From Actinomyces oris (GTDB lineage Bacteria > Actinomycetota > Actinomycetes > Actinomycetales > Actinomycetaceae), in NCBI RefSeq assembly GCF_006546825.1, contig NZ_VICC01000006.1:1-64000 (forward strand): 64,000 bases of DNA, read 5' to 3'. Below the pieces are notes generated by a model. That model was not told where the DNA came from. It did no database searches and worked only from the letters and a program-made list of their open reading frames with translations. Shown one piece after another: positions 1 to 64,000 of the stretch. A program made the position numbers and the translations under genes. Position 1 is the stretch's first letter; each line of letters begins with the position of its first letter.

Positions 1-223
1 GGAGCACCCCCGGGGCTGAACCGTTGTCTGCCGGAGCGCTCATCTTCGCCTCGAATCTCCACAACGCTACGGCCCGCCCCTCCGAAGCCCACCGCTCGGA
101 CACGCACCACACCACGTGTTGCCGAGTCCCGTTACGCCTGAGCACCTCGGCCCAGGTAGGCTCCTCTCAGGTAAACGACAGCACCAGGGCAACTGGCGGC
201 AGTGCCAGAGTGAAAGAAGGACC
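1..223. other. Leading intergenic segment
   Basis: No coding region with a credible start, RNA gene or strong hairpin is visible here. The only clear signal is the purine-rich ribosome binding site at 212-220 that serves the next gene. The open frames crossing this stretch are extensions of frames that only make sense further downstream. Confidence 0.5.
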
Positions 224-1579
224 ATGGCGTATCAGGACCGTCAGCACGGCTCGGACCACAGCGAGGCAGGCCGGCGTCGCCGCAACGATGAGCGTCACGG
301 CTTCGGGGCACGTCGCCGTTTTACAGGGGAGGACGGTCGCCCTCGTCGCAGTGATCGGGGGGCGGGACAGGACGACGATTCCTCCGGCTCTCGGGTGCAC
401 TCCCAGCGGTCGAACCGCGGGCAGCACTCTGCTCGCGGCGATCGACGGCACCGTGACGACTGGCGCGACGAACGGCGTCGAGACGGTGAGGGCGGTAGCA
501 GGCGTGGCGACCGCAATGGTCGCAGGCCAGGTCGTTTCAACGACCGCCCCGGGAGGAATGACTCGCGCGACAGGCGAGACGATCGTCGCGGTCGTCCGCC
601 GCAGCGTCAGCGCGTCCCCGAACCCAAGGTCCCGGACAACGTCGAGCCGGCTGATCTTGAACGAGGCGCCAGGGCCGAGCTGCGCGCCCTGGGGCGTGCC
701 AACGCTGAGAACGTTGCCCGGCACCTGGTCATGGTTCAGCGCCTCCTCAACGACGATCCTCAAGCCGCCTACGAGCACGCTCGCTACGCCGCCTCCCACG
801 CGGGCCGGGTGGCCGTCGTCCGGGAGACGGCCGGAATCGCGGCATATCTCGCTGGCCACTACAGCGAGGCGCTCCGAGAGATTCGCGCCGCCAGGCGCCT
901 GTCCGGCCTCGACCTGCACCGGGCCATCGAGGTCGACTGCGAGCGAGCACTGGGTAACCTCGACAAGGCCCTCCAAGCCGCTCAAGCGGCAGACCCTCGC
1001 CAGCTCGACGACATTGAACGGGCCGAGCTGGCCATGGTCGTCTCCAGTCTTCGCCACGACATGGGCCAGACCGACCTCGGTCTGCTCATCATCGAGGACG
1101 CCATCAGGGCACGTCCCTCCGACAGTGACACCCTCAGACGCCTGCACTCTGTGCGTGCCGACAGGCTCGCAGAGCTCGGACGCAACCGGGAGGCTGAGGC
1201 CATCCGTGACCGGATCGGTCCAGAGCCGGTCGAGGAGGACGAGGTCGAGGTCTTCGACATCGAGGACGACTATGACTCCGAGGCCCACGAGGAGAGCACC
1301 CCGGAGAGTTCCGGCACTCAGTCCGCCACGGATTCCGACGGGGACACGATCGGTGATGCAGTGAGCGAGACGACCGAGACCTCACAGGCTCCTGGAGAGC
1401 CGGCTCAGGACGAGGCGTCAGCGGACCTCGAGGAGTACGACGAGCCTGTGAACCAGGATGAGGACGCTCAGTGGTCGCAGTCCTTCGCCGAGCGCGTCGA
1501 GGCCGAGATGGCCGAGCTGCTTCAGGACGCACCGGACACGCCGACGTCTTCCGCCAGCACCTCTGAGGAGCCCCGATGA
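224..1579 (+). CDS. TPR-containing protein with charged Arg/Asp-rich N-terminus
   Basis: A 451-residue soluble protein. The first ~150 residues are low-complexity and dominated by Arg, Asp, Gly and Ser; the middle (about 170-370) contains helical TPR-like repeats (for example the pattern around HARYAASHAGRVAVVRETAG); the C-terminal ~80 residues are acidic (Glu/Asp/Ser/Thr). The ATG at 224 is chosen because it follows a GAAAGAAGG ribosome binding site; the frame stays open to 116 but without such a signal. The stop overlaps the start of the HAD gene (ATGA), so translation is probably coupled. By position it corresponds to the gene just before the HAD phosphatase and tlyA in mycobacteria (Rv1691). 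Function is unknown; protein-protein interaction is inferred from TPRs. Confidence 0.8.
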   Translation: MAYQDRQHGSDHSEAGRRRRNDERHGFGARRRFTGEDGRPRRSDRGAGQDDDSSGSRVHSQRSNRGQHSARGDRRHRDDWRDERRRDGEGGSRRGDRNGRRPGRFNDRPGRNDSRDRRDDRRGRPPQRQRVPEPKVPDNVEPADLERGARAELRALGRANAENVARHLVMVQRLLNDDPQAAYEHARYAASHAGRVAVVRETAGIAAYLAGHYSEALREIRAARRLSGLDLHRAIEVDCERALGNLDKALQAAQAADPRQLDDIERAELAMVVSSLRHDMGQTDLGLLIIEDAIRARPSDSDTLRRLHSVRADRLAELGRNREAEAIRDRIGPEPVEEDEVEVFDIEDDYDSEAHEESTPESSGTQSATDSDGDTIGDAVSETTETSQAPGEPAQDEASADLEEYDEPVNQDEDAQWSQSFAERVEAEMAELLQDAPDTPTSSASTSEEPR

Positions 1580-2676
1580 CCATGCCCCAGGCCTCTGATA
1601 CCGCCGCCCCTGCGACCCTGCTCGGCAGCGAACAGCCCCTGTGCGCCGCCTACGATGTCGCCCTGCTGGACCTCGACGGCGTCTGCTTCGCCGGCCAGGC
1701 CCGGGTTCCCCACGCGGCGGACAACGTCAACGCCGCCCGCAAGGCCGGAATGCATCTGTCATTCGTCACCAACAACGCCTCACGGGCGCCCCAGACGGTC
1801 GTGGACAAGCTGGCGGACAACGACATCATCGCCGAGGCGTCGGAGGTCTTCAGCGCCGCCATGGACGCGGCCGCCATGCTCACCGAGCATGTCGAACCGG
1901 GCTCCATGGTGCTCGTCGTCGGCGGCGACGGCGTCCGCCAGGCCCTCCTCGACGAGGGCTTCCAGGTGACCAGCAGTGCGCAGGACGCGCCCGTGGCCGT
2001 CGTCCAGGGCTGGGACCCGGCGGTCGACTGGGCGCTGCTGTCCGAGGGCGTCTACGCCATCAATGCCGGGGCCCTGCACGTGGCCACCAACCTTGATGCG
2101 ACCCTGCCCACCGAGAGGGGCTTCGCCCTGGGTAACGGCAGCCTCGTGGCCGCCATCGTCCATGCCTCCGGTAAGGAGCCCCTGGCCGGGGGCAAGCCCT
2201 TCCCAGGCATCTACACGCGTGCCCTCAAACGGGCCGGTGGTACCAGGCCCTTGGCGGTCGGCGACCGGCTCAACACTGACCACGTCGGGGCCCGGGCCGC
2301 CGGGATCCCGGGGCTCCACGTCCTCACCGGTGTCTCCGACGCGCGAGACGTCATTTGCGCGCCGGCCACCGAGCGTCCCAGCTTCCTCCACACCGACCTG
2401 CGTGGCCTGACCGAGCCCCACCCCGAGCCCGTGCGAGTCGAGGTCGACGGCCAGGTGTGGTGGCGGGTCGGCAACCGCAGTGCCCGAGTCCTCGGCTCCC
2501 GGCTCGAGCTTCAGGACTTTGGCGCTGTGACGTCCCCGGACGGCAGTGCGGTGCGTATCGACCTGGACTCCTACCGGGCGCTGGCCGTGGCCGCCTGGGA
2601 CTGGGCAGACGCTCAGGACCGCCAGGGTGAGGCCGCGACGCTGGAGGTGCCCGAGATCGAGGTGATTGAGCCCTGA
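1576..2676 (+). CDS. HAD-IIA family sugar/glycerol phosphate phosphatase
   Basis: A 366-residue haloacid dehalogenase subclass IIA hydrolase. Seen: motif I LLDLDGVCF with the nucleophile and general-acid aspartates near residues 31-33, motif II FVTNNASR, and the late GDRLNTDHVGARAAG metal-binding motif near residue 233. The C-terminal ~100 residues extend past the HAD core, as in the mycobacterial homologue at the same position (Rv1692, reported as a glycerol-3-phosphate phosphatase). Substrate here is inferred from that orthology and gene order, not from sequence alone. The start overlaps the upstream stop by four bases; an in-frame ATG two codons later is an equally possible start. Expected to be cytoplasmic and Mg2+-dependent. 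Confidence 0.85.
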   Translation: MTMPQASDTAAPATLLGSEQPLCAAYDVALLDLDGVCFAGQARVPHAADNVNAARKAGMHLSFVTNNASRAPQTVVDKLADNDIIAEASEVFSAAMDAAAMLTEHVEPGSMVLVVGGDGVRQALLDEGFQVTSSAQDAPVAVVQGWDPAVDWALLSEGVYAINAGALHVATNLDATLPTERGFALGNGSLVAAIVHASGKEPLAGGKPFPGIYTRALKRAGGTRPLAVGDRLNTDHVGARAAGIPGLHVLTGVSDARDVICAPATERPSFLHTDLRGLTEPHPEPVRVEVDGQVWWRVGNRSARVLGSRLELQDFGAVTSPDGSAVRIDLDSYRALAVAAWDWADAQDRQGEAATLEVPEIEVIEP

Positions 2677-2761
2677 GATCCCGGCTGGGGCCGGTGAGGC
2701 TCCTACCGGAGGAGATGAGGAACCACAGCGCCAACGCGAGCAATGCCGATGGGAGTCAGGA

Positions 2762-3016
2762 ATGAGCGGCAACGAGTCGAGAACCGACGTCGGGGAGGAG
2801 ACGCCGGCGACGGCGGACTCCGCATACCGGCCGGCTCATCGGCCGCCGGTGCCTGCACCCCCGCGAGCCGACGTCGCTCTGACGGCGGCCCAAGGCCTCC
2901 ACGACCACACCGATGAGCTCGCCCAGATCACTCAGATGCCCCTGGAGGAGCGCGCAGCCGCCCTGGCCGCCATTCACGAGGACCTCGCCTCCGTCCTGCA
3001 CAAGGCGGAAGGCTGA
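2762..3016 (+). CDS. Small conserved protein upstream of tlyA
   Basis: An 84-residue protein, Ala- and Pro-rich in the first half, with a helical C-terminal part (residues ~40-80) rich in Leu, Ala and Glu. No enzyme motif is visible. The ATG at 2762 follows GGGAGTCAGGA; the frame is open further upstream (from 2666) but that region overlaps the HAD gene and lacks a ribosome binding site. It ends one base before tlyA and occupies the place of Rv1693 in the mycobacterial locus. I do not assign a function. Confidence 0.7.
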   Translation: MSGNESRTDVGEETPATADSAYRPAHRPPVPAPPRADVALTAAQGLHDHTDELAQITQMPLEERAAALAAIHEDLASVLHKAEG

Positions 3017-3017
3017 T

Positions 3018-3890
3018 ATGGCCAGGCTCATCCGCATCGACTCAGAGCTCGTGCGCCGCGGGCTGGCCCGCTCCCGCACCCATGCCGCCACGCTCATCGC
3101 CGACGGTCACGTCACCCTCGACGGCGAGGTCGTCACCAAACCCGCCCGTCAGGTCAACCCGGCCCAGGCCATCGAGATCCTGGTGCCCTCCGGAGACGAC
3201 TACGTCTCCCGCGGTGCCCACAAGCTCGCCGGCGCGCTGGACGCGCTGGGCCGCCGCGGCCTGGCACCCCGCGTCGAGGGACGCCGCTGCCTGGACGCCG
3301 GCGCCTCGACCGGTGGCTTCACCGACGTCCTCCTGCGCCGCGGTGCTGAGCACGTCGTGGCCGTCGACGTCGGATACGGCCAGCTGGCCTGGTCGCTGCG
3401 CTCCGACCCCCGCGTCACCGCCCTGGACCGCACGAACATCCGCACACTGGATCCCGAGGTCGTCGCCCCCGCCCCGGAGCTCGTCGTGGGAGACCTGTCC
3501 TTCATCTCCCTGACCCTGGTCCTCGAACCGCTGCTGCGCGCCGCGGCCGATGACGCCGACCTCCTGCTCATGGTCAAGCCCCAGTTCGAGGTGGGCAAGG
3601 ACCGGATCGGGCACGGGGGAGTGGTGCGCGACCCAGAGCTCCATGTGGACACCGTCATGACGGTGGCCGAGCGGGCCCATTCCCTGGGCGTGGGAGTCGA
3701 GGCCGTGACCGCCTCCCCTCTGCCAGGACCGGCCGGTAACGTTGAGTACTTCCTGAGCATGCACGCCTCCCGCGCCGGTTGCCCCGGGGACCTGAACGGG
3801 GACGAGCTGCGCTCCAGCATCGAGGACGCCGTCGCCGCCGGCCCCGCGGCGGGCGGTACACGACGACGCAGAACAAGGACCCACCCATGA
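3018..3890 (+). CDS. tlyA: TlyA 16S/23S rRNA 2'-O-methyltransferase
   Basis: A 290-residue protein with the two TlyA domains: an N-terminal S4 RNA-binding domain (residues 1-60, with the pattern LARSRTHAATLIADGHV) and a Rossmann-type FtsJ-like methyltransferase domain from ~65 (VSRGAHKLAGAL, the SAM-binding LDAGASTGGFTD near 95, GDLSFISLTL and MVKPQFEVG). Family members 2'-O-methylate cytidines of 16S and 23S rRNA, which in mycobacteria confers capreomycin susceptibility. The ATG at 3018 is chosen because the S4 domain begins there; its stop overlaps the nadK start (ATGA). Lies in the conserved block tlyA-nadK-recN. Confidence 0.93.
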   Translation: MARLIRIDSELVRRGLARSRTHAATLIADGHVTLDGEVVTKPARQVNPAQAIEILVPSGDDYVSRGAHKLAGALDALGRRGLAPRVEGRRCLDAGASTGGFTDVLLRRGAEHVVAVDVGYGQLAWSLRSDPRVTALDRTNIRTLDPEVVAPAPELVVGDLSFISLTLVLEPLLRAAADDADLLLMVKPQFEVGKDRIGHGGVVRDPELHVDTVMTVAERAHSLGVGVEAVTASPLPGPAGNVEYFLSMHASRAGCPGDLNGDELRSSIEDAVAAGPAAGGTRRRRTRTHP

Positions 3891-4975
3891 GCAAGCTGAG
3901 CCCCTCAGACACCAGTGCTGCGGCGCGGCCGGCCGACCCCGCCGACCCTGCCGGTCTCCGCTGGCCCTCGCAGCAGCCGGGAACGGAGCAGCACGGACGG
4001 ACGATCTCGCGCGTCATGCTGCTGCAGCGCGAGCTCAACGACAAGCCCGTCCCCGTCCCCAGGCCCAGTGCTCCCACGGCCACCGCCGTGGCTCGGGCCT
4101 CTGAGGCGCTGCGCGCCCGAGGTGTCGAGCCGGTCGGCCCGGACTGCACCGACCACGTCGACCTCGTCCTGGTGCTCGGCGGCGACGGCACGATCCTGCG
4201 CGCCTTCGAGATCGCCCGCGAACGGGACATCCCCCTGGTGGGCATCAACACCGGCCACGTCGGCTTCCTGGCTGAGGCCGACCCCGACGGCATCGAGCAG
4301 GTCGTCGCGGACCTGGTCGCCGGCCGTTACACGGTCGAGACCCGCACCACCCTGGACGTGGAGGTCATCTGTCCTGACGGGACGGTCACGCGAGACTGGG
4401 CACTCAACGAGGCGGCCCTGGAGAAGCGCGACCGCGCCCGCATGATCGAGGTCGCCATCGGCGTCGACGGCCAGGCCGTCTCCTCCTTCGGCTGCGACGG
4501 CCTCATCATGTCCACCCCCACCGGCTCGACCGCCTACGCCTTCTCCTGCGGGGGCCCCGTCATCTGGCCCGAGGTCGAGGCGCTCCTCCTGGTTCCCGTG
4601 GCCGCGCACGCCCTGTTCACCCGCCCCCTAGTCCTGGGCCCCAACTCCTGCATGGAGGTCGTCGTCCAGCGGGTGGGCTTCGGAGGCGCCGAGATCTGGT
4701 GCGACGGCAGACGCAGCCTGGACGTGCCGGTCGGTGCCAGGATCCGGGTTACCCGGGCGGAGCGTCCGGTGCGGCTGGCACGTTTCAACCAGGCCCCCTT
4801 CGCCAGCCGCCTGGTGCGCAAGTTCGACCTGCCCGTGGAGGGGTGGCGGGCCTCCAGCAGCGCCGATGAGGCCTACTCACCCGAGGAGGACGCGCTGCAC
4901 CAGCCGATGGTCTCCTCCGCCGACACGAGCACCAAAGGCGGAAGCCGGCCGGACTCCTCGGGAGGCACGGCGTGA
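3887..4975 (+). CDS. nadK: NAD kinase
   Basis: A 362-residue NAD kinase that phosphorylates NAD to NADP with ATP or polyphosphate. Seen: LVLGGDGTILRAFE carrying the GGDGT motif (about residue 95), INTGHVGFLAE, NEAALEKR, and the C-terminal glycine-rich MSTPTGSTAYAFSCGGP segment. The N-terminus is longer than usual (~50 residues, Ala/Pro/Ser-rich) and the C-terminal ~45 residues are also a low-complexity extension. The start overlaps the tlyA stop; a later ATG at 4016 would give a more typical length and cannot be excluded. The stop overlaps the GTG of recN. Confidence 0.93.
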   Translation: MSKLSPSDTSAAARPADPADPAGLRWPSQQPGTEQHGRTISRVMLLQRELNDKPVPVPRPSAPTATAVARASEALRARGVEPVGPDCTDHVDLVLVLGGDGTILRAFEIARERDIPLVGINTGHVGFLAEADPDGIEQVVADLVAGRYTVETRTTLDVEVICPDGTVTRDWALNEAALEKRDRARMIEVAIGVDGQAVSSFGCDGLIMSTPTGSTAYAFSCGGPVIWPEVEALLLVPVAAHALFTRPLVLGPNSCMEVVVQRVGFGGAEIWCDGRRSLDVPVGARIRVTRAERPVRLARFNQAPFASRLVRKFDLPVEGWRASSSADEAYSPEEDALHQPMVSSADTSTKGGSRPDSSGGTA

Positions 4976-6780
4976 TCGAGTCTTTGCACATCGAGGACCT
5001 CGGTGTCATCGAGGAGGCCGATCTTCCCCTCAGCCGCGGCCTGACCGCCCTGACCGGTGAGACCGGCGCCGGCAAGACGATGGTACTCACCTCGCTCGGA
5101 CTGCTGCTGGGGCAACGGGCTGAGACCACCATCGTGCGCACCGGTGCCGAGCGCAGCCTGGTCGAGGGCGCGTTCCTGGTCGACCCGGACTCGCGTGTCG
5201 CCGCCCGCGTCGTCGAGGCCGGGGGCGATCTCGACGATGACCTCCTCCTGGCCTCCCGCACGGTCCCCGCCTCCGGACGCTCCCGCGCCTACCTGGGAGG
5301 GCGTTCCGTGCCGGCCTCGGTCCTCAGCGAGGTCGGTGGCCGGCTGGTCTCCGTCCACGGCCAGGCAGACCAGCTGCGACTGCGCTCGACCGCGGCCCAA
5401 CGCGCTGCCCTGGACTCACTGGGCGGCCAGGATCACGCCGCCCTGTGCCGCCGCTACGCCCGGGCCTACCAGGCGCGCCGACAGGCCGACCAGGAGCTCC
5501 AGGAGTGGCAGGCATCCGCTCAGGCTCGAGCCGTCGAGGTCGCCCAGCTGCGCACCTGGCTCGAGGCCCTGGAGGAGGTCGCCCCCCGCAGCGGTGAGGA
5601 CCGGGACCTGACGGCGGAGGCCGAGAGACTCGACCACGCCGAGGACCTGCGCCGGGCCGCCACCGGGGCCCGCACCGCACTCAGCGGGGAGGAGTCCGCC
5701 ACCGGGCAGGCGCCCGACGTCGTCTCCCTCATCGCCCACGCCCACCGCAGCCTGGCCGCCGAGTCCGACCGCGACCCCGCCCTGGCCGAACTGGCCACAC
5801 GCACCCAGCGACTGGGCATCGACGCAGCCGATATCGCCGCCGAGCTGGGCGGGTACCTGTCCTCACTGAGCGCCGACCCGGCTCGCCTCGCCCAGGTCCA
5901 GGACCGCCGAGGAGAGCTCGCCCGCGCCTGCCGGGAGATCGGCGGGCCTCAGGAGCAGCTCGACGACGTCGACGCCCTCCTGGCCTGGGGGCAGCGCGCC
6001 GCCTCGCGCCTGGCCGAGATCGACGGCCCCCAGGACACCGCTACCGTCCTGGCCGAGCGTCTGGCCGCCGCTGACGAGGAGCTGGCCGGTGTTGGTTCCG
6101 AGCTGAGCCGGGCGCGTCAGCAGCTCGGCGAGCGCCTTGAGCAGGCCGTCACCGCCGAGCTGGAGGGCCTGGAGATGAAAGGCGCTCGGCTCGTCGTCGA
6201 GCTGGACCGGCTTGAGGAGCCCGGGCCGACCGGCCTTGAGAGCGTCGCCCTCTTACTCGTCTCACACCCCGGCGCGCCAGCCCTGCCCCTGGGGAAGGGG
6301 GCATCGGGAGGCGAGCTGTCCCGCATCATGCTCGCCCTGGAGGTGGTGCTCGCCGACGCCGCAGCCCTGGCTCGCCCCTCGACCCACACCCGCACCCTCG
6401 TCTTCGACGAGATCGACGCCGGGGTGGGAGGCCGGGCCGCCCGGGAGATCGGCAGGCGCCTGGCCCGTCTGGCGCGACACCACCAGGTCATCGTCGTCAC
6501 CCACCTGGCCCAGGTGGCGGCCTGGGCCGACACCCACCTCGTGGTGCGCAAGGAGACAGTGACCGAGCCTGAATCCCGTCCCGGCCCCTCAGAGGCTGTC
6601 GCAGGGAATGTGAGAAAGTCCCAGCCGGGGCGCACCCGCACACAGGTCTTCGTCGTCGAAGACCAAGAGAGACAACGAGAGCTGGCCCGCATGCTCTCCG
6701 GCCACGAGGACTCCCAGACCGCGGTCCGGCACGCCGCTGAGCTTCTCCAGGAAGCAGACATGGGACAATCCGAGCCGTGA
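4972..6780 (+). CDS. recN: DNA repair protein RecN
   Basis: A 602-residue SMC-like ATPase acting in double-strand break repair. Seen: N-terminal Walker A GETGAGKTM near residue 32; a long central coiled-coil region (about 150-370) rich in Glu, Arg, Ala and Leu; the ABC signature KGASGGELSRIMLALEV around 443; Walker B LVFDEIDAGVGG around 478; and the H-loop VVTHLAQVAA. Length is close to the family norm. GTG start overlapping the nadK stop, and its own stop overlaps the GTG of steA, so the three genes are tightly coupled. Confidence 0.95.
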   Translation: MIESLHIEDLGVIEEADLPLSRGLTALTGETGAGKTMVLTSLGLLLGQRAETTIVRTGAERSLVEGAFLVDPDSRVAARVVEAGGDLDDDLLLASRTVPASGRSRAYLGGRSVPASVLSEVGGRLVSVHGQADQLRLRSTAAQRAALDSLGGQDHAALCRRYARAYQARRQADQELQEWQASAQARAVEVAQLRTWLEALEEVAPRSGEDRDLTAEAERLDHAEDLRRAATGARTALSGEESATGQAPDVVSLIAHAHRSLAAESDRDPALAELATRTQRLGIDAADIAAELGGYLSSLSADPARLAQVQDRRGELARACREIGGPQEQLDDVDALLAWGQRAASRLAEIDGPQDTATVLAERLAAADEELAGVGSELSRARQQLGERLEQAVTAELEGLEMKGARLVVELDRLEEPGPTGLESVALLLVSHPGAPALPLGKGASGGELSRIMLALEVVLADAAALARPSTHTRTLVFDEIDAGVGGRAAREIGRRLARLARHHQVIVVTHLAQVAAWADTHLVVRKETVTEPESRPGPSEAVAGNVRKSQPGRTRTQVFVVEDQERQRELARMLSGHEDSQTAVRHAAELLQEADMGQSEP

Positions 6781-7982
6781 GGAATCCCTTCCGCAGAAAG
6801 TCTGCGTCCGTCTCCGAGCATCCCAGCGGTGTCGTGCGCGTCGATGCGCGCACGAAGAAGCTCACCAAGCGTCTCCAGCCCGGGGAGATCGCCATCATCG
6901 ACCACACCGACCTCGATCGGGTGGCCGCGGAAGCGCTGGTGGAGTGCGGCGCCTCCGCGGTCCTCAACGCCGCACCGTCCATCTCCGGGCGCTACCCCAA
7001 CCTCGGCCCCGGAATCCTCCTCGACGCTGGAATCCCGCTCGTGGACGACCTGGGCCCCGACATCATGCGCCTGCACGACGGCCAACGCATCACCGTCGAG
7101 GACGGCTCGGTGCGGGTCGAGGGCAAGGAACAGGTCATCGCCGAGGGATCGGTCCAGACCAAGCAGACCGTCGCCGAGGCCATGGACGAGGCTCAGAAGG
7201 GCCTGTCCGTCCAGCTGGAGGCCTTCGCCGCCAATACCATGGAGTACATGCGCGGGGAATGGGACCTGCTCCTCAACGGCGTCGGCATGCCCTCGCTGAC
7301 CACGCAGATGAGCGGCAAGCACGTCCTGGTGGTCGTGCGCGGCTACTCCTACAAGGAGGACCTGCAGGCGCTCAAGCCCTACATCCGCGAGTACAAACCC
7401 GTCATCATCGGTGTCGACGGAGGCGCCGACGCCGTCCTGGACGCCGGCTTCAAACCGACGCTGATCGTGGGCGACATGGACTCCGTATCCGACAAGGCAC
7501 TGACCTGCGGCGCCGAGATCGTCGTCCACGCCTACCGCGACGGACGCGCCCCGGGCCTGGCCCATGTCGAGGAGCTCGGGGTCGAGCACCACGTCTTCGC
7601 CGCCACCGGCACCAGCGAGGACATCGCCATGCTCATGGCCGATGAGGCCGGCGCCGAGATCATCGTGGCCCTGGGGACGCACGCCACCTTGCTGGAGTTC
7701 CTCGACAAGGGACGCGCCGGCATGTCCTCGACCTTCCTGACCCGGCTCAAGGTCGGCGGCCGCCTCATCGACGCCAAGGGCGTCTCCCAGCTCTACCGCA
7801 CCCGCATCTCGGGGTGGTGGCTGCTGTTCCTGGCCCTGGCAGGCACCGTCGCCCTGGCCATCGCCCTGATGTCCACCCCCGGTGGACAGACCTTCCTGGG
7901 CCTGTCCGGCGCCGTGTGGGACGACGTCGTCAACTTCTTCCGCTCACTGCTGGGCCTGGCCCCGAACTCACCCACCGTCTAA
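6777..7982 (+). CDS. steA: SteA-like cytokinetic-ring/cell-wall protein
   Basis: A 401-residue protein with a large cytoplasmic N-terminal domain and one transmembrane helix near residues 345-365 (GWWLLFLALAGTVALAIAL) followed by a short ~35-residue tail. It shows the thiamine-pyrophosphokinase-like signatures of this family (IIGVDGGADAVLDAGFKP and VGDMDSVSD around 210-235). Homologues in corynebacteria (SteA) interact with SteB and affect daughter-cell separation and cell-wall antibiotic sensitivity; Rv1697 is the mycobacterial counterpart. GTG start overlaps recN stop. The next gene is the expected partner steB, 58 bases downstream. Confidence 0.88.
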   Translation: MRNPFRRKSASVSEHPSGVVRVDARTKKLTKRLQPGEIAIIDHTDLDRVAAEALVECGASAVLNAAPSISGRYPNLGPGILLDAGIPLVDDLGPDIMRLHDGQRITVEDGSVRVEGKEQVIAEGSVQTKQTVAEAMDEAQKGLSVQLEAFAANTMEYMRGEWDLLLNGVGMPSLTTQMSGKHVLVVVRGYSYKEDLQALKPYIREYKPVIIGVDGGADAVLDAGFKPTLIVGDMDSVSDKALTCGAEIVVHAYRDGRAPGLAHVEELGVEHHVFAATGTSEDIAMLMADEAGAEIIVALGTHATLLEFLDKGRAGMSSTFLTRLKVGGRLIDAKGVSQLYRTRISGWWLLFLALAGTVALAIALMSTPGGQTFLGLSGAVWDDVVNFFRSLLGLAPNSPTV

Positions 7983-8040
7983 CGACCCCCGCCCATCTGA
8001 GAGGCAGCCCCTCTCACGGTCATCTTCAAGGTCTTCAACC

Positions 8041-8976
8041 ATGATCGACTTCCGCTATCACCTGGTATCGCTCATCTCCGTGTTCCTGGCCCTCGCCGTC
8101 GGGGTCGTCCTGGGTGCCGGCCCGCTGCAGAACTCCCTGGGAACCGCGCTCAACGACCAGGTCACCGCCCTGCGTGAGAACCGCAACGCCACCCAGGCCA
8201 AGCTCGAGCAGACTGAGACGGCCGTCAACGAGCGGGACTCCTACATCACTCAGGCTGCCACCAGCCTCCTGCCCGGGACCCTGGCCTCCAAGAACGTGGC
8301 CATGGTGCTGCTGCCGGACGCCAAGGCCGAGGACGCCGACGCCATCGCCGCCCAGCTCAAGAACGCAGGCGCCACCGTCACCGGCCGGGTGAGCCTGACC
8401 AGCACCTGGGTGGACCTGTCCCGGGAGAACTACCGCTCCACCTTCTCCGGACAGGTCCAGGGACACCTGGGCAGCACCAACTCCAAGGACGCCAACGGCA
8501 TCCTGGGGGAGGCCCTGGCCAAGGCCCTGACCGCCAACGACGACTCCTCCCGAGTCCTCATGGACATGCTGTCGGTGACAGTGGACAAGTCCGGCACTCC
8601 CTTCATCTCCGTGGACTCCACGCCCACCGCTGCGGCCGAGATGATCGTCGTCGTCGGGCCGCGTCCGCAGGCCTCCTCCGGCAAGGGAGCCACGGTCGAG
8701 GCCTCACCGGGCCAGGACCCCAAGGTCTGGGCCAAAGCGCTGGAGGGCACCGCCGGCAGGGCGCCCACAGTCGTCGTCGGCTCCGCCGACGGTGACGACG
8801 GCGTCGTCAGCATCATCCGCTCCGAGAAGGCGAAGGTGACTACCATCGACTCCGTCGGCCAGATCGCCGCCTCCGTCTCCACGCCCCTGGCCCTGGCCTC
8901 CACCCGTGCGGGAACCACCGGGCACTACGGCTTCGACAAGGGGGCCGAGGCAGTCATGCCGCCAGTGACCAAGTAG
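8041..8976 (+). CDS. steB: SteB/MctB-like membrane-anchored protein
   Basis: A 311-residue protein with one N-terminal transmembrane anchor (residues ~8-26, LVSLISVFLALAVGVVLGAG), a coiled-coil stretch (~35-70) and a large extracytoplasmic domain. The first residues MIDFRYHLVSLISVF are diagnostic of the family that includes mycobacterial MctB (Rv1698, copper homeostasis) and corynebacterial SteB (partner of SteA). Start at 8041 is chosen because this conserved N-terminus begins there, although the frame is open upstream. Next to steA, a role in division/cell-wall hydrolysis control is more likely than copper export. Confidence 0.87.
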   Translation: MIDFRYHLVSLISVFLALAVGVVLGAGPLQNSLGTALNDQVTALRENRNATQAKLEQTETAVNERDSYITQAATSLLPGTLASKNVAMVLLPDAKAEDADAIAAQLKNAGATVTGRVSLTSTWVDLSRENYRSTFSGQVQGHLGSTNSKDANGILGEALAKALTANDDSSRVLMDMLSVTVDKSGTPFISVDSTPTAAAEMIVVVGPRPQASSGKGATVEASPGQDPKVWAKALEGTAGRAPTVVVGSADGDDGVVSIIRSEKAKVTTIDSVGQIAASVSTPLALASTRAGTTGHYGFDKGAEAVMPPVTK

Positions 8977-9068
8977 TCCCTGTCCTCAGCGACGCAGGTG
9001 ACTCGGCCGGCCCGGACGCTGCGGCCGCGTCATGGGTGGCGACGCCGCGATCGGTCCCCGCCCTGCCT

Positions 9069-9074
9069 TAGGCT
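9069..9074 (+). promoter_or_regulatory. -10-like TAGGCT for a leaderless start
   Basis: TAGGCT lies six bases before the ATG at 9081 and no Shine-Dalgarno is present, which suggests a leaderless transcript starting at or next to the ATG. No consensus -35 is visible. Confidence 0.4.
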
Positions 9075-9080
9075 GAGTCC

Positions 9081-9998
9081 ATGGCTGGCACGATCACGCG
9101 AGTAAGCTCCTGCGCCCGAGACCTGGCGAGGACGGGTCTCAAGGCGGCGGGCACCGCCCTGTCCTGGTCCACCTGTTTGGCGCCCATTGCCCAGAGACTG
9201 GAGCGCACCAACTTCCACGGCCGCACCGTGAGCCTGCGCGGGGGAGTCGGGGCAGCAGCCGGCGCCGTGACGACTGGGATCGAGGCCGGCAGGCTCCTGC
9301 GGGGCAGGACGGGCTCATCCTCACGGGCAGGACTGGCCGCCACCATCGCGGCTGGGGCCGGGGGATGCGCCGGCCTGGTCGACGACCTCGATGCCGGGGC
9401 CCACGACGGCGACACCCCCGCCAAGGGTCTCAAGGGTCACCTCACCGCCCTCGCCCACGGGCACGTCACCACCGGAGCCCTCAAGATCGCCGTCATCGGC
9501 TCAGGGGCGCTCGTCGGCGGCGTCCTCCTGGCCCGCCACCGAAGCACGGGCGCCGGCGCACGTCCGCTGGCGTCCAGCGCCGTCGACGCCGCGTCCAGCG
9601 CCGTGGTCATCGCAGCCTGGGCGAACCTGCTCAACCTGCTCGACCTGCGCCCCGGACGGGCGCTCAAGACCGCCTGCATCGTGAGCACCCCGCTGCTGGC
9701 CACCCCCGGACGCGACGGCGAGCCCACCCGGATGCTGGCCGCGGGCACCCTGGGAGTCAGCCTCGCAGCCCTGCCGGAGGACCTCCTGGAGAACACGATG
9801 CTGGGGGACACCGGGGCCAACGCCGTCGGCGCCCTGCTGGGCACCGCCCTGGCCTGCCACCCCCACGCCGCGGTGCGCGCCGGGGCCGCCCTGAGCGGGG
9901 TGAGCCTCATCCTGGCCAGCGAGAAGGTCTCCTTCTCCCGCGTCATCACCGACACCCCCGTGCTGGCCGCACTCGACGGGCTGGGACGCCGCCCCTGA
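9081..9998 (+). CDS. MraY/WecA-superfamily phosphoglycosyl transferase-like membrane protein
   Basis: A 305-residue polytopic membrane protein resembling polyprenyl-phosphate sugar-1-phosphate transferases. Seen: RTNFHGRTVSLRGG near the N-terminus (the usual N-x-x-G-R-x-V-x-x-x-G region), GLVDDLDAG followed by KGLKGH near 98-115 (metal-binding DD), NLLDLRPG around 188 in place of the classic NxxNxxDGLDG, and LGDTGANAVGALLG around 240 in place of GDSGS. The core residues are therefore present but divergent. Reaction (transfer of a phospho-sugar to undecaprenyl phosphate) is inferred from superfamily. It lies between steB and murJ, and its stop overlaps the murJ start, linking it to envelope glycan assembly. 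Confidence 0.75.
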   Translation: MAGTITRVSSCARDLARTGLKAAGTALSWSTCLAPIAQRLERTNFHGRTVSLRGGVGAAAGAVTTGIEAGRLLRGRTGSSSRAGLAATIAAGAGGCAGLVDDLDAGAHDGDTPAKGLKGHLTALAHGHVTTGALKIAVIGSGALVGGVLLARHRSTGAGARPLASSAVDAASSAVVIAAWANLLNLLDLRPGRALKTACIVSTPLLATPGRDGEPTRMLAAGTLGVSLAALPEDLLENTMLGDTGANAVGALLGTALACHPHAAVRAGAALSGVSLILASEKVSFSRVITDTPVLAALDGLGRRP

Positions 9999-11644
9999 TG
10001 ACGACCCAGCAACGCCGCGACGGACTGCTCTCAGTGGCCGGGTCCGTCGCCGGCCTGACCCTCGTCTCCCGCGTCCTGGGGTTCCTGCGCTGGCTCGTCC
10101 AGGCCGCCACCGTCGGCACCGGAACGGTGGCGGGCGCCTACACCACGGCCAACCAGCTGCCCAACACCCTCTACGAGGTCGTCGTCGGCGGGGTCCTGGC
10201 CGCCACCGTCGTTCCGCTCCTGGCCGCCCCGATCGCCGCGGGCAAGCGCGAGGAGGTCACCGCCACCGCCTCGGGGTTGCTCGGTCTGGTCCTGGCCGTG
10301 CTGACCCCACTGTCCCTGGGGCTCATCGTCCTGGCCGCACCGATCGCCTCCCTGTTCCCCACCTCCCAGGGCGTGGACCCGGCGCTCCAGCACGAGCTCG
10401 TCGCCTCCTTCCTGCGCATGTTCGCCCTGCAGGTGCCCATGTACGGGGTGGCCGTCGTCCTCACCGGCGTCCTCCAGGCTCACAACCGCTTCACCTGGCC
10501 GGCTCTGACACCGATGCTCTCCAGCCTCGTGGTCATGGCGACCTACGGCCTCTACGGGGTGCTGGCCGGCGACGACGACGCGACCGCCTCCAGCCTCGCC
10601 CTCCAGGTGCTGGGCTGGGGGACGACCCTCGGGGTGGCCGCCCTCAGCCTGCCGCTGCTGTGGCCGGTCCACCGGCTGGGGCTGGGACTGCGCCCCACCC
10701 TGAGACTCGGGGGAGCCCAGGCCCGGCGGGCGGTACGGCTCGGCGGGGCCGGGGTGTGGACGATCCTGGCCCAGCAGGTGAGCGTCCTGGTGGTCCTGGC
10801 CATGGCCCGTTGGGGTGGGCAGACCGGAACTGCTGCGGTCTATCAGTACACGCAGGCCGTCTACGTCCTTCCTTACGCGGTGCTGGCCGTCCCCGTGGCC
10901 ACCGTCCTCTACCCCCGCCTGACCGCCGCCTTCGAGGCCCGCGAGCTGTCGGCGGGCAGTCCCGGTGGCACAGGCGAGGAGAACGTCAGGAGGCTGGTGA
11001 CCACCTCCACGGCCCTGGTCACCGCCGTCGCCGTGGCCGGAACCGCCATGCTGCTGGCCGCCAGCGCCGCCGCCGAGCGCTTCTTCTCCTTCAAGCAGGT
11101 CGACGGGATGGGCCAGGCGCTGGCCGTCCTGGCTCCGGGACTGATCGGCTACGCCCTCATCTACCAGGTCACCCGGGTCCTGTTCGCCGCCGACCGCTCT
11201 CGGCCCGCCGCTCACGCCACCGCGGCCGGCTGGCTGACCGTGGCGGTGGCCTGTGCCGCCTGCGTGCGCCTCATGGCGCCCGCAGGTGGGGACGGGCGCG
11301 CCACCCTCGTGGCCCTGGGAATGGGCACGACCATTGGGATGACGGTGGCGGGAGCGAGCCTGCTGATCGTTCTGGCCCGAGTCATGGGGGGCCGGGTGCT
11401 GCGCGCGACCCTGACCGCGCTCGGTGCGGGGCTGCCCGTGGCCCTCGTCCTCGGGCTGGCCGTCCGAGAGGCGACCACCCGCGTCACCTCCCTGCCCCTG
11501 GCCGTCATCACCGCCGTGATCGGTGCCGCTGTGGCCGCGGCCCTCGTCCTGGTGGTCATCCACCTGGCTGACCGCAGCCTCCTGGCATCGGTACGTGGTG
11601 GCAGGCCGACGGTGACAACGAAGGACGACAAGGAGCAACCATGA
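9998..11644 (+). CDS. murJ: Lipid II flippase MurJ/MviN family
   Basis: A 548-residue membrane protein of the MOP superfamily with about 14 predicted transmembrane helices. The N-terminus has the family hallmark SRVLGFLRWLVQAATVG, followed by ANQLPNTLYEVVVGGVL, and later QVPMYGVAVVLTGVLQAHNRF. MurJ flips lipid-linked peptidoglycan precursors across the membrane. Start at 9998 overlaps the preceding stop; the open frame continues far upstream but only as an out-of-phase reading of the phosphotransferase gene. The stop overlaps the ATG of the following glycosyltransferase. It has no large cytosolic kinase-like C-terminal extension of the mycobacterial type. Confidence 0.92.
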   Translation: MTTQQRRDGLLSVAGSVAGLTLVSRVLGFLRWLVQAATVGTGTVAGAYTTANQLPNTLYEVVVGGVLAATVVPLLAAPIAAGKREEVTATASGLLGLVLAVLTPLSLGLIVLAAPIASLFPTSQGVDPALQHELVASFLRMFALQVPMYGVAVVLTGVLQAHNRFTWPALTPMLSSLVVMATYGLYGVLAGDDDATASSLALQVLGWGTTLGVAALSLPLLWPVHRLGLGLRPTLRLGGAQARRAVRLGGAGVWTILAQQVSVLVVLAMARWGGQTGTAAVYQYTQAVYVLPYAVLAVPVATVLYPRLTAAFEARELSAGSPGGTGEENVRRLVTTSTALVTAVAVAGTAMLLAASAAAERFFSFKQVDGMGQALAVLAPGLIGYALIYQVTRVLFAADRSRPAAHATAAGWLTVAVACAACVRLMAPAGGDGRATLVALGMGTTIGMTVAGASLLIVLARVMGGRVLRATLTALGAGLPVALVLGLAVREATTRVTSLPLAVITAVIGAAVAAALVLVVIHLADRSLLASVRGGRPTVTTKDDKEQP

Positions 11645-12798
11645 GCGACGTCGACGCCACGAATAAGCCCGGTGCCGTACAGGACCCGCAGGTCGGGCGC
11701 CGGAGGATCCTCCAGGTGTGCGGATCGGCTGCCGGAGGGGTGCGGGCCCACCTGGCTGACTGCGCCCGCCTCCTGGCCGCCGACGGCCACGACGTCATTG
11801 TTGAGGCCCCCGCCGCGGTCCTTGACGGACTGGATATCGAGCCGGCTCGCGCCGAGCCACTCGAGATCGGCCCCCGCCCCAGCCTCAACGACACCCTGGC
11901 CGTGGCCAGGCTACGTCGCCTGGGCCGGCGCGCCGACGTCCTTCACGCCCACGGCCTGCGAGCCGGGGCCCTGGCCGCCCTGGCCCTGGGACGACGCCGC
12001 CGCGGACGCACGCGGCTGGTCGTCACCCTCCACAACCTCACCGTCGGGGGGCGCCTGACCACCTTGGTGGGGGACAGGCTCGAGCGGCTCATCGCCCGGC
12101 GCGCCGACCTCGTCCTGGCGGTCAGCCCCGACCTGGCTGAACGGGCCCAGGATCTCGGCGCCCCACACGTCGAGCTCGCCATCATCCCCGCGGTGCCACC
12201 CCAGCAGCCCGCTGAACCGGGCGCCTCCGACGCGGCCGCGGCGGAGGATGCCTGGCCGCGAAGCGGGGCCCGCCTCCTGACCGTCGCCCGCCTGGCTCCC
12301 CAGAAGGGCCTGCCGCTGCTGCTCGAGGCCTCCGCGATCCTCTCCCGCGAGGTTGACGCCGGCCGGCTGACCGCCTTCACCTGGGCCCTCGCCGGGGACG
12401 GTCCCGGCCGCGAGCAGGCCGCTGAGCGCATCGCCGCCGAACAGCTCCCGGTCACCCTCCTGGGGCGGCGAAGCGATGCCCCGGCCCTCATGGAGGTCGC
12501 TGACGTCGTCGTCCAGACCAGCCTGTGGGAGGGCCAGCCCCTCACCATCCAGGAGGCTCTGCGCGCAGGCGCCGCGATCGTGGCCACCGACGTCGGAGGC
12601 ACCGCCGTGACCGCCAGAGGAGGAGCCGTCCTCGTGGACCCTCAGGCCCAGGCCGTCGCGGAGGCAGTTCGAACCCTCCTGAGCGACCCCGAGGCCCGCA
12701 CCCGCGCCGCTGAGCGCGCGCAGGCGGCGGCCAGAGGCCTTCCCGGGCTCGAGGACCTGGCGGCCCAGCTGCGACAGACGGTCCTCGACCTGCACTGA
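11641..12798 (+). CDS. GT4-family glycosyltransferase
   Basis: A 385-residue GT-B fold glycosyltransferase. Seen: N-terminal acceptor domain with the glycine loop CGSAAGGVRAHL (about 30) and DVLHAHGLRAG; C-terminal nucleotide-sugar domain with LLTVARLAPQKGLPLLLEA (about 215-235), AGDGPGREQA, and ADVVVQTSLWEGQPLTIQEAL, which carries the conserved E-x7-E pair. No signal or membrane segment, so probably peripheral at the inner face of the membrane. Translationally overlapped with murJ (ATGA). With the upstream phosphotransferase-like protein this suggests synthesis of a lipid-linked glycan; donor and acceptor are unknown. Confidence 0.85.
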   Translation: MSDVDATNKPGAVQDPQVGRRRILQVCGSAAGGVRAHLADCARLLAADGHDVIVEAPAAVLDGLDIEPARAEPLEIGPRPSLNDTLAVARLRRLGRRADVLHAHGLRAGALAALALGRRRRGRTRLVVTLHNLTVGGRLTTLVGDRLERLIARRADLVLAVSPDLAERAQDLGAPHVELAIIPAVPPQQPAEPGASDAAAAEDAWPRSGARLLTVARLAPQKGLPLLLEASAILSREVDAGRLTAFTWALAGDGPGREQAAERIAAEQLPVTLLGRRSDAPALMEVADVVVQTSLWEGQPLTIQEALRAGAAIVATDVGGTAVTARGGAVLVDPQAQAVAEAVRTLLSDPEARTRAAERAQAAARGLPGLEDLAAQLRQTVLDLH

Positions 12799-12880
12799 GC
12801 CGCCCTGTCCCGAGCGGTAGCATCGTGGTGCCCGAGCGCCCAGCAGCGACGACGCCGGCAGCGAGAATGAGGAGCCAATC

Positions 12881-13585
12881 GTGGATCATCCGGTGACGAG
12901 CACCCGCAGTGGCGATGGATTGGAGAACAGCCTCGCCGACACGCGCGAACCTGGGCGGGAGCTGGTCTCCAGCGAGCGGGTCTGGAGCGGGCCGATCTTC
13001 GCCGTCGACGCCGACCAGGTGCGCCTGGGGCCCGGTCAGGAGCCGGTGTCCCGTCAGGTCGTCGTCCACCATGACGCCGTCGCCGTCGTCGCCCTGCGCG
13101 AGGGCGAGGCATCCTCCCAGGCCGACGGTGCCGCGGAGATCCTCATGATTCGCCAGTACCGTCATCCCGTGCGCGCCTGCCTGTGGGAGATCCCCGCGGG
13201 ACTGCTCGACGTGGCGGGGGAGGAACCGGCTGTCGCCGCCGCCCGAGAGCTCGCCGAGGAGACCGACTACGAGGCGGCCACCTGGCACACGCTGGCCGAG
13301 TTCTACGCCTCGCCCGGCTTCACCACTGAGGGGGCCCGGATCTTCCTCGCCCAGGACCTGAGCCTGCTGCCCGAGGACCGGCGCACCGTCCGCGAGGACG
13401 AGGAGGCCGAGTTCGTGCCCACCTGGGTCCGCCTGGACGAGGCCCTCGACGCCGTCATGGGCGGCCGCCTGCACAACCCCTCCACGGTGCTCGGAGTCCT
13501 GGCCACGGCCCAGGCGCGCACCCGCGGCTGGGTGGGACTGCGTCCCGCTGACGCCCCCTGGCTGCGCAGCCCGGAGAGCCTGTAA
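12881..13585 (+). CDS. Nudix hydrolase, ADP-ribose pyrophosphatase-like
   Basis: A 234-residue Nudix protein. Seen: VVHHDAVAVVALREG, IRQYRHPVRACLWEIPAGLLDVAGEE-type beta strand into the Nudix box (residues ~107-131) with ARELAEETDYE. The metal-binding glutamates are present, but the Gly usually following EE-x in the box is Asp129. The C-terminal EFYASPGFTTEGARIFLAQ segment is typical of ADP-ribose pyrophosphatases. GTG start at 12881 with GAGGAGCC upstream. Matches Rv1700 at the end of the equivalent mycobacterial block. Likely hydrolyses ADP-ribose to AMP and ribose-5-phosphate in the cytoplasm. Confidence 0.85.
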   Translation: MDHPVTSTRSGDGLENSLADTREPGRELVSSERVWSGPIFAVDADQVRLGPGQEPVSRQVVVHHDAVAVVALREGEASSQADGAAEILMIRQYRHPVRACLWEIPAGLLDVAGEEPAVAAARELAEETDYEAATWHTLAEFYASPGFTTEGARIFLAQDLSLLPEDRRTVREDEEAEFVPTWVRLDEALDAVMGGRLHNPSTVLGVLATAQARTRGWVGLRPADAPWLRSPESL

Positions 13586-13730
13586 GACGAGTCAAAGTAC
13601 TTGTCTGTCACCAGTGGGAGCACTTTCGGACCGGCGTTCCTGGGCAAGATAGTGGCCAGGATTCGGCGAGTCTGCCCGCCATGGCGAGCGAGGGCCGCCT
13701 GACTCAGGTGAAGAACACCTTGAACGTCAA

Positions 13731-13742
13731 TCGATTAATCGA
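13731..13742. promoter_or_regulatory. Perfect palindrome, candidate LacI-family operator 1
   Basis: TCGATTAATCGA is a perfect 12-base palindrome 111 bases upstream of the LacI-type regulator. LacI-family operators are commonly AT-centred palindromes of this size. Its spacing from the second site is about 25 bases. Confidence 0.45.
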
Positions 13743-13755
13743 CTTGGCTCAATGT

Positions 13756-13770
13756 GGTTAACCGGTTGAC
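13756..13770. promoter_or_regulatory. Candidate LacI-family operator 2
   Basis: GGTTAACCGGTTGAC contains the palindromes GGTTAACC and AACCGGTT; the TTAACCGGTTGA core is the shape expected for a LacI-family operator with a central CpG. It overlaps a TTGACT -35-like hexamer, which would permit autorepression. Confidence 0.55.
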
Positions 13771-13795
13771 TCATGAGCGTGTTCTGAGTCATGAT
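13766..13795 (+). promoter_or_regulatory. Putative promoter of the LacI-type regulator
   Basis: TTGACT (13766-13771) and CATGAT (13790-13795) are separated by 18 bases. The -35 overlaps operator 2. A TGACTCA/TGAGTCA inverted repeat also lies in the spacer. The -10 is a weak match, so this is tentative. Confidence 0.35.
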
Positions 13796-13852
13796 CTCTC
13801 TGTGTCCGGTACCGATGCCGGGCCTCCCGACCAGAAGAGGGGAGGGGAGACG

Positions 13853-14866
13853 ATGACGACTCTCGCCGATGTCGCTGCCGCGGCTGGTGTCTCCAAGGCT
13901 GCGGCCTCCCTCGTGCTCTCCGGCAAGTTCGAGGGACGCGTGAGCGAGCGCAAGGCTGAGCGGGTCCGTATGGCCGCTGACGAGCTCGGCTACGTCCGTG
14001 ACGCCATTGCCGGTGGTATGCGCAACGGTCGAACCCGTACGATCGGGGTCATCGGCGAGCGTGTCCTGTCCACGCCCTACGCCGTCTCCATGATCGACGC
14101 TGTTCTGTCCACCAGCCAGAGCCTCGGGTGGTCCGTCCTTCTCACTGACGCAGGACACGACGGCGTCGCCGCCAAGGAGGCAGTCCGCGAAATGGTCGCC
14201 CGGCGCGTCGGCCAGGTGGTCATTGCCTCGATGTATCACCGCGTTGTTCCGGTTCCTGAGCAGATCAAGGATGTCGTCGTGCTCAACGGCGTTGCTGACC
14301 GCCCTGGGGTTCCTGGTGTCGTTCCCGATGAGCGTCAAGGCGCCAGCGATGCCGTTGCCCACCTCGTCGACCTCGGCCACCGCCGTATCGGCTACCTTGG
14401 GCACGACGACGCCGAGAGCATCGCTGTGCGTGAGCGTTCCGACTCCTACCGCCACAGCCTTCGAGAGGCCGGGCTGGCGGTGGACGAGTCGCTCCTCGTC
14501 ACCGGGGGACTCGATCCCGACAGCGTCGACGCCACTGCCCGCCGTCTCCTCGACCGGCCTGATCGTCCGACCGCCGTCTTCTGCTACAACGACGCCCTGG
14601 CGGCCGGCGTCTTCCGGCAGGCGGTACGCCTGGGGATCTCCATTCCCAACGACCTCTCTGTTATCGGCTTCGACGACCTTGCGCTCATCTCTACGAACCT
14701 TGATCCCAGGCTCACCACGATGCGCCTGCCGCACTGGGAGATGGCCGAGTGGCTCACTCGCGAGCTCGCAGCGGGCCGTACAGCCGAGCTCCCGGACGTC
14801 ACTCGTTTCCCCTGCCCTCTCATCGAGCGAGCCTCCACGGCGCCTCCCACCACCTCGCTGCCGTAG
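13853..14866 (+). CDS. LacI-family transcriptional regulator of the sugar locus
   Basis: A 337-residue regulator. N-terminal LacI helix-turn-helix: TTLADVAAAAGVSKAAASLVLSG (unusual in having AASLVLSG instead of TVSRVLNG), then a periplasmic-binding-protein-like effector domain (TIGVIGERV, RRIGYLGHDD, PTAVFCYNDALAAGV, LSVIGFDDLAL). ATG at 13853 is chosen for the strong GAGGGGAGGGG-type ribosome binding site and because the DNA-binding domain begins there. It precedes the binding protein, permeases and glycosidases on the same strand and is expected to repress them until a fructan-derived sugar is bound (inference). Confidence 0.9.
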   Translation: MTTLADVAAAAGVSKAAASLVLSGKFEGRVSERKAERVRMAADELGYVRDAIAGGMRNGRTRTIGVIGERVLSTPYAVSMIDAVLSTSQSLGWSVLLTDAGHDGVAAKEAVREMVARRVGQVVIASMYHRVVPVPEQIKDVVVLNGVADRPGVPGVVPDERQGASDAVAHLVDLGHRRIGYLGHDDAESIAVRERSDSYRHSLREAGLAVDESLLVTGGLDPDSVDATARRLLDRPDRPTAVFCYNDALAAGVFRQAVRLGISIPNDLSVIGFDDLALISTNLDPRLTTMRLPHWEMAEWLTRELAAGRTAELPDVTRFPCPLIERASTAPPTTSLP

Positions 14867-14963
14867 CTCGGGCGCCGCACACGAGGTCGGCCCCACCAGC
14901 TCTCCGCCCGATGGGTGGAGTCAGTTCCCCACCACTCACGCTGATACACAAAGGAGTGCCATC

Positions 14964-16241
14964 ATGATGACCACCCGCCGTATGTTTCTTGGCGCCAGCG
15001 CCGCCGCCTTGACCACGCTTGCCGCATGCTCCTCTCAGTCCGGAAAGGGGGCGGGCGGCCTGACTCTCTGGACCCACAATGGAGGCAACAAGGAGGAGCT
15101 CGACGTCGTCAACAGCGCGGTCAAGGACTTCAACGCCGCGAACCCCAACACCCCGGTCACGGTGAAGTCCTTCCCGCAGGAGTCCTACAACGATGCCATT
15201 GCCTCAGCCGCAGTCTCCGGCAACCTGCCCGACATCCTCGACCTTGACGGCCCGATCATGTCCAACTGGGCCTGGGCCGGATACCTCTCGCCACTGACAA
15301 TCTCGCAGGATCTCCAGGGAAAGATCATCGACTCCGCTAAAGGGGTCTGGAACAACAAGCTCTACTCCGTCGGCCCCTACGACACCTCGCTGTGCTTCCT
15401 TGGACGTAAGTCGGCCTTCGACAAAGCCGGTGTCACCATCCCCACGGTCAACAAGCCGTGGACGAAGGACGAGTTCATGGGTGCCCTCGACAAGCTCTCA
15501 AAACTCGACGGCTTCAGCTACGCCATTGACATGTCGGTGTGGGACACCGCCGAGTGGTGGCCCTACGCCTACGCTCCCATGCTCCAGTCCTTCGGTGGCG
15601 ACCTCATTGACCGCAAGAGCTATGAGACCGCAGAGGGCTTCCTCAACGGGGACAAGGCCGTCGAGTGGGGCACCTGGTTCCGCTCGCTGTTCACCTCCAA
15701 CTACGCCTCTCAGACCCCGGCCAAGGACGGCCAGGACTTCCTTCAAGGCAAGGTGCCGCTCGTCTATGCCGGCGGATGGAAGGTCCTCAAGGCCCAGGAG
15801 ACCTTCGGCGAGGACGAGGTCCTCATCCTCCCCCCTGTCGACTTCGGCGCGGGTGCTCACGTAGGCGGCGGCTCCTGGCAGTGGGGTGTGTCCTCCTCCT
15901 CGAAGAACGCCGACGCTGCGAACAAGTTCATTGAGTTCCTCATGCAGGACAAGTACCTCGTTCAGTACTCCGACGCAATCGGCAACTTCCCGTCAATCGA
16001 GTCGGCCACCCCGAAGACGAAGTACTACGGCGAGGGCAAGCCGCTGGAACCTGTTTACGAGATCGGTAAAAAGTACGCCCTCCTGCGTCCTGCGACACCC
16101 GGATACAAGGTCATCTCATCGACTTTCGACAAGGCCGCTCGGGACATCGTTTCCGGTTCCGATGTCAAGTCGACCCTTGACCAGGCCGTCAAGGACATCA
16201 ACGCGGATATCAAGTCGAACGATGGCTACAAGGCCAAGTAG
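14964..16241 (+). CDS. ABC sugar-binding lipoprotein
   Basis: A 425-residue family 1 extracellular solute-binding protein. It has a Tat-like twin arginine (MMTTRRMFLG) and a lipobox ending LAAC with the lipidated Cys22, so it should be membrane-anchored and face outside. Motifs such as LTLWTHNGGNKEELD and WAWAGYLSPL fit the sugar-binding (UgpB/MalE-like) family. ATG at 14964 lies seven bases after AAGGAG; the next codon is also ATG. Followed by two permeases; the substrate is inferred to be a fructo-oligosaccharide from the neighbouring GH32-clan genes. Confidence 0.9.
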   Translation: MMTTRRMFLGASAAALTTLAACSSQSGKGAGGLTLWTHNGGNKEELDVVNSAVKDFNAANPNTPVTVKSFPQESYNDAIASAAVSGNLPDILDLDGPIMSNWAWAGYLSPLTISQDLQGKIIDSAKGVWNNKLYSVGPYDTSLCFLGRKSAFDKAGVTIPTVNKPWTKDEFMGALDKLSKLDGFSYAIDMSVWDTAEWWPYAYAPMLQSFGGDLIDRKSYETAEGFLNGDKAVEWGTWFRSLFTSNYASQTPAKDGQDFLQGKVPLVYAGGWKVLKAQETFGEDEVLILPPVDFGAGAHVGGGSWQWGVSSSSKNADAANKFIEFLMQDKYLVQYSDAIGNFPSIESATPKTKYYGEGKPLEPVYEIGKKYALLRPATPGYKVISSTFDKAARDIVSGSDVKSTLDQAVKDINADIKSNDGYKAK

Positions 16242-16359
16242 GCCAAGTGCGCTACTGAGTACCTGATCGTGCGGCCGGTCAACAGCCGCTCCACCTTCCT
16301 ACACCACCAGCACCGATCCGGCGTGCGCGTAAGAGTGCGCCGCCGGGAAGGGAACCGAT

Positions 16360-17277
16360 ATGGCAGCCCCCAGTACCATGAGGCGCCGCGGCAGGACCGC
16401 CGCATTGCGCAGAGAGGCTAGGACGGCGTGGCTCATGAGCTCGCCGGCCCTCCTGCTCCTCCTGCTTTTCATGGGCATTCCGATCCTGCTTACCTTCATC
16501 CTGTCCTTCACGAATACGCGTCTCATCTCCCCCAACCCTCCGCAGTTCATCGGGATGGAGAACTTCGTACGGGCGTTCACCGACGACCCGACCTTCACCC
16601 GGTCTCTGGCGAATACTGTCTTGTTCGCGCTCGTTGTCGTGCCCTTCCAGTCCATCCTTGCCCTAGCGCTGGCGATTCTTGTCAACCAGAAGGTCAAGGG
16701 AGTCACTGCTTTCCGGACAATGATCTTCATGCCCGTGGTGACCTCCATGGTTGTGGTCTCCATCCTGTGGAGCTTCTTCTATCAGGACAATGGCCTGTTC
16801 AACTCGATGCTCAACACCGTCACTGGCGGCGGGTGGTCCACCATTGCCTGGCTCAACCACCCTGGCACCGCGATGCCTGCCATTATCGTGCTGTCAATCT
16901 GGCAAGCGGTCGGTTTCCATATGATCATCTGGCTCTCCGGCCTGCAAATGATTGACCCGGTTCTCTACGAGGCCGCTGACCTCGACGGCGTCAACGGTTG
17001 GCAGCGCTTCCGCTACATAACATGGCCGGGGCTGCATTCGACGATGGTCTTCATCCTCGTCACCATCACGATTGCTGCGCTGGGCCTGTTCGTCCAGGTC
17101 GACGTTATGACATCCGGAGGTCCCCAAGATGCCACCTCGACAATCGTCTACCACGCGGTGCGCAGGGGATACCGTGAGCAGGACATGGGGTACGGCAGCT
17201 CCATCTCACTCATATTCTTCATTGCCGTCCTGCTCATCAGTCTCATCCAGCGCTGGCTCACCAGGGAGAAGGACTGA
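16360..17277 (+). CDS. ABC sugar transporter permease (MalF-like)
   Basis: A 305-residue inner membrane permease with six predicted transmembrane helices; the first is ALLLLLLFMGIPILLTFILS at ~28-48. The EAA loop that contacts the ATPase is EAADLDGVNGWQRFRYITWPGL-like near residue 205. Preceded by a GGAAGGG ribosome binding site and ends one base before the next permease, so the pair is co-translated. Belongs to the carbohydrate uptake transporter 1 type, pairing with the lipoprotein upstream. Confidence 0.9.
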   Translation: MAAPSTMRRRGRTAALRREARTAWLMSSPALLLLLLFMGIPILLTFILSFTNTRLISPNPPQFIGMENFVRAFTDDPTFTRSLANTVLFALVVVPFQSILALALAILVNQKVKGVTAFRTMIFMPVVTSMVVVSILWSFFYQDNGLFNSMLNTVTGGGWSTIAWLNHPGTAMPAIIVLSIWQAVGFHMIIWLSGLQMIDPVLYEAADLDGVNGWQRFRYITWPGLHSTMVFILVTITIAALGLFVQVDVMTSGGPQDATSTIVYHAVRRGYREQDMGYGSSISLIFFIAVLLISLIQRWLTREKD

Positions 17278-17278
17278 C

Positions 17279-18250
17279 ATGCTCACTGAGACAACTAGGA
17301 CCGATGCAGTACCTGAGACTACAGCCGTCGATGCCCTCGAGGCTCCCGAAAGGAGCCTGCGTCGCCATGGCCGCGCCGCCACCAGGAAAAAATCCAGGGT
17401 GCTGACGTACGTCGGCCTTGTCGTCGCCTCGTGCGTCGCTGTGTTCCCGCTGCTGTTCATGGTTTTCTCATCCTTCAAAGAAGACCACCAGATCTTCGCT
17501 GATCTCGGCTCCCTTAAGGCGTTCCTTCCGACCGGTCACCTATCACTGGATAACTACTCCGGAGTATTCGAGCGGGTTCCGGCTGTACGGTTTATCACAA
17601 ACTCGCTTATCGTGACCGTTGCGATAGTATTACTCGGCCTCATTGTCAACTCCATGATCGGATTTGCGATATCGCGTATGCGCTGGAGGGGCAAGAACAT
17701 CGTGCTCTCGCTTGTCCTAGCCACCCTCATGGTTCCTTTCGAGACCATCGCTGTGCCGCTCGTATACTGGGTCGCCAAGTTGCCATCGCTGCAGTGGGTC
17801 GTTGACGGTTTTCTTGTCAAACAGGGGATGCTCAACACTTATCAGGTGCAGATTCTGCCCTTCGTTGCCAATGCACTCTCCATCTTCCTGTTTGCCCAGC
17901 ACTTTGGTGATATCCCCAAGGAGATCGACGAGGCGGCCCGCGTTGATGGCGCGTCCTGGTGGGTGATCTATTCACGAATCATCGTGCCACTGTCTGGTCC
18001 GACCTTCGCTACAGTCGCCATCATCACGATGCTGCCGGCGTGGAACTCCTACCTGTGGCCGCTCATGGTCATCCAGGAGGAGTCTATGCGGCCCGCGAGT
18101 GTCGGTATGCAGTACTTCTTCCAACTCAACCCGGTATGGGGGCAGATCATGGCTTACGGCACACTCATCACTCTGCCTGTTCTTATCATTTTCGTTCTGT
18201 TCCAGCGCTCGTTCGTAGCGTCGTTGGCAGGTACCGCCGTCAAAGGCTGA
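17279..18250 (+). CDS. ABC sugar transporter permease (MalG-like)
   Basis: A 323-residue permease: a ~40-residue cytoplasmic N-terminus followed by six transmembrane helices beginning at VLTYVGLVVASCVAVFPLLF. The EAA motif EIDEAARVDGASWWVIYSRI is near residue 220. ATG at 17279 follows the previous stop directly; the ribosome binding site AGGGAGAAGG lies within the upstream gene. No ATP-binding subunit follows, so it presumably uses a shared MsiK-type ATPase encoded elsewhere. Confidence 0.9.
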   Translation: MLTETTRTDAVPETTAVDALEAPERSLRRHGRAATRKKSRVLTYVGLVVASCVAVFPLLFMVFSSFKEDHQIFADLGSLKAFLPTGHLSLDNYSGVFERVPAVRFITNSLIVTVAIVLLGLIVNSMIGFAISRMRWRGKNIVLSLVLATLMVPFETIAVPLVYWVAKLPSLQWVVDGFLVKQGMLNTYQVQILPFVANALSIFLFAQHFGDIPKEIDEAARVDGASWWVIYSRIIVPLSGPTFATVAIITMLPAWNSYLWPLMVIQEESMRPASVGMQYFFQLNPVWGQIMAYGTLITLPVLIIFVLFQRSFVASLAGTAVKG

Positions 18251-18406
18251 GGGTGGGGTGCTTAGCGAGCGGATCATGGGGTGTGTTCCAATCTCGGCCC
18301 TGCTACGTAAGCGTGCACTGCCCACTGCCTTCGTGTCCGGTAGCGGCTCCGCTGCTCAGGTCATGCCTGTCTGAATATCTCAGCCTTGATCTCAAAGGAG
18401 AGACCT

Positions 18407-19718
18407 GTGACCACTGAAGACCCCGGCTTTAGCCGAAGGACCATATTGAGGACGGCGGCCGGAGTGGTCGTCGCCACAGCCGCTGGAACAGCCTGTGGCA
18501 TGGCAACATCAACGTTTGCAAGCGCAGCTGTCAGCCGTCGCTCTCGTGACGCACGTGCCCCACGGCGACCTCACTCGCCAGGCCCAGTATCTTCACTGGT
18601 CAACGGATGGCGGGCGCAGCTTTTCGATGCTCTCCGAACCAGTCATTCCGAACCCGAATGCTGATAATGCATTTACGGATGAGGAGATCGATAATGCCAG
18701 GTGGTTCCGTGACCCGAAGGTTGTCCGAGACGAGGTGCGCAGCCAATGGGTGTGCGTCATCGGTCGGCGTAAGTATCTCTCATTCTACGTCTCCACTGAC
18801 CTACACCACTGGCGGTGGACCTCCAACTTCGACTACCTCACACCTGGGGCTACCGATCTCGGAGGCATGGAGTGCCCTGACCTATTCCACATCATTGCCG
18901 ATGACGGAACCAGCCACTGGGTCCTCGGCGCCTCAATGGACGGATGGGGAGCTGGATCGCTCGGCACCTACGCGTACTGGATAGGGAACTGGGATGGAAC
19001 TCGGTTCGTGACAGACAACCTCAGACCGCAGTGGCTCGATCATGGGTATGACTGGTATGCGGCTGTTACTTGGCCAAGTGCCGACTCACCCCAGAACGTG
19101 AGGCATGCTGTCGCCTGGATGAACAACTGGAAGTACGCCGCCAGACACGTTCCCACTCTCGACACCGATGGGTACAACTGTCAGTACTCTGTCGTTCGTG
19201 AAATCCGACTCTGTCGGCAGCCCGGCGGCTGGTACAGCCTGCTGAGCGCTCCCGAACCTGTGCTCGCGACCAGTCTCCTCTCGCAGAAGTCCCTGGGCGA
19301 CGTCAATGTCAACGGCCGCCGGGTACTCGACGTCACAACTGAGGCCTACGTTCTAACCACTGACATTGCCTGGACAAATGCAACTAACGTAGGCATAGAA
19401 GTCCTGCGCAGCTCAGACGGAACTCGGCACACCAACGTCGGCGTCTTTAATGGCCGCGTCTATGTCGACCGAGGTCCGAGCGAGAGCATATCGGCGCCCT
19501 TCGCTCCGTATACGCAGTCCGAGGCGCCTATCGACCCCGCCGCCCGTCATGTGCACCTCACTGTGGTCGTTGATCGCAATAGTGTCGAGGTCTTCGTCAA
19601 TGCGGGCCACACCGTTCTGTCCAACCAGGTCTATCCCGCCGCCGGCGATCATGGCTTGGCCCTCTACTCCGATAACGGGAGCGCGGTGTTCTCCGACCTC
19701 TCCCTTAGAACCGTCTGA
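18407..19718 (+). pseudogene. Internally deleted, frameshifted GH32 levanase/fructosidase
   Basis: Two frames make up one broken gene. A GTG at 18407, behind AAAGGAGAG, starts a Tat signal peptide (FSRRTIL, hydrophobic core, cleavage region FASAA) that runs on in its frame to a stop at 18662-18664. From about 18530 the glycosidase body continues in another frame to 19718: residues matching ALVTHVPHG, WSTDGGRSF, FRDPKVV (the RDP motif), GMECPDLF (acid/base Glu) and a C-terminal beta-sandwich. The whole N-terminal part of a GH32 domain, including the WMNDPN nucleophile region and the FSGS region (roughly 110 residues), is missing. An active secreted enzyme is therefore very unlikely. Lies between the permeases and the intact glycosidase. 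Confidence 0.85.
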
Positions 19719-19738
19719 CCCCTGAGGAGACCGATCAC

Positions 19739-20659
19739 ATGGCACTCGCACTGAATGACCACTGGCTGTGGGACCACTGGATCTGTGACGACGGCGATCG
19801 TTATCACCTCTTCTTCCTGCGGGCGTCGCGTGCGTTACACGACCCGGAGCGGCGGCACTTCCGTGCTTCCATGGGGCACGCCGTTTCCAGCGATGCACGT
19901 ACGTGGCAACTTTTGCCCGATGCCCTAGTGCATTCCGACGGGCCGGCGTTCGACGACAAGGCCATCTGGACCGGCTCCACCATCGTCAAGCCCGACGGTG
20001 CTATGCGTGTCTTCTACACCGGTATCTCTCGAGCAGAGGACGGGCTGGTTCAGCGCATCGGCTGGGCTGACTCCACTGACGGAGTGACGTTTGAACGCAC
20101 GTGCGATGTTCCTCTGGAGGCGGACTCCAGGTGGTACGAGAGGAGGGAAACCGACGTCTCTGGCGCCGAGCACTGGAGGGATCCCTTTGTCTTCAGGCAT
20201 GACGGGCGCTGGCACATGCTCATCACCGCCAGGGCGAAGGGGGCTGAGCACTATGGTGCCGGCGTCATCGGTCATGCCGTCTCCGATGACCTGGACCACT
20301 GGCAGATCGGGCCGCCGCTGACCAGCCCGTCGGTCTTCGGTCAGCTGGAGGTTTCCCAGAGCCGGAGCGTTGACGACCGTCATCTCCTCGTCTTCTCCTG
20401 CGGTGACGACATGAAGGCTGAACCTGGTCCGGGCGGGGTGTGGGTCGCCGAGGGGGAGGGGGCGCTGGGGCCCTGGGATATCGACGGCGCCAGGTACGTG
20501 CGCCCAGAGCACCTCTACGCCGGTCAGCTGCTTCAGCTGCGCGACGGGGCGTGGGTCTTCACGGGCTTCGACGACATCGTCAACGGTGAGTTCGTCGGTG
20601 CGGTTCCGGACCTTCTGCCATGGGCTGATGTCGAGCTTCTCCCGAGAGGTGGGTACTAG
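19739..20659 (+). CDS. GH32/GH43-clan beta-fructosidase-like enzyme, cytoplasmic
   Basis: A 306-residue five-bladed beta-propeller glycosidase without signal peptide. Seen: N-terminal WLWDHWICDDGDRYHLFFL supplying the nucleophile Asp, GHAVSSDARTWQ, WTGSTIVKPDGAMRVFYTG, EHWRDPFVF (RDP transition-state motif, ~residue 142) and GQLEVSQS with the likely acid/base Glu (~203). It is shorter than classic GH32 because the C-terminal beta-sandwich is missing. Probably hydrolyses imported fructo-oligosaccharides; other clan GH-J/GH-F activities are possible. Only 20 bases separate it from the broken GH32 gene, with GAGGAGACC upstream of the ATG. Confidence 0.75.
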   Translation: MALALNDHWLWDHWICDDGDRYHLFFLRASRALHDPERRHFRASMGHAVSSDARTWQLLPDALVHSDGPAFDDKAIWTGSTIVKPDGAMRVFYTGISRAEDGLVQRIGWADSTDGVTFERTCDVPLEADSRWYERRETDVSGAEHWRDPFVFRHDGRWHMLITARAKGAEHYGAGVIGHAVSDDLDHWQIGPPLTSPSVFGQLEVSQSRSVDDRHLLVFSCGDDMKAEPGPGGVWVAEGEGALGPWDIDGARYVRPEHLYAGQLLQLRDGAWVFTGFDDIVNGEFVGAVPDLLPWADVELLPRGGY

Positions 20660-20725
20660 GAGGCTGCGTCGTCGGTTGCCTGGACGGCGGGTGATCGAGG
20701 TGCCGGTCCAGGACCGGGCTCGTCA

Positions 20726-20830
20726 CTAGCTGTACTGATCGGGGAGGTTGGTTAGGCGGGTGATGGGTGGGTGGCCTTGGGTGACGGTGCAGTTCACGGT
20801 GCGCGAGGCCGCGCGCCCCGTTCGACAACT
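20726..20830 (-). pseudogene. Possible transposase C-terminal remnant
   Basis: On the minus strand an open stretch ends with the residues GHPPITRLTNLPDQYS and a stop at 20726-20728. A Pro-Pro-x-x-R-x-x-N-Leu ending is reminiscent of IS481/IS3-type transposase C-termini, but the stretch is under 40 residues with no start, no catalytic DDE residues and no inverted repeats that I can see. Low confidence. Confidence 0.25.
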
Positions 20831-20832
20831 AG

Positions 20833-20861
20833 TTAGGTGTTCCTAAGTGAGGCTCACCTTT
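20833..20861. promoter_or_regulatory. Composite palindrome resembling a DtxR/IdeR iron box
   Basis: TTAGG-TGTT-CCTAA (20833-20846) abuts GTGAG-G-CTCAC (20847-20857). The 19 bases 20843-20861 match the DtxR/IdeR consensus TTAGGTTAGGCTAACCTAA at 13 positions by my count. A further TTAGGTG follows at 20864-20870. Placement before sufR suggests control by an iron regulator, by SufR itself, or both. Confidence 0.5.
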
Positions 20862-21072
20862 GATTAGGTGACGTGTTCAATCCCACCTTGCGACGCTCCG
20901 TCGTGAACTTGCCAGCGTTGAATTCGGCAAGCAAGATCTTGGTTAAACTCGTGGCACAACGACCAGCGACGCCTCGCAGGTCAGTGCCTGGAGCCGGTCC
21001 AGGGCAAGGCCGAACCGGCCGCAACGGGGCAGGCCGTGAGGCGTCGGAAGCGACTAGGGGAGGAGAACCGTC

Positions 21073-21807
21073 ATGACTCAGAGTGACGACGACTCTACCC
21101 GGGCACGCGTTCTCGACCTCATCGCTGAGAAGGGACCGGTGTCGGCGGCGCAGCTCGCCAAGGTCCTGAGCCTGACGCCGGCCGCCGTGCGCAGGCACAT
21201 CACCGCCCTTGAGGACGCTGAGCAGATCGAGGTGCACACGCCGGCCCAGACGGGCAAGCGCGGCCGCGGTCGCCCGGCCCGGCACTACGTCCTGACGCCC
21301 AAGGCCCGCACCTCCTTCGCGGAGGGCTACTCCGACCTGGCCAACCGCGCCCTGCACTACCTGTCCCAGGTGGCCGGTGACAAGGCGGTCGACTCCTTCG
21401 CCGCGGCCAGGGGCCGCGACCTCGAGCGCCGCTACGCCACCGTCGTCGAGGCGGCCGGCAAGGACCCCTCGGAGAGGGCCCGCGCCCTGGCGGACGCCCT
21501 GACTCTCGACGGCTACGCGGCCTCGGTGCGCGACGTCGGGGACGGGTCCTTCGCCGTCCAGCTGTGCCAGGGCAACTGCCCGGTGCGCGACGTGGCCGGG
21601 GAGTTCCACGAGCTGTGCGACGCCGAGACCCAGGCCATCTCCCGGCTCGTGGGCGTCCCGGTCCAGCGTCTGGCCACCCTGGCCGGAGGCGAGCACGTCT
21701 GTACCACCCACATTCCGATCGCCATGCCCGCGCTGCGCAAGCGCGCGGTTCGGGCGGCGGCTAAGACGCGAGGCCTTGAGACCAAGCGAATGGAAGGAAC
21801 CCGATGA
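21073..21807 (+). CDS. sufR: SufR-type Fe-S-sensing transcriptional regulator
   Basis: A 244-residue regulator. N-terminal winged helix-turn-helix (residues ~10-65: [33 protein letters not shown]), a [15 protein letters not shown] wing, and a C-terminal domain with four cysteines: [16 protein letters not shown] and EHVCTTHIP. This Cys pattern is the SufR [4Fe-4S] ligand region known from cyanobacteria and from mycobacterial Rv1460, which represses the suf operon when Fe-S supply is sufficient. ATG at 21073 follows a strong GGAGGAGA. Its stop overlaps the sufB ATG. Confidence 0.9.
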
Positions 21808-23243
21808 CACTGCCGACAACCGAGACCACGCGTAGCACCGACGACGAGATCATCGACTCGATCTCGACGAGCTACGACTTCGGCTGGCACGACTCCGACG
21901 AGGCCGGTGAGAAGGCCAAGCGAGGCCTTGATGAGCAGGTGGTCCGCGAGATCTCCGCCATCAAGGGAGAGCCGGAGTGGATGCTGGCCAAGCGTCTCAA
22001 GGCCTACTCCACCTTCGAGCGCAAGCCCATGCCCACCTGGGGCGTGGACCTCTCCCAGCTCGACATGGACGCCGTCAAGTACTACGTGCGCTCCACGGAC
22101 CGGCCGGCCAACTCCTGGGACGACCTGCCCGAGGACATCAAGAACACCTACGACCGCATCGGCATCCCCGAGGCCGAGCGCGAGCGCCTGGTGGCCGGCG
22201 TGGCCGCCCAGTACGAGTCGGAGGTCGTCTACCACCAGATCCGCGGTGACCTGGAGGAGCAGGGCGTCATCTTCGTGGACACCGACACCGCCGTGCGCGA
22301 GTACCCCGAGCTCGTCAAGGAGTACTTCGGGACCGTGGTGCCCGCCGGCGACAACAAGTTCGCCGCCCTCAACACGGCCGTGTGGTCCGGGGGCTCCTTC
22401 ATCTACGTCCCCAAGGGCGTCCACGTCGAGATCCCGCTCCAGGCCTACTTCCGCATCAACACCGAGAACATGGGCCAGTTCGAGCGCACGCTCATCATCG
22501 CCGACGAGGACTCCTACGTCCACTACGTCGAGGGCTGCACCGCCCCCATCTACTCCACCGACTCCCTGCACTCGGCGATCGTGGAGATCGTGGTCAAGAA
22601 GAACGCCCGCGTGCGCTACACGACCATCCAGAACTGGTCCAACAACGTCTACAACCTGGTGACCCAGCGCGCTACCTGCGAGGAGGGCGCCACCATGGAG
22701 TGGATCGACGGCAACATCGGCTCCAAGCGGAACATGAAGTACCCGGCCGTCTTCCTCATGGGCCCCCACGCCCGCGGCGAGGCCCTGTCCATCGCCTTCG
22801 CCGGCGCGGACCAGCACCAGGACACCGGCGCCAAGATGGTCCACATGGCGCCCCACACCTCCAGCCACATCGTCTCCAAGTCGATCGCCCGCCACGGTGG
22901 CCGCAGCGCCTACCGCGGACTGGTGCAGATCATGAAGAACGCCCGGCACTCCAAGTCCAACGTGCTGTGCGACGCGCTCCTGGTCGATGAGATCTCCCGC
23001 TCGGACACATACCCCTATGTCGACGTGCGCACCGACGACGTCGAGATGGGCCACGAGGCGACCGTCTCCAAGGTGAGCGCCGACCAGCTCTTCTACCTCA
23101 TGCAGCGCGGGCTGACCGAGACCGAGGCCATGGCCACGATCGTGCGCGGCTTCGTCGAGCCCATTGCCCGGGAGCTGCCCATGGAGTACGCCCTCGAGCT
23201 CAACCGGCTCATCGAGCTGCAGATGGAGAACTCGGTGGGCTGA
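21804..23243 (+). CDS. sufB: Fe-S cluster assembly scaffold SufB
   Basis: A 479-residue SufB, the core scaffold of the SufBCD complex. Seen: [19 protein letters not shown] at the N-terminus, [17 protein letters not shown] region ([18 protein letters not shown]), the beta-helix core with [12 protein letters not shown] containing the conserved Cys, and the C-terminal [26 protein letters not shown] and [13 protein letters not shown] motifs. No intein is present, unlike in some mycobacteria. Overlaps sufR by four bases, making regulator and scaffold translationally coupled. Cytoplasmic. Confidence 0.96.
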
Positions 23244-23335
23244 CCCACCGCAGCGGATCCTCCCTCGTCAGCCCACTCAGCCTTCGACCCACACCTCATC
23301 ACACCGGCCTGCTACCGGCCAAGGAGCACCTCCAC

Positions 23336-24595
23336 ATGCCTGAACTCTCGACCGACCACTCGAGCGCCACGCTCGACGGCGCCCACTCCCACGGCGGGCC
23401 GCGCTACGTCTCCTCGCGCGCCGACCGCCCCACCTCCTTCGACCCCGCCGACATCCCGGTGCCGCGCGGCCGTGAGGAGGAGTGGCGCTTCACGCCGATG
23501 AAGCGCTTCGCTCCGCTGTTCGACCTCGACGCCATCCGCGCGGCCACCGCCGGCCAGAGCGATGCCGGTGTCCGTATCGAGACGGACCTGCCCGACGGCG
23601 TGAGCCTGGAGACGGTCGCGCGCAGCGATGCCCGCATCGGCACCGTGGGTGCCCCGGTCGACCGCACCGGCGTCACCGCCTGGAACGGCACAGAGACCGC
23701 CACGGTGCTCACGCTGGAGCCCGGCGCCCAGCTGGAGCGGGCCGCCCGACTGAACATCATCGGCCAGGACGCACAGCTCGCCCGCCCCACCGCCCAGCAC
23801 ATCCTCGTCGCTGCCGAGGCCGGTTCCAAGGGAACCGTCGTCCTGGACCACACCGGCATCGCCGCCCTGACCCAGGGTGTCGAGGTGACGGTCGCCGACG
23901 GCGCCGAGCTCACCCTGGTGACCGTCCAGGGCTGGGAGGACGGGGCCGTCCATGCCTCCAACCACCGGGTCAAGGTCTGTGACCGCGGCGTCCTCAAGCA
24001 CGTCGTCGTCAGCCTCGGCGGAGACGTGCGCATCTGCCCCGACCTGGGCTTCTCCGGCGAGGGCGGGCACATCGACGCCTACGGCGTCTACTTCACCGAT
24101 GCCGGTCAGCACCAGGAGCACCGCCCCTACGTGGCTCACACCGAGCCCCACTGCTACTCGCGTGTCACCTACAAGGGCGCCCTCCAGGGCGAGGGCGCGC
24201 ACGCCGTGTGGGTGGGGGACTGCCTCATCGGCCAGGCCGCCCGTGGCACCGACACCTACGAGCTCAACCGCAACCTGGTCCTCACCGAGGGGGCCAAGGC
24301 CGACTCCGTGCCGAACCTGGAGATCGAGAACGGCAACATCGAGGGGGCCGGCCACGCCAGCGCCACCGGCCGCTTCGACGACCAGCAGCTGTTCTACCTG
24401 CGTGCCCGCGGCATCCCCGAGACCGAGGCCCGTCGCCTCGTCGTCCTGGGCTTCTTCAACGAGATCGTCGCCGAGATCGGTGTCGATGAGGTCGAGGAGC
24501 GCCTCATGGCCGCCATCGAGAAGGAGCTCGAGCTCACCGGACTCATCACCGCCCGCACCGACCAGGACCCCGCCGCCGAGCCGGCAGCCGAGTGA
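23336..24595 (+). CDS. sufD: Fe-S cluster assembly protein SufD
   Basis: A 419-residue SufD, paralogue of SufB and partner in SufBCD. Seen: PVPRGREEEWRFTPMKRF near residue 45, a right-handed beta-helix middle, and the C-terminal HASATGRFDDQQLFYLRARG and EARRLVVLGFF motifs. ATG at 23336 follows AAGGAGCACC at a good distance. Located 92 bases after sufB. SufD heterodimerises with SufB and helps iron acquisition in characterised systems. Confidence 0.95.
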   Translation: MPELSTDHSSATLDGAHSHGGPRYVSSRADRPTSFDPADIPVPRGREEEWRFTPMKRFAPLFDLDAIRAATAGQSDAGVRIETDLPDGVSLETVARSDARIGTVGAPVDRTGVTAWNGTETATVLTLEPGAQLERAARLNIIGQDAQLARPTAQHILVAAEAGSKGTVVLDHTGIAALTQGVEVTVADGAELTLVTVQGWEDGAVHASNHRVKVCDRGVLKHVVVSLGGDVRICPDLGFSGEGGHIDAYGVYFTDAGQHQEHRPYVAHTEPHCYSRVTYKGALQGEGAHAVWVGDCLIGQAARGTDTYELNRNLVLTEGAKADSVPNLEIENGNIEGAGHASATGRFDDQQLFYLRARGIPETEARRLVVLGFFNEIVAEIGVDEVEERLMAAIEKELELTGLITARTDQDPAAEPAAE

Positions 24596-24663
24596 CAGGC
24601 CGGACCCGCACGACGGTCCGCCCACCCGCAACCAGACCACAACCCAGCTGAAAGAAACGTCGC

Positions 24664-25413
24664 ATGAGCACTCTGCAGATCAAGAACCTCCACGTCCAGG
24701 TCGCCACCAACGACGGCCCCAAGCCCATCCTCAAGGGCGTCGACCTGACCATCGACTCCAACCAGGTCCACGCCATCATGGGCCCCAACGGCTCAGGCAA
24801 GTCCACCCTGGCCTACTCCATCGCCGGGCACCCCGACTACGAGGTCACCGACGGCGAGGTCCTCCTCGACGGCGTCGACCTGCTGGAGATGAGCGTGGAC
24901 GAGCGCGCCCGCGCCGGCCTCTTCCTGGCCATGCAGTACCCCGTCGAGGTCCCCGGCGTCACCGTGGCCAACTTCCTGCGCACGGCCAAGACCGCCATCG
25001 ACGGCCAGGCCCCCAAGGTGCGCCAGTGGGTCGGCGAGGTCAACCAGGCCATGAAGAACCTGCGGATGGACCCCGCCTTCTCCCAGCGCGACGTCAACGC
25101 CGGCTTCTCCGGCGGTGAGAAGAAGCGCTTCGAAATCCTCCAGATGGAGCTGCTCCGTCCCCGCTTCGCCGTCCTGGACGAGACCGACTCCGGCCTGGAC
25201 GTTGACGCCCTGCGCATCGTCTCCGAGGGCGTCAACCGCCTCCACGACGAGACCGACGCCGGCTTCCTCCTCATCACCCACTACACGCGCATCCTGCGCT
25301 ACATCAAGCCCGACCACGTCCACGTCTTCGTCGACGGGCGCGTGGCCGAGGCCGGCGGCCCCGACCTGGCCGACCGCCTCGAGGAAGAGGGCTACGACCG
25401 CTACCTGGCCTGA
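24664..25413 (+). CDS. sufC: SufC ATPase of the SufBCD complex
   Basis: A 249-residue ABC-type ATPase. Seen: Walker A IMGPNGSGKSTLAYSIAG (~38-55), the SufC-specific HPDYEVTDGEVLLDG, the signature FSGGEKKRFEILQMELL (~150), Walker B FAVLDETDSGLDVDAL and the H-loop LLITHYTRILRYI. It energises conformational change of SufBD. Start follows CAGCTGAAAGAAACGTCGC, with GAAAG as a weak ribosome binding site. A strong hairpin follows 13 bases after its stop. Confidence 0.96.
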   Translation: MSTLQIKNLHVQVATNDGPKPILKGVDLTIDSNQVHAIMGPNGSGKSTLAYSIAGHPDYEVTDGEVLLDGVDLLEMSVDERARAGLFLAMQYPVEVPGVTVANFLRTAKTAIDGQAPKVRQWVGEVNQAMKNLRMDPAFSQRDVNAGFSGGEKKRFEILQMELLRPRFAVLDETDSGLDVDALRIVSEGVNRLHDETDAGFLLITHYTRILRYIKPDHVHVFVDGRVAEAGGPDLADRLEEEGYDRYLA

Positions 25414-25426
25414 CAGTCCTCACCGT

Positions 25427-25479
25427 GCCGGGGCCGACGACGGCGCGCCGCGCAACAAGGCGCCGTCGCCGGCCCCGGC
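25427..25479 (+). terminator. Strong hairpin between sufC and sufS
   Basis: Two 20-base arms, 25427-25446 and 25460-25479, pair at 19 of 20 positions around a 13-base loop. There is no U-tract on the plus strand, so it may be a partial terminator, an RNA-stability element or a processing site within the operon. Confidence 0.65.
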
Positions 25480-25495
25480 GCTGAGGCAGGGGGAC

Positions 25496-25501
25496 TAAGG
25501 T
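25496..25501 (+). promoter_or_regulatory. -10-like TAAGGT before a leaderless mini-ORF
   Basis: TAAGGT is followed after five bases by the ATG at 25507. No consensus -35 is present. It would place a secondary promoter for sufS-sufU-sufT immediately after the hairpin. Confidence 0.35.
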
Positions 25502-25506
25502 TCCTC

Positions 25507-25578
25507 ATGACCTCAGGCCCCGCCGTCGGCGACCATGCCCAGAACCGCCCCGCACCGAATCGGAAAGGCACGTCATGA
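25507..25578 (+). CDS. 23-codon mini-ORF coupled to sufS
   Basis: An ATG at 25507 opens a 23-codon frame rich in Pro, Gly, Asn and basic residues whose TGA overlaps the ATG of sufS (ATGA). It has no Shine-Dalgarno, but a TANNNT hexamer lies five bases upstream. Function as a translational-coupling leader is an inference; expression is unproven and the frame may be fortuitous. Confidence 0.35.
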   Translation: MTSGPAVGDHAQNRPAPNRKGTS

Positions 25579-26927
25579 CTCAGTCCACGGCCCCACTCAC
25601 CGGGGCGCCTTCGACCGGCGCGCTCAACGCGGAGGAGGTCGCCGCGATCCGCGCCGACTTCCCCTACCTGGAGCGGGCCGCCCGCAACGGTCAGGCACTG
25701 GCCTACCTGGACTGGGCGGCCACGAGCCAGAAACCCGCCGGCGTCATCGCCACGGAGGCCGAGTTCTACCGCATGTCCAACGGCGCGGCGGGGCGCTCGA
25801 CCTACCAGCTCGCCGACGAGGCCACCGCCACCTTTGAGGACGCCCGCGACGCCGTCGCCGCCTTCGTCGGGGCGCGCGGTAGTGAGCTCGTCTTCACCAA
25901 GAACGCCACCGAGGCCATCAACCTCGTGGCTCTGGCCATCGGGCACGCCAGCCAGGGCCGGTCGGCGGCCCGCGGCGGAGGGCCCGCCGCGGCCGATGAC
26001 CCGGCTCGGCGCCTCATCATCGGAGAGGGCGACGAGGTGGTCGTCACCCGCGCTGAGCACCACGCCAACCTCGTGCCCTGGCAGGAGCTGTGCGCCCGCA
26101 CCGGCGCCACCCTGCGCTGGCTGGACCTGACCGAGGACGGGCGTATCGATGCCGCCACCCTGGACGTCATCACCGAGCGCACCCGCGTCCTGGCCCTGAC
26201 TCACGCCTCCAACGTCACCGGTGCGATCAGCCCACTCGACCTCATCCTCCCGCGCGCCCAGCAGGTCGGTGCGCTCGTTGTCCTGGACACCTGCCAGTCC
26301 GCTGCTCACCTCCCGTTGGACTTCGGCGCCCTGAAGACCGCGGGCGTGGACGCCATGGTGCTCTCCAGCCACAAGATGCTCGGCCCCACCGGCATCGGCG
26401 CGCTCGTGGCCACCGAGGAGCTCCTGGCTGCGATGCCACCGGTGCTCACCGGCGGCTCCATGATTGAGATCGTCACCATGGAGTCGTCGACCTTCATGAG
26501 CGGCCCGCCCCGTTTCGAGGCCGGCAGCCAGCCACTGGCGCAGGCCGCGGGATGGCGCACTGCCGTGGAGTACCTGGCCCGGATCGGCCTGGACCGGCTC
26601 CACGCCACCGAGCAGGCCCTGACCCAGCAGGTGCTCGGGGGCCTGGCCCAGGCCCCCGGGCTGCGCCTGGTCGGCCCGACCGATACCACCGACCGCCTGG
26701 GCGTGGTCGCCTTCTCCATCGAGGGAGTCCACCCCCACGACGTCGGCCAGGTCCTCGACGCCGCCGGCGTCGCCGTGCGCACCGGCCACCACTGCGCCCA
26801 GCCCATCCACCAGCACTTCGGCATCCACGCCTCCTCGCGCCTGTCCTTCGGGGCCTGCTCCACTCCCGAGGAGGTGGACCGCTTCCTGTCCGCCATCGCC
26901 GACGTCCGGCGCTACTTCCAGAGGTGA
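25575..26927 (+). CDS. sufS: Cysteine desulfurase SufS
   Basis: A 450-residue PLP-dependent class II cysteine desulfurase that passes persulfide sulfur to SufU. Seen: YLDWAATSQKP, AEHHANLVPWQ, ALTHASNVTGA, LDTCQSAAHL, the PLP-lysine motif SSHKMLGPTGIGAL (~residue 261) and the catalytic Cys in RTGHHCAQPIHQHFG (~402). An Ala/Gly/Arg-rich insertion of about 20 residues (around 130-150, ARGGGPAAADDPARR) interrupts the usual sequence before GDEVVVTRAEHH. ATG at 25575 overlaps a mini-ORF stop, and GGAAAGG is a possible ribosome binding site. SufU follows after two bases. Confidence 0.94.
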   Translation: MTQSTAPLTGAPSTGALNAEEVAAIRADFPYLERAARNGQALAYLDWAATSQKPAGVIATEAEFYRMSNGAAGRSTYQLADEATATFEDARDAVAAFVGARGSELVFTKNATEAINLVALAIGHASQGRSAARGGGPAAADDPARRLIIGEGDEVVVTRAEHHANLVPWQELCARTGATLRWLDLTEDGRIDAATLDVITERTRVLALTHASNVTGAISPLDLILPRAQQVGALVVLDTCQSAAHLPLDFGALKTAGVDAMVLSSHKMLGPTGIGALVATEELLAAMPPVLTGGSMIEIVTMESSTFMSGPPRFEAGSQPLAQAAGWRTAVEYLARIGLDRLHATEQALTQQVLGGLAQAPGLRLVGPTDTTDRLGVVAFSIEGVHPHDVGQVLDAAGVAVRTGHHCAQPIHQHFGIHASSRLSFGACSTPEEVDRFLSAIADVRRYFQR

Positions 26928-26929
26928 GC

Positions 26930-27406
26930 ATGAACGAACTCGACCAGCTCTACCAGCAAGTCATCCTCGACCACTCCCGCGAGCGCCACGGCTCCGGCGC
27001 CCTCGACGCCCCGGACGCCACCAGCCACCAGGTCAACCCCACCTGTGGTGACGACGTGACCCTGGGGGTGCGCGTCAAGGACGGCAAGATCGAGGCCATC
27101 GGCTGGGAGGGGGACGGCTGCTCCATCTCCCAGGCCTCCATCTCCGTCATGCACGACCTCGTCAACGGCGCCGACCTGGCCACCGTGGCCCGCCTCGAGG
27201 CGGACTTCGATACCCTCATGCACTCGCGCGGCAAGGGCGTCGACGACGCCGTCCTGGATGACCTGGAGGACGGGGCCGCCTTCGAGGGCGTCTCGAAGTA
27301 CCCCAACCGCGTCAAGTGCGCCCTGCTGGGGTGGATGGCCCTCAAGGACGCCCTGGCCAAGTCCGGCGTCGCCCTGCCCACCGTTGAGCCGAACGGCGCC
27401 GAGTAG
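26930..27406 (+). CDS. sufU: SufU zinc-dependent sulfurtransferase
   Basis: A 158-residue SufU (IscU-like fold) that receives sulfur from SufS. The zinc ligands are visible: NPTCGDDVTLG (Cys and Asp, ~residues 39-42), GDGCSISQASIS (Cys ~65) and RVKCALLGW (Cys ~130). The SufU-specific insertion between the second and third Cys, which separates it from IscU, is present (FDTLMHSRGKG). Start at 26930 lies two bases after sufS with GAGGTGAG overlapping the sufS end. Confidence 0.94.
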   Translation: MNELDQLYQQVILDHSRERHGSGALDAPDATSHQVNPTCGDDVTLGVRVKDGKIEAIGWEGDGCSISQASISVMHDLVNGADLATVARLEADFDTLMHSRGKGVDDAVLDDLEDGAAFEGVSKYPNRVKCALLGWMALKDALAKSGVALPTVEPNGAE

Positions 27407-27457
27407 ATCAACTGTCCTGACACCACTGTCCGACCCGTGAGGAAGAAGGAAGAAGCC

Positions 27458-27853
27458 ATGAGTGACAACCCCAGCGGGATGCCGGCAGCCGCCGACAACC
27501 CCATGGCTGCCCAGCAGCCGCCAGCCCCCGTCGCCAGCACCGAGGGCGTCGACGTCGCCGCCGTCGAGGAGGCCCTGCGCGACGTCATCGACCCCGAGCT
27601 CGGTATCAACGTCGTCGACCTCGGCCTGCTCTACGGGGTATCGATCGAGCCCGACGGCACCGTCGTGCTCGACATGACCCTGACCACCGCCGCGTGCCCC
27701 CTCACTGACGTCATTGAGGAGCAGGCCCAGCAGGCCCTGTCCCTCATTGCCGACAAGGTCCGCATCCAGTGGGTGTGGCTGCCGCCGTGGGGGCCGGACA
27801 AGATCACCCCTGAGGGCCGCGAGCAGCTGCGCGCCCTGGGCTTCAACGTCTGA
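27458..27853 (+). CDS. sufT: SufT/MIP18-like Fe-S maturation protein (DUF59)
   Basis: A 131-residue protein whose C-terminal ~95 residues form a DUF59 domain: EALRDVIDPELGINVVDLGL, VVLDMTLTTAACPLTDVIEE with the conserved Cys, and WLPPWGPDKITPEGREQLRALG. The N-terminal ~35 residues are Ala/Pro/Gln-rich and probably disordered. It is the usual last gene of actinobacterial suf operons, aiding Fe-S cluster maturation or trafficking. ATG at 27458 follows GAGGAAGAAGGAAG. Confidence 0.92.
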   Translation: MSDNPSGMPAAADNPMAAQQPPAPVASTEGVDVAAVEEALRDVIDPELGINVVDLGLLYGVSIEPDGTVVLDMTLTTAACPLTDVIEEQAQQALSLIADKVRIQWVWLPPWGPDKITPEGREQLRALGFNV

Positions 27854-27881
27854 GTTTCCTTCGTCTCCTTCGAGGCCGCCG

Positions 27882-28277
27882 TCAGGTCAGGTCCTCTTCG
27901 ACACCGAGGACCGCCTCGCGCAGGACACGCGCGTGGCAGTGGACGTGGTCGTGGCCGGCGAACAGGAGCGTCACGCGCCCCGTCAGGGCCTCGTGACGCA
28001 GGTGCTCGACGGCGGCGACCGCCTCGGGCCTCTCGGTGAGCTCGGCCCGGTAGGCCTCGACGAACTGGGGCCAGGGCAGGTCCCCGCTGTGGAAGGCCCG
28101 CCGCAGCTCGGTGGTGGGGGTGGCGTCCTTGGCCCACTCGTCGAGAGCGGCGCGCTCCTTGGACACGCCACGGGGCCAGAGCCGGTCCACCAGGACCCGT
28201 GCTCCGTCCTCGGCACTGGGCTCCTCACGGATGCCTTTGAGAACCACGTTGTCAGATGAAGGAAGGCGTTGACTCAT
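27882..28277 (-). CDS. DUF488 family protein
   Basis: A 131-residue cytoplasmic protein of the DUF488 (YeaO-like) family. Seen: GARVLVDRLWPRGVSKERA, LDEWAKDATPTTELRRAF, WPQFVEAYRAELTERPEA and a C-terminal VTLLFAGHDHVHCHARVLRE, where His and Cys residues align with the family's conserved tail. Biochemical role unknown. The ATG at 28277 is chosen over an upstream in-frame ATG at 28370 because TAGCGT sits seven bases before it (leaderless start) and the longer form would overlap the MerR gene. Convergent with sufT. Confidence 0.8.
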   Translation of the reverse strand: MSQRLPSSDNVVLKGIREEPSAEDGARVLVDRLWPRGVSKERAALDEWAKDATPTTELRRAFHSGDLPWPQFVEAYRAELTERPEAVAAVEHLRHEALTGRVTLLFAGHDHVHCHARVLREAVLGVEEDLT

Positions 28278-28284
28278 ACCAGCG

Positions 28285-28290
28285 ACGCTA
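28285..28290 (-). promoter_or_regulatory. -10-like TAGCGT for the DUF488 gene
   Basis: On the minus strand TAGCGT is followed after seven bases by the ATG at 28277, with no Shine-Dalgarno; consistent with a leaderless transcript. Confidence 0.4.
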
Positions 28291-28351
28291 CTCGCCCCAT
28301 CCGTCGGTGCGGTCCCATCGGCTCGCAGTGAACCGGGCGTGCGAGCGGCGC

Positions 28352-29191
28352 TCACCGACTCAGGCGCCATCGGTCGATCGCGGTGAGGAACTCCCGTTCC
28401 AAGGCCCGGGTGAGCCGCGCATCGGGGTAACCCGTGGCTCCGATGAGGCCGAAGAGCCCCCGGACCGCATCGCTGTCGACGCTGCTGGCCAGGGCTGCAA
28501 GACGCTCAGGCGGCAGCCGGGCCTCCATCCGGGAGACCATGACCTGGGCGCGCTGCTCGATCTGCGCCTCTGACAGCTCGGCCGGATCCTGGGAGTAAAG
28601 AGCCAGTGACTCGGCGTCGTAGTCAGGATCCGGGTCCACGAAGAGGAACTCCGCCTCCGGCGGCATCTGGCCGCGATAGCAGGCCAGGTCGGTCAGGTCC
28701 CGCTCCTTGCGCACGGCGCAGCGGGTGGCCTCATCGGCAGCGGCCTGCTCCAGCCGGTCGAAGAAGGCCGCCATACGAGGGGACATCGGTGAGACCGTCG
28801 AACCGGCTTTGGCTCGCTCCAGCAGGCCGGCGAGCATGTCCCTCTGCCTGGCGACCTCGGCCAGGTGATCCTCCACGGCGGCCAGTGCCCCGGCCAGGTC
28901 CTCGACCACGGAGCCTGCCGCCGCGCGGGCTTCAACCGTTTCGGCTGCGGGCGCGTCGTCGGGTTGCTCGACGTCGGTCGTCTCAGGCTCGTCGAGAACG
29001 CGCCTGATGGTCTCCAGGGACACACCGGCCTGGACCAGCCAGCGGATCCGGGAGAGCCGGGCGACGTGGCTCAGGTCGTAGTCGCGCCAGCCGCCCCGTT
29101 CTCCGGGAACTGGAAGCAGACCCAGCGAGTGGTAGTAGCGCACCGTGCGCACGGTTGTCCCAGTCAGCACGGCGATCTCGGCAACGCGCAT
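28352..29191 (-). CDS. MerR-family transcriptional regulator
   Basis: A 279-residue regulator. N-terminal MerR winged helix: MRVAEIAVLTGTTVRTVRYY, HSLGLLPVPGERGGWRDYDL, followed by RLSRIRWLVQAGVSLETIRRV. A coiled-coil dimerisation helix (~100-150) leads to a ~130-residue C-terminal domain without metal-binding Cys, so an organic-ligand or stress sensor of the TipA-like type is more likely than a metal sensor. The ATG at 29191 is where the DNA-binding domain starts; the frame is open upstream. Transcribed away from the polyamine cluster, whose promoter region it shares; control of that cluster is possible but unproven. Confidence 0.85.
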   Translation of the reverse strand: MRVAEIAVLTGTTVRTVRYYHSLGLLPVPGERGGWRDYDLSHVARLSRIRWLVQAGVSLETIRRVLDEPETTDVEQPDDAPAAETVEARAAAGSVVEDLAGALAAVEDHLAEVARQRDMLAGLLERAKAGSTVSPMSPRMAAFFDRLEQAAADEATRCAVRKERDLTDLACYRGQMPPEAEFLFVDPDPDYDAESLALYSQDPAELSEAQIEQRAQVMVSRMEARLPPERLAALASSVDSDAVRGLFGLIGATGYPDARLTRALEREFLTAIDRWRLSR

Positions 29192-29272
29192 GGGGACAGT
29201 CTCACACGGCACCCGGATCCTGAGCCGTTCGGATCCACATAGTGGGGCCGGATCATGGGGAGTGCGATCCGT

Positions 29273-29301
29273 TTGCCGGGGCATGCCCGCGTTGCTACTG
29301 T
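29273..29301 (+). promoter_or_regulatory. Promoter P1 of the polyamine/DUF4178 cluster
   Basis: -35 TTGCCG (29273-29278), 17-base spacer, -10 TACTGT (29296-29301). Six bases later comes a GTG (29308). The element is nearly duplicated before speD (30208-30236). The spacer contains the palindrome GGGCATGCCC. Confidence 0.6.
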
Positions 29302-29307
29302 GCCCGC

Positions 29308-29385
29308 GTGATGACAGGCGGATCAGGTACCGACGGCGGCAGCGGCGCCCCGTCTTGCTCTCCGCAGGCGGGAGGGTCCTGGTGA
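29308..29385 (+). CDS. Leaderless 25-codon mini-ORF coupled to the first DUF4178 gene
   Basis: GTG-ATG at 29308 opens a 25-codon frame rich in Gly, Ser, Thr and Pro, with one Cys and ending in Trp. Its TGA overlaps the GTG of the DUF4178 gene (GTGA at 29382-29385). It begins six bases after the -10 of P1, exactly where speD begins relative to P2. It may be a translational-coupling leader peptide; no homologue is known to me. Confidence 0.5.
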   Translation: MMTGGSGTDGGSGAPSCSPQAGGSW

Positions 29386-30131
29386 ACGGCACGCGAGGCA
29401 ACCTGCAGGTTGGCGACCTGCTCCAGGGCAGTGCAGGCGCCCTGTCAGTCACAGGCTGTCTACTCTTCAAGGAATGGGACTCCCAGGACCACTGCTTCTA
29501 CTACTGGGAGGAGTGGCAGCTCATTGGGGCCAGCAACGCCGACACCTGGGTCGAGATCGATCACGATCCCGGCGAGGTCCTCTTCTACGAACCCGTTCGT
29601 CTCCAGGAGACGATCGAGCCGTGGGCCCTGACCGTCGGCCAGACGATGCCGCTGACGATCAATGGCGTCCTGCACCGGGGCATGGTCGAGGAGGTGACTA
29701 CCGGCACCCTTGAGAATGTCGTCGGTTCCCCGGTGTGCCCACTCAACATCGGCGAGACCATGACCTACGCCGAGGTGCGGCTGACGGACCCGGCCGGCGT
29801 GACCAGCAGACTGACCATCGACAGCCACCGTTTCCGTGACCTCCTGGCATACCGCAAGACCTCCTTGTCCACTGCGCAGCAGAAGCAGCTCTTCGGGCGC
29901 GTCCTGTACAACCGCCGATCTGCCCCCGGAAGAACCGGCCGGAACATCGGATGCGCGGTCGTCGCCGCCCTCGTCAGTATCGTGCTCGTCGGCGGACTGT
30001 TCTCCGCCTGCTCCAACCCTGGCCGTTCCAATGGCGACGCCGATCCCACCAGCACCTCGCACTCGGGCTCCTCACGGAGCTATCGTCACCGCCCGGTCTA
30101 CGGAGGCGGCGGAGGTGGAGTCGGTAAGTAG
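29382..30131 (+). CDS. DUF4178 domain membrane protein 1
   Basis: A 249-residue protein. Residues ~1-180 are a beta-rich DUF4178-type domain (GNLQVGDLLQGS, FYYWEEWQLIG, TWVEIDHDPGEVLFYEPV); a transmembrane helix follows at ~187-208 (IGCAVVAALVSIVLVGGLFSAC); the C-terminal ~40 residues are Ser/Arg-rich and end in VYGGGGGGVGK. The GTG at 29382 is chosen because it overlaps the mini-ORF stop, follows GGGAGG, and aligns with the start of paralogue 2 (RGDLRVGETLRG). DUF4178 has no established biochemical function; the family is found with DUF350 and spermidine-synthase-like genes. Probably a membrane-associated partner of the polyamine enzymes. Confidence 0.8.
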   Translation: MNGTRGNLQVGDLLQGSAGALSVTGCLLFKEWDSQDHCFYYWEEWQLIGASNADTWVEIDHDPGEVLFYEPVRLQETIEPWALTVGQTMPLTINGVLHRGMVEEVTTGTLENVVGSPVCPLNIGETMTYAEVRLTDPAGVTSRLTIDSHRFRDLLAYRKTSLSTAQQKQLFGRVLYNRRSAPGRTGRNIGCAVVAALVSIVLVGGLFSACSNPGRSNGDADPTSTSHSGSSRSYRHRPVYGGGGGGVGK

Positions 30132-30207
30132 GCCCGCCCCATCGGTGGTGGGCTTCCCACCATGCGTTGTTGACGGCGGGAGAGCGAGGATGGGGACCTC
30201 AGCCCGT

Positions 30208-30236
30208 TTGTCGGCTGCCTGCCTCGTTGCTACCGT
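30208..30236 (+). promoter_or_regulatory. Promoter P2 in front of speD
   Basis: -35 TTGTCG (30208-30213), 17-base spacer, -10 TACCGT (30231-30236), then six bases to the GTG of speD. About 32 of 44 bases match the P1 region, with both hexamers and the flank GTTGCTAC(T/C)GTG conserved. Confidence 0.6.
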
Positions 30237-30242
30237 GCTCGC

Positions 30243-30590
30243 GTGAGTGCGGTGAGCCTGTGTTCTGTCAGCTACAAGATCAGTGGCGCCGAGCCGTATG
30301 CGCTTAACGACCTGTCCACCGTGGAGTCGATTCTCCTCGGCGCCGCCCAGACGGCGGGACTGACAGCCGTCTCCAGCGCTCACCACCGCTTCGAGCCCCA
30401 GGGACTGAGCGCCGTCATCATTCTGTCCGAGTCGCATATCGCCGCTCACACCTGGCCCGAGTCCGGCACCGGCTACGTGACGCTCACCAGCTGTCGCACA
30501 CTGACCCCCGCCCAGATCGAGGCCGTGGGGGAGCTGGTGCGCAAGCGCCTGCGGGCCCAGCAGGTGACCAGCTCGGAGATCACGCTGTGA
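30243..30590 (+). CDS. speH: S-adenosylmethionine decarboxylase, prokaryotic class 1B
   Basis: A 115-residue pyruvoyl enzyme precursor producing decarboxylated AdoMet, the aminopropyl donor for polyamine synthesis. Seen: ILSESHIAAHTWPESG, in which self-cleavage between Glu63 and Ser64 gives the pyruvoyl group; His69 and Cys84 (VTLTSC) sit at the positions of the catalytic His and Cys of the Thermotoga enzyme. GTG start six bases after the P2 -10 and without Shine-Dalgarno, so probably leaderless. Its stop overlaps the GTG of the second DUF4178 gene. No ornithine or arginine decarboxylase is nearby. Confidence 0.88.
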   Translation: MSAVSLCSVSYKISGAEPYALNDLSTVESILLGAAQTAGLTAVSSAHHRFEPQGLSAVIILSESHIAAHTWPESGTGYVTLTSCRTLTPAQIEAVGELVRKRLRAQQVTSSEITL

Positions 30591-31345
30591 GTGTCAGAGG
30601 CGATCTGAGAGTCGGTGAGACGCTTCGCGGTTCCCTGAGGAAGAAGCGCCGCTCCTACACCGTCATGGGACGAGTTGTCCTGAAGCGACGGGATCAGGGA
30701 AGCCGGCGCTTCGTCAAGCGGGAGCAGTGGCGCCTGATCGATGACGAGGGTAAAGAGCTCTGGCTGGAGATCCGTCGAGACACCAACAAGGTGGTACTTC
30801 ACGAGCCGGTTCCTGTTCAGCCGGCGATTGACCCGCTCACCCTCGAGGTCGGTTGGAGCCGGAAGCTGAGAGTCCGCGGCCGGCCGTGCACCGTCGAGGT
30901 CACGAATGTGCGCCGTGCTGAGATCGACCACGAGACCGGGGCCATCGATCATTCCCAGGGGGCTCTCACCGCGACGACGTGTGCCGAGCTCCGCGTGGTG
31001 GAAGCGCAGGGCTCGATCTCCACCATGGTGGTCGATGCGCATCGCCTCCATGCCCGAGAGATCTACAGCGAAACAGGTCTGTCCTCCTCGAAGCAGTACA
31101 AGGTCTTCGGTAGGCCCGTGACCCGGCCGTGGTGGATACCCGGTTTCGTGCGAAGGTTGTGGCGGTGGTTCCCCGCGGCGAGTAGAAGCGATTGGGCACC
31201 CGTGTTCTGGATCGTCCTGATGTTCGTCGTTCTGGTGCTTGCCGAGCTGATCGATGACGATGAGGGTTTCTTTCCCTCAGGAGGCGGCGTCCCCTTCCGG
31301 AACCGCTCGGTCTACGGCGGTGGGGGCGGCGGCGTCGGAAAATGA
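30587..31345 (+). CDS. DUF4178 domain membrane protein 2
   Basis: A 252-residue paralogue of the protein encoded at 29382. The soluble DUF4178-type domain (RGDLRVGETLRGSL, KREQWRLIDDEGKELWLEI) is more basic than in paralogue 1. A transmembrane helix lies at ~206-224 (WAPVFWIVLMFVVLVLAEL), preceded by a Trp/Arg-rich amphipathic patch, and the protein ends in SVYGGGGGGVGK, the same tail as paralogue 1. GTG start overlapping the speD stop. The retained tail despite divergent linkers suggests it is functionally important (inference). Likely acts at the membrane with DUF350 and the spermidine-synthase-like protein. Confidence 0.8.
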   Translation: MSVRGDLRVGETLRGSLRKKRRSYTVMGRVVLKRRDQGSRRFVKREQWRLIDDEGKELWLEIRRDTNKVVLHEPVPVQPAIDPLTLEVGWSRKLRVRGRPCTVEVTNVRRAEIDHETGAIDHSQGALTATTCAELRVVEAQGSISTMVVDAHRLHAREIYSETGLSSSKQYKVFGRPVTRPWWIPGFVRRLWRWFPAASRSDWAPVFWIVLMFVVLVLAELIDDDEGFFPSGGGVPFRNRSVYGGGGGGVGK

Positions 31346-31397
31346 CCTGGAGCCCACTGACTCAATCCCCTCGACGGTCACACACGAAGGAGAAGAC

Positions 31398-31643
31398 ATG
31401 TCGCTCATGACCATCGCTCACCACTCATCGGTCGACCTCAACTGGCAGTCACTGCTGAGCACCGTCGTCTACGCGGTGCTCGGAGTGGTTCTGCTCATGG
31501 TGTTCGCGCTGCTCGTCAACCGCATCTTCCACCTCGACCTCAGACGTGAGCTCATCGAGGACCAGAACATCGGCCTGGGGGTCGCCTTCGCCGGCACGGC
31601 GCTGGCCATCGCCATCATCATCGCCGCCACCATCCTGAGCTGA
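31398..31643 (+). CDS. DUF350 small membrane protein
   Basis: An 81-residue protein with two transmembrane helices (~18-40, LLSTVVYAVLGVVLLMVFAL, and ~58-80, GVAFAGTALAIAIIIAATIL) linked by a short charged loop containing the family-typical DLRRELIEDQNIGLG. DUF350 proteins occur in envelope-stress and polyamine-linked neighbourhoods; the function is not established. ATG at 31398 follows GAAGGAGAAG. It ends 10 bases before the spermidine-synthase-like gene. Confidence 0.88.
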   Translation: MSLMTIAHHSSVDLNWQSLLSTVVYAVLGVVLLMVFALLVNRIFHLDLRRELIEDQNIGLGVAFAGTALAIAIIIAATILS

Positions 31644-31653
31644 GCCGCACACC

Positions 31654-33180
31654 ATGACCCACGGCCGAATCGGGCGACGGGAGAACGTCGCCCTGTTCAC
31701 TGCGGCGCTGCTCGCCGCGATCGGCGGGCTCATCTACGAGCTCATCCTGGGCACGGCCGCCTCCTATCTCCTGGGCGACTCCGTGCTCAGCTTCAGTCTG
31801 GCCACCGGTATCACCCTGTTCGGCATGGGCATCGGCTCGCTGCTGGTCAACCGCTTCCGTGCAGCGCCGGCAGTCGTCTTCGGTGTCAGCGAGGTGCTCC
31901 TGGGCCTCATCGGTGGCAACTCCGTCCTCCTGCTGTACCTGGCCTTTGGGCGCACCCGCCTGCACTGGGTCGTCTTCGGCGGCATCAGCCTGACCATCGG
32001 CATCCTCATCGGCCTGGAGATCCCGCTGCTGGTGCGGACCTTCGCCGCCTTCGGGCGCCGCTCGACCAGCGAGCTGCTCGGCAAGGTCATGGCCATCGAC
32101 TACTTCGGCTCACTGGTGGCCTCCCTGGTCTTCCCCCTGGTGCTCCTCCCGCAGCTCGGCCTCATGCGCGGGGCCTACCTGGTAGGGGCCCTCAACGTGC
32201 TGGTGGCACTGCTCGTCCTGCTCCAGGTGCGCACACCGCGCAAGATCCTGTGGGCGGCCACCGCCGCCGTCGTGGCACTGGTCGGCATGTTCGCAGCCGC
32301 CAACCGCATCGAGCGCAGCGTGGAGGCGCTGACCTACAACGACCCGATCGTCTACTACCAGCAGACCGCCTACCAGAAGGTCGTCCTTACCCAGTACCAG
32401 GACGACCTGCGCCTGTACCTCAACGGCCAGCTCCAGTTCTCCAGCCTGGACGAGGCCAGGTACCACGAGACCCTGTCCGCCAGTGCCATGACCTCGGTGA
32501 AGGAACCCGCCCACGTGCTCGTGCTCGGCGGCGGCGACGGCCTGCTGGCCCGGGAGATCCTGCGCTACCCCAGCGTCACGGACGTCACCATCGTAGACAT
32601 CGACCCTGACGTCACCGAGCTGGCACGGAATAACCGCCTGCTCAAGGACCTCAACCACGCCTCCCTGTCCGACCCCAGGGTCAAGGTCGTCAACGACGAC
32701 GCCTTCACCTACGTCCAGAACTCCAAAGCGACCTACGACGTCGCTCTCATCGACCTGGTCGACCCCTCCAACGAGAAACTCGCCAAGCTCTACTCCACCG
32801 AGTTCTATCGGAACATCGAGGCGCGGCTGGCACCCGAGGGCGTCATGGTCACCCAGGCCACCTCCACCTTCTTCTCACCCCACGCCTTCTCCACAGTGGC
32901 CAGCACCGTCGCCGCCGCTCAGCCGGATCGACAGATCCTGCCCTTCTCCACCAATGTCCCCTCCTTCGGGGAGTGGGGCTTCGTGCTGTCCACCAGGACG
33001 CCGCAGAACCTCATCAGCCAGCCGCTGCCCGAAGGCCTGACTTACCAGGACCGGAAGACCCTGGAGTTCATCATGCGAACCAAGCCGGCCCGCACCGAGT
33101 TCATGGAGCCCTCCACCCTCCTGCATCCGCGGATCGTCGAGGTCTACAACCAAGACATGCGGCAGTGGCGCTACTACTGA
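31654..33180 (+). CDS. Membrane-anchored spermidine synthase-like protein
   Basis: A 508-residue fusion: about seven transmembrane helices in the first ~215 residues (for example ALLAAIGGLIYELILGTAAS) and a cytosolic aminopropyltransferase domain from ~225. Seen in the latter: YQKVVLTQYQDDLRLYLNGQ, SSLDEARYHETLS, the AdoMet-type loop VLVLGGGDGLLAREI (~290), VTIVDIDPDVTE and VALIDLVDPSNE carrying the catalytic-type Asp. With AdoMet decarboxylase in the same cluster, transfer of aminopropyl from decarboxylated AdoMet is plausible; the acceptor (putrescine, spermidine or something membrane-exposed) is unknown. No strong ribosome binding site, suggesting coupling to DUF350. Confidence 0.88.
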   Translation: MTHGRIGRRENVALFTAALLAAIGGLIYELILGTAASYLLGDSVLSFSLATGITLFGMGIGSLLVNRFRAAPAVVFGVSEVLLGLIGGNSVLLLYLAFGRTRLHWVVFGGISLTIGILIGLEIPLLVRTFAAFGRRSTSELLGKVMAIDYFGSLVASLVFPLVLLPQLGLMRGAYLVGALNVLVALLVLLQVRTPRKILWAATAAVVALVGMFAAANRIERSVEALTYNDPIVYYQQTAYQKVVLTQYQDDLRLYLNGQLQFSSLDEARYHETLSASAMTSVKEPAHVLVLGGGDGLLAREILRYPSVTDVTIVDIDPDVTELARNNRLLKDLNHASLSDPRVKVVNDDAFTYVQNSKATYDVALIDLVDPSNEKLAKLYSTEFYRNIEARLAPEGVMVTQATSTFFSPHAFSTVASTVAAAQPDRQILPFSTNVPSFGEWGFVLSTRTPQNLISQPLPEGLTYQDRKTLEFIMRTKPARTEFMEPSTLLHPRIVEVYNQDMRQWRYY

Positions 33181-33194
33181 ACCGCCTGGGAAGA

Positions 33195-33243
33195 GACGGC
33201 GAAGCCGGTTCGGTCTGAATCGTCCCGAAGCGACTTCGCCGTC
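33195..33243. terminator. Terminator after the polyamine cluster
   Basis: GACGGCGAAG (33195-33204) and CTTCGCCGTC (33234-33243) form a perfect 10-base stem. It lies between the convergent spermidine-synthase-like gene and the small membrane protein gene and could serve both. Confidence 0.5.
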
Positions 33244-33276
33244 ACCCTGTTGCCGCATCGCGGCGGCCGCCTCACC

Positions 33277-33636
33277 TCATCTCAAGATTCTGATGGACAG
33301 CCAGGCGGCGATTCCGCCGATCATCACGCAGCTCATGAGGGACATGATGACTGCCATGCCGATGATGAACAGATAGTGCATTGCCGCCAGTGTTGCCAGC
33401 CAGATGAGTGTGACACGAGCAGCGCGAGGAAGGGCTGTCGCCAGGCATCCCCCGGCTGCGACGATCACCAGGCTGCTGACGGCGAAGGACATGAAGCCTG
33501 GGTCAGTGACGCTGACCGACTCGAGTGTCGCTCCCCAGATGATGACGAGGAGACCACAGACGGCCAGGCACGCTCCGGCGATGCTTCGTCCGCTCAGCTG
33601 CTGCCGGGCCGACTTGTCCTGATTCGTTGCTGTCAT
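33277..33636 (-). CDS. Small multispanning membrane protein, unknown function
   Basis: A 119-residue protein with a ~17-residue polar N-terminus and four predicted transmembrane helices (IAGACLAVCGLLVIIWG, FMSFAVSSLVIVAAGG, LIWLATLAAMHYLFIIG, VIMSLMSCVMIGGIAAW). No recognisable catalytic motif. The ATG at 33636 is preceded by AGGAAAG at a normal distance, which supports it as a real gene. Downstream of the flavodoxin-like gene on the same strand, with 58 bases between. I cannot assign a family. Confidence 0.6.
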   Translation of the reverse strand: MTATNQDKSARQQLSGRSIAGACLAVCGLLVIIWGATLESVSVTDPGFMSFAVSSLVIVAAGGCLATALPRAARVTLIWLATLAAMHYLFIIGMAVIMSLMSCVMIGGIAAWLSIRILR

Positions 33637-33694
33637 GTTGTTGCTTTCCTTCCGATGATGCGATGTGCAGTCGTTGTCGCGGCGGCGCCTGTCG

Positions 33695-34204
33695 CTATCC
33701 GGTCTTCGCCGAAGCCGCGAGCTCGCGTCCCCAGCTGTGGGCGTCGGTCTCCTGGCCGGTGGTCAGCGGACCCTTGCTCGCCGTGACCACGAAGCTTCTG
33801 ACCGAGGCCGTCCTCCTGCCCTGATGACGCTGCAGCGCCTTGGCGATCGCCTTGGCCGCTGAACCGCTGAGCCAGCCCTTGGAGATGACCGTGTCAAAGG
33901 CGGCAGCGGTGGTGGATGCCGGGATCACCGTGGTCTCCAGCCACCCACCGATCCCGTGGGATGCCTTGCCTGGTCCCGCCTGCGCACAGGCCTTGGCCCG
34001 TGTGGCCGCCGTCGGCAGGCCCCGGTTGTGGGTGGGGGCTCCCAGGATGAGCAGATCCAGGTCTGCGGGCAGGCAGCTTGGAGCCTCATCGACGTCGACG
34101 ACCTGAGCGTCGACTCCGCCATCGATCAGCCCAGCGGCAACGGAATCAGCGATGGCTCGGGTGTTGCCGAAGCAGGACTCGACAATGATGAGCGCCCTGG
34201 TCAT
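33695..34204 (-). CDS. Flavodoxin-like protein
   Basis: A 169-residue protein with a flavodoxin fold. The N-terminal ALIIVESCFGNTRAIADSVA matches the FMN phosphate-binding loop (S/T-x-x-G-N-T), followed by LDLLILGAPTHNRGLP, the second flavin loop. Such proteins in actinobacteria may carry electrons or act as quinone/flavin-binding stress proteins; partner unknown. ATG at 34204 has AGGAGGACACC just upstream; the open frame continues further upstream without support. Confidence 0.82.
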   Translation of the reverse strand: MTRALIIVESCFGNTRAIADSVAAGLIDGGVDAQVVDVDEAPSCLPADLDLLILGAPTHNRGLPTAATRAKACAQAGPGKASHGIGGWLETTVIPASTTAAAFDTVISKGWLSGSAAKAIAKALQRHQGRRTASVRSFVVTASKGPLTTGQETDAHSWGRELAASAKTG

Positions 34205-34294
34205 GGTGTCCTCCTGAGGGGTGGTACCGGTGATGTCGCTGGGTAGCGCGGGGTCACGAGTCCACTGTCGGGTGTGACGCCACGTCGCACGCAA

Positions 34295-34329
34295 ACGGGG
34301 CCCGCCGCTCTCAAGGCAGCGGGCCCCGT
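34295..34329 (-). terminator. Hairpin terminator after the metallopeptidase
   Basis: ACGGGGCCCGC (34295-34305) pairs perfectly with GCGGGCCCCGT (34319-34329) around a 13-base loop, 68 bases after the metallopeptidase stop. No clear U-tract. Confidence 0.6.
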
Positions 34330-34396
34330 CAGACCGAGAGGATCGGTGGGGAGGAAGGACGATCCGGGGCGACGAACGGCGTCGCCCCGGCGTGTC

Positions 34397-35305
34397 TCAG
34401 AGCTGGGAGGCGTCGACGGCGAAGGTGTTGCAGGCCTGCACTGAGCCGGAGTTCATCCCGGTGGTGAACCAGCGCACACGCTGCTCGGAGGATCCGTGGG
34501 TCCACGTGTCGGAGTCGACGTGCCCCTTGGCCCGCTCCTGGATGTGGTCATCGCCCACGGCCTCGGCCGCGCCCAGCGCGCCCTTGATCTCCTCACTGCT
34601 GGGACGATTGAGGAAGGGCTTGCCGGTGTCCGGGTCGGGGGTGGAGGAGGCGTGGTTGACCCAGATCCCCGCGTAGCAGTCCGCCTGAAGCTCCAGTCGC
34701 ACCGAGTCCGACGTCGCACCGCTGCCCGAGCGGTCGGCCTTGGCCATCTGCCCGGTCAGGTGCTGGATGTGGTGGCCGAACTCGTGGGCCACGATGTACT
34801 CCTCCGCCAGGGGCGTGTCAGCGGCCCCCAGGGAGCGCTCCATCTCGGAGAAGAAGCTCATGTCCAAGTAGACCGTCCGGTCCCCTGAGCAGTAGAAGGG
34901 ACCGACCGCCGAGGAGGCGTTGCCGCAGGCCGAGGAGATCTGGGTGCCGTCCCACAGGACGAACTCGGGCTTGGCGTACTTGAGCCCCGCCTGGGCCGGC
35001 AGCTGCTCGGTCCACACCGCGTCGAGGGACTCCGCGGTGGCCACCATGCGGCACTGGGTGTACTTGTTGGCACTGTCCCCGCTGGTGCAGACGGAGGTGT
35101 CGATCGATGAGGCCGTCGACGTCGTCGTCCCGGTCTGCTGCTGCGCTCCCAGCATGGAGGTCAGGTCCACTCCCGTGAGCTGGGAGATGAGGACGACGGC
35201 GATGACGGTCAGGATGGAGCCGCCACCGATCACGGCGCCCCGACCTCCGCCGGAACGGGTCTGGACCCGGTTGGGGTCGAGCTGGATATCGCGGTTGAAG
35301 GACAC
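34397..35305 (-). CDS. Neutral zinc metallopeptidase (YpfJ family)
   Basis: A 302-residue membrane-anchored peptidase. N-terminal ~25 cytoplasmic residues beginning SFNRDIQLDPNRVQTRSGGG, a transmembrane helix (~28-46), a Thr/Ser-rich linker, and an extracytoplasmic catalytic domain with the zinc motif HEFGHH (~residue 183, in YIVAHEFGHHIQHLTG) and ELQADCYAGIW, which supplies the third ligand region. Substrate unknown. The GTG at 35305 is preceded by AGAGG and begins the conserved N-terminus; an upstream in-frame ATG adds 16 unlikely residues. Confidence 0.88.
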   Translation of the reverse strand: MSFNRDIQLDPNRVQTRSGGGRGAVIGGGSILTVIAVVLISQLTGVDLTSMLGAQQQTGTTTSTASSIDTSVCTSGDSANKYTQCRMVATAESLDAVWTEQLPAQAGLKYAKPEFVLWDGTQISSACGNASSAVGPFYCSGDRTVYLDMSFFSEMERSLGAADTPLAEEYIVAHEFGHHIQHLTGQMAKADRSGSGATSDSVRLELQADCYAGIWVNHASSTPDPDTGKPFLNRPSSEEIKGALGAAEAVGDDHIQERAKGHVDSDTWTHGSSEQRVRWFTTGMNSGSVQACNTFAVDASQL

Positions 35306-35443
35306 TGGCCACCTCTGAGAACACGCCTGCAATGAGGCTCGGACGAAGCCCACGCTACCGTGACACCGTCACCGGCGCGAAGCGGGGACACCGAGGAGAA
35401 TAACGGCGGGACCCTGCACAGTCCCTGGAAGGCCTGGTCGGGG

Positions 35444-35449
35444 TAGCCT
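35444..35449 (+). promoter_or_regulatory. -10-like TAGCCT for leaderless pyrD
   Basis: TAGCCT followed after six bases by the GTG at 35456; no Shine-Dalgarno is visible, consistent with a leaderless start. Confidence 0.4.
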
Positions 35450-35455
35450 GATGCC

Positions 35456-36511
35456 GTGCTCTACGACCTGCTGTACAAGACCGTGCTGACCCGTATCGAC
35501 CCCGAGCTGATCCACGACGTGTGCCTGGACGCGATCGAGATCACCGGCAAGGTTCCCCTCGTCAGGGACGTAGTGCGCCAGATGTGGGGGCGCAGGCCGG
35601 TCTTCCCCGTGCCCTCGGCCAACCAGGGCGGCCCCTTCGCCCGACCCGTGCCCGGCATCCTGGGGCTCGCAGCGGGCATGGACAAGGAGGGACAGGCCGT
35701 CGAGGGCCTGGACATGCTCGGCTTCGGCTTCATCGAGGTCGGCACCTTCACCGCCCACCCCCAGGGCGGCAACGACAAGCCCCGCATGTGGCGCTACCCG
35801 CAGATGCGCGCCGTGCGCAACCGCATGGGCTTCAACAACTCCGGGGCGGATGAGGCCGCCAAGCGCCTGCGGGCACTGCGCCGCACCCCTCGAGGGCGAT
35901 CCATCGTCGTCGGCGCGAACATCGGCAAGACCAAGGTGACCCCGCTTGAGGAGGCGGTGGAGGACTACCGCTACTCGGCCGCGGCAGTGGCCCGCTGGGT
36001 CGACTACCTCGTTGTCAACGTCTCCAGCCCCAACACCCCCGGGCTGCGCAGCCTGCAGAGCGTTGAGACGCTGCGACCGATCCTCGAGGCGGTGCGCGAG
36101 GCCGCCGACCGCGCCGCCAGGCGGCACGTCCCGCTCCTGGTCAAGATCGCCCCGGACCTGGCTGACGAGGACATCGACGCTGTTGCGCAGATGGTCCTGG
36201 ACATGGGCCTCGACGGGGTGGTGGCCACCAACACGACCATCGACCACGACCTGGGGGAGGGCGGCCTGTCCGGCGCCCCACTTCTGCCCCGCGCCCTGGA
36301 GGTCGTGCGCCGCCTGCGCCGCGGGCTGGGGCAGGAGCCCACGATCATCGGCGTCGGAGGCATCTCCTCCGTCATGGACGCCGAGCTCATGCTCGACGCG
36401 GGTGCGGACCTGCTTCAGGCCTACACGGCCTTCATCTACAACGGTCCCGCCTGGCCGGGGCGCATCAACCGGGCTCTGGCCACGGGCTCCGCCGCCCGGG
36501 CGACTGCCTGA
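35456..36511 (+). CDS. pyrD: Dihydroorotate dehydrogenase (quinone), class 2
   Basis: A 351-residue membrane-associated flavoenzyme oxidising dihydroorotate to orotate in pyrimidine synthesis with quinone as acceptor. Seen: an N-terminal amphipathic segment typical of class 2 (MLYDLLYKTVLTRIDPELIH), GLAAGMDKEGQAVEG, GFGFIEVGTFTAHPQ, RNRMGFNNSGAD, the catalytic Ser in VNVSSPNTPGLR, LLVKIAPDLADED and IIGVGGISSVMDAELML. It stands apart from other pyr genes in this window. Confidence 0.95.
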   Translation: MLYDLLYKTVLTRIDPELIHDVCLDAIEITGKVPLVRDVVRQMWGRRPVFPVPSANQGGPFARPVPGILGLAAGMDKEGQAVEGLDMLGFGFIEVGTFTAHPQGGNDKPRMWRYPQMRAVRNRMGFNNSGADEAAKRLRALRRTPRGRSIVVGANIGKTKVTPLEEAVEDYRYSAAAVARWVDYLVVNVSSPNTPGLRSLQSVETLRPILEAVREAADRAARRHVPLLVKIAPDLADEDIDAVAQMVLDMGLDGVVATNTTIDHDLGEGGLSGAPLLPRALEVVRRLRRGLGQEPTIIGVGGISSVMDAELMLDAGADLLQAYTAFIYNGPAWPGRINRALATGSAARATA

Positions 36512-36554
36512 GCCCCGGGCGACCGGCGCCGCCCCACAGCTGCCCCGGAGCGGA

Positions 36555-37163
36555 TCAGGAGGGGTACTGGCCCCGACTGACCAGGGCGGCGGGACGGCGC
36601 CAGCGCCGCAGCATGAAGCAGCGCGACATGACGTAGAAAAGGATCGTCCCCTCGTCCTTGACCTTCTCCTGACCGAACTTCGCGATGAGGCGGCGACGCA
36701 GGCGCGCCCAGCACCAGACGGCGTCGGCGATCGCCAGAAGCAGGTATCCGTTCATCGCCAGCACTGTGTAGAAGCTGACGAGCGGGTAGTGGGGCAGGAT
36801 GCGGCTGAACCCGAAGGAGATGATGAGCAGGACAAAGATGAGGGGCATGAAGTACTCGCCCAGGTTGAAGCGCGCATCAACGAAGTCGCGGATGTAGCGC
36901 TTGATCGGCCCCTTCTCACGGGAGGGAAGGTACTTCTCCTCACCGGTGACCATGGCCTCGTTCTGGCGCTTCCAGGCGGCGTCACGGGCCGCTCGCGCCT
37001 CCCGCTTGGCGGCCGCACGGTCCTTGGGGACCACGGGGTGCAGGTTCTTGGCCTGCTGGTCCTTACGCCGGGGCGTGGGGCGTCCCTTGCCTCCGGGCTT
37101 GGGGGAGGGCTCGGCCACGGGCTCCGGCTCAGGGGTCTGGCTGCGCTTCTTGAACAGGCTCAC
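36555..37163 (-). CDS. DUF3043 membrane protein
   Basis: A 202-residue actinobacterial protein. The N-terminal ~75 residues are basic and Pro-rich (low complexity), followed by a conserved region GPIKRYIRDFVDARFNLGEY and two transmembrane helices (~103-125 and ~133-155), then a basic tail. This is the DUF3043 pattern; function unknown. GTG at 37163 lies seven bases after TAGTCT on the minus strand (leaderless type) and is divergent from the dipeptidase gene 41 bases away. Confidence 0.85.
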   Translation of the reverse strand: MSLFKKRSQTPEPEPVAEPSPKPGGKGRPTPRRKDQQAKNLHPVVPKDRAAAKREARAARDAAWKRQNEAMVTGEEKYLPSREKGPIKRYIRDFVDARFNLGEYFMPLIFVLLIISFGFSRILPHYPLVSFYTVLAMNGYLLLAIADAVWCWARLRRRLIAKFGQEKVKDEGTILFYVMSRCFMLRRWRRPAALVSRGQYPS

Positions 37164-37170
37164 GGTGCCA

Positions 37171-37197
37171 AGACTAGCGGCAGCGGCGCGATACCCT
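37171..37197. promoter_or_regulatory. Divergent leaderless promoter pair
   Basis: TAGTCT on the minus strand (37171-37176) is seven bases from the DUF3043 GTG, and TACCCT on the plus strand (37192-37197) is seven bases from the dipeptidase ATG at 37205. The two -10 elements are back to back, so the -35 regions must overlap the opposite gene. Confidence 0.45.
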
Positions 37198-37204
37198 GAA
37201 AACC

Positions 37205-38593
37205 ATGATCACCGTTGATGCCGTGCGCACCGCCGTGCACACCTCCATGCCCACCGTCGTCTCCGACCTGACGGATCTGGTCGCGATTCCCTCGGTCTCC
37301 GCCTCCAGCCACGACCAGTCCGAGGTCCAGCGCTCCGCCGAGGCCGTGGCCGCGCTCCTGCGCGACAGCGGTCTGGATGCCGAGATCCTCTCGGTGCCCG
37401 CCCCTGACGGCACCCCCGGTCGGCCCGCCGTCCTGGCCCACAAGGCCGGCCCCCAGGGCAGCCCGCACGTCCTGCTCTACTCCCACCACGACGTCCAGCC
37501 CGTCGGCGACCCGACCGGCTGGGACCAGGCCGACCCCTTCACCGCCGAGCGGCGCGGGGAGCGGCTGTTCGGACGCGGAACCGCTGACGACAAGGCCGGC
37601 GTCATCACCCACGCCCACGCCCTGCGCATCCTGGCTTCCCTGGCCGACGGCGAGCTGCCCTGCTCCGTGACGGTCTTCATTGAGGGTGAGGAGGAGGTAG
37701 GCAGCCCCTCCTTCGAGAACTTTCTGACCACTCACCGCGACCGCCTGGCCTCCGACGTCATCGTCGTGGCCGACTCCTCCAACTGGAAGGTCGGCATCCC
37801 GTCCCTGACCACCTCGCTGCGCGGCGTCGTCCAGGTTGACGTCCGTCTCGACATGCTCGACCACGCGCTTCACTCCGGCATGTACGGCGGCCCCGTGCTG
37901 GATGCCGCCACCGCCATGTGCCGACTGATCGCCTCCTGCCACGACGACGCCGGTGACGTCGCCGTGGCCGGACTGGTCAGCCGGTCCCAGGCCGACGCCG
38001 ACTTCCCCGATTACCCGGAGGCCGACTTCCGCGCCGACGCCGGCATTCTCGACGGCGTCGAGCTCTCCGGCACCGGTGACCTCACTGCCCGGCTGTGGAC
38101 CAAGCCCTCGCTGACGCTCATCGGCATGGACGTCACGCCCCTGGAGCTGGCCGGCAACGTCCTGACCCCCTCGTGCACGGCCCGGCTTTCGCTGCGCATC
38201 GCTCCTGGGCAGGATCCGGCCGCGGCCCAGGAGGCCCTGGTCGCCCACCTGGAGAAGCACGTGCCCTTCGGGGGCCGGCTGACCGTCACCGGCCGTGAAG
38301 CCGGGCCGGCCTTCGACGGCTCCGAAGTCACGCCCGCCTCCGAGGCCGCTCACTGGGCCCTGTCCACCGCCTGGGATACCGAGGCCGTCAATATCGGACA
38401 GGGCGGCTCCATCCCCTTCATCGCCACCCTCAAGGAGACCTTCCCGGGTGCCCAGGTACTCGTTACCGGGATCGAGGACCCCGATACTCGCGCCCACAGC
38501 GAGAACGAGTCCATGCACCTGGGCGAGCTCGAGCGCATCGTGGTTGCCGAGGCCCTCCTCCTGGCCCGTCTGAGCGGCGCCATCGGCTCATGA
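37205..38593 (+). CDS. M20 family dipeptidase
   Basis: A 462-residue cytoplasmic zinc peptidase. Seen: LLYSHHDVQPVGDP with the first metal His, LFGRGTADDKAGVITH with the bridging Asp, FIEGEEEVGSPSFE with the catalytic and metal Glu residues, and a C-terminal HSENESMHLGELERI with the final metal His. The central dimerisation domain runs from about 195 to 330. Belongs to the ArgE/DapE/CPG2-like dipeptidase group (CNDP-like); probably cleaves dipeptides with broad specificity. Leaderless-type start. Confidence 0.9.
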   Translation: MITVDAVRTAVHTSMPTVVSDLTDLVAIPSVSASSHDQSEVQRSAEAVAALLRDSGLDAEILSVPAPDGTPGRPAVLAHKAGPQGSPHVLLYSHHDVQPVGDPTGWDQADPFTAERRGERLFGRGTADDKAGVITHAHALRILASLADGELPCSVTVFIEGEEEVGSPSFENFLTTHRDRLASDVIVVADSSNWKVGIPSLTTSLRGVVQVDVRLDMLDHALHSGMYGGPVLDAATAMCRLIASCHDDAGDVAVAGLVSRSQADADFPDYPEADFRADAGILDGVELSGTGDLTARLWTKPSLTLIGMDVTPLELAGNVLTPSCTARLSLRIAPGQDPAAAQEALVAHLEKHVPFGGRLTVTGREAGPAFDGSEVTPASEAAHWALSTAWDTEAVNIGQGGSIPFIATLKETFPGAQVLVTGIEDPDTRAHSENESMHLGELERIVVAEALLLARLSGAIGS

Positions 38594-38633
38594 CGGCCAG
38601 TGCTCAACGCGCCCGCCACCGGAGAACGAACAC

Positions 38634-39884
38634 GTGAAGGTTCTCCTCGCCCCTGGCGGGCTGTGGCCCGAGCCCGCTGGAGTGCCTCTGGCGGGCTCGG
38701 GAACTGGTCTTGCCCCGGGCCGGGTCGCCTCCTGTCTGGCGCGTGGCTGGCGGGCGGCGCGCCCCCATGACTCCCTGACCCTGCTGCCCATGGCGGACGG
38801 CGGACCGGGCTCGGCGCAGGTGATCGCCCCCGATCAGGTCGCCTCCCGGGAGGTCATTCAGGGGCGGGGCCCGCTCGGACAGGTCAGAGAGGTCGACCTG
38901 GTGCGTCTGGTTCCCAGGCCTTCACGATCCGGGAGCCGGCACCCCGCAGAGGCGACCACCTGGTTCCTGGACGCCGCCCGTCTCCTGGCGCTTCCCTCAG
39001 AGCCCGATGAGGCGGCCCAGGAGGTGCTGGAGGGCAGCACCTCCGGTTTGGGAGAAGTCATCGGTGCAGCCCTGAGCCGTACCGGCCCCTTGGACACGCT
39101 TGTGGTGGGGATGTCGCGCTCCGCCGTCCACGACGGGGGCCTGGGAGCCATGGACGCGCTCGGAGGCCTGCGAGCTGCCAAGGACCTGCTGTCGCATCGC
39201 AGCCTGGGACTGGCCCTGGCCGACGACATCTCCCTGGGAGGCATGAACGGTGCCGGGGCGGCACTGACGAGTATCACCTCCATCAGCCCGGAGCGGGCCC
39301 AGGAACTGGACCGCCGCGCCTGCGCCAAGGCAATGGAAAGCGTCAGGGCGGCTGAGGACCTCGATCCCGGTGGCCTCGGTGTACGCAGGAGTCTGCCTGT
39401 CGTCTCTGCACTCGGCGACGCCGGGCCGTCCGCCTCTGCGCACGCGGCGGATTCGGCAGGGACGGCTCGCCTGAGCGTGTCGACCTGGGGGACCGGGGCG
39501 GGCGGGGGCAGCGCCCTGCTGCTGCGGGCCCTGGGAGCCTGGGCGCGGCCCGGGGCGCGAGTCATGGCTGAGCTCGTCAGTCTGAGCGAGGCCGCCTACG
39601 GGCAGGACCTGGTGGTCTCGGCCTGGGGAGAGCTCTACGACGTCTTGGCCGACGGCGTCGTGGGCGTCGTCGGCCAGCAGGCCGCCTCACAGGCACAGCC
39701 GTGCATCCTGGTGTGCGGGCGCTGCGCCGTCAGTCGCGGCGAGCTGGCCGCAGCCGGTGTCACCAACGCCTACGGACTGCAGGAGGCTCACGCCGCCGAG
39801 CCCTGGGAAGCGACTGACTTCCACGGGCTGGAGGCACGGCTGGTAGACCTCGGCTCCCGGTTGGCCCGCACGTGGTCGCGCTGA
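38634..39884 (+). CDS. Glycerate kinase family protein, divergent
   Basis: A 416-residue protein starting MKVLLAPGG with LLPMADGGPGSAQ near residue 50, as in the glycerate kinase (GlxK/GarK) family that phosphorylates D-glycerate. Later DTLVVGMSRSAVHDGGLGAMDALGG and GTGAGGGSALLLRALGAWA align to the family's ATND-GG and GA-GG segments. However, the usual ITGEGRLDxQSxxGK segment near the C-terminus is replaced by SAWGELYDVLADGVVGVVG, so kinase activity is doubtful. GTG at 38634 after GGAGAACG. Convergent with the LacI gene. Confidence 0.7.
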   Translation: MKVLLAPGGLWPEPAGVPLAGSGTGLAPGRVASCLARGWRAARPHDSLTLLPMADGGPGSAQVIAPDQVASREVIQGRGPLGQVREVDLVRLVPRPSRSGSRHPAEATTWFLDAARLLALPSEPDEAAQEVLEGSTSGLGEVIGAALSRTGPLDTLVVGMSRSAVHDGGLGAMDALGGLRAAKDLLSHRSLGLALADDISLGGMNGAGAALTSITSISPERAQELDRRACAKAMESVRAAEDLDPGGLGVRRSLPVVSALGDAGPSASAHAADSAGTARLSVSTWGTGAGGGSALLLRALGAWARPGARVMAELVSLSEAAYGQDLVVSAWGELYDVLADGVVGVVGQQAASQAQPCILVCGRCAVSRGELAAAGVTNAYGLQEAHAAEPWEATDFHGLEARLVDLGSRLARTWSR

Positions 39885-39927
39885 CCGGAGCACTGGCGTC
39901 AGCGCGCCGCTGCCGGCCAACCGGGGC

Positions 39928-40941
39928 TCAGTCGATGGGGGCCGCGGCGGTCGAGTTGCGCACGATGAGGTCGGGGGCGAAGAGCATCTCGGTGTCGGCC
40001 GGGCGCTGCCCGTTGAGCTGCGCGAGGAGCGTGGAGACGGCCGCTCGGCAGATGGACTCCACGGGCTGACGCACCGTGGTCAGCGGCGGGTCCGTCATGG
40101 GGATGAGTGGCGAGTCGTCGTAGCCGATGACGGAGACGTCATGAGGCACTGACCTGCCCGTCTGGCGCACTCCGTGGACCACACCCAGGGCCATGACGTC
40201 CGAGGAGCAGACGATGCCGGTGCAGCCCTGCTCCAGCAGGTGCAATGCTGCGCTGACCCCGCCCTCGTAGGTGTAGAGCGTCTCCACGATCCGCAGCGGC
40301 TCCTCGGGAAGGCCCTCGCCCATGGCGTCCTCGTAGCCGGAGCGCTTGCGCTGAGCCGGCACCATGCGCATTGGCCCCATGGCCAGGCCAATGCGCTGGT
40401 GCCCCAGGGCGATGAGGTGATCCACCGCGATGCGGGTCGCCCGGCGGTCATCGGTGGCGAAGCCCGGTGCCTTGATGGTCGGCGCGTTGCCGTTGATCGT
40501 CACCAGTGGTACGCCCCGCTCACGCAGACGCTGGTAGCGGGTGACGTCACCGGTGGTGTCCGCGTGGCGTCCGGAGACGAAGATGATGCCGGCGACACCG
40601 CGGTCCACGAGCATCTCGATGTACTCGTCCTCGCTGATACCGCCGGGGGTCTGGGTACACAGCAGGGGAGTGTGCCCGGAGGGTGCCAGGAGCTGTTCGA
40701 TCTGCTGGGCGAACAGCGGAAAGATCGGGTTGCTCAACTCAGGCACGATCAACCCCATGAGACCGCGGGAGGTCTGGTGCACCGACTCGGGCCGCTCGTA
40801 GCCCAGGATGTCGAGCGCAGCGAGTACCTGCCGACGGGTCGAGTCAGCCACGTTGGACTTTCCATTGAGCACACGGGAGACAGTCGCGGTGGAGACGCCC
40901 GCCTGGTCGGCGATGTCGGTGAGAGTGAGTCTCTGTGGCAT
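39928..40941 (-). CDS. LacI-family regulator, MalR-like
   Basis: A 337-residue regulator. N-terminal HTH: LTLTDIADQAGVSTATVSRV followed by LNGKSNVADSTRRQVLAA; effector domain with GLIVPELSNPIFPLFAQQIE, FVSGRHADTTGDV, RRATRIAVDHLIALGHQRIG and VSVIGYDDSPLIPMTDPPLT. It sits directly downstream of malG on the same strand, so regulation of the maltose importer is likely. TAGGAT lies six bases before the ATG, suggesting its own leaderless transcript. Confidence 0.9.
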   Translation of the reverse strand: MPQRLTLTDIADQAGVSTATVSRVLNGKSNVADSTRRQVLAALDILGYERPESVHQTSRGLMGLIVPELSNPIFPLFAQQIEQLLAPSGHTPLLCTQTPGGISEDEYIEMLVDRGVAGIIFVSGRHADTTGDVTRYQRLRERGVPLVTINGNAPTIKAPGFATDDRRATRIAVDHLIALGHQRIGLAMGPMRMVPAQRKRSGYEDAMGEGLPEEPLRIVETLYTYEGGVSAALHLLEQGCTGIVCSSDVMALGVVHGVRQTGRSVPHDVSVIGYDDSPLIPMTDPPLTTVRQPVESICRAAVSTLLAQLNGQRPADTEMLFAPDLIVRNSTAAAPID

Positions 40942-40947
40942 GAGTGA

Positions 40948-40953
40948 ATCCTA
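40948..40953 (-). promoter_or_regulatory. -10-like TAGGAT for the MalR-like gene
   Basis: On the minus strand TAGGAT is six bases before the ATG at 40941, without a Shine-Dalgarno. It lies between malG and the regulator, giving the regulator a promoter of its own. Confidence 0.4.
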
Positions 40954-41139
40954 CGAAGAACGGTCAGGATGGAGGGGCTGACTCGCCTGAACCGACAGCG
41001 GAACGTCGCGTCCCTCGACTGACCATCATCGCAGGTCATGTCCCGTTTGTGGGAATCCGGGACGGTGAGGTGTGGCGCCGTCGGCCCCTGATTCCCGGCT
41101 GATGGGACGGGAAGGATGCGTCAAGGCGCCCGGCCCCGA

Positions 41140-42069
41140 TCAGCCCTTGACCGCACCCGAGATCGATCCGCCGACGATATAGCGCTGCAGGTACTGGAAC
41201 AGAGCGATCACCGGGGCCATGGTGAGGACCGCCCCGGCGGCGAAGATGCCCAGGTTGTTGGAGCGGTCGCCGACGAGCATGCCGTAGAGCCCCACTGCGA
41301 GCGTCTTCTGGGAGTTGTCGGTCAGAATGATCGAGCCCAGGAGGAACTCGCTGATGACACCCACGAAGGCCAGCAGGAAGGTGGTGGCGATGATCGGCTT
41401 GAGCGTGGGCAGAAGGATGATGTGGAAGACCTGCCAGTGCGTGCAGCCGTCGATGATGGCGGCTTCATCGAGCTCGCGGGGAATCGTGTCGAAGGTTCCC
41501 TTGATGAGCCACACCTGCCCCAGTGCTCCGCCCATGAGCGCCAGGCTGTAGCCGGCCAGGGTATTGAGGCCGAGGAAGGGGACGACCTGGCCGATGTCGG
41601 AGATCATCGTATAGATGGCGATCATGGACAGGATCGCGGGGAACATCATAATCAGGAGCAGGGCGAGCAGACCGCCACGGCGTCCGGTGAAGCGGAACCG
41701 GGAGAAGGCGTAGGCCCCCAGCAGGGACAGGAAGACCTGAGCGGTGGCCACCACTGTGCAGATGATGATCGTGTTGAGGTACCAGCGCAGGAATGGGCCT
41801 CGCGCCCCCGACAGCAGGTTCTGGTAGTTGACCAGACTCACCTTGGTGGGGATCAACCCGGTGGATGCCACCGTTCCCAGGGGGTTGAGAGAGGCGGAGA
41901 TGACGTAGAGAACGGGGAAGGCGGCGAAGACCAGGGCGATGACGCCGACGACGTGTCTCCAGCCGATCTCCCGGAACCAGCGTGAGAACGGCATGTGATT
42001 CTCGATGACGACGCTGTCCTCGGAACTGTTCGATGCGGACCGGGACACGGGCTGCGATGAGGTGCTCAT
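41140..42069 (-). CDS. malG: Maltose/maltodextrin ABC permease MalG
   Basis: A 309-residue permease: a ~35-residue cytoplasmic N-terminus, then six transmembrane helices starting at HVVGVIALVFAAFPVLYVIS. The ATPase-contacting EAA motif is ELDEAAIIDGCTHWQVFHII, near residue 200. The C-terminal RYIVGGSISGAVKG is the typical MalG ending. ATG has GGAAAGAACATC upstream. Downstream of malF in the order malE-malF-malG. Confidence 0.92.
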   Translation of the reverse strand: MSTSSQPVSRSASNSSEDSVVIENHMPFSRWFREIGWRHVVGVIALVFAAFPVLYVISASLNPLGTVASTGLIPTKVSLVNYQNLLSGARGPFLRWYLNTIIICTVVATAQVFLSLLGAYAFSRFRFTGRRGGLLALLLIMMFPAILSMIAIYTMISDIGQVVPFLGLNTLAGYSLALMGGALGQVWLIKGTFDTIPRELDEAAIIDGCTHWQVFHIILLPTLKPIIATTFLLAFVGVISEFLLGSIILTDNSQKTLAVGLYGMLVGDRSNNLGIFAAGAVLTMAPVIALFQYLQRYIVGGSISGAVKG

Positions 42070-42096
42070 GATGATGTTCTTTCCGAGGTCGGCTGG

Positions 42097-43671
42097 TCAG
42101 TTGACGTCTTCGAGCTTCTTGGTGGCTCGGAACTGCAAGGCGGCCAGGACGCCGGTGACGGCGAACAGGACCACGGAGACGGCCGAGGCGAATCCGAAGT
42201 CCGAGCCGGCACGGCCGAAGGCGATGCGGTAGACCATGGAGATGAGGATGTCGGTTCCGCCGCGTGTGTACTCCCCGGCCGGGAAGGGTCCACCCTCGGT
42301 CAGCAGCTGGATGGCATTGAAGTTGTTGAAGTTGAAGGCGAAGGTGCTCACCAGCAGAGGGGCGACGGCGACCAGGAGCAGTGGGGTGACGATGCGCCAT
42401 GTGGCCTGCATGCCACTGGCGCCGTCCATCTTGGCCGCCTCCTTGACATCGCCGGAGATGGACTGCAGAGCGCCGGTGCACACGATGAACATGTAGGGGA
42501 AGCCCATCCACGTGTTGGTGAGCAGGACGGCGATCTTGGCCATGGTCGGGTCGGACAGCCACGGGATACTGAGGTGCATCATCCGATTGATGAGGCCGAA
42601 GTCCTGGTTGTAGAAGTTCGACCACACGAGCAGCGAGATGAAGCCGGGTACGGCGTAGGGCAGCAGGAGGAAGGAGCGGTAGAGCTTCTTACCCTTGATG
42701 CGATCATCATTGAGGGTCAGCGCCAGGAAGAAACCGAGGCCGAAGGTGAGCAGCACCGAGCCCAGGGCGAAGATGATGGTCCATGCGAAGGCCTTGAGGA
42801 ACTGGGAGGCCAGGTTGCCCTCAGTGAAGAGCCGTGAGTAGTTGGCCAGTCCCACGTTCTGCTTCCAGGACTGGGCCAGGCTCTCTCCCTCGGCGTTGAC
42901 GAAGTGCTCGGACAGCCCCACCTTCTTGACCGAGTAGACGTCCCCGGTGGCGGTGTTGGTCATGGTGTCGGAGGACTTGTTGTAGACCATCCGCTTGGTT
43001 CCCTCGAAAGCGGTCCTGATGCCCTGAACCTTGACCGTGGTCTTGTCCGTGAAGGGAACCGACATGGCGCTGATGTCCTCGTAGGCGGTGTTGATCTCCC
43101 TGGGGGACAGGATCGTGTATCCCTCCGCCTTGGTCACCACGCCGTTGTCGACGGTGACGGTGCTGGCGTCGACCTTCTCCAGCTTCTTCCCGTCACTTCC
43201 CCGCAGCACCTCCTTGGTCTGCGGATTGACGAGGAACAGTGAGAAGGGGCCCTTGGTGACGTCGCCGTCGGTCGCGACAGACAGACCATAGGTGGGAGAG
43301 TCCTCCGTGCGGACCATGGAGTTGTTGGTGATGGAGGTGATGGCCTCCTCCTTGGTCCCGCGGTACCCGTCCCCGAAGTTGGTGAAAGAGGTTTGAATGG
43401 TCAGCACGATGGGGATGATGAGGAAGACGGTGAGGAAGAACGTGCCGGGGAAGAGGTACTTGGCGGGTACGAACCTCTTGGTCGAGTACAGCAGGAACAT
43501 GGCCCCCGTGGTCAGGACGACGATTCCCAGCCACAACCACATCCGATAGGCGATAAGAAGAGGGACGAGGTAGATCGCTGCGACCAGCGTGAGGGACAGC
43601 ACCATGATGCGACCGACGAGACCTCTGATGGTCGTGGTCTTCTCCCTCGGGGTGGTGGATGCGGACGTCAT
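42097..43671 (-). CDS. malF: Maltose/maltodextrin ABC permease MalF
   Basis: A 524-residue permease of the long MalF type, with about eight transmembrane helices and a large extracytoplasmic P2-like loop (about residues 100-270, including FSLFLVNPQTKEVLRG and ILSPREINTAYEDIS). This loop contacts the binding protein in E. coli. The EAA motif is VKEAAKMDGASGMQATWRIV near 415. ATG follows AAAGGACCCGC. Size and loop make maltose/maltodextrin the best substrate guess. Confidence 0.92.
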   Translation of the reverse strand: MTSASTTPREKTTTIRGLVGRIMVLSLTLVAAIYLVPLLIAYRMWLWLGIVVLTTGAMFLLYSTKRFVPAKYLFPGTFFLTVFLIIPIVLTIQTSFTNFGDGYRGTKEEAITSITNNSMVRTEDSPTYGLSVATDGDVTKGPFSLFLVNPQTKEVLRGSDGKKLEKVDASTVTVDNGVVTKAEGYTILSPREINTAYEDISAMSVPFTDKTTVKVQGIRTAFEGTKRMVYNKSSDTMTNTATGDVYSVKKVGLSEHFVNAEGESLAQSWKQNVGLANYSRLFTEGNLASQFLKAFAWTIIFALGSVLLTFGLGFFLALTLNDDRIKGKKLYRSFLLLPYAVPGFISLLVWSNFYNQDFGLINRMMHLSIPWLSDPTMAKIAVLLTNTWMGFPYMFIVCTGALQSISGDVKEAAKMDGASGMQATWRIVTPLLLVAVAPLLVSTFAFNFNNFNAIQLLTEGGPFPAGEYTRGGTDILISMVYRIAFGRAGSDFGFASAVSVVLFAVTGVLAALQFRATKKLEDVN

Positions 43672-43761
43672 TATCTGCGGGTCCTTTCCAGAAGTGGGAA
43701 AGCAGTATGAGGAATAACCGGGTGCGTGGAGAAGCGTTCCGCTCTTCGGCGTCGAGGCGGT

Positions 43762-45048
43762 TTACGAGCCCTTGATCGACGCCTTGATGGTCTGGCCGAC
43801 CCCGGTCATAGTGCTGGCGGGATCGGCACCCGCGACGATGTTGGCCTGAGCGCGTCCAAGGGGTTCCCACACTGAGGACATGGCGGGGATCGCGGGCATG
43901 GGGTCGGCCTTGGCGGAGAGCTCCGTGAAGGTGACCATGTCGGGGTGCTCCGCCTTGAGCTTGTCCGCGAGGTCCTTCTGGGCCGGGGGCAGCTCGTTGG
44001 TGGGGAACATCGATGCCGCGAAGGTCATGTCCTTGGCCGCGTCGGCCACGAAGGTCTCGGCGAAGGCCTTGTTCTTCCCGTTGGAGGCGACATAGAAGCA
44101 GTTGACTCCGACGAAGGGGCTCGCCTGACTGTTCTTGATGTCTTTGAAGCCCGGAATCCGAGTGAGCTGGTAGTCGATACCGGCCTTCTTGATGTCCGCC
44201 AGGGCCCATGGCCCCGAGATGAGGTAGGGAGCCTTACCATCGGTGAACAAGGAAATGTGGTTGGCGGCCGTGACCGACTTCCTGAGGACTCCCTGCTGGC
44301 CGAGCTGGCGGATCTTCTCCGCGGCCTTGATGGATCCCTCCTTGCCGATACCGAGGTCATTGGGATCGTAGGAGCCGTCAGGGTTCTTGCCGAACATGTA
44401 GCCGCCGGCGGCGGTGTAGATCGGCTCCATGTTGTAGGCGTCGCCCTTCTCGTCGACGACCTGCGACAGGACGAGCTCGGTTCCGGCCGCCTTGCCGGCC
44501 TCGATCATCTCCTCGATGCTGGCCGGCTGGGTCACTGAGGTCAGTGCCTTGTTGACGAACAGGCCCAGGCACTCGACGGCGTAGGGCGTTGCGTAGATCT
44601 GGCCGTCGTAGGTGACCGCCTTGAGCGCGATGTCGGAGTAGTTGGATTCGGCCTCGGGGCTCAGAACGACCGGCCGGATCGCGCTGTTCTGCACCAGGTT
44701 GCCGATCCAGTCGTGTGCGCCGAGGACGATGTCAGGGCCGTTGCCGGCCTGGTTGGCGGTGATGAAGTTGGGCTGCAAGTCATTGGCGACGGTCTGGACC
44801 GCCACCGAGATGCCCTGCTGCTTGCCCCAGGTCTTGGCGATCTCCTTGAGGGAGTCCGCCTTCTTCTGATCCGCCCAGATGACCAGATCGGTATCGGAGT
44901 CGCCTGCCGAGGCGTCAGATGCCTGTGAGGCAGCGCCGCCCGAGGCCGCCGTACCCGCAGTATTGCGCGAGCCGGAGCAGGCGGCCAACGTTGGCACGGT
45001 GGAGGCCAGAGCGGCCATCGTCAGGAAGGATCGGCGGGTGGGTGCCAC
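43762..45048 (-). CDS. malE: Maltose/maltodextrin-binding lipoprotein MalE
   Basis: A 428-residue binding protein with a twin-arginine-containing signal (APTRRSFLTMAALAS) and lipobox LAAC (lipid Cys24), then a Ser/Ala-rich linker. Mature motifs DLVIWADQKKADSLKEIAK, GNGPDIVLGAHDWIGNLVQ and ALADIKKAGIDYQLTRIPG are characteristic of MalE. The GTG at 45048 is chosen because AAGGAGA lies just upstream; an upstream in-frame start would add 18 residues. A promoter with TTGCAA repeats lies at 45103-45131. Confidence 0.92.
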   Translation of the reverse strand: MAPTRRSFLTMAALASTVPTLAACSGSRNTAGTAASGGAASQASDASAGDSDTDLVIWADQKKADSLKEIAKTWGKQQGISVAVQTVANDLQPNFITANQAGNGPDIVLGAHDWIGNLVQNSAIRPVVLSPEAESNYSDIALKAVTYDGQIYATPYAVECLGLFVNKALTSVTQPASIEEMIEAGKAAGTELVLSQVVDEKGDAYNMEPIYTAAGGYMFGKNPDGSYDPNDLGIGKEGSIKAAEKIRQLGQQGVLRKSVTAANHISLFTDGKAPYLISGPWALADIKKAGIDYQLTRIPGFKDIKNSQASPFVGVNCFYVASNGKNKAFAETFVADAAKDMTFAASMFPTNELPPAQKDLADKLKAEHPDMVTFTELSAKADPMPAIPAMSSVWEPLGRAQANIVAGADPASTMTGVGQTIKASIKGS

Positions 45049-45102
45049 AGGGATTCTCCTTCGAATCAGATCCGCAGCGAGGAGTTCCTCGCCTAGCACC
45101 AT

Positions 45103-45131
45103 AATTTAATCGGCTTATGCAAAGATTGCAA
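45103..45131 (-). promoter_or_regulatory. malE promoter with embedded operator
   Basis: On the minus strand: -35 TTGCAA (45131-45126), 17-base spacer, -10 TAAATT (45108-45103). The inverted repeat TGCAA-AGA-TTGCA (45118-45130) overlaps the -35 and spacer, and a third TGCAAG lies upstream at 45145-45150. Repeated TTGCAA-type half-sites resemble MalR operators of other actinobacteria. Confidence 0.6.
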
Positions 45132-45160
45132 GAGACTAATGAAACTTGCATCCGTGTGCC

Positions 45161-46387
45161 CTAGGCAACGGTTGTGGCCTCCAGCCACGTCGTCGTCGCC
45201 GGGGGTACGAGTAGACGCCCCTCCTCCTGGCGCAGGGGCTGGGAGGATAGGAGAACCTTGGCCTCGGCCGGCAAGGTGACGGGGGAGTCGGAAGTGTTGA
45301 CGACGACCAGGACGCCACGCACCAGGAAGGAGAGGGTCTGGGGCGGGCACCACTCCAGCCCGGTGACGAAGGCCAGGGGAGCGCAGGCCAGGTTGTACTC
45401 GTGCCGCACGTGGGCCGCGTGGCGCACGGTCGCAGTCGGAGAGCCGAACTGAGAGGACTGCACCTGCGTGTGCTCAGCCACCATGTCGGCCAGCTCCAGG
45501 GGAGCGGTTGGCTTGTCGGAGTCGGACAGGGCGATCTCATCGCCCTGACGTAGGTAGAGCGAGCCGGGCAGGGCCAGCATCATGGCCTGCAGGGCGAGCC
45601 CTCGACGCAGCCGTTCATCGCGGTTGACGGAGTACCAGCGCTGCCCGTCGCCCGGATCCAGGTGCTCGGAGAGAATGTGGGGAGGCAGGAATCGCCAGGT
45701 GGGGGGTGCCCCGAAGCGGTCGTGCTCGTCCAGCGACCGGGTCAGGTGGGACGTGAGCGACTCGGCGTTCCACCGTGTCAGTGTCAGACAGTCGTCGCGC
45801 AAGTGGTGCACCCAGTCGTCCTGGAGGTGATGACGCAGTGACTCCGGGTAGTCGGCGGTCACGTCGGCACCGATGATGCCCTCGTCGACGTACTCGGCCA
45901 GCTGGCCGTGCAGCATGGCGCAGTAGGTGCTGAGTCGATCCAGCCGGGTTCCGCTGGTGAGTTGGGGAGGCACGATCGTGCCCAGGTCGATGCCGGCCGC
46001 ACCGGCCTGCAGGTAGGCCTCCGAACGGCGCAGCAGGTCGTCAGCGGCGCCTTCGAGGCCGGTGACGAAGCCGGTGGTCTGCGTGGCGTAGGGTCCCGTG
46101 ATCGGACCCAGCGCACCGGAGATGCGCACGATGGTGCGCAGCCCCTGCTCCCCGGCCTCGTCGACGAAGCGGCGGATCGAGTCCATCTCGGTGTCGATGT
46201 CGAGCAGACTCGGACGGATGAGTACCGCGTCCATGCCCAGGTAGCGGGCGTGCTTGATGATGGGATCGGTGTGGTCCAGCTCGGCTGCTCCCAGGGCAGG
46301 TGAGGGGATCTCGTAGACCAGTGCGTGGCGCCACCACTCTTCCGGACCGTCGTAGGGTCGGTGAACGAGGGTTGTGGTGGTGGTCAC
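45161..46387 (-). CDS. GH13-fold protein lacking catalytic residues
   Basis: A 408-residue relative of GH13 alpha-glucosidases: it starts WWRHALVYEIPSPALG, has IIKHARYLGMDAVLIRPS, and ends with ALPGSLYLRQGDEIALSD and a beta-sandwich. The catalytic signatures are gone: region I DlVxNH reads IVRISGALG, region II GFRxD reads AGIDLGT (nucleophile Asp replaced by Gly), region III Glu is Asp in IIGADVT, and region IV NHD reads PPH. The GTG at 46387 is chosen for the strong AAGGGAG before it; the frame extends to 46546. Probably a non-catalytic sugar-binding or regulatory relative linked to the maltose importer, or decaying. Confidence 0.75.
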   Translation of the reverse strand: MTTTTTLVHRPYDGPEEWWRHALVYEIPSPALGAAELDHTDPIIKHARYLGMDAVLIRPSLLDIDTEMDSIRRFVDEAGEQGLRTIVRISGALGPITGPYATQTTGFVTGLEGAADDLLRRSEAYLQAGAAGIDLGTIVPPQLTSGTRLDRLSTYCAMLHGQLAEYVDEGIIGADVTADYPESLRHHLQDDWVHHLRDDCLTLTRWNAESLTSHLTRSLDEHDRFGAPPTWRFLPPHILSEHLDPGDGQRWYSVNRDERLRRGLALQAMMLALPGSLYLRQGDEIALSDSDKPTAPLELADMVAEHTQVQSSQFGSPTATVRHAAHVRHEYNLACAPLAFVTGLEWCPPQTLSFLVRGVLVVVNTSDSPVTLPAEAKVLLSSQPLRQEEGRLLVPPATTTWLEATTVA

Positions 46388-46564
46388 GGCAGGTGTCTCC
46401 CTTCCACCGGGTGTGCGCCCGGGGACTTGACGTCCAAGAAGTGATTCATCGATGTGAGGAGGGTGCGTGGTGACCACAAGCTGGAGGGATCGGGTACCGG
46501 TGCTCCCCTGGGATGGTGTCGGAGGTGTCGGAATGGTGACGACCATCGTAACCCGCTTCTGCGC

Positions 46565-46570
46565 TACCTT
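46565..46570 (+). promoter_or_regulatory. -10-like TACCTT for leaderless dgt
   Basis: TACCTT is followed after six bases by the ATG at 46577, with no Shine-Dalgarno. Confidence 0.4.
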
Positions 46571-46576
46571 GTGACT

Positions 46577-47896
46577 ATGTCAGCGCAGAAATCTGGATCC
46601 GAACCTGTGCGTATCGACGGACGAGACGCCCTTGACCTGTCCGGGTACCGGGTGCAGGACGTGGAGCGCTTCGTTCACGAGCAGGCGAAGAATCCCCAGC
46701 GCACCCCTTTCGAACGCGACCGGGCCCGGGTCCTGCACTCCTCGGCGCTGCGGCGCCTGGGGGCCAAGACCCAGGTGCTGGGGCCCGCTGCTGACGACTT
46801 CGTGCGCACCCGGCTCACCCACTCCCTGGAAGTGGCGCAGGTGGGGCGCGCCCTGGGGCAGGCGCTGGGATGCGACCCCGACGTCGTCGACACCGCCTGC
46901 CTGTCCCATGACCTGGGCCACCCTCCCTACGGGCACAACGGTGAGAAGGCGCTCGACGTCGTGGCCCGCCAGATCGGGGGCTTCGAGGGTAATGCCCAGA
47001 CCTTCCGGATCCTCACCCGGCTGGAGCCCAAGACCCTTGATGCGGCCGGGAGGCCGGTCGGCGTCAACCTGACGCGGGCCAGCCTCGATGCCGTCGCGAA
47101 GTACCCGTGGCTCAAGGGGAGGGGGCCGGGAGGACCGAGCGGGCGCAGTGCGCGCAAGTACTCCGCCTACGACGACGACGCCGAGATCTTCGCCTGGATG
47201 CGTCAGGGGGCCCCGGAGGGCAGGCGCTGCATCGAGGCACAGATCATGGACCTGTCCGACGACGTCGGCTACTCCGTCCACGACGTCGAGGACGCGATCG
47301 CCCTGGGGCGCCTGGACCCGGCCTGCCTGACCGACCCCAAGGAGGTCGATGAGCTGCTCGAGGCCACCCGGGCCTGGTACGGCACCGACCTGAGCGCCGA
47401 CGCCCTTGGGGCGGCTTTCGACAGGCTGGCCGGCCGGCCCTACTGGATCCGCTCCTACAACGGCTCGGTGGCCGACGCCGCGCACTTGAAGAACCTCACC
47501 AGCGAGATCATCGGACGCTTCGTCTCCGCGGTCGCCTCCGCCACCCGCCAGACCTACGGCGACGGGCCCCTGACTCGCTACGAGGCCGAGCTCGTCATCC
47601 CCGAGGAGACGGCCGCGGAGATCCTCCTGCTCAAGGGCATCGCCGTGCGCTACGTCATGGAGCCGAGGGAGCACGAGCCGGTTTACCTGCGCCAGCGCAC
47701 TCTCATCTTCGACCTCGCCGACGTCCTCATGACCGGCGGCGGGAAGGGAATCGACCCGGTTCTGCTCGATGTCTGGCACCGGGCTGAGAACGACGATGCG
47801 CGCCTGCGGGTGGTGGTCGACCAGATCGCCTCCCTGACGGACACCTCCGCGCGGGCCTGGCACGCCCGGCTGTGCGGCATGTTCTCCGAGGTCTAG
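46577..47896 (+). CDS. dgt: Deoxyguanosinetriphosphate triphosphohydrolase-like protein
   Basis: A 439-residue HD-domain dNTPase that splits dGTP/dNTPs into nucleoside and triphosphate. Seen: FERDRARVLHSSALRRLGAK, TQVLGP, RTRLTHSLEVAQVGRAL with the first metal His, and the HD motif LSHDLGHPPYGHNGEKAL (~residue 112). Later IMDLSDDVGYSVHDVEDAI completes the metal site. It directly precedes dnaG (68 bases), the usual actinobacterial order (Rv2344c-dnaG). Confidence 0.93.
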   Translation: MSAQKSGSEPVRIDGRDALDLSGYRVQDVERFVHEQAKNPQRTPFERDRARVLHSSALRRLGAKTQVLGPAADDFVRTRLTHSLEVAQVGRALGQALGCDPDVVDTACLSHDLGHPPYGHNGEKALDVVARQIGGFEGNAQTFRILTRLEPKTLDAAGRPVGVNLTRASLDAVAKYPWLKGRGPGGPSGRSARKYSAYDDDAEIFAWMRQGAPEGRRCIEAQIMDLSDDVGYSVHDVEDAIALGRLDPACLTDPKEVDELLEATRAWYGTDLSADALGAAFDRLAGRPYWIRSYNGSVADAAHLKNLTSEIIGRFVSAVASATRQTYGDGPLTRYEAELVIPEETAAEILLLKGIAVRYVMEPREHEPVYLRQRTLIFDLADVLMTGGGKGIDPVLLDVWHRAENDDARLRVVVDQIASLTDTSARAWHARLCGMFSEV

Positions 47897-47952
47897 CGGT
47901 ACTGGTCGGGGAGCCCCTTCAAGCCCTGGCGCAGGATGTCGGTGCCCTCGCC

Positions 47953-47958
47953 TACGAT
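47953..47958 (+). promoter_or_regulatory. -10-like TACGAT for leaderless dnaG
   Basis: TACGAT is followed after six bases by the GTG at 47965; no Shine-Dalgarno. Confidence 0.4.
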
Positions 47959-47964
47959 GGCCCT

Positions 47965-49980
47965 GTGGCGGGACTGATTAGGCGTGAGGACATCGAGGCG
48001 GTGCGCGAGCGCGCCAGGCTTGAGGACGTCGTCAGTGAGCACGTGACCCTCAAGAGCGCCGGCGTCGGCTCGCTCAAGGGGCTGTGCCCCTTTCACGACG
48101 AACGCACTCCCTCCTTCCACGTCCGCCCCCAGCTCGGTTACTGGCACTGCTTCGGCTGCGGTGAGGGCGGTGACGTCATCACCTTCATCGAGAAGATCCA
48201 CCACCTCGGATTCGCCGAGGCCGTCGAGTACCTCGCTGACCGCACCGGGGTCCAGCTGCGCTACGAGGAGGGCGGCGCGGTGCGGCGCGGGGTCGAGCCG
48301 GGCACTCGGCAGCGCCTTATGGACGCCAACCGCCTGGCCGAGGCCTGGTTCCGCGAGCAGCTCGCCACCCCGGAGGCACAGCCAGGGCGGGACTTCCTCA
48401 CGTCCCGGGGCTTCGACCGCCATGCCGCCGCGCACTTCGGCGTCGGCTACGCGCCCGCCGGATGGGACAACCTCGCCCGCTACCTGCGCAGCTCCGGCTA
48501 CACCGAGGCCGAGCTGGTCGACTCCGGCCTGTGCAGCCGAGGCGGGCAGGACGGGCGCCGCGTCTACGACCGCTTCCGCGGCCGCCTCATCTGGCCCATC
48601 CGGGACGTCACCGGAGCCACCGTCGGCTTCGGGGCGCGCAAGCTCTTGGAGGAGGACCAAGGCCCCAAGTACCTCAACACCCCCGAGACCCCCGTCTTCC
48701 ACAAGAGCCAGGTCCTCTACGGGCTGGACCTGGCCAAGCGGGAGGTTGCCCGCTCCCACCGGATCGTCGTCGTCGAGGGCTACACCGACGTCATGGCCGC
48801 ACACCTGTCCGGGGTGACCACCGCCGTGGCCACGTGCGGGACCGCCTTCGGTGCGGACCACGTGCGGGTCGTGCGCCGCCTGCTAGGGGATGTGGACGAC
48901 CCGGCAGCGGGGGTGGTCACCGGTCAGGGGCGCGAGGCCCGTGGCGGCGAGGTCATCTTCACCTTCGATGGTGACGCGGCCGGTCAGAAGGCCGCGCTGC
49001 GTGCATACGCCGAGGACCAGCGCTTCGCCACCCAGACCTTCGTGGCCGTCGACCCCGGCGGCCTGGACCCCTGCGACCTGCGCATGAAGGAGGGGGATTC
49101 GGGCATCCCGCGCCTGCTGTCCCGACGGGTGCCGCTGTTCGAGTTCGTCATCCGCACCTCCCTGTCCCACCTGGACCTGGACACCTCCGAAGGCCGCGTC
49201 CGGGGGCTGCGCTCGGCGGCGCCGGTGGTGGCCGGGATCCGGGACCGGGCGCTCAAGCGCGAGTACACCCGGCGCCTGGCCGGATGGCTGGGCCTGCCCG
49301 ATGCCGAGGTCCACGCCGCAGTCCAGGCCGCAAGCAGGCGAGGGGCCCAGCCCAGCACGGCGCGGGGCGGCCAGTGGCCCGCCGATGAGACTGCCGGTCC
49401 CGATGCTGCCGCCCCCATGCGGGGGCTGCCGCCGGTGACCGACCCTGTTGAGCAGCTCGAGCGTGAGGCCCTGGCCGTCATCATCCAGTTCCCGGTGGCG
49501 GCCCACCAAGCCGGCGCAGACGAGCTGGGGGCCGACTCCTTCGGCCAGCTCACCCACCGGGCCGTCTACGAGGCCGTCGCCGCCGCCGGAGGCACTGGGG
49601 AGGTGCCGGGGCTGGTCCAGCAGGCAGTGGCCGCGGGCATGGGGGAGCAGGAGGCGCAGCGCCGGGCCACGCTGCGTTGGCTCCAGCAGGTGCGCGACGG
49701 CGCCATCGGCCTGGTCGAGGCCGCCATCACCGAACTCGCCGTGGCACCGCTGCCCCTGCCCACGATCCGGGGACGGGGCACCGAGGTGGACGCCTCCGGT
49801 CTGGAGCGCTACGCCAAGGGCGTGCTCGACTCCCTGGCCGTCATGGGCATCAACCGCCGGCTGGTCGAGATGCGCTCACGCCACCGGCGGATGTCACCGC
49901 AGGAGGAGGGCTACCGCGAGCTGTTCTCACAGATCGCCGCCCTCGAGCAGCGCCGCATGCAGATCAGGCAGGGGACCTGA
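47965..49980 (+). CDS. dnaG: DNA primase DnaG
   Basis: A 671-residue primase. Seen: N-terminal zinc-binding domain with CPFHDERTPSF and HCFGCGEGGD; catalytic core with FGVGYAPAGWDNLARYLR, GFGARKLLEEDQGPKYLNTP; Toprim motifs VVVEGYTDVMAAH (Glu) and FTFDGDAAGQKA (DxD type); C-terminal helicase-interaction domain from ~480. An extra ~16 residues (DPAAGVVTGQGREAR) lie inside the Toprim fold between RRLLGDV and GGEVIFTFDGD. GTG at 47965 begins MAGLIRREDIEAVRERA, the conserved N-terminus; the frame extends upstream into dgt. Confidence 0.95.
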   Translation: MAGLIRREDIEAVRERARLEDVVSEHVTLKSAGVGSLKGLCPFHDERTPSFHVRPQLGYWHCFGCGEGGDVITFIEKIHHLGFAEAVEYLADRTGVQLRYEEGGAVRRGVEPGTRQRLMDANRLAEAWFREQLATPEAQPGRDFLTSRGFDRHAAAHFGVGYAPAGWDNLARYLRSSGYTEAELVDSGLCSRGGQDGRRVYDRFRGRLIWPIRDVTGATVGFGARKLLEEDQGPKYLNTPETPVFHKSQVLYGLDLAKREVARSHRIVVVEGYTDVMAAHLSGVTTAVATCGTAFGADHVRVVRRLLGDVDDPAAGVVTGQGREARGGEVIFTFDGDAAGQKAALRAYAEDQRFATQTFVAVDPGGLDPCDLRMKEGDSGIPRLLSRRVPLFEFVIRTSLSHLDLDTSEGRVRGLRSAAPVVAGIRDRALKREYTRRLAGWLGLPDAEVHAAVQAASRRGAQPSTARGGQWPADETAGPDAAAPMRGLPPVTDPVEQLEREALAVIIQFPVAAHQAGADELGADSFGQLTHRAVYEAVAAAGGTGEVPGLVQQAVAAGMGEQEAQRRATLRWLQQVRDGAIGLVEAAITELAVAPLPLPTIRGRGTEVDASGLERYAKGVLDSLAVMGINRRLVEMRSRHRRMSPQEEGYRELFSQIAALEQRRMQIRQGT

Positions 49981-50017
49981 GACCAGGCGGCGGCCCACGT
50001 CGGCGAGCAGGTGCAGG

Positions 50018-50023
50018 TAGCCT
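50018..50023 (+). promoter_or_regulatory. -10-like TAGCCT before the dnaG-linked gene
   Basis: TAGCCT is seven bases before the ATG at 50031, with no Shine-Dalgarno. Confidence 0.38.
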
Positions 50024-50030
50024 GGCGGTC

Positions 50031-50597
50031 ATGCCGATCCTGCGCCGTCGTCAAGGCACATCCACCCGCTCCACCGCCACGCTTCCGCTGGAGATGCGCG
50101 AACAGCTGCGCGAGCCCGCCCTGGGGGCCGTTCCCCTGGACGCGGAGGGCTCGACATGGGCGGTGGCCACGGCAAGCTCCCTGGTGGTCTTCAACGGGCG
50201 CAGCGGGCCCGAGACCCACCCCTGGGACGAGGTGGAGCAGGGGAGCTGGGACGGCCAGGACCGCGTCTTCACCCTGAGGTGGACGCAGCAGAATCGCGAG
50301 GACCTTGCCTTGAAGGTCCCGGCCGGAGTCCGCAACGGCGATGCCTACGCCTCAGCGGACGTGGCCCCCTTCGCCAAGGCCCTGCGCCAACGGGTCGAGG
50401 CCGCCATCATCCACAGCGCCGTGGCCACACTCCCCAGCGGCGCCACGGCCACGGCCAGCGTGCGTCGGGGCAGTGATGGCGAGCTCTACTCCGTCACCCG
50501 GCCACTGATCTCACAGGTCGACGAGGCGGAGGATCGCCGCACGCTTCGAGAGCTGGAAAACCGCGTCCGTGAGGGTGTGGGCCTGCCCACACGGTAG
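50031..50597 (+). CDS. Conserved actinobacterial protein downstream of dnaG
   Basis: A 188-residue soluble protein beginning with a basic patch (MPILRRRQ). It has a beta-rich middle (GAVPLDAEGSTWAVATASSL, THPWDEVEQGSWDG, FTLRWTQ) resembling a PH-like/small beta-barrel fold and a helical C-terminus ending RRTLRELENRVREGVGL. No catalytic motif. Homologous proteins are commonly found between dnaG and tRNA-Asn in Actinobacteria; function unknown. Confidence 0.8.
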   Translation: MPILRRRQGTSTRSTATLPLEMREQLREPALGAVPLDAEGSTWAVATASSLVVFNGRSGPETHPWDEVEQGSWDGQDRVFTLRWTQQNREDLALKVPAGVRNGDAYASADVAPFAKALRQRVEAAIIHSAVATLPSGATATASVRRGSDGELYSVTRPLISQVDEAEDRRTLRELENRVREGVGLPTR

Positions 50598-50687
50598 GAT
50601 GTCCTTGCAATATCAGCGTTTCCTGTGCTTCACCGGATTCGACGTCGCCGCGGGATGTTGCTAAAGTTCACTGCGCGTCAAACGCAT

Positions 50688-50762
<75 letters not shown>

Positions 50763-50927
50763 CCAGGGGAGTCCTCGGTCGATCAGGCCGGGGACTCTTC
50801 CTTTTTCACGTACTCGGCCCTGGGGCCAGGTGGCCTGTTCTCGATGGTGCCGGTGCGGTGTGCGAGCAGCAGATCACGAGATGGGTCGAACATGACCGCG
50901 TCGCTGCGGTCATGGGAGGATGCCGCC

Positions 50928-51419
50928 ATGGCATACCGCGACATCCGCATCATCGGCGACCCGATCCTGCGCACCGAGTGCGACTGGATCACTGACATCG
51001 ACGACTCCGTCAAGGCCCTGGTTGAGGACCTGCTCGAGACGGTCGATGAGGACGGCCGGGCCGGCCTGGCCGCCAATCAGATCGGGATCGGTCTGCGCGC
51101 CTTCTCCTGGAACATCGACGGTGAGATCGGCTACATCCTCAACCCCAAGATCGTCGAGGTCTCCAAGGACGAGTACCAGGACGGGGACGAGGGCTGCCTG
51201 TCAGTGCCGGGTCTGTGGTTCCCCACGGAGCGGGCCTGGTACGCCCGTGCTGAGGGAGTGGACCTGGACGGCAAGGAGGTCGTCGTCGAGGGGGAGGAGC
51301 TCATGGCCCGCTGCATCCAGCACGAGTGCGACCACCTGGAGGGCCACCTCTACCTCGACCGCCTCGACCGCAAGAACCGGGCCAAGGCGATGAAGGAGCT
51401 GCGAGCGCAGGGACTGTAA
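50928..51419 (+). CDS. def: Peptide deformylase
   Basis: A 163-residue metalloenzyme removing N-formyl groups from nascent proteins. All three motifs are visible: [10 protein letters not shown] (motif 1 with Asn in place of the second x, ~residue 44), [11 protein letters not shown] (motif 2 with the metal Cys, ~88) and [11 protein letters not shown] (motif 3 with the two His and catalytic Glu, ~130). ATG at 50928 follows GGGAGGATGCC; the frame is open upstream across the tRNA but that is not coding. Confidence 0.95.
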
Positions 51420-51436
51420 CGTCCCCAGGACGCAAA

Positions 51437-51478
51437 CCGGGTGGGGCAACAGGTTGCGAGACCTGTTGCCCCACCCGG
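51437..51478. terminator. Bidirectional terminator between def and DUF3145
   Basis: A perfect 18-base stem (51437-51454 with 51461-51478) around a six-base loop TGCGAG, flanked by AAA and CTTT. It sits between convergent genes and should end both. Confidence 0.85.
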
Positions 51479-51516
51479 CTTTCAGCAGGCGATGAGGCGT
51501 CCTGTGCTCGGCGTTC

Positions 51517-52017
51517 CTAGCCGACGCGGTGCAGCCAGCGCACGGGCGCGCCGGCTCCGGCGTAGCGGAAGGGCTCGAGCTCGTCATCCCAGGCCTGGCC
51601 CAGAGCCAGGTCGAGCTCGCGGCGCATCCTGTCAGGATCAGCAGCGTAGACGAGCGCGGCACGAATCCGGTCCTCGGGGACGACGACGTTGCCGTGAACA
51701 TCCGTCTGGGCGTGGAAGATGCCCAGGTCCGGGGTGTGGGACCAGCGGCCGCCGTCGGTGCCGACACTCGCCTCCTCGGTCACCTCATAGCGCAGGTTCG
51801 CCCAGCCGCGCAGGGCGGAGGCAAGGCTGGCTCCTGTTCCAGCGGGCCCCACCCAGCTGGTCTCGGCCCGCATCATGCCCTGGGCCGCAGGCTGCTCGGT
51901 CCAGTCCAGGTGGACACGCGAACCGAGCACCTCGGCCGCTGCCCACTCGATGTGGGGGCAGAGCGCCCGAGGTGCTGAATGCACGAAAAGTACACCGCGG
52001 GTGTAGGCACCGATCAT
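51517..52017 (-). CDS. DUF3145 domain protein
   Basis: A 166-residue actinobacterial protein. Seen: GVLFVHSAPRALCPHIEWA, VHLDWTEQPA, GTGASLASALRGWANLRYEVTE and LDLALGQAWDDELEPFRYAG, the DUF3145 pattern. No enzymatic motif; function unknown, though its location next to fatty acid synthesis genes is common in the phylum. ATG at 52017 has AGGAGG eight bases upstream, which decides against the longer open frame. Confidence 0.88.
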   Translation of the reverse strand: MIGAYTRGVLFVHSAPRALCPHIEWAAAEVLGSRVHLDWTEQPAAQGMMRAETSWVGPAGTGASLASALRGWANLRYEVTEEASVGTDGGRWSHTPDLGIFHAQTDVHGNVVVPEDRIRAALVYAADPDRMRRELDLALGQAWDDELEPFRYAGAGAPVRWLHRVG

Positions 52018-52192
52018 GAGTATCGCCTCCTGGTTGGTTTCGAGATTCGCCTTCCCCAACGGTCTCGACCCACAACCGGGCTCATGTCATGACGTACGCG
52101 GCATGCACGGCTTATTGTGCCTGACTGCACCGGCCGGGTCCAGCGCCGTGGGTCACAGGCGGGGGCGCACGGGGCCTCCGGCCCGAGCATGG

Positions 52193-53446
52193 CTACTGGC
52201 GGGTGAAGACCAGGGCGACGTTATGCCCGCCGAAGCCGAAGGAGGTGCTGGCCGCCGCCGTCAGCTGGGGCAGGTCCCGGCCCTGCGGCCCAACAACGTC
52301 CAGCCCGAGCTGGGCCAGCTCTGGATCCACTCCGGCCGGCAGCAGCGTGGGCGGGGCCCAGCGCTCCTGCAGGGCCATGACGGTCAGCACCGCCTCCAGA
52401 CCCCCGGCCCCACCCAGGAGGTGACCGGTGGCGGACTTCGTGGCGCTGACCGCCGCGTTCGGAACCGTCCTGGCCAGGACACCGGCCTCGACGACGTCGC
52501 CGGCCGGCGTCGAGGTGGCGTGAGCATTGACGTGCCCAACGGCGGCGGCGTCAAGGCCCGCGCGCTCCACGGCTAGCCGCAGGGCTCGCTCCTGCTCCGC
52601 GCCAGATGGCTCCGGACGTGCGACGTCGTAGGCGTCGGCGGTGACCCCGGAGCCTGCCATCACGGCCAGGATCCGGGCTCCTCGGGCCTTGGCATGCGCG
52701 GCGCGCTCCAGGACGAGGAGCCCGGCGCCCTCGCCCAGGACGAAGCCGTCGCGGTCCGGGGCGAAGGGGCGGGAGGCGGTCTGCGGGTCGGCGTTGCGTG
52801 TCGACAGGGCCCGCATTGCAGCGAAGGCGGCCACGGTCATCGGGTGGAGGGCCGCATCCGTCCCCCCGGCCACCACGACGTCAGCCCGCCCCAGAGCAAT
52901 GAGATCCGCACCGTAGGCGATGGCCTCGGCTCCCGACGCGCAGGCTGAGACAGGAGCATGGATGCCGCCGCGGGCCCCCAGTTCGATCCCGACGGCCGCC
53001 GCCGGGGCGTTGGGCATGAGCGCCGGGACCGCCGTCGGCAGAACCCGCCGGGGCCCCTTGTCCCTCAGGGTGTCCCAGGCCTCCATGACCGACAGGACCG
53101 GCCCCATACCCGGGGAGACGGACACCGCTAGACGCTGTGAGGCGACCTGCGGGGCCCCTGCCTGCTCCCAGGCCTGGCGGGCGGCCAGCAGCGCGCACTG
53201 ACTGGCGCGGTCGAGACGGCGCAGTTGGCGCGGCGGGAGTGATTCGGCAGGATCGACCGCCAGGGGGGCGCCGATCCGCACGGGCAGGTCATGGCTCTCG
53301 ACCCACTCGTGCTCGAGGGTGCGAACCGCGCAGGTGCCCTCGTTCAGGGCGCTCCAGGTGGACTCGACGTCTGCGCCCAGAGGATTGATGGTCCCCAGTC
53401 CGGTGACGACGACGTCGTCAGGGCGGCACTCGGCTTCCGGGCTCAT
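52193..53446 (-). CDS. fabF: Beta-ketoacyl-ACP synthase II
   Basis: A 417-residue condensing enzyme extending acyl-ACP with malonyl-ACP. Seen: VVVTGLGTINPLGADVESTW, the catalytic Cys in SACASGAEAIAYG (~residue 168), GGTDAALHP, FAPDRDGFVLGEGAG, and the His pair in NAHATSTPAGD (~305) and SATKSATGHLLGGAG (~340), plus C-terminal STSFGFGGHNVALVF. It lies eight bases after acp, forming a two-gene unit. Confidence 0.93.
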   Translation of the reverse strand: MSPEAECRPDDVVVTGLGTINPLGADVESTWSALNEGTCAVRTLEHEWVESHDLPVRIGAPLAVDPAESLPPRQLRRLDRASQCALLAARQAWEQAGAPQVASQRLAVSVSPGMGPVLSVMEAWDTLRDKGPRRVLPTAVPALMPNAPAAAVGIELGARGGIHAPVSACASGAEAIAYGADLIALGRADVVVAGGTDAALHPMTVAAFAAMRALSTRNADPQTASRPFAPDRDGFVLGEGAGLLVLERAAHAKARGARILAVMAGSGVTADAYDVARPEPSGAEQERALRLAVERAGLDAAAVGHVNAHATSTPAGDVVEAGVLARTVPNAAVSATKSATGHLLGGAGGLEAVLTVMALQERWAPPTLLPAGVDPELAQLGLDVVGPQGRDLPQLTAAASTSFGFGGHNVALVFTRQ

Positions 53447-53454
53447 GTGTGTCG

Positions 53455-53706
53455 TCAGGCCTTCTTGGAGGTCACCAGGTCGACCAGCGCTCCAACAGTG
53501 GGCAGGGTCGGGATGAGGGAGTCGTCCAGGGCTACGCCGAAACGCTCCTCGACCTGTGTGGCGATGGTCAGCAGACCCAGTGAGTCGACGTCGAGGTCCT
53601 GGGCGAAGGCGGTCTCGCGGGTGATGTCCTTGGCGGCGACGCCGGACTCCTCACTGACGATCTGGGTGATGACGGACAGGACGTCGTCCTTGCTCTGCTC
53701 AGCCAT
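53455..53706 (-). CDS. acpP: Acyl carrier protein
   Basis: An 83-residue acidic four-helix carrier. The phosphopantetheine attachment site is Ser42 in LDVDSLGLLTIATQVEERFG (family consensus DSL). ATG at 53706 follows AAGGAGCCACC. Paired with fabF; carries acyl chains as thioesters in type II fatty acid synthesis or a related pathway. Confidence 0.94.
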   Translation of the reverse strand: MAEQSKDDVLSVITQIVSEESGVAAKDITRETAFAQDLDVDSLGLLTIATQVEERFGVALDDSLIPTLPTVGALVDLVTSKKA

Positions 53707-53887
53707 GGTGGCTCCTTCGGGCGCCGTGACGGAGCATCCAGGTTCCGTGACGGCGCAGTGACTCGATGATGGTTGTGCTTCGCCGGCGGCTGCGCCGCAG
53801 GTCAGACCATTGTCCCAGATGAGAAGGGGTGCTCCTGCATCGATGCGCCACAGGGGCCGGCTTGCGGCAGGGGCACGGTCATAGCGC

Positions 53888-53930
53888 CACGACCGGACCT
53901 GTCCGAGGGTGACGGACGGGTCCGGTCGTG
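53888..53930 (-). terminator. Terminator of the FasR-like gene
   Basis: CACGACCGGACC (53888-53899) pairs perfectly with GGTCCGGTCGTG (53919-53930); an inner GTCC/GGAC pair extends the stem. It lies 38 bases after the regulator stop, so acp-fabF needs its own promoter in 53707-53887. Confidence 0.7.
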
Positions 53931-53967
53931 AAGGAGTGGACGAGGGTGCGTATTAGGGCGCGGCGCG

Positions 53968-55167
53968 TCAGGCCTCTCGGCTGACAGCGAGTCGGCCCAC
54001 GATGATTGCCATGTGCAGCATGAGGCCGTCACGGGCGTTCGTCGCGTCCCAGCCGACCTGCTCGCTGACCCGGCCCAGGCGGTAGCGCACCGTGTTGGCG
54101 TGCACGAACAGGTTCCGAGCAGTGGCCTCCAGGCTGCCGCCCAGGGCCAGATAGGTGGCCACCGTGCTCTCGAAGGGGTCGCCCATCTCATGCAGGGGGG
54201 CGTGCACCAGGTTGAGGATCTGCTCACAGGCGAGCTCATCGCCGGCCAGAAGGCGCTCGGGAAGGAGATCGTCGGCGTGGACCGGGTTGGGAGCCTCGGC
54301 CCAGCCGGGCAGCGCGCGCAGCCCGGCCAGGGCCGAGCGCAGCGAACGACCCGCGTGCGAGATCCCTGGAACCACCGGGCCGACGACGGCTGACCCGCCC
54401 AGGCCGCCGGCCACCTGCATGGCCGCCTGGTCCACCAGCTGCTCAGGGGTGGCCTCCCGGCCGGAGTGCTTGGATGTCCCAGGGTGAGCCGCCTGGCTGT
54501 CGCCCAGGACGATGAGGACGGAGTCGCCGCGTACGGATACCAGACAGTCGCTGGCCAGGTTGCGGCACTCGTGGCGCAGCCTGGAGACGCCGAGCGCATC
54601 CAGAGTGGTCTTGGCGGCGATGGCCGCCACCGGCCCGGTCCCGTTCCAACCGGCAGTTCCGGCCCGGGTCGCGGCATCCTCGGGGGCGTCATGAAGCATC
54701 GCGTCGACCGCTACGGACTCCAACCGGGCGTCCCAGGCGCCGCGGGCCTCAGCCGCCCGGGCGTACACCTCGGCCGCGGCGAAGCCGACGTCACGCCCGA
54801 AGGTCAGGACGAGGATGCGGACGGTGTCATGGTCCTCCTCCGGCACGACACGAGGAGCCTCGTCAACAACAACGTCGAGGACCGTGCGCACCAGAGCCAG
54901 GGTCTGCTCCAGCGTGATGACACCGGTCAGGGCAGCAGGAGCCACGGAGAAGATCTGCGAGGGGGTCAGCGGTGTCGAGGGGTTCTCCGCCGAGTCGACG
55001 AACATGGTGACGCCCAGGCGGGCCACCGCCGCGATCTGGTCGCGCGATCCTTCAGGCAGGGTGCGGTAGAAATCGTGGGCCGAACTGATGCGGTCCAGTG
55101 AGTGTTCAATAATGGTGTCCTGCGCCTGTCGCAGTGCAGACACTCCCGGAGCGCTCAACTCATCCAT
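53968..55167 (-). CDS. FasR-like PucR-type regulator of fatty acid genes
   Basis: A 399-residue regulator with a C-terminal PucR-type helix-turn-helix (SLEATARNLFVHANTVRYRL, then GRVSEQVGWDATNARDGL) and a GGDEF-like central region. In Streptomyces the homologous FasR activates fabD-fabH-acpP-fabF, and this gene stands just upstream of acp-fabF. The ATG at 55167 is chosen because TAGCAT lies seven bases before it (leaderless type); an upstream GTG at 55239 has neither a ribosome binding site nor such a hexamer. Confidence 0.82.
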   Translation of the reverse strand: MDELSAPGVSALRQAQDTIIEHSLDRISSAHDFYRTLPEGSRDQIAAVARLGVTMFVDSAENPSTPLTPSQIFSVAPAALTGVITLEQTLALVRTVLDVVVDEAPRVVPEEDHDTVRILVLTFGRDVGFAAAEVYARAAEARGAWDARLESVAVDAMLHDAPEDAATRAGTAGWNGTGPVAAIAAKTTLDALGVSRLRHECRNLASDCLVSVRGDSVLIVLGDSQAAHPGTSKHSGREATPEQLVDQAAMQVAGGLGGSAVVGPVVPGISHAGRSLRSALAGLRALPGWAEAPNPVHADDLLPERLLAGDELACEQILNLVHAPLHEMGDPFESTVATYLALGGSLEATARNLFVHANTVRYRLGRVSEQVGWDATNARDGLMLHMAIIVGRLAVSREA

Positions 55168-55174
55168 ACTGTGG

Positions 55175-55180
55175 ATGCTA
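55175..55180 (-). promoter_or_regulatory. -10-like TAGCAT for the FasR-like gene
   Basis: On the minus strand TAGCAT is seven bases before the ATG at 55167 and supports that start. Confidence 0.42.
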
Positions 55181-55305
55181 CCGACTGGAATATCCTGAGG
55201 ACAGTAGGTTCTCGATTGGTGCGGCGTGTGATCCGACACGAGTTTGTGTTGAAAATACGGGGATAACTGCGGGTGGTGTGTCGTCGAGGCGGAGTGGATT
55301 AGGCA

Positions 55306-55323
55306 GGTTACAATAGCGTAACC
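55306..55323. promoter_or_regulatory. Inverted repeat over the aspA -10
   Basis: GGTTAC-N6-GTAACC is a perfect inverted repeat; it overlaps a -10-like TACAAT at 55309-55314. No good -35 is visible. The position, ~110 bases before aspA, fits a repressor operator with a long leader. Confidence 0.45.
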
Positions 55324-55431
55324 ATTGTGGAAGCCATGGTATGTGAATCTGCAATGACCTGAACGTGCACGTCGTATGCCAGCATGGATGTGCGCAAGCA
55401 GGTGCCTAGCTAGACAACTCGGAGGCTCAGG

Positions 55432-56910
55432 ATGACGAAGGCAACCCGCACAGAGGAAGATCTTCTTGGTGCACGGGAAGTTCCATTAGAAGCCTATTGG
55501 GGAATCCACACGCTACGTGCGATAGAGAACTTCCAGATCTCTGGATCGGTGGTTGGCGACGAAGAGGCCTTTGTTCGCGGCATGGTGCAGGTGAAGAAGG
55601 CATCAGCGTTAGCGAACAGTGATCTGGGGGCTCTTGACCCGGAGGTCGCTGGTGCGATCGTGTGGGCGTGTGACCAGGTGCTGGTTGCTGAGCGCTGCCT
55701 CGATCAGTTCCCGGTCGACCAGTTCCAGGGGGGTGCTGGGACCAGCGTCAACATGAATACCAACGAGGTGATCGCCAACCTCGCGCTGGAGTACCTGGGA
55801 TACGCCAAGGGCCGTTATGACATCATCAATCCCAACGATCATGTCAACAAGTCCCAGTCGACGAACGACGCCTACCCGACCGGATTCCGTTTGGGACTGT
55901 TCGCCCTCGTCGGTTCGCTCATCGAGGAGCTCGAGCGACTCATCGCGGCGATGCGAGCTAAGGGAACCGAGCTCGTCCATGTTCTGAAGATGGGGCGTAC
56001 TCAGCTTCAGGATGCCGTTCCGATGAGCCTGGGGCAGGAGTTCGAGGCCTTTGCCGTTCTGCTGGAGGAGGAGGTTAGCCGGCTTCACAACAATGCCGCC
56101 CTGCTTCTGGAGGTGAACCTCGGGGCCACGGCGATCGGCACGGGGCTCAACACCCCTCCGGACTATCAGAGCACTGTTGTCGGGCGTCTGCGGGAGATCA
56201 CCGGTCTGGACATTCGAGGAGCGCATGACCTGCTGGAAGCCACGAGTGACACGGGTGCCTACGTCTCGATGCACGCGGCGATCAAGCGCCTGGCGGTGAA
56301 GCTGTCCAAGATCTGCAACGACCTGCGCCTGCTGTCCTCCGGACCTCGCGCGGGGCTGGGGGAGATCAGGTTGCCTGAACGCCAGGCCGGATCCTCCATC
56401 ATGCCGGCCAAGGTTAATCCGGTGATCCCCGAGGTGGTGAACCAGGTCTGCTTCAAGGTCATGGGAAACGATGTAGCGCTGACCTTCGCCGCTGAGGCGG
56501 GACAGCTTCAGCTCAACGTCATGGAACCGGTGATCGCCCAGGCGATTTTCGAGTCGATCAATCTGCTCACCCGCGGGATGTCGACCCTGCGGGAGCTGTG
56601 TGTCGTGGGGATCGAGGCCAACGTGGAGGTATGTCGCCGCAATGTGCTGGACTCGATTGGAATCGTTACCTACCTCAACCCGGTGATCGGTCATCACAAT
56701 GGTGACCTGGTGGGCCGTGAGTGCGCCCGTTCAGGACGCAGCGTGCGAGAGGTGGTTCTGGAGATGGGGCTGCTCGAGGAGTCTGTTCTTGATGAGATTC
56801 TCAGCCCTGAGAACCTTCTGCGCCCCCATTTCCGCGACTTGAACGTCTACTCAGGATCCGATCCGTCAACTCCGCCGGTTGTGTCCGCGGCGTCTGACTC
56901 GGAGGAGTAA
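55432..56910 (+). CDS. aspA: Aspartate ammonia-lyase
   Basis: A 492-residue member of the fumarase/aspartase superfamily converting aspartate to fumarate and ammonia. Seen: [76 protein letters not shown], and the flexible catalytic SS loop [15 protein letters not shown] (~residue 320). Aspartase-specific length and the IGIVTYLNP region argue against fumarase. ATG follows GGAGGCTCAGG. In oral actinomycetes this reaction would feed fumarate into anaerobic succinate production (inference). Confidence 0.94.
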
Positions 56911-56912
56911 GG

Positions 56913-56988
56913 GGAATCGGCCTTCCGAAGGCCGGCGGGCGGTCAGCGGCTTGTTGCACTGCCTCGCCGACCTCGGAAGGCCGATTCC
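56913..56988 (+). terminator. Long-range inverted repeat after aspA
   Basis: A 16-base arm (56913-56928) and its exact reverse complement (56973-56988) begin two bases after the aspA stop. The left arm also folds locally: GGCCTTC and GAAGGCC at about 56919-56933. Probably a terminator; the two structures are mutually exclusive. Confidence 0.6.
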
Positions 56989-57007
56989 GGCTCTATCCCG
57001 CAGGGCA

Positions 57008-57649
57008 TCATGAGAAGGAACGGCAGGAACGGACGACCGGGGCGTGAACGTCCTTGCCGATGATGTTGAGGCCTTGCGGATCCACCTTCGCCTGCGGAGG
57101 CCTGGAGTGCCAGAAGACGTAATTCTGGCTGTCACCGTCGTTCGAGCCGAACGTGACTTTATTGGAAGCGCCGACCCAGACCGTGTTGTCGAAGCCGCTG
57201 ATGGTCAGTGACTCGATCTCTCCTTCGATGACAATCACGAGACTTTGTGCGGTGATTGTTACGTCTCGAGCGCCTGCCGAGACCTTGACCACCTGATCGG
57301 TGGAGAGCTCGTTAGCGGTGACACTGACCTGCTCGGAGGCCGGTATGACCTTGGTGACCTGGGCCTCCGCCTGAGCCCGGGTGTCCTCCGCGTCGTTGTC
57401 GGTGAGCTCGTCGTCGTAGTCCTGGATGTCGGAGGACGTGCAGTTGCCGTACTCCAGCGGATCCATGGGACTGGGGTCCTCCAGCTTCCCAGTCGGCTCC
57501 TCCGCGGCCTCTGGGGCGGTGTCCTGAGCCTGGTCCGGCGGGGCCGAGGACGTCCCCCTGGCGCCGGTCCAGCCGACTGAGCAACCGGACAGGGTCAGCA
57601 GGCACGCGGCCATGAAGGCGGTGGAGCGCAGGAGCTGGGAGCGGGACAA
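57008..57649 (-). CDS. Lipoprotein with DUF3060-like domain
   Basis: A 213-residue secreted lipoprotein. Signal peptide SRSQLLRSTAFMAACLL with lipobox LSGC (lipid Cys23), an Ala/Pro/Glu-rich linker (~25-60), and a beta-repeat domain with SAGARDVTITAQ, ISGFDNTVWVGASNKVTFG and NYVFWHSRP, the DUF3060 type of pattern. Three further Cys residues may form disulfides. TTG at 57649 is chosen because it gives a complete signal peptide behind AGG-TCCTCCC; an ATG at 57613 would truncate the signal. Function unknown. Confidence 0.7.
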   Translation of the reverse strand: MSRSQLLRSTAFMAACLLTLSGCSVGWTGARGTSSAPPDQAQDTAPEAAEEPTGKLEDPSPMDPLEYGNCTSSDIQDYDDELTDNDAEDTRAQAEAQVTKVIPASEQVSVTANELSTDQVVKVSAGARDVTITAQSLVIVIEGEIESLTISGFDNTVWVGASNKVTFGSNDGDSQNYVFWHSRPPQAKVDPQGLNIIGKDVHAPVVRSCRSFS

Positions 57650-57674
57650 GGGAGGACCTCATTCGGCAGACATG

Positions 57675-57718
57675 GTGGTGCCGGTGGAACACGGAAGACC
57701 GCGTTCCACCGGCACCAC
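57675..57718 (-). terminator. Terminator after aceE
   Basis: A perfect 16-base stem: GTGGTGCCGGTGGAAC (57675-57690) with GTTCCACCGGCACCAC (57703-57718), 12-base loop, 40 bases after the aceE stop and before the lipoprotein gene on the same strand. Confidence 0.75.
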
Positions 57719-57757
57719 AATTGGTCAGTGCGTCCAACTATAGCCGCACAGGGAGGA

Positions 57758-60511
<2,754 letters not shown>

Positions 60512-60908
60512 GGAATCCTCTTTCCTCGCGTCTGTGCGGTCGGCCTGAGCCTCATTGCGTGCCGTGGCGCCGAAGGTGGCGTCGGCGTGCGCCTGAAGTC
60601 AGGCCACTGTGGATGACGGCCCTAATCTACGACCTGCAACGGCGCGAACGCTGCACCCAACGGGAGGAAAGTCCTACCTCACGTATGGTGTGGCTCACAT
60701 GATGGTGGGTTGATTTCGGTACCTGGGGCAGAGGGGAAGGAGCCTCGAGTTCGCGGCCGCGCAGGAACCAGCCTTCAAAGGAAAGTCCAAGGTAACCTGA
60801 CGTGCGTGTTCACTTGCGCGGCTGGTGCCCGGTGCGGTGGGCTAGTACCTATCGCCCAGCAACGGGCGAGCGGTAGACGGGCTGGGCCCAGAAGGACGGT
60901 GTAAAGAC
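60512..60908. other. 397-base divergent intergenic region aceE / DUF3052
   Basis: Should contain the promoters of both genes. I see no RNA gene, no coding remnant and no convincing -35/-10 pair. A GTGTGGCTCACAT motif at about 60689-60701 and a small CGCCC/GGGCG hairpin near 60852-60867 are the only local structures; neither is diagnostic. Confidence 0.4.
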
Positions 60909-61313
60909 GTGGCGAGTACAGCGGGTGGGGCTTTCGGCTTCGCCTCCGGTCTCATCATTCAGGAGTTCGGCTACGACGACGACGTCGACGAGACCTTGCG
61001 GCAGGCCGTTGAGGCGGAGACCGGAACCACTCTGGTGGATGAGGACTATGAGGACGTGGCCGACTCGGCCATCGTGTGGTGGCGCGACGATGACGGCGAC
61101 GTCGACGACCTCACCGATCTCCTCGTGGACGCTCAGGCCAACCTCGACGGTGCAGGGCTCATCTGGGTGCTGACGCCCAAGGCGCGCACTACCGGCGCTG
61201 TCCCGGCCGCTGAGGTGGAGGAGGCTGCCCAGACGGCAGGCATGCATGCAACCTCCGCCGCCTCCATGGGGCAGCACTGGAGTGGCATCAGAGTCTCCAG
61301 CCGAGGGCGCTGA
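60909..61313 (+). CDS. DUF3052 domain protein
   Basis: A 134-residue acidic actinobacterial protein. Seen: LIIQEFGYDDDVDETLRQAV near the start, VDEDYEDVADSAIVWWRDDD in the middle, and [14 protein letters not shown] followed by GQHWSGIRV. This is the DUF3052 pattern (mycobacterial Rv2239c). Function unknown. GTG at 60909, with AAGGACGG about ten bases upstream. Conserved next to aceE. Confidence 0.88.
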   Translation: MASTAGGAFGFASGLIIQEFGYDDDVDETLRQAVEAETGTTLVDEDYEDVADSAIVWWRDDDGDVDDLTDLLVDAQANLDGAGLIWVLTPKARTTGAVPAAEVEEAAQTAGMHATSAASMGQHWSGIRVSSRGR

Positions 61314-61477
61314 GACGACCCGATGGCCGCGTGGCATTCTCCGCTCTCAGTGGCGGAGATGATTGGTGGCCCGTCCGGCGGAGGCGGTAAAGTCTCCGGC
61401 TGAGGCGGCTCGTGCCGTCAGTCGCATGTGTAGGCACTGGGGGCTCGGGCAATGTGCTCCCGGGAGCCACTGCACCT

Positions 61478-61553
61478 GGACCTGTAGCTCAGTTGGTAGA
61501 GCAACGCGTTTACACCGCGTCGGTCGTCGGTTCGAGTCCGGCCGGGTCCACCA
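61478..61553 (+). tRNA. tRNA-Val (TAC)
   Basis: Acceptor GGACCTG pairs with CGGGTCC (one G-U); D arm GCTC-AGTTGGTA-GAGC; anticodon stem ACGCG/CGCGT around loop TTTACAC with anticodon TAC at 61511-61513; T arm GGTTCGAGTCC. Discriminator A at 61550 and encoded CCA at 61551-61553. Confidence 0.97.
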
Positions 61554-61588
61554 TGAGCGTGACCTGGTGCTGACAGGCCCGCAGTTCC

Positions 61589-62503
61589 TCAGGCCTCACC
61601 CTGCGAGCCGAGGCGCTGGGCCAGGCCGGCGACGGCGTCGACGAGTTCCGTGAGTCCCGGGTCCTCGACGGGGAAGTGGCCGCACTCGCGCAGAATCACC
61701 AGGTCGGCCGGACCCGCTGCTCGCGACAGAACTCGGGTGCTGAGCTCGATCGGCGTCCACGCGTCCCGACCTGGGTGCAGAAGCGTCACCGGCGTGCGGT
61801 TGCGTTCGGGTGGGGTGTGTGTGAACCGCAGGTAGGAGGCGAGAAACCCTAAGGGGACCCTGGCGGCGCCCCCACGCGGATCGATAGAGCACAGACGAGA
61901 CAGCGCGCGATCGCGGCTCATCCTCCGCAGGTTCGCCACCGCGCTCATCGAGACCATGGTGTGCGCCAGTCTTCCTCGGGCGAGCATCGACAATGGCCCG
62001 CCCAGGACGCCCAGTGCTCCTGCACGCGTCATATGCGCTCGGGCGCGCCAGTTGCCCGGGTCGAGCAGACACGTGGCTGCCACCGCCGCAACATTCGGCG
62101 AATGGGCCGCCACCTCATAGGCGAGAAGGCCACCGATGCTAGCGCCCAGAAGCAGCAGGGGGCGGTGGTCGCGCTCGGCCTCAATGAGGTCGACGAGGAG
62201 ATCGACCCAGGTGTCGTAACGCACGGCTGCGGGAACCGGAGACCTCGTGCGCCCGTACAGAGGCAGGTCGACGGCACTGATGTCGATACCGCGTGAGGCC
62301 ACCAGTGCGGCGATGGGCCACAGCGCCCCGCTGTGCCCGCCCGCCCCGTGGACGAGCAGCACCCTGGCTGGCGCCCCCGGTTCGGGAGCGCGCGCAATGT
62401 GCACACGATGGCCGTGCCACCGCCACCACGTCGACCTAGGCACCAGCGAGGCCGCGTGCTGGTGGTGGGGCGGCAGGAAGGGCACGTACGGATTGGCCTG
62501 CAT
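61589..62503 (-). CDS. Alpha/beta hydrolase
   Basis: A 304-residue alpha/beta-fold hydrolase. Seen: the oxyanion motif VLLVHGAGGHSGALW (~50), the nucleophile elbow LLLLGASIGGLLAYE with Ser (~122), the acid Asp in LLHPGRDAWTPIEL (~250) and the His in LRECGHFPVEDPGLT (~277). No signal peptide, so cytoplasmic; the substrate (ester, amide or lactone) cannot be read from sequence. TAGCAT lies six bases before the ATG, and no ribosome binding site is present. Confidence 0.85.
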   Translation of the reverse strand: MQANPYVPFLPPHHQHAASLVPRSTWWRWHGHRVHIARAPEPGAPARVLLVHGAGGHSGALWPIAALVASRGIDISAVDLPLYGRTRSPVPAAVRYDTWVDLLVDLIEAERDHRPLLLLGASIGGLLAYEVAAHSPNVAAVAATCLLDPGNWRARAHMTRAGALGVLGGPLSMLARGRLAHTMVSMSAVANLRRMSRDRALSRLCSIDPRGGAARVPLGFLASYLRFTHTPPERNRTPVTLLHPGRDAWTPIELSTRVLSRAAGPADLVILRECGHFPVEDPGLTELVDAVAGLAQRLGSQGEA

Positions 62504-62509
62504 ACGTCG

Positions 62510-62515
62510 ATGCTA
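62510..62515 (-). promoter_or_regulatory. -10-like TAGCAT for the alpha/beta hydrolase
   Basis: On the minus strand TAGCAT is six bases before the ATG at 62503, with no Shine-Dalgarno. Confidence 0.4.
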
Positions 62516-62524
62516 GTTGCGTGA

Positions 62525-62671
62525 GCCGCGGCGGCGGAGAGGATATTCGAGGCTCTACCCCCATCGCACCGTAACGAGTACCTGCAATGGATCGGTGAGG
62601 CGAAGCGCGCCGAGACCCGTCGTCGCCGGGCCGTCAAAGCAGCAGAGATGATGGTGGACAAGCACGGATAG
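62525..62671 (+). pseudogene. C-terminal remnant of a YdeI/OmpD-associated (OmdA) protein
   Basis: A 48-codon plus-strand frame without a start encodes FEALPPSHRNEYLQWIGEAK and then RAETRRRRAVKAAEMM before a TAG at 62669-62671. The PPSHR-x-EY-x-x-WI-x-EAKR-x-ET-R-RR pattern is the C-terminal signature of the YdeI/OmpD-associated (bacteriocin-protection) family. An in-frame stop lies just upstream and the rest of the gene is gone, so it is a deletion remnant beside the divergent hydrolase promoter. Confidence 0.75.
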
Positions 62672-62769
62672 TCCCAGCCCGGACCTGGCTGCCCGCGCCG
62701 AGCCGTCGTCATGGTGATAGGCGGGCACAGTCCGGCGTCTCGGTGCAGTGCCGCCGTTGACGCGATTCC

Positions 62770-63810
62770 TCAGGCGCGCTTGGCGAAGCGGTGATGCTGG
62801 TCGGTGTGGGTCCCGAAGTGCTGGGGGCGGTGCTGCCCGCGGGCAATGACCTGATCGTCGACCCAGCGCTCCCAGTGCGTGGCGCGCTTCCGATCGCCTG
62901 CACTCAATGGTGTGGCCACGCCGGCATCGAGCAGGTCGTCGAGGATCAGGAACGAGGGCTCAGGAGTCTCGACGTCCCAGTCGATGAGCCCCCATGGCCC
63001 GTCGGGGCTGAGGAGAACCAGCGAGCGGTTGAGGTCGTGCAGGTCGTTGAAGTGCTCGTCCTTGCCGCTCGTGGAGTTCCAGTACCAGCGGGCCAGCCGG
63101 AACGACTCCGACACCTGCGTCCAGCTCCGATAACGCTCCCGCAGCCCACGGTCCAGGATCGCGAGCGTGTCCCACGTCTCCTCCTCGGTCAGCCAGCCCA
63201 GCGCGAATCCGCAGCGCGTCAGCATGGCGGCACGCACCAGGTCCCAGGCGGAGAAGTCCACGTTGCGGATGTCTCGATCGTTGTCGCGCATGCGCTCAAG
63301 GCGCCACAGCGTCTCGGCAGCGTCTGAGGATGACGCGGCAGACTCTCGCAGCTCGTGGCGCTCAGCCTCCGCCAGGGAGGTGTCGACCCAGCGGGCGCGC
63401 TCCGCTTCGAAACCGGTGCGGTGGCCGGAGGTGATGAGCCAGTGGAGCCGGGAGAGGAGGTCGGTGCGGGAGCAGACTCCCCAGTCGAGGGAGAGCATGG
63501 TGCGTGTGCCGTCAAGATCGGAGCAGGTGAGACGGTCCCACGGGTCCCGGCGGCACAGGGAGTACGGCGCGCAGATCGCCAGGAGTCGCTCATGTGGGCC
63601 GGCGGTGAACTCATTGGGCGCAGAGTCCCTGACAGGTCGATGGTGCTCAGTGAGCTCATTCCATGTGGACTCCTCACCCCGGTGCGGGGCGGAAGCTGCC
63701 TTGTCGCGGCGCAAGCGTATTTTCTGATGGATTGTTTTGGAGATCTCGATAGTGGCGATCACTCCAAAAACCGCCAGCGCGGCGGAGAGAAGCAGGGTCT
63801 GCACGGACAT
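62770..63810 (-). CDS. DUF1266 domain protein with N-terminal membrane anchor
   Basis: A 346-residue protein. A transmembrane helix (~3-22, VQTLLLSAALAVFGVIATIE) is followed by a basic segment and a long cytoplasmic domain. The C-terminal half shows the DUF1266 pattern: AWDLVRAAMLTRCGFALGWL, TEEETWDTLAILDRGLRERY and SESFRLARWYWNS. DUF1266 has no assigned activity and is frequent in genomes encoding polymorphic-toxin or effector proteins. The ATG at 63810 is chosen at the helix start; CACAAT seven bases upstream may be a -10; a GTG at 63870 is an alternative. Confidence 0.75.
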   Translation of the reverse strand: MSVQTLLLSAALAVFGVIATIEISKTIHQKIRLRRDKAASAPHRGEESTWNELTEHHRPVRDSAPNEFTAGPHERLLAICAPYSLCRRDPWDRLTCSDLDGTRTMLSLDWGVCSRTDLLSRLHWLITSGHRTGFEAERARWVDTSLAEAERHELRESAASSSDAAETLWRLERMRDNDRDIRNVDFSAWDLVRAAMLTRCGFALGWLTEEETWDTLAILDRGLRERYRSWTQVSESFRLARWYWNSTSGKDEHFNDLHDLNRSLVLLSPDGPWGLIDWDVETPEPSFLILDDLLDAGVATPLSAGDRKRATHWERWVDDQVIARGQHRPQHFGTHTDQHHRFAKRA

Positions 63811-63898
63811 GACGAGAATTGTGCAACATGTGAACAGGTGAGTGCCACATTGATGCACATGGCTCGACACTAGATTATTGAGTTGAATGCCTGTTTAT

Positions 63899-64000
63899 TT
63901 ACAGGTTGTTGATGAAAGTTTCGAGGCGTTCCATTCCCTCTCGCAGCTCGTCGCGGGAGGCTGCGTAGGACAGTCGTACATGGGAGCGGGCCGTGGTCGT
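63899..64000 (-). CDS. Aminotransferase class I/II, C-terminal end (partial)
   Basis: The last 33 codons of a gene entering from the right edge: TTARSHVRLSYAASRDELRE then GMERLETFINNL and a TAA (63901-63899). The HVRLSYAAS-x-x-x-LREG-x-ERL ending is characteristic of PLP-dependent class I/II aminotransferases (aspartate aminotransferase type). The substrate cannot be determined from this fragment. Confidence 0.75.
   Translation of the reverse strand, partial: TTTARSHVRLSYAASRDELREGMERLETFINNL

What the first reader, a model, noticed from the sequence alone, without database searches (positions are those of the whole stretch)
29308..33180. Compact polyamine-membrane cluster: DUF4178 x2, AdoMet decarboxylase, DUF350, membrane spermidine synthase
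Five genes, partly overlapping, combine a pyruvoyl AdoMet decarboxylase, a 7-helix aminopropyltransferase fusion, two paralogous single-pass DUF4178 proteins and a two-helix DUF350 protein. There is no ornithine/arginine decarboxylase or agmatinase, so the putrescine source is external or the acceptor is not putrescine. From memory, DUF350, DUF4178 and spermidine synthase have been noted together near PspA-type envelope-stress genes; here no PspA is present. I infer a self-contained system that makes or modifies aminopropylated molecules at the membrane, possibly for envelope stabilisation.
Basis: partly seen in the sequence, partly recalled or inferred. Interest (0 to 1): 0.75.

Follow-up and report, generated by a model that had tools for sequence, protein, structure and literature searches.

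The report
Shared tail beside a membrane aminopropyltransferase
A five-gene bacterial cluster pairs a membrane enzyme of the spermidine-synthase kind with partner proteins that end in the same glycine-rich, lysine-terminated tail, and the same kind of tail recurs next to that enzyme in distant bacteria, which suggests that the tail, rather than free putrescine, may be what the enzyme acts on.

Summary
The cluster is real: SpeD, a DUF350 protein, a 7-TM spermidine-synthase fusion (SpeE) and two single-pass proteins whose DUF4178 label is weak; the first gene starts at 29382. Among 14 relatives the tail is 88% identical pairwise, the preceding TM/linker 24%. Lysine-ended Gly-rich tails recur beside membrane SpeE on other scaffolds (DUF4247 lipoproteins, tiny single-TM peptides) in other Actinobacteria, Nitrospirota, Bacillota and Proteobacteria: 57 of 66 loci whose SpeE has P[ST]FGxWG, against 2 of 6491 control ORFs, both lying beside DUF4178 genes in SpeE loci. 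In 40 same-genus genomes SpeD, SpeE and tail are present or absent together, with one decayed exception. Loop charges of 53 SpeEs and cysteine depletion put the catalytic domain outside the membrane, the tails' side. Best reading: SpeE modifies the terminal lysine of exported tails; in this genus SpeD supplies an aminopropyl donor. The modification is unproven, and 30 of 41 other membrane-SpeE genomes lack SpeD, so the donor elsewhere is open. The operon type is published; I found neither the tail nor outward catalysis in print.

The parts
28352..29191 (-). Divergent MerR-family regulator beside the cluster; loosely linked, probably not a core part
   Evidence: Pfam MerR_1 E 7.5e-17. Found in 8 of 13 same-genus cluster regions searched: directly next to the cluster in L076, L083-L086, away from it in L078 and L081, partial in L169; not found in L075, L077, L079, L080, L082.
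29382..30131 (+). Tailed protein A: beta-rich N-terminal domain (weakly DUF4178-like), one TM, Gly-rich tail
   Evidence: Start GTG 29382; TM at residues 189-207; aligned in A3.
30096..30131 (+). C-terminal tail VYGGGGGGVGK and stop of protein A
30243..30590 (+). SpeD, class 1b AdoMet decarboxylase proenzyme
   Evidence: PF02675 E 4e-23; aligns to 1tlu/2iii with the SESH, H and C of T. maritima S63, H68, C83 kept; TIGR03330 72.6 bits, just under its cut-off 75.65.
30587..31345 (+). Tailed protein B, paralogue of A; 4-base overlap with speD
   Evidence: AlphaFold model pLDDT 79.6: beta domain, TM helix 204-223, disordered tail.
31310..31345 (+). C-terminal tail VYGGGGGGVGK and stop of protein B
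   Evidence: 7 of 8 codons of GGGGGVGK differ from those of protein A.
31398..31643 (+). DUF350, two TM helices
   Evidence: PF03994 E 5.6e-13; segments 22-40 and 62-80.
31654..33180 (+). Membrane SpeE: 7-TM domain fused to an aminopropyltransferase domain
31693..32301 (+). 7-TM part of SpeE with buried charges E29, E122, D149
   Evidence: Invariant in 53 of 53 aligned sequences; loop charges N-in.
32341..33177 (+). SpeE catalytic domain (GGGDG, DLVDP, PSFGEWG), predicted outside the membrane

Best explanation
The cluster is an envelope protein-modification system. SpeD makes decarboxylated AdoMet. The 7-TM SpeE, helped by DUF350, transfers its aminopropyl group to the side-chain amine of the C-terminal lysine of the Gly-rich tails of the two single-pass proteins. 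The lysine side chain (an aminobutyl group) takes the place of putrescine, and the glycines let the chain end enter the narrow acceptor tunnel. The catalytic domain and the tails both face outwards, so the donor would have to cross the membrane, perhaps through the SpeE TM domain with its invariant E29, E122 and D149. Shown from sequence: the cluster, the invariant tail, its recurrence beside this enzyme on different scaffolds, the co-gain and co-loss in the genus. Inferred from sequence statistics: the sidedness. Inferred from chemistry and analogy only: that the terminal lysine is the acceptor, that the group is aminopropyl, and how the donor gets out.
For: Tail: both paralogues end identically, 7 of 8 codons differing; 20 of 20 tailed same-genus genomes checked keep [YH]GGGG[GR]G[VI]GK; pairwise identity 88% in the tail, 41% in the N-domain, 24% in the TM/linker. 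Recurrence: a strict rule (last residue K, >=4 G in the last 10) finds a tailed ORF within 3 kb upstream of SpeE in 60 of 100 loci, 57 of 66 where SpeE keeps P[ST]FGxWG and 3 of 34 where it does not; 2 of 6491 other ORFs meet it, and both lie beside DUF4178 genes in SpeE loci (L148, L166). Scaffolds: DUF4247, proteins without a Pfam family, 49-67 residue single-TM peptides, DUF4178-like fusions; in other phyla DUF4178 and tail are separate neighbouring genes. Co-occurrence: 20 of 20 tailed genomes have one SpeD and one SpeE, 19 of 20 tail-less ones have neither. Sidedness: mean K/R per loop N 1.87, L1-2 0.09, L2-3 2.23, L3-4 0.17, L4-5 2.92, L5-6 0.77, L6-7 3.23 over 53 SpeEs; Cys 20 in 15336 catalytic residues against 114 in 11757 of the TM part; 64 of 64 tailed ORFs have a hydrophobic segment before the tail, K/R richer on its N side in 43 and on its C side in 5. 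Enzyme: donor and catalytic residues D295, D367, D370, Q261, Y270 in 53 of 53. Analogy: standalone ATP-grasp ligases (E. coli YgiC and YjfC are annotated peptide-spermidine ligases) sit beside proteins ending in Gly/Ser: 14 of 16 loci, 11 ending in G and none in K, as carboxylate chemistry would ask.
Against: No modification has been observed. 30 of 41 genomes with the same SpeE family (26 of 37 leaving out four CGGGS-tail Streptomyces/Kitasatospora), and five of seven earlier actinobacterial genomes, have no SpeD, so aminopropyl cannot be the general donor group. An outward catalytic domain has no known source of AdoMet or dcAdoMet. Sidedness rests on statistics: my segment finder gave seven TM in 6 of 9 SpeEs and six in L134, L138 and L148, and AlphaFold joins TM5 and TM6 into one helix 138-191. 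R269 is also kept in the Streptomyces-type SpeEs without lysine tails. L159 has SpeE and no tail; L076 lacks DUF350; a tail-less copy exists in L082. The counts are not corrected for shared ancestry.
Confidence: 0.42

Rival explanations
1. Docking or regulatory tail without covalent change: the lysine-ended tail enters the SpeE acceptor site (or the DUF350/SpeE pore) as a pseudo-substrate and tethers or gates the complex; SpeE makes or senses a small polyamine.
For: Same tail conservation, co-occurrence and shared side. Absence of SpeD from 30 of 41 genomes fits a binding role better than aminopropyl transfer.
Against: Catalytic and donor-site residues are invariant in 53 of 53 SpeEs, odd for a pure receptor.
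Confidence: 0.25
2. Lysine-tail modification with another donor group in SpeD-less species: SpeE uses AdoMet itself (3-amino-3-carboxypropyl or methyl transfer), and the window's genus added SpeD later.
For: SpeD absent from 30 of 41 genomes with the enzyme while tail, DUF350 and SpeE stay together.
Against: GGGDG aspartate D295 is invariant, the motif of aminopropyltransferases (PMC11107197 section 10). In the window's genus SpeD is never parted from SpeE in 40 genomes.
Confidence: 0.15
3. Ordinary membrane-anchored spermidine synthase using imported putrescine, with accessory envelope proteins whose tails have an unrelated role.
For: SpeE passes the aminopropyltransferase equivalog cut-off and has the full fold; SpeD is present in the window.
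Against: No ODC/ADC family found; tail recurrence is specific to SpeE loci and tracks the P[ST]FGxWG loop; predicted outward catalytic domain.
Confidence: 0.12
4. One reading: aminopropylation of a lipid or other small envelope molecule.
For: Membrane enzyme next to small membrane proteins; envelope-stress company in other phyla (PMC11237479).
Against: Gives no reason for an invariant lysine-ended tail on several scaffolds.
Confidence: 0.06

Closest known systems
CesT/Tir-PspA operon with 7TM-fused spermidine-synthase domain, DUF350, lipoprotein (Ctha_1186) and DUF4178 (Ravi et al. 2024, PMC11237479; passages read)
   Same: Same 7TM-SpeE, DUF350 and (weakly) DUF4178; the authors also suggest polyamine sensing or aminopropylation of other substrates
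   Different: The window has SpeD and no adjacent PspA or CesT/Tir, and DUF4178-like domain, TM and tail are one polypeptide; the passages seen do not mention a lysine-ended tail ('glycine-rich' and 'lysine' absent from the main text) or the side of the catalytic domain
DUF4247-DUF350-SpeE clusters of Actinobacteria (variants named in the same paper)
   Same: Tail, DUF350 and SpeE in the same order
   Different: Scaffold is DUF4247, SpeD is usually absent from the genome
E. coli YjfM/YgiB (DUF1190) with YjfC/YgiC peptide-spermidine ligases (Pederick et al. 2023, seen only as a citation and as RefSeq product names)
   Same: DUF350 neighbour (yjfL), Gly-rich C-terminal tail on the partner, polyamine chemistry
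   Different: ATP-grasp ligase instead of SpeE; tail ends in Gly/Ser, not Lys
Soluble spermidine synthases (e.g. 1uir, 7xif, 1iy9)
   Same: Fold, GGGDG and catalytic aspartates
   Different: No TM domain; V, I or Y where all 53 membrane SpeEs have R269

Membership tests
Class 1b AdoMet decarboxylase (SpeD) | Pfam PF02675 over cut-off | tested here: met
   82.3 bits, cut-off 25
Class 1b AdoMet decarboxylase (SpeD) | Equivalents of T. maritima S63, H68 and C83 | tested here: met
   Alignment to 1tlu; residues named in PMC10407285 (passage)
Class 1b AdoMet decarboxylase (SpeD) | NCBIfam equivalog TIGR03330 over cut-off | tested here: not met
   72.6 bits, cut-off 75.65
Class 1b AdoMet decarboxylase (SpeD) | Decarboxylates AdoMet, not ornithine or arginine | not testable with these tools
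   Needs an assay
Membrane polyamine aminopropyltransferase (NF002956/PRK03612) | Equivalog score over cut-off | tested here: met
   548 bits, cut-off 472
Membrane polyamine aminopropyltransferase (NF002956/PRK03612) | Aminopropyltransferase fold and donor/catalytic motifs | tested here: met
Membrane polyamine aminopropyltransferase (NF002956/PRK03612) | Makes spermidine from putrescine | not testable with these tools
   Needs an assay
DUF350 (PF03994) | Pfam score over cut-off | tested here: met
   49.6 bits, cut-off 26
DUF4178 (PF13785) | Pfam score over cut-off for the two window proteins | tested here: not met
   No match for either
DUF4178 (PF13785) | Homology through relatives | tested here: inconclusive
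   3 of 14 family members match, best E 7.2e-6; hhalign not significant; Foldseek in PDB gives nothing at E<=0.001
PspA-CesT/Tir-SpeE operon | CesT/Tir-PspA dyad in the operon | tested here: not met
   None of the five proteins is PspA or CesT/Tir, nor is the divergent MerR gene; the rest of the genome was not searched
PspA-CesT/Tir-SpeE operon | 7TM-SpeE with DUF350 | tested here: met
Peptide-spermidine ligase (YgiC/YjfC) system | ATP-grasp ligase PF03738 in the cluster | tested here: not met
   No such match among the five proteins

The most novel reading that the evidence does not exclude
A new kind of bacterial protein modification: an outward-facing, membrane-embedded spermidine-synthase relative alkylates the C-terminal lysine of Gly-rich tails on exported proteins (aminopropyl where SpeD is present, possibly another AdoMet-derived group elsewhere), so that envelope proteins of many phyla carry a polyamine-like chain end. 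The ATP-grasp/DUF1190 systems of Proteobacteria would reach a similar end product by amide ligation to Gly/Ser-ended tails.
Probability: 0.4. Interest if true: 0.92.

Novelty: new variant of a known kind. Interest (0 to 1): 0.74.

Why it matters
DUF350-linked membrane spermidine synthases occur across bacteria, and the papers I could search give them no demonstrated substrate. A lysine-ended tail that accompanies the enzyme on different scaffolds, on the predicted same side of the membrane, names a candidate substrate and turns an open question into a mass-spectrometry test. If true, it adds a protein modification that uses the aminopropyl-transfer chemistry known from small polyamines, and it raises the question how AdoMet-derived donors reach the outside of the membrane.

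Tried and rejected
DUF4178 by profile comparison: hhalign of 14 tailed proteins against three DUF4178 proteins gave probability 1.7; kept as weak on Pfam evidence only. Fold of the beta domain: no PDB match at E<=0.001. NCBIfam named neither single-pass protein. A SpeD turned ornithine decarboxylase as putrescine source was considered: the processing residues are kept, but the four residues that PMC10407285 calls diagnostic were not mapped, so it is not excluded. MerR as a core part was rejected because it is not consistently linked.

Streptomyces-type SpeEs: no SpeE locus without P[ST]FGxWG has a strict lysine tail except L101, L108 and L117; many have instead a short neighbour ending like CGGGGGGCGGGS, left unexplained. 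Of the nine P[ST]FGxWG loci without a strict tail, seven have a looser K-ended tail found by a later, post hoc look (L126, L150; L139, L140, L148, L165, L166), one contig ends 262 bases upstream (L100) and one has none (L159). Of 22 ligase loci read (L176-L197; L198, a fragment, was left out), 16 are standalone and 14 of these have a Gly/Ser-ended neighbour; L179 and L182 do not; the six long ones do not. Four of the partners were scanned with Pfam: three are DUF1190, L191 has no family. In one search minus-strand loci were read on the wrong strand and gave nonsense; one search repeats the check correctly. Soluble-SpeE cysteine counts come from only 4 of 10 loci.
Full report
What is there. The window lies in a 3.17-Mb actinobacterial genome (that it is Actinomyces-like is my recall, no call names it). 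On the + strand lie, in order: tailed protein A (29382-30131), SpeD (30243-30590), tailed protein B (30587-31345), DUF350 (31398-31643) and membrane SpeE (31654-33180). Gaps are 111, -4, 52 and 10 bases, which fits co-expression. SpeD keeps the processing and catalytic residues. SpeE is a seven-helix domain fused to an aminopropyltransferase fold. The DUF4178 label of A and B is weak.

The tail. A and B are about 30% identical yet both end in VYGGGGGGVGK. The DNA pattern of the tail occurs twice in the window, 0.00 times in shuffles, and 7 of 8 codons differ between the copies, so selection acts on the amino acids. In 119 relatives searched with protein B, 20 genomes, all of the window's genus, have a match; in 20 of these 20 a tailed ORF is present, with [VP][YH]GGGG[GR]G[VI]GK at the very end. 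Pairwise identity over 14 aligned proteins is 88% in the last 12 columns, 24% in the TM/linker and 41% in the N-domain.

Co-occurrence in the genus. Of the 119 relatives I searched 40 for SpeD and SpeE: the 20 tailed ones and the first 20 listed without a match. All 20 tailed genomes have one SpeD and one SpeE, beside the tail. Of the 20 others, 19 have neither. The exception, G023, has SpeE next to a SpeD that is split between two frames, and no match to A, B or DUF350 nearby: a decaying cluster, or a sequencing fault.

Recurrence elsewhere. By a strict rule a lysine-ended Gly-rich ORF lies within 3 kb upstream of SpeE in 60 of 100 loci; 2 of 6491 other ORFs meet the rule. Both of these lie beside DUF4178 genes in SpeE loci L148 and L166, so no clear false positive was seen. 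The scaffolds differ: DUF4247 lipoproteins in other Actinobacteria, ending mostly in RGGGPGSGK or the like; proteins with no Pfam family in Nitrospirota, Tepidibacter, Knoellia and a deltaproteobacterium; peptides of 49-67 residues with one TM in gamma- and epsilon-type proteobacteria and others. A Sediminibacillus lipoprotein matches DUF4247 below the cut-off (E 9.5e-5). Distant homology among some of these scaffolds is not excluded. In L134, L138, L139, L140, L158, L165 and L166 separate DUF4178 genes lie in the same loci; in the window's genus the DUF4178-like domain and the tail are one chain, as a fusion of two interacting partners would be.

Link to the enzyme. Where SpeE keeps the loop P[ST]FGxWG, 57 of 66 loci have a strict tail; where it does not, 3 of 34 do (Fisher p 1.6e-14, not corrected for ancestry, and most of the 34 are Streptomyces and allies). 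Seven of the nine exceptions have a looser K-ended tail, found post hoc; one contig is cut off (L100) and L159 has none.

Sidedness. Over 53 SpeEs the K/R counts of the loops alternate strongly, with N-terminus, L2-3, L4-5 and L6-7 positive. With seven helices this puts the catalytic domain outside. Its cysteine content is 20 in 15336 residues, against 114 in 11757 in the TM part and 12 in 1124 in four soluble SpeEs. The tails follow a hydrophobic segment in 64 of 64 ORFs, with more K/R on its N side in 43 and on its C side in 5, so they too should be outside. Caveats: a simple segment finder saw seven helices in only 6 of 9 SpeEs, and the AlphaFold model, whose coordinates I could not read, shows one continuous helix 138-191 where two passes are expected.

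Donor. SpeD is locked to the cluster in the window's genus but absent from 30 of 41 other membrane-SpeE genomes and from five of seven earlier ones. Aminopropyl transfer is therefore a claim for this genus; elsewhere AdoMet itself or another donor must be considered. The acceptor is unlikely to be home-made putrescine here: the only PF02784 protein is most like LysA, PF01276 is absent, and the one ureohydrolase best matches arginase, below its cut-off.

A parallel. In E. coli the DUF350 gene yjfL is followed by yjfM (DUF1190) and yjfC, annotated as a peptide-spermidine ligase; YjfM and YgiB end in GG. In 16 standalone-ligase loci from 120 genomes of the phylum of G293 searched, 14 have a neighbour ending in Gly or Ser, none in Lys. 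A ligase needs a carboxylate and an alkyl-transferase needs an amine; the tails differ in just that way. The experimental paper (Pederick et al. 2023) was seen only as a citation, so what peptide was used is not known to me.

Literature. PMC11237479 (passages) describes the operon type and suggests aminopropylation of other substrates; 'glycine-rich' and 'lysine' do not occur in its main text; supplements were not read. Searches for DUF4178, DUF350 with spermidine synthase, DUF4247, aminopropylation with lysine and six phrases such as aminopropyllysine (none found) gave no report of such tails; only listings and the passages named here were seen, and most subscription papers are not held. Other papers: PMC10407285 (passages), PMC11107197 (passages and section 10), PMC12568646, PMC10948618 and PMC12270671 (passages).

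Verdict. That the tail is a functional partner of SpeE I hold likely (about 0.85); that both face outwards, about 0.7; that the terminal lysine is modified by SpeE, with an aminopropyl group in this genus, about 0.42.

Noticed in passing
L072:7803-8258 (-), L073:3568-4053 (+), L074:8329-8691 (-) and many Streptomyces loci: Streptomyces-type SpeEs that lack P[ST]FGxWG often have a nearby short protein ending in CGGGGGGCGGGS-like runs (no Pfam family for the L072 one), with DUF2617 beside it in L072: possibly a related system with another tail chemistry.
   Followed up: partly
L176-L191 and L167 8388-9026: Partners of standalone ATP-grasp peptide-spermidine-ligase relatives (DUF1190 in three of four tested) end in Gly/Ser-rich tails, usually GG, often after an RGGFG motif: candidate natural substrates of that ligase.
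   Followed up: partly
L169 (G023), about 4573-6577 (-): A same-genus genome keeps SpeE and a SpeD split over two frames but has lost the tailed gene and DUF350.
   Followed up: partly
L082:5084-5761 (+): A tail-less copy of the DUF4178-like protein sits between speD and the tailed copy.
   Followed up: no
L159 (Cardiobacteriaceae MAG): Membrane SpeE with PSFGxWG but no tail or DUF350 seen nearby; its genome has SpeD.
   Followed up: no
window 28352-29191 (-): MerR-family regulator divergent from the cluster, adjacent in close relatives but not in all.
   Followed up: partly
G000:C6:490174-490770 (-): A lone arginase/agmatinase-family gene in the window's genome, best match arginase below its cut-off.
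   Followed up: partly
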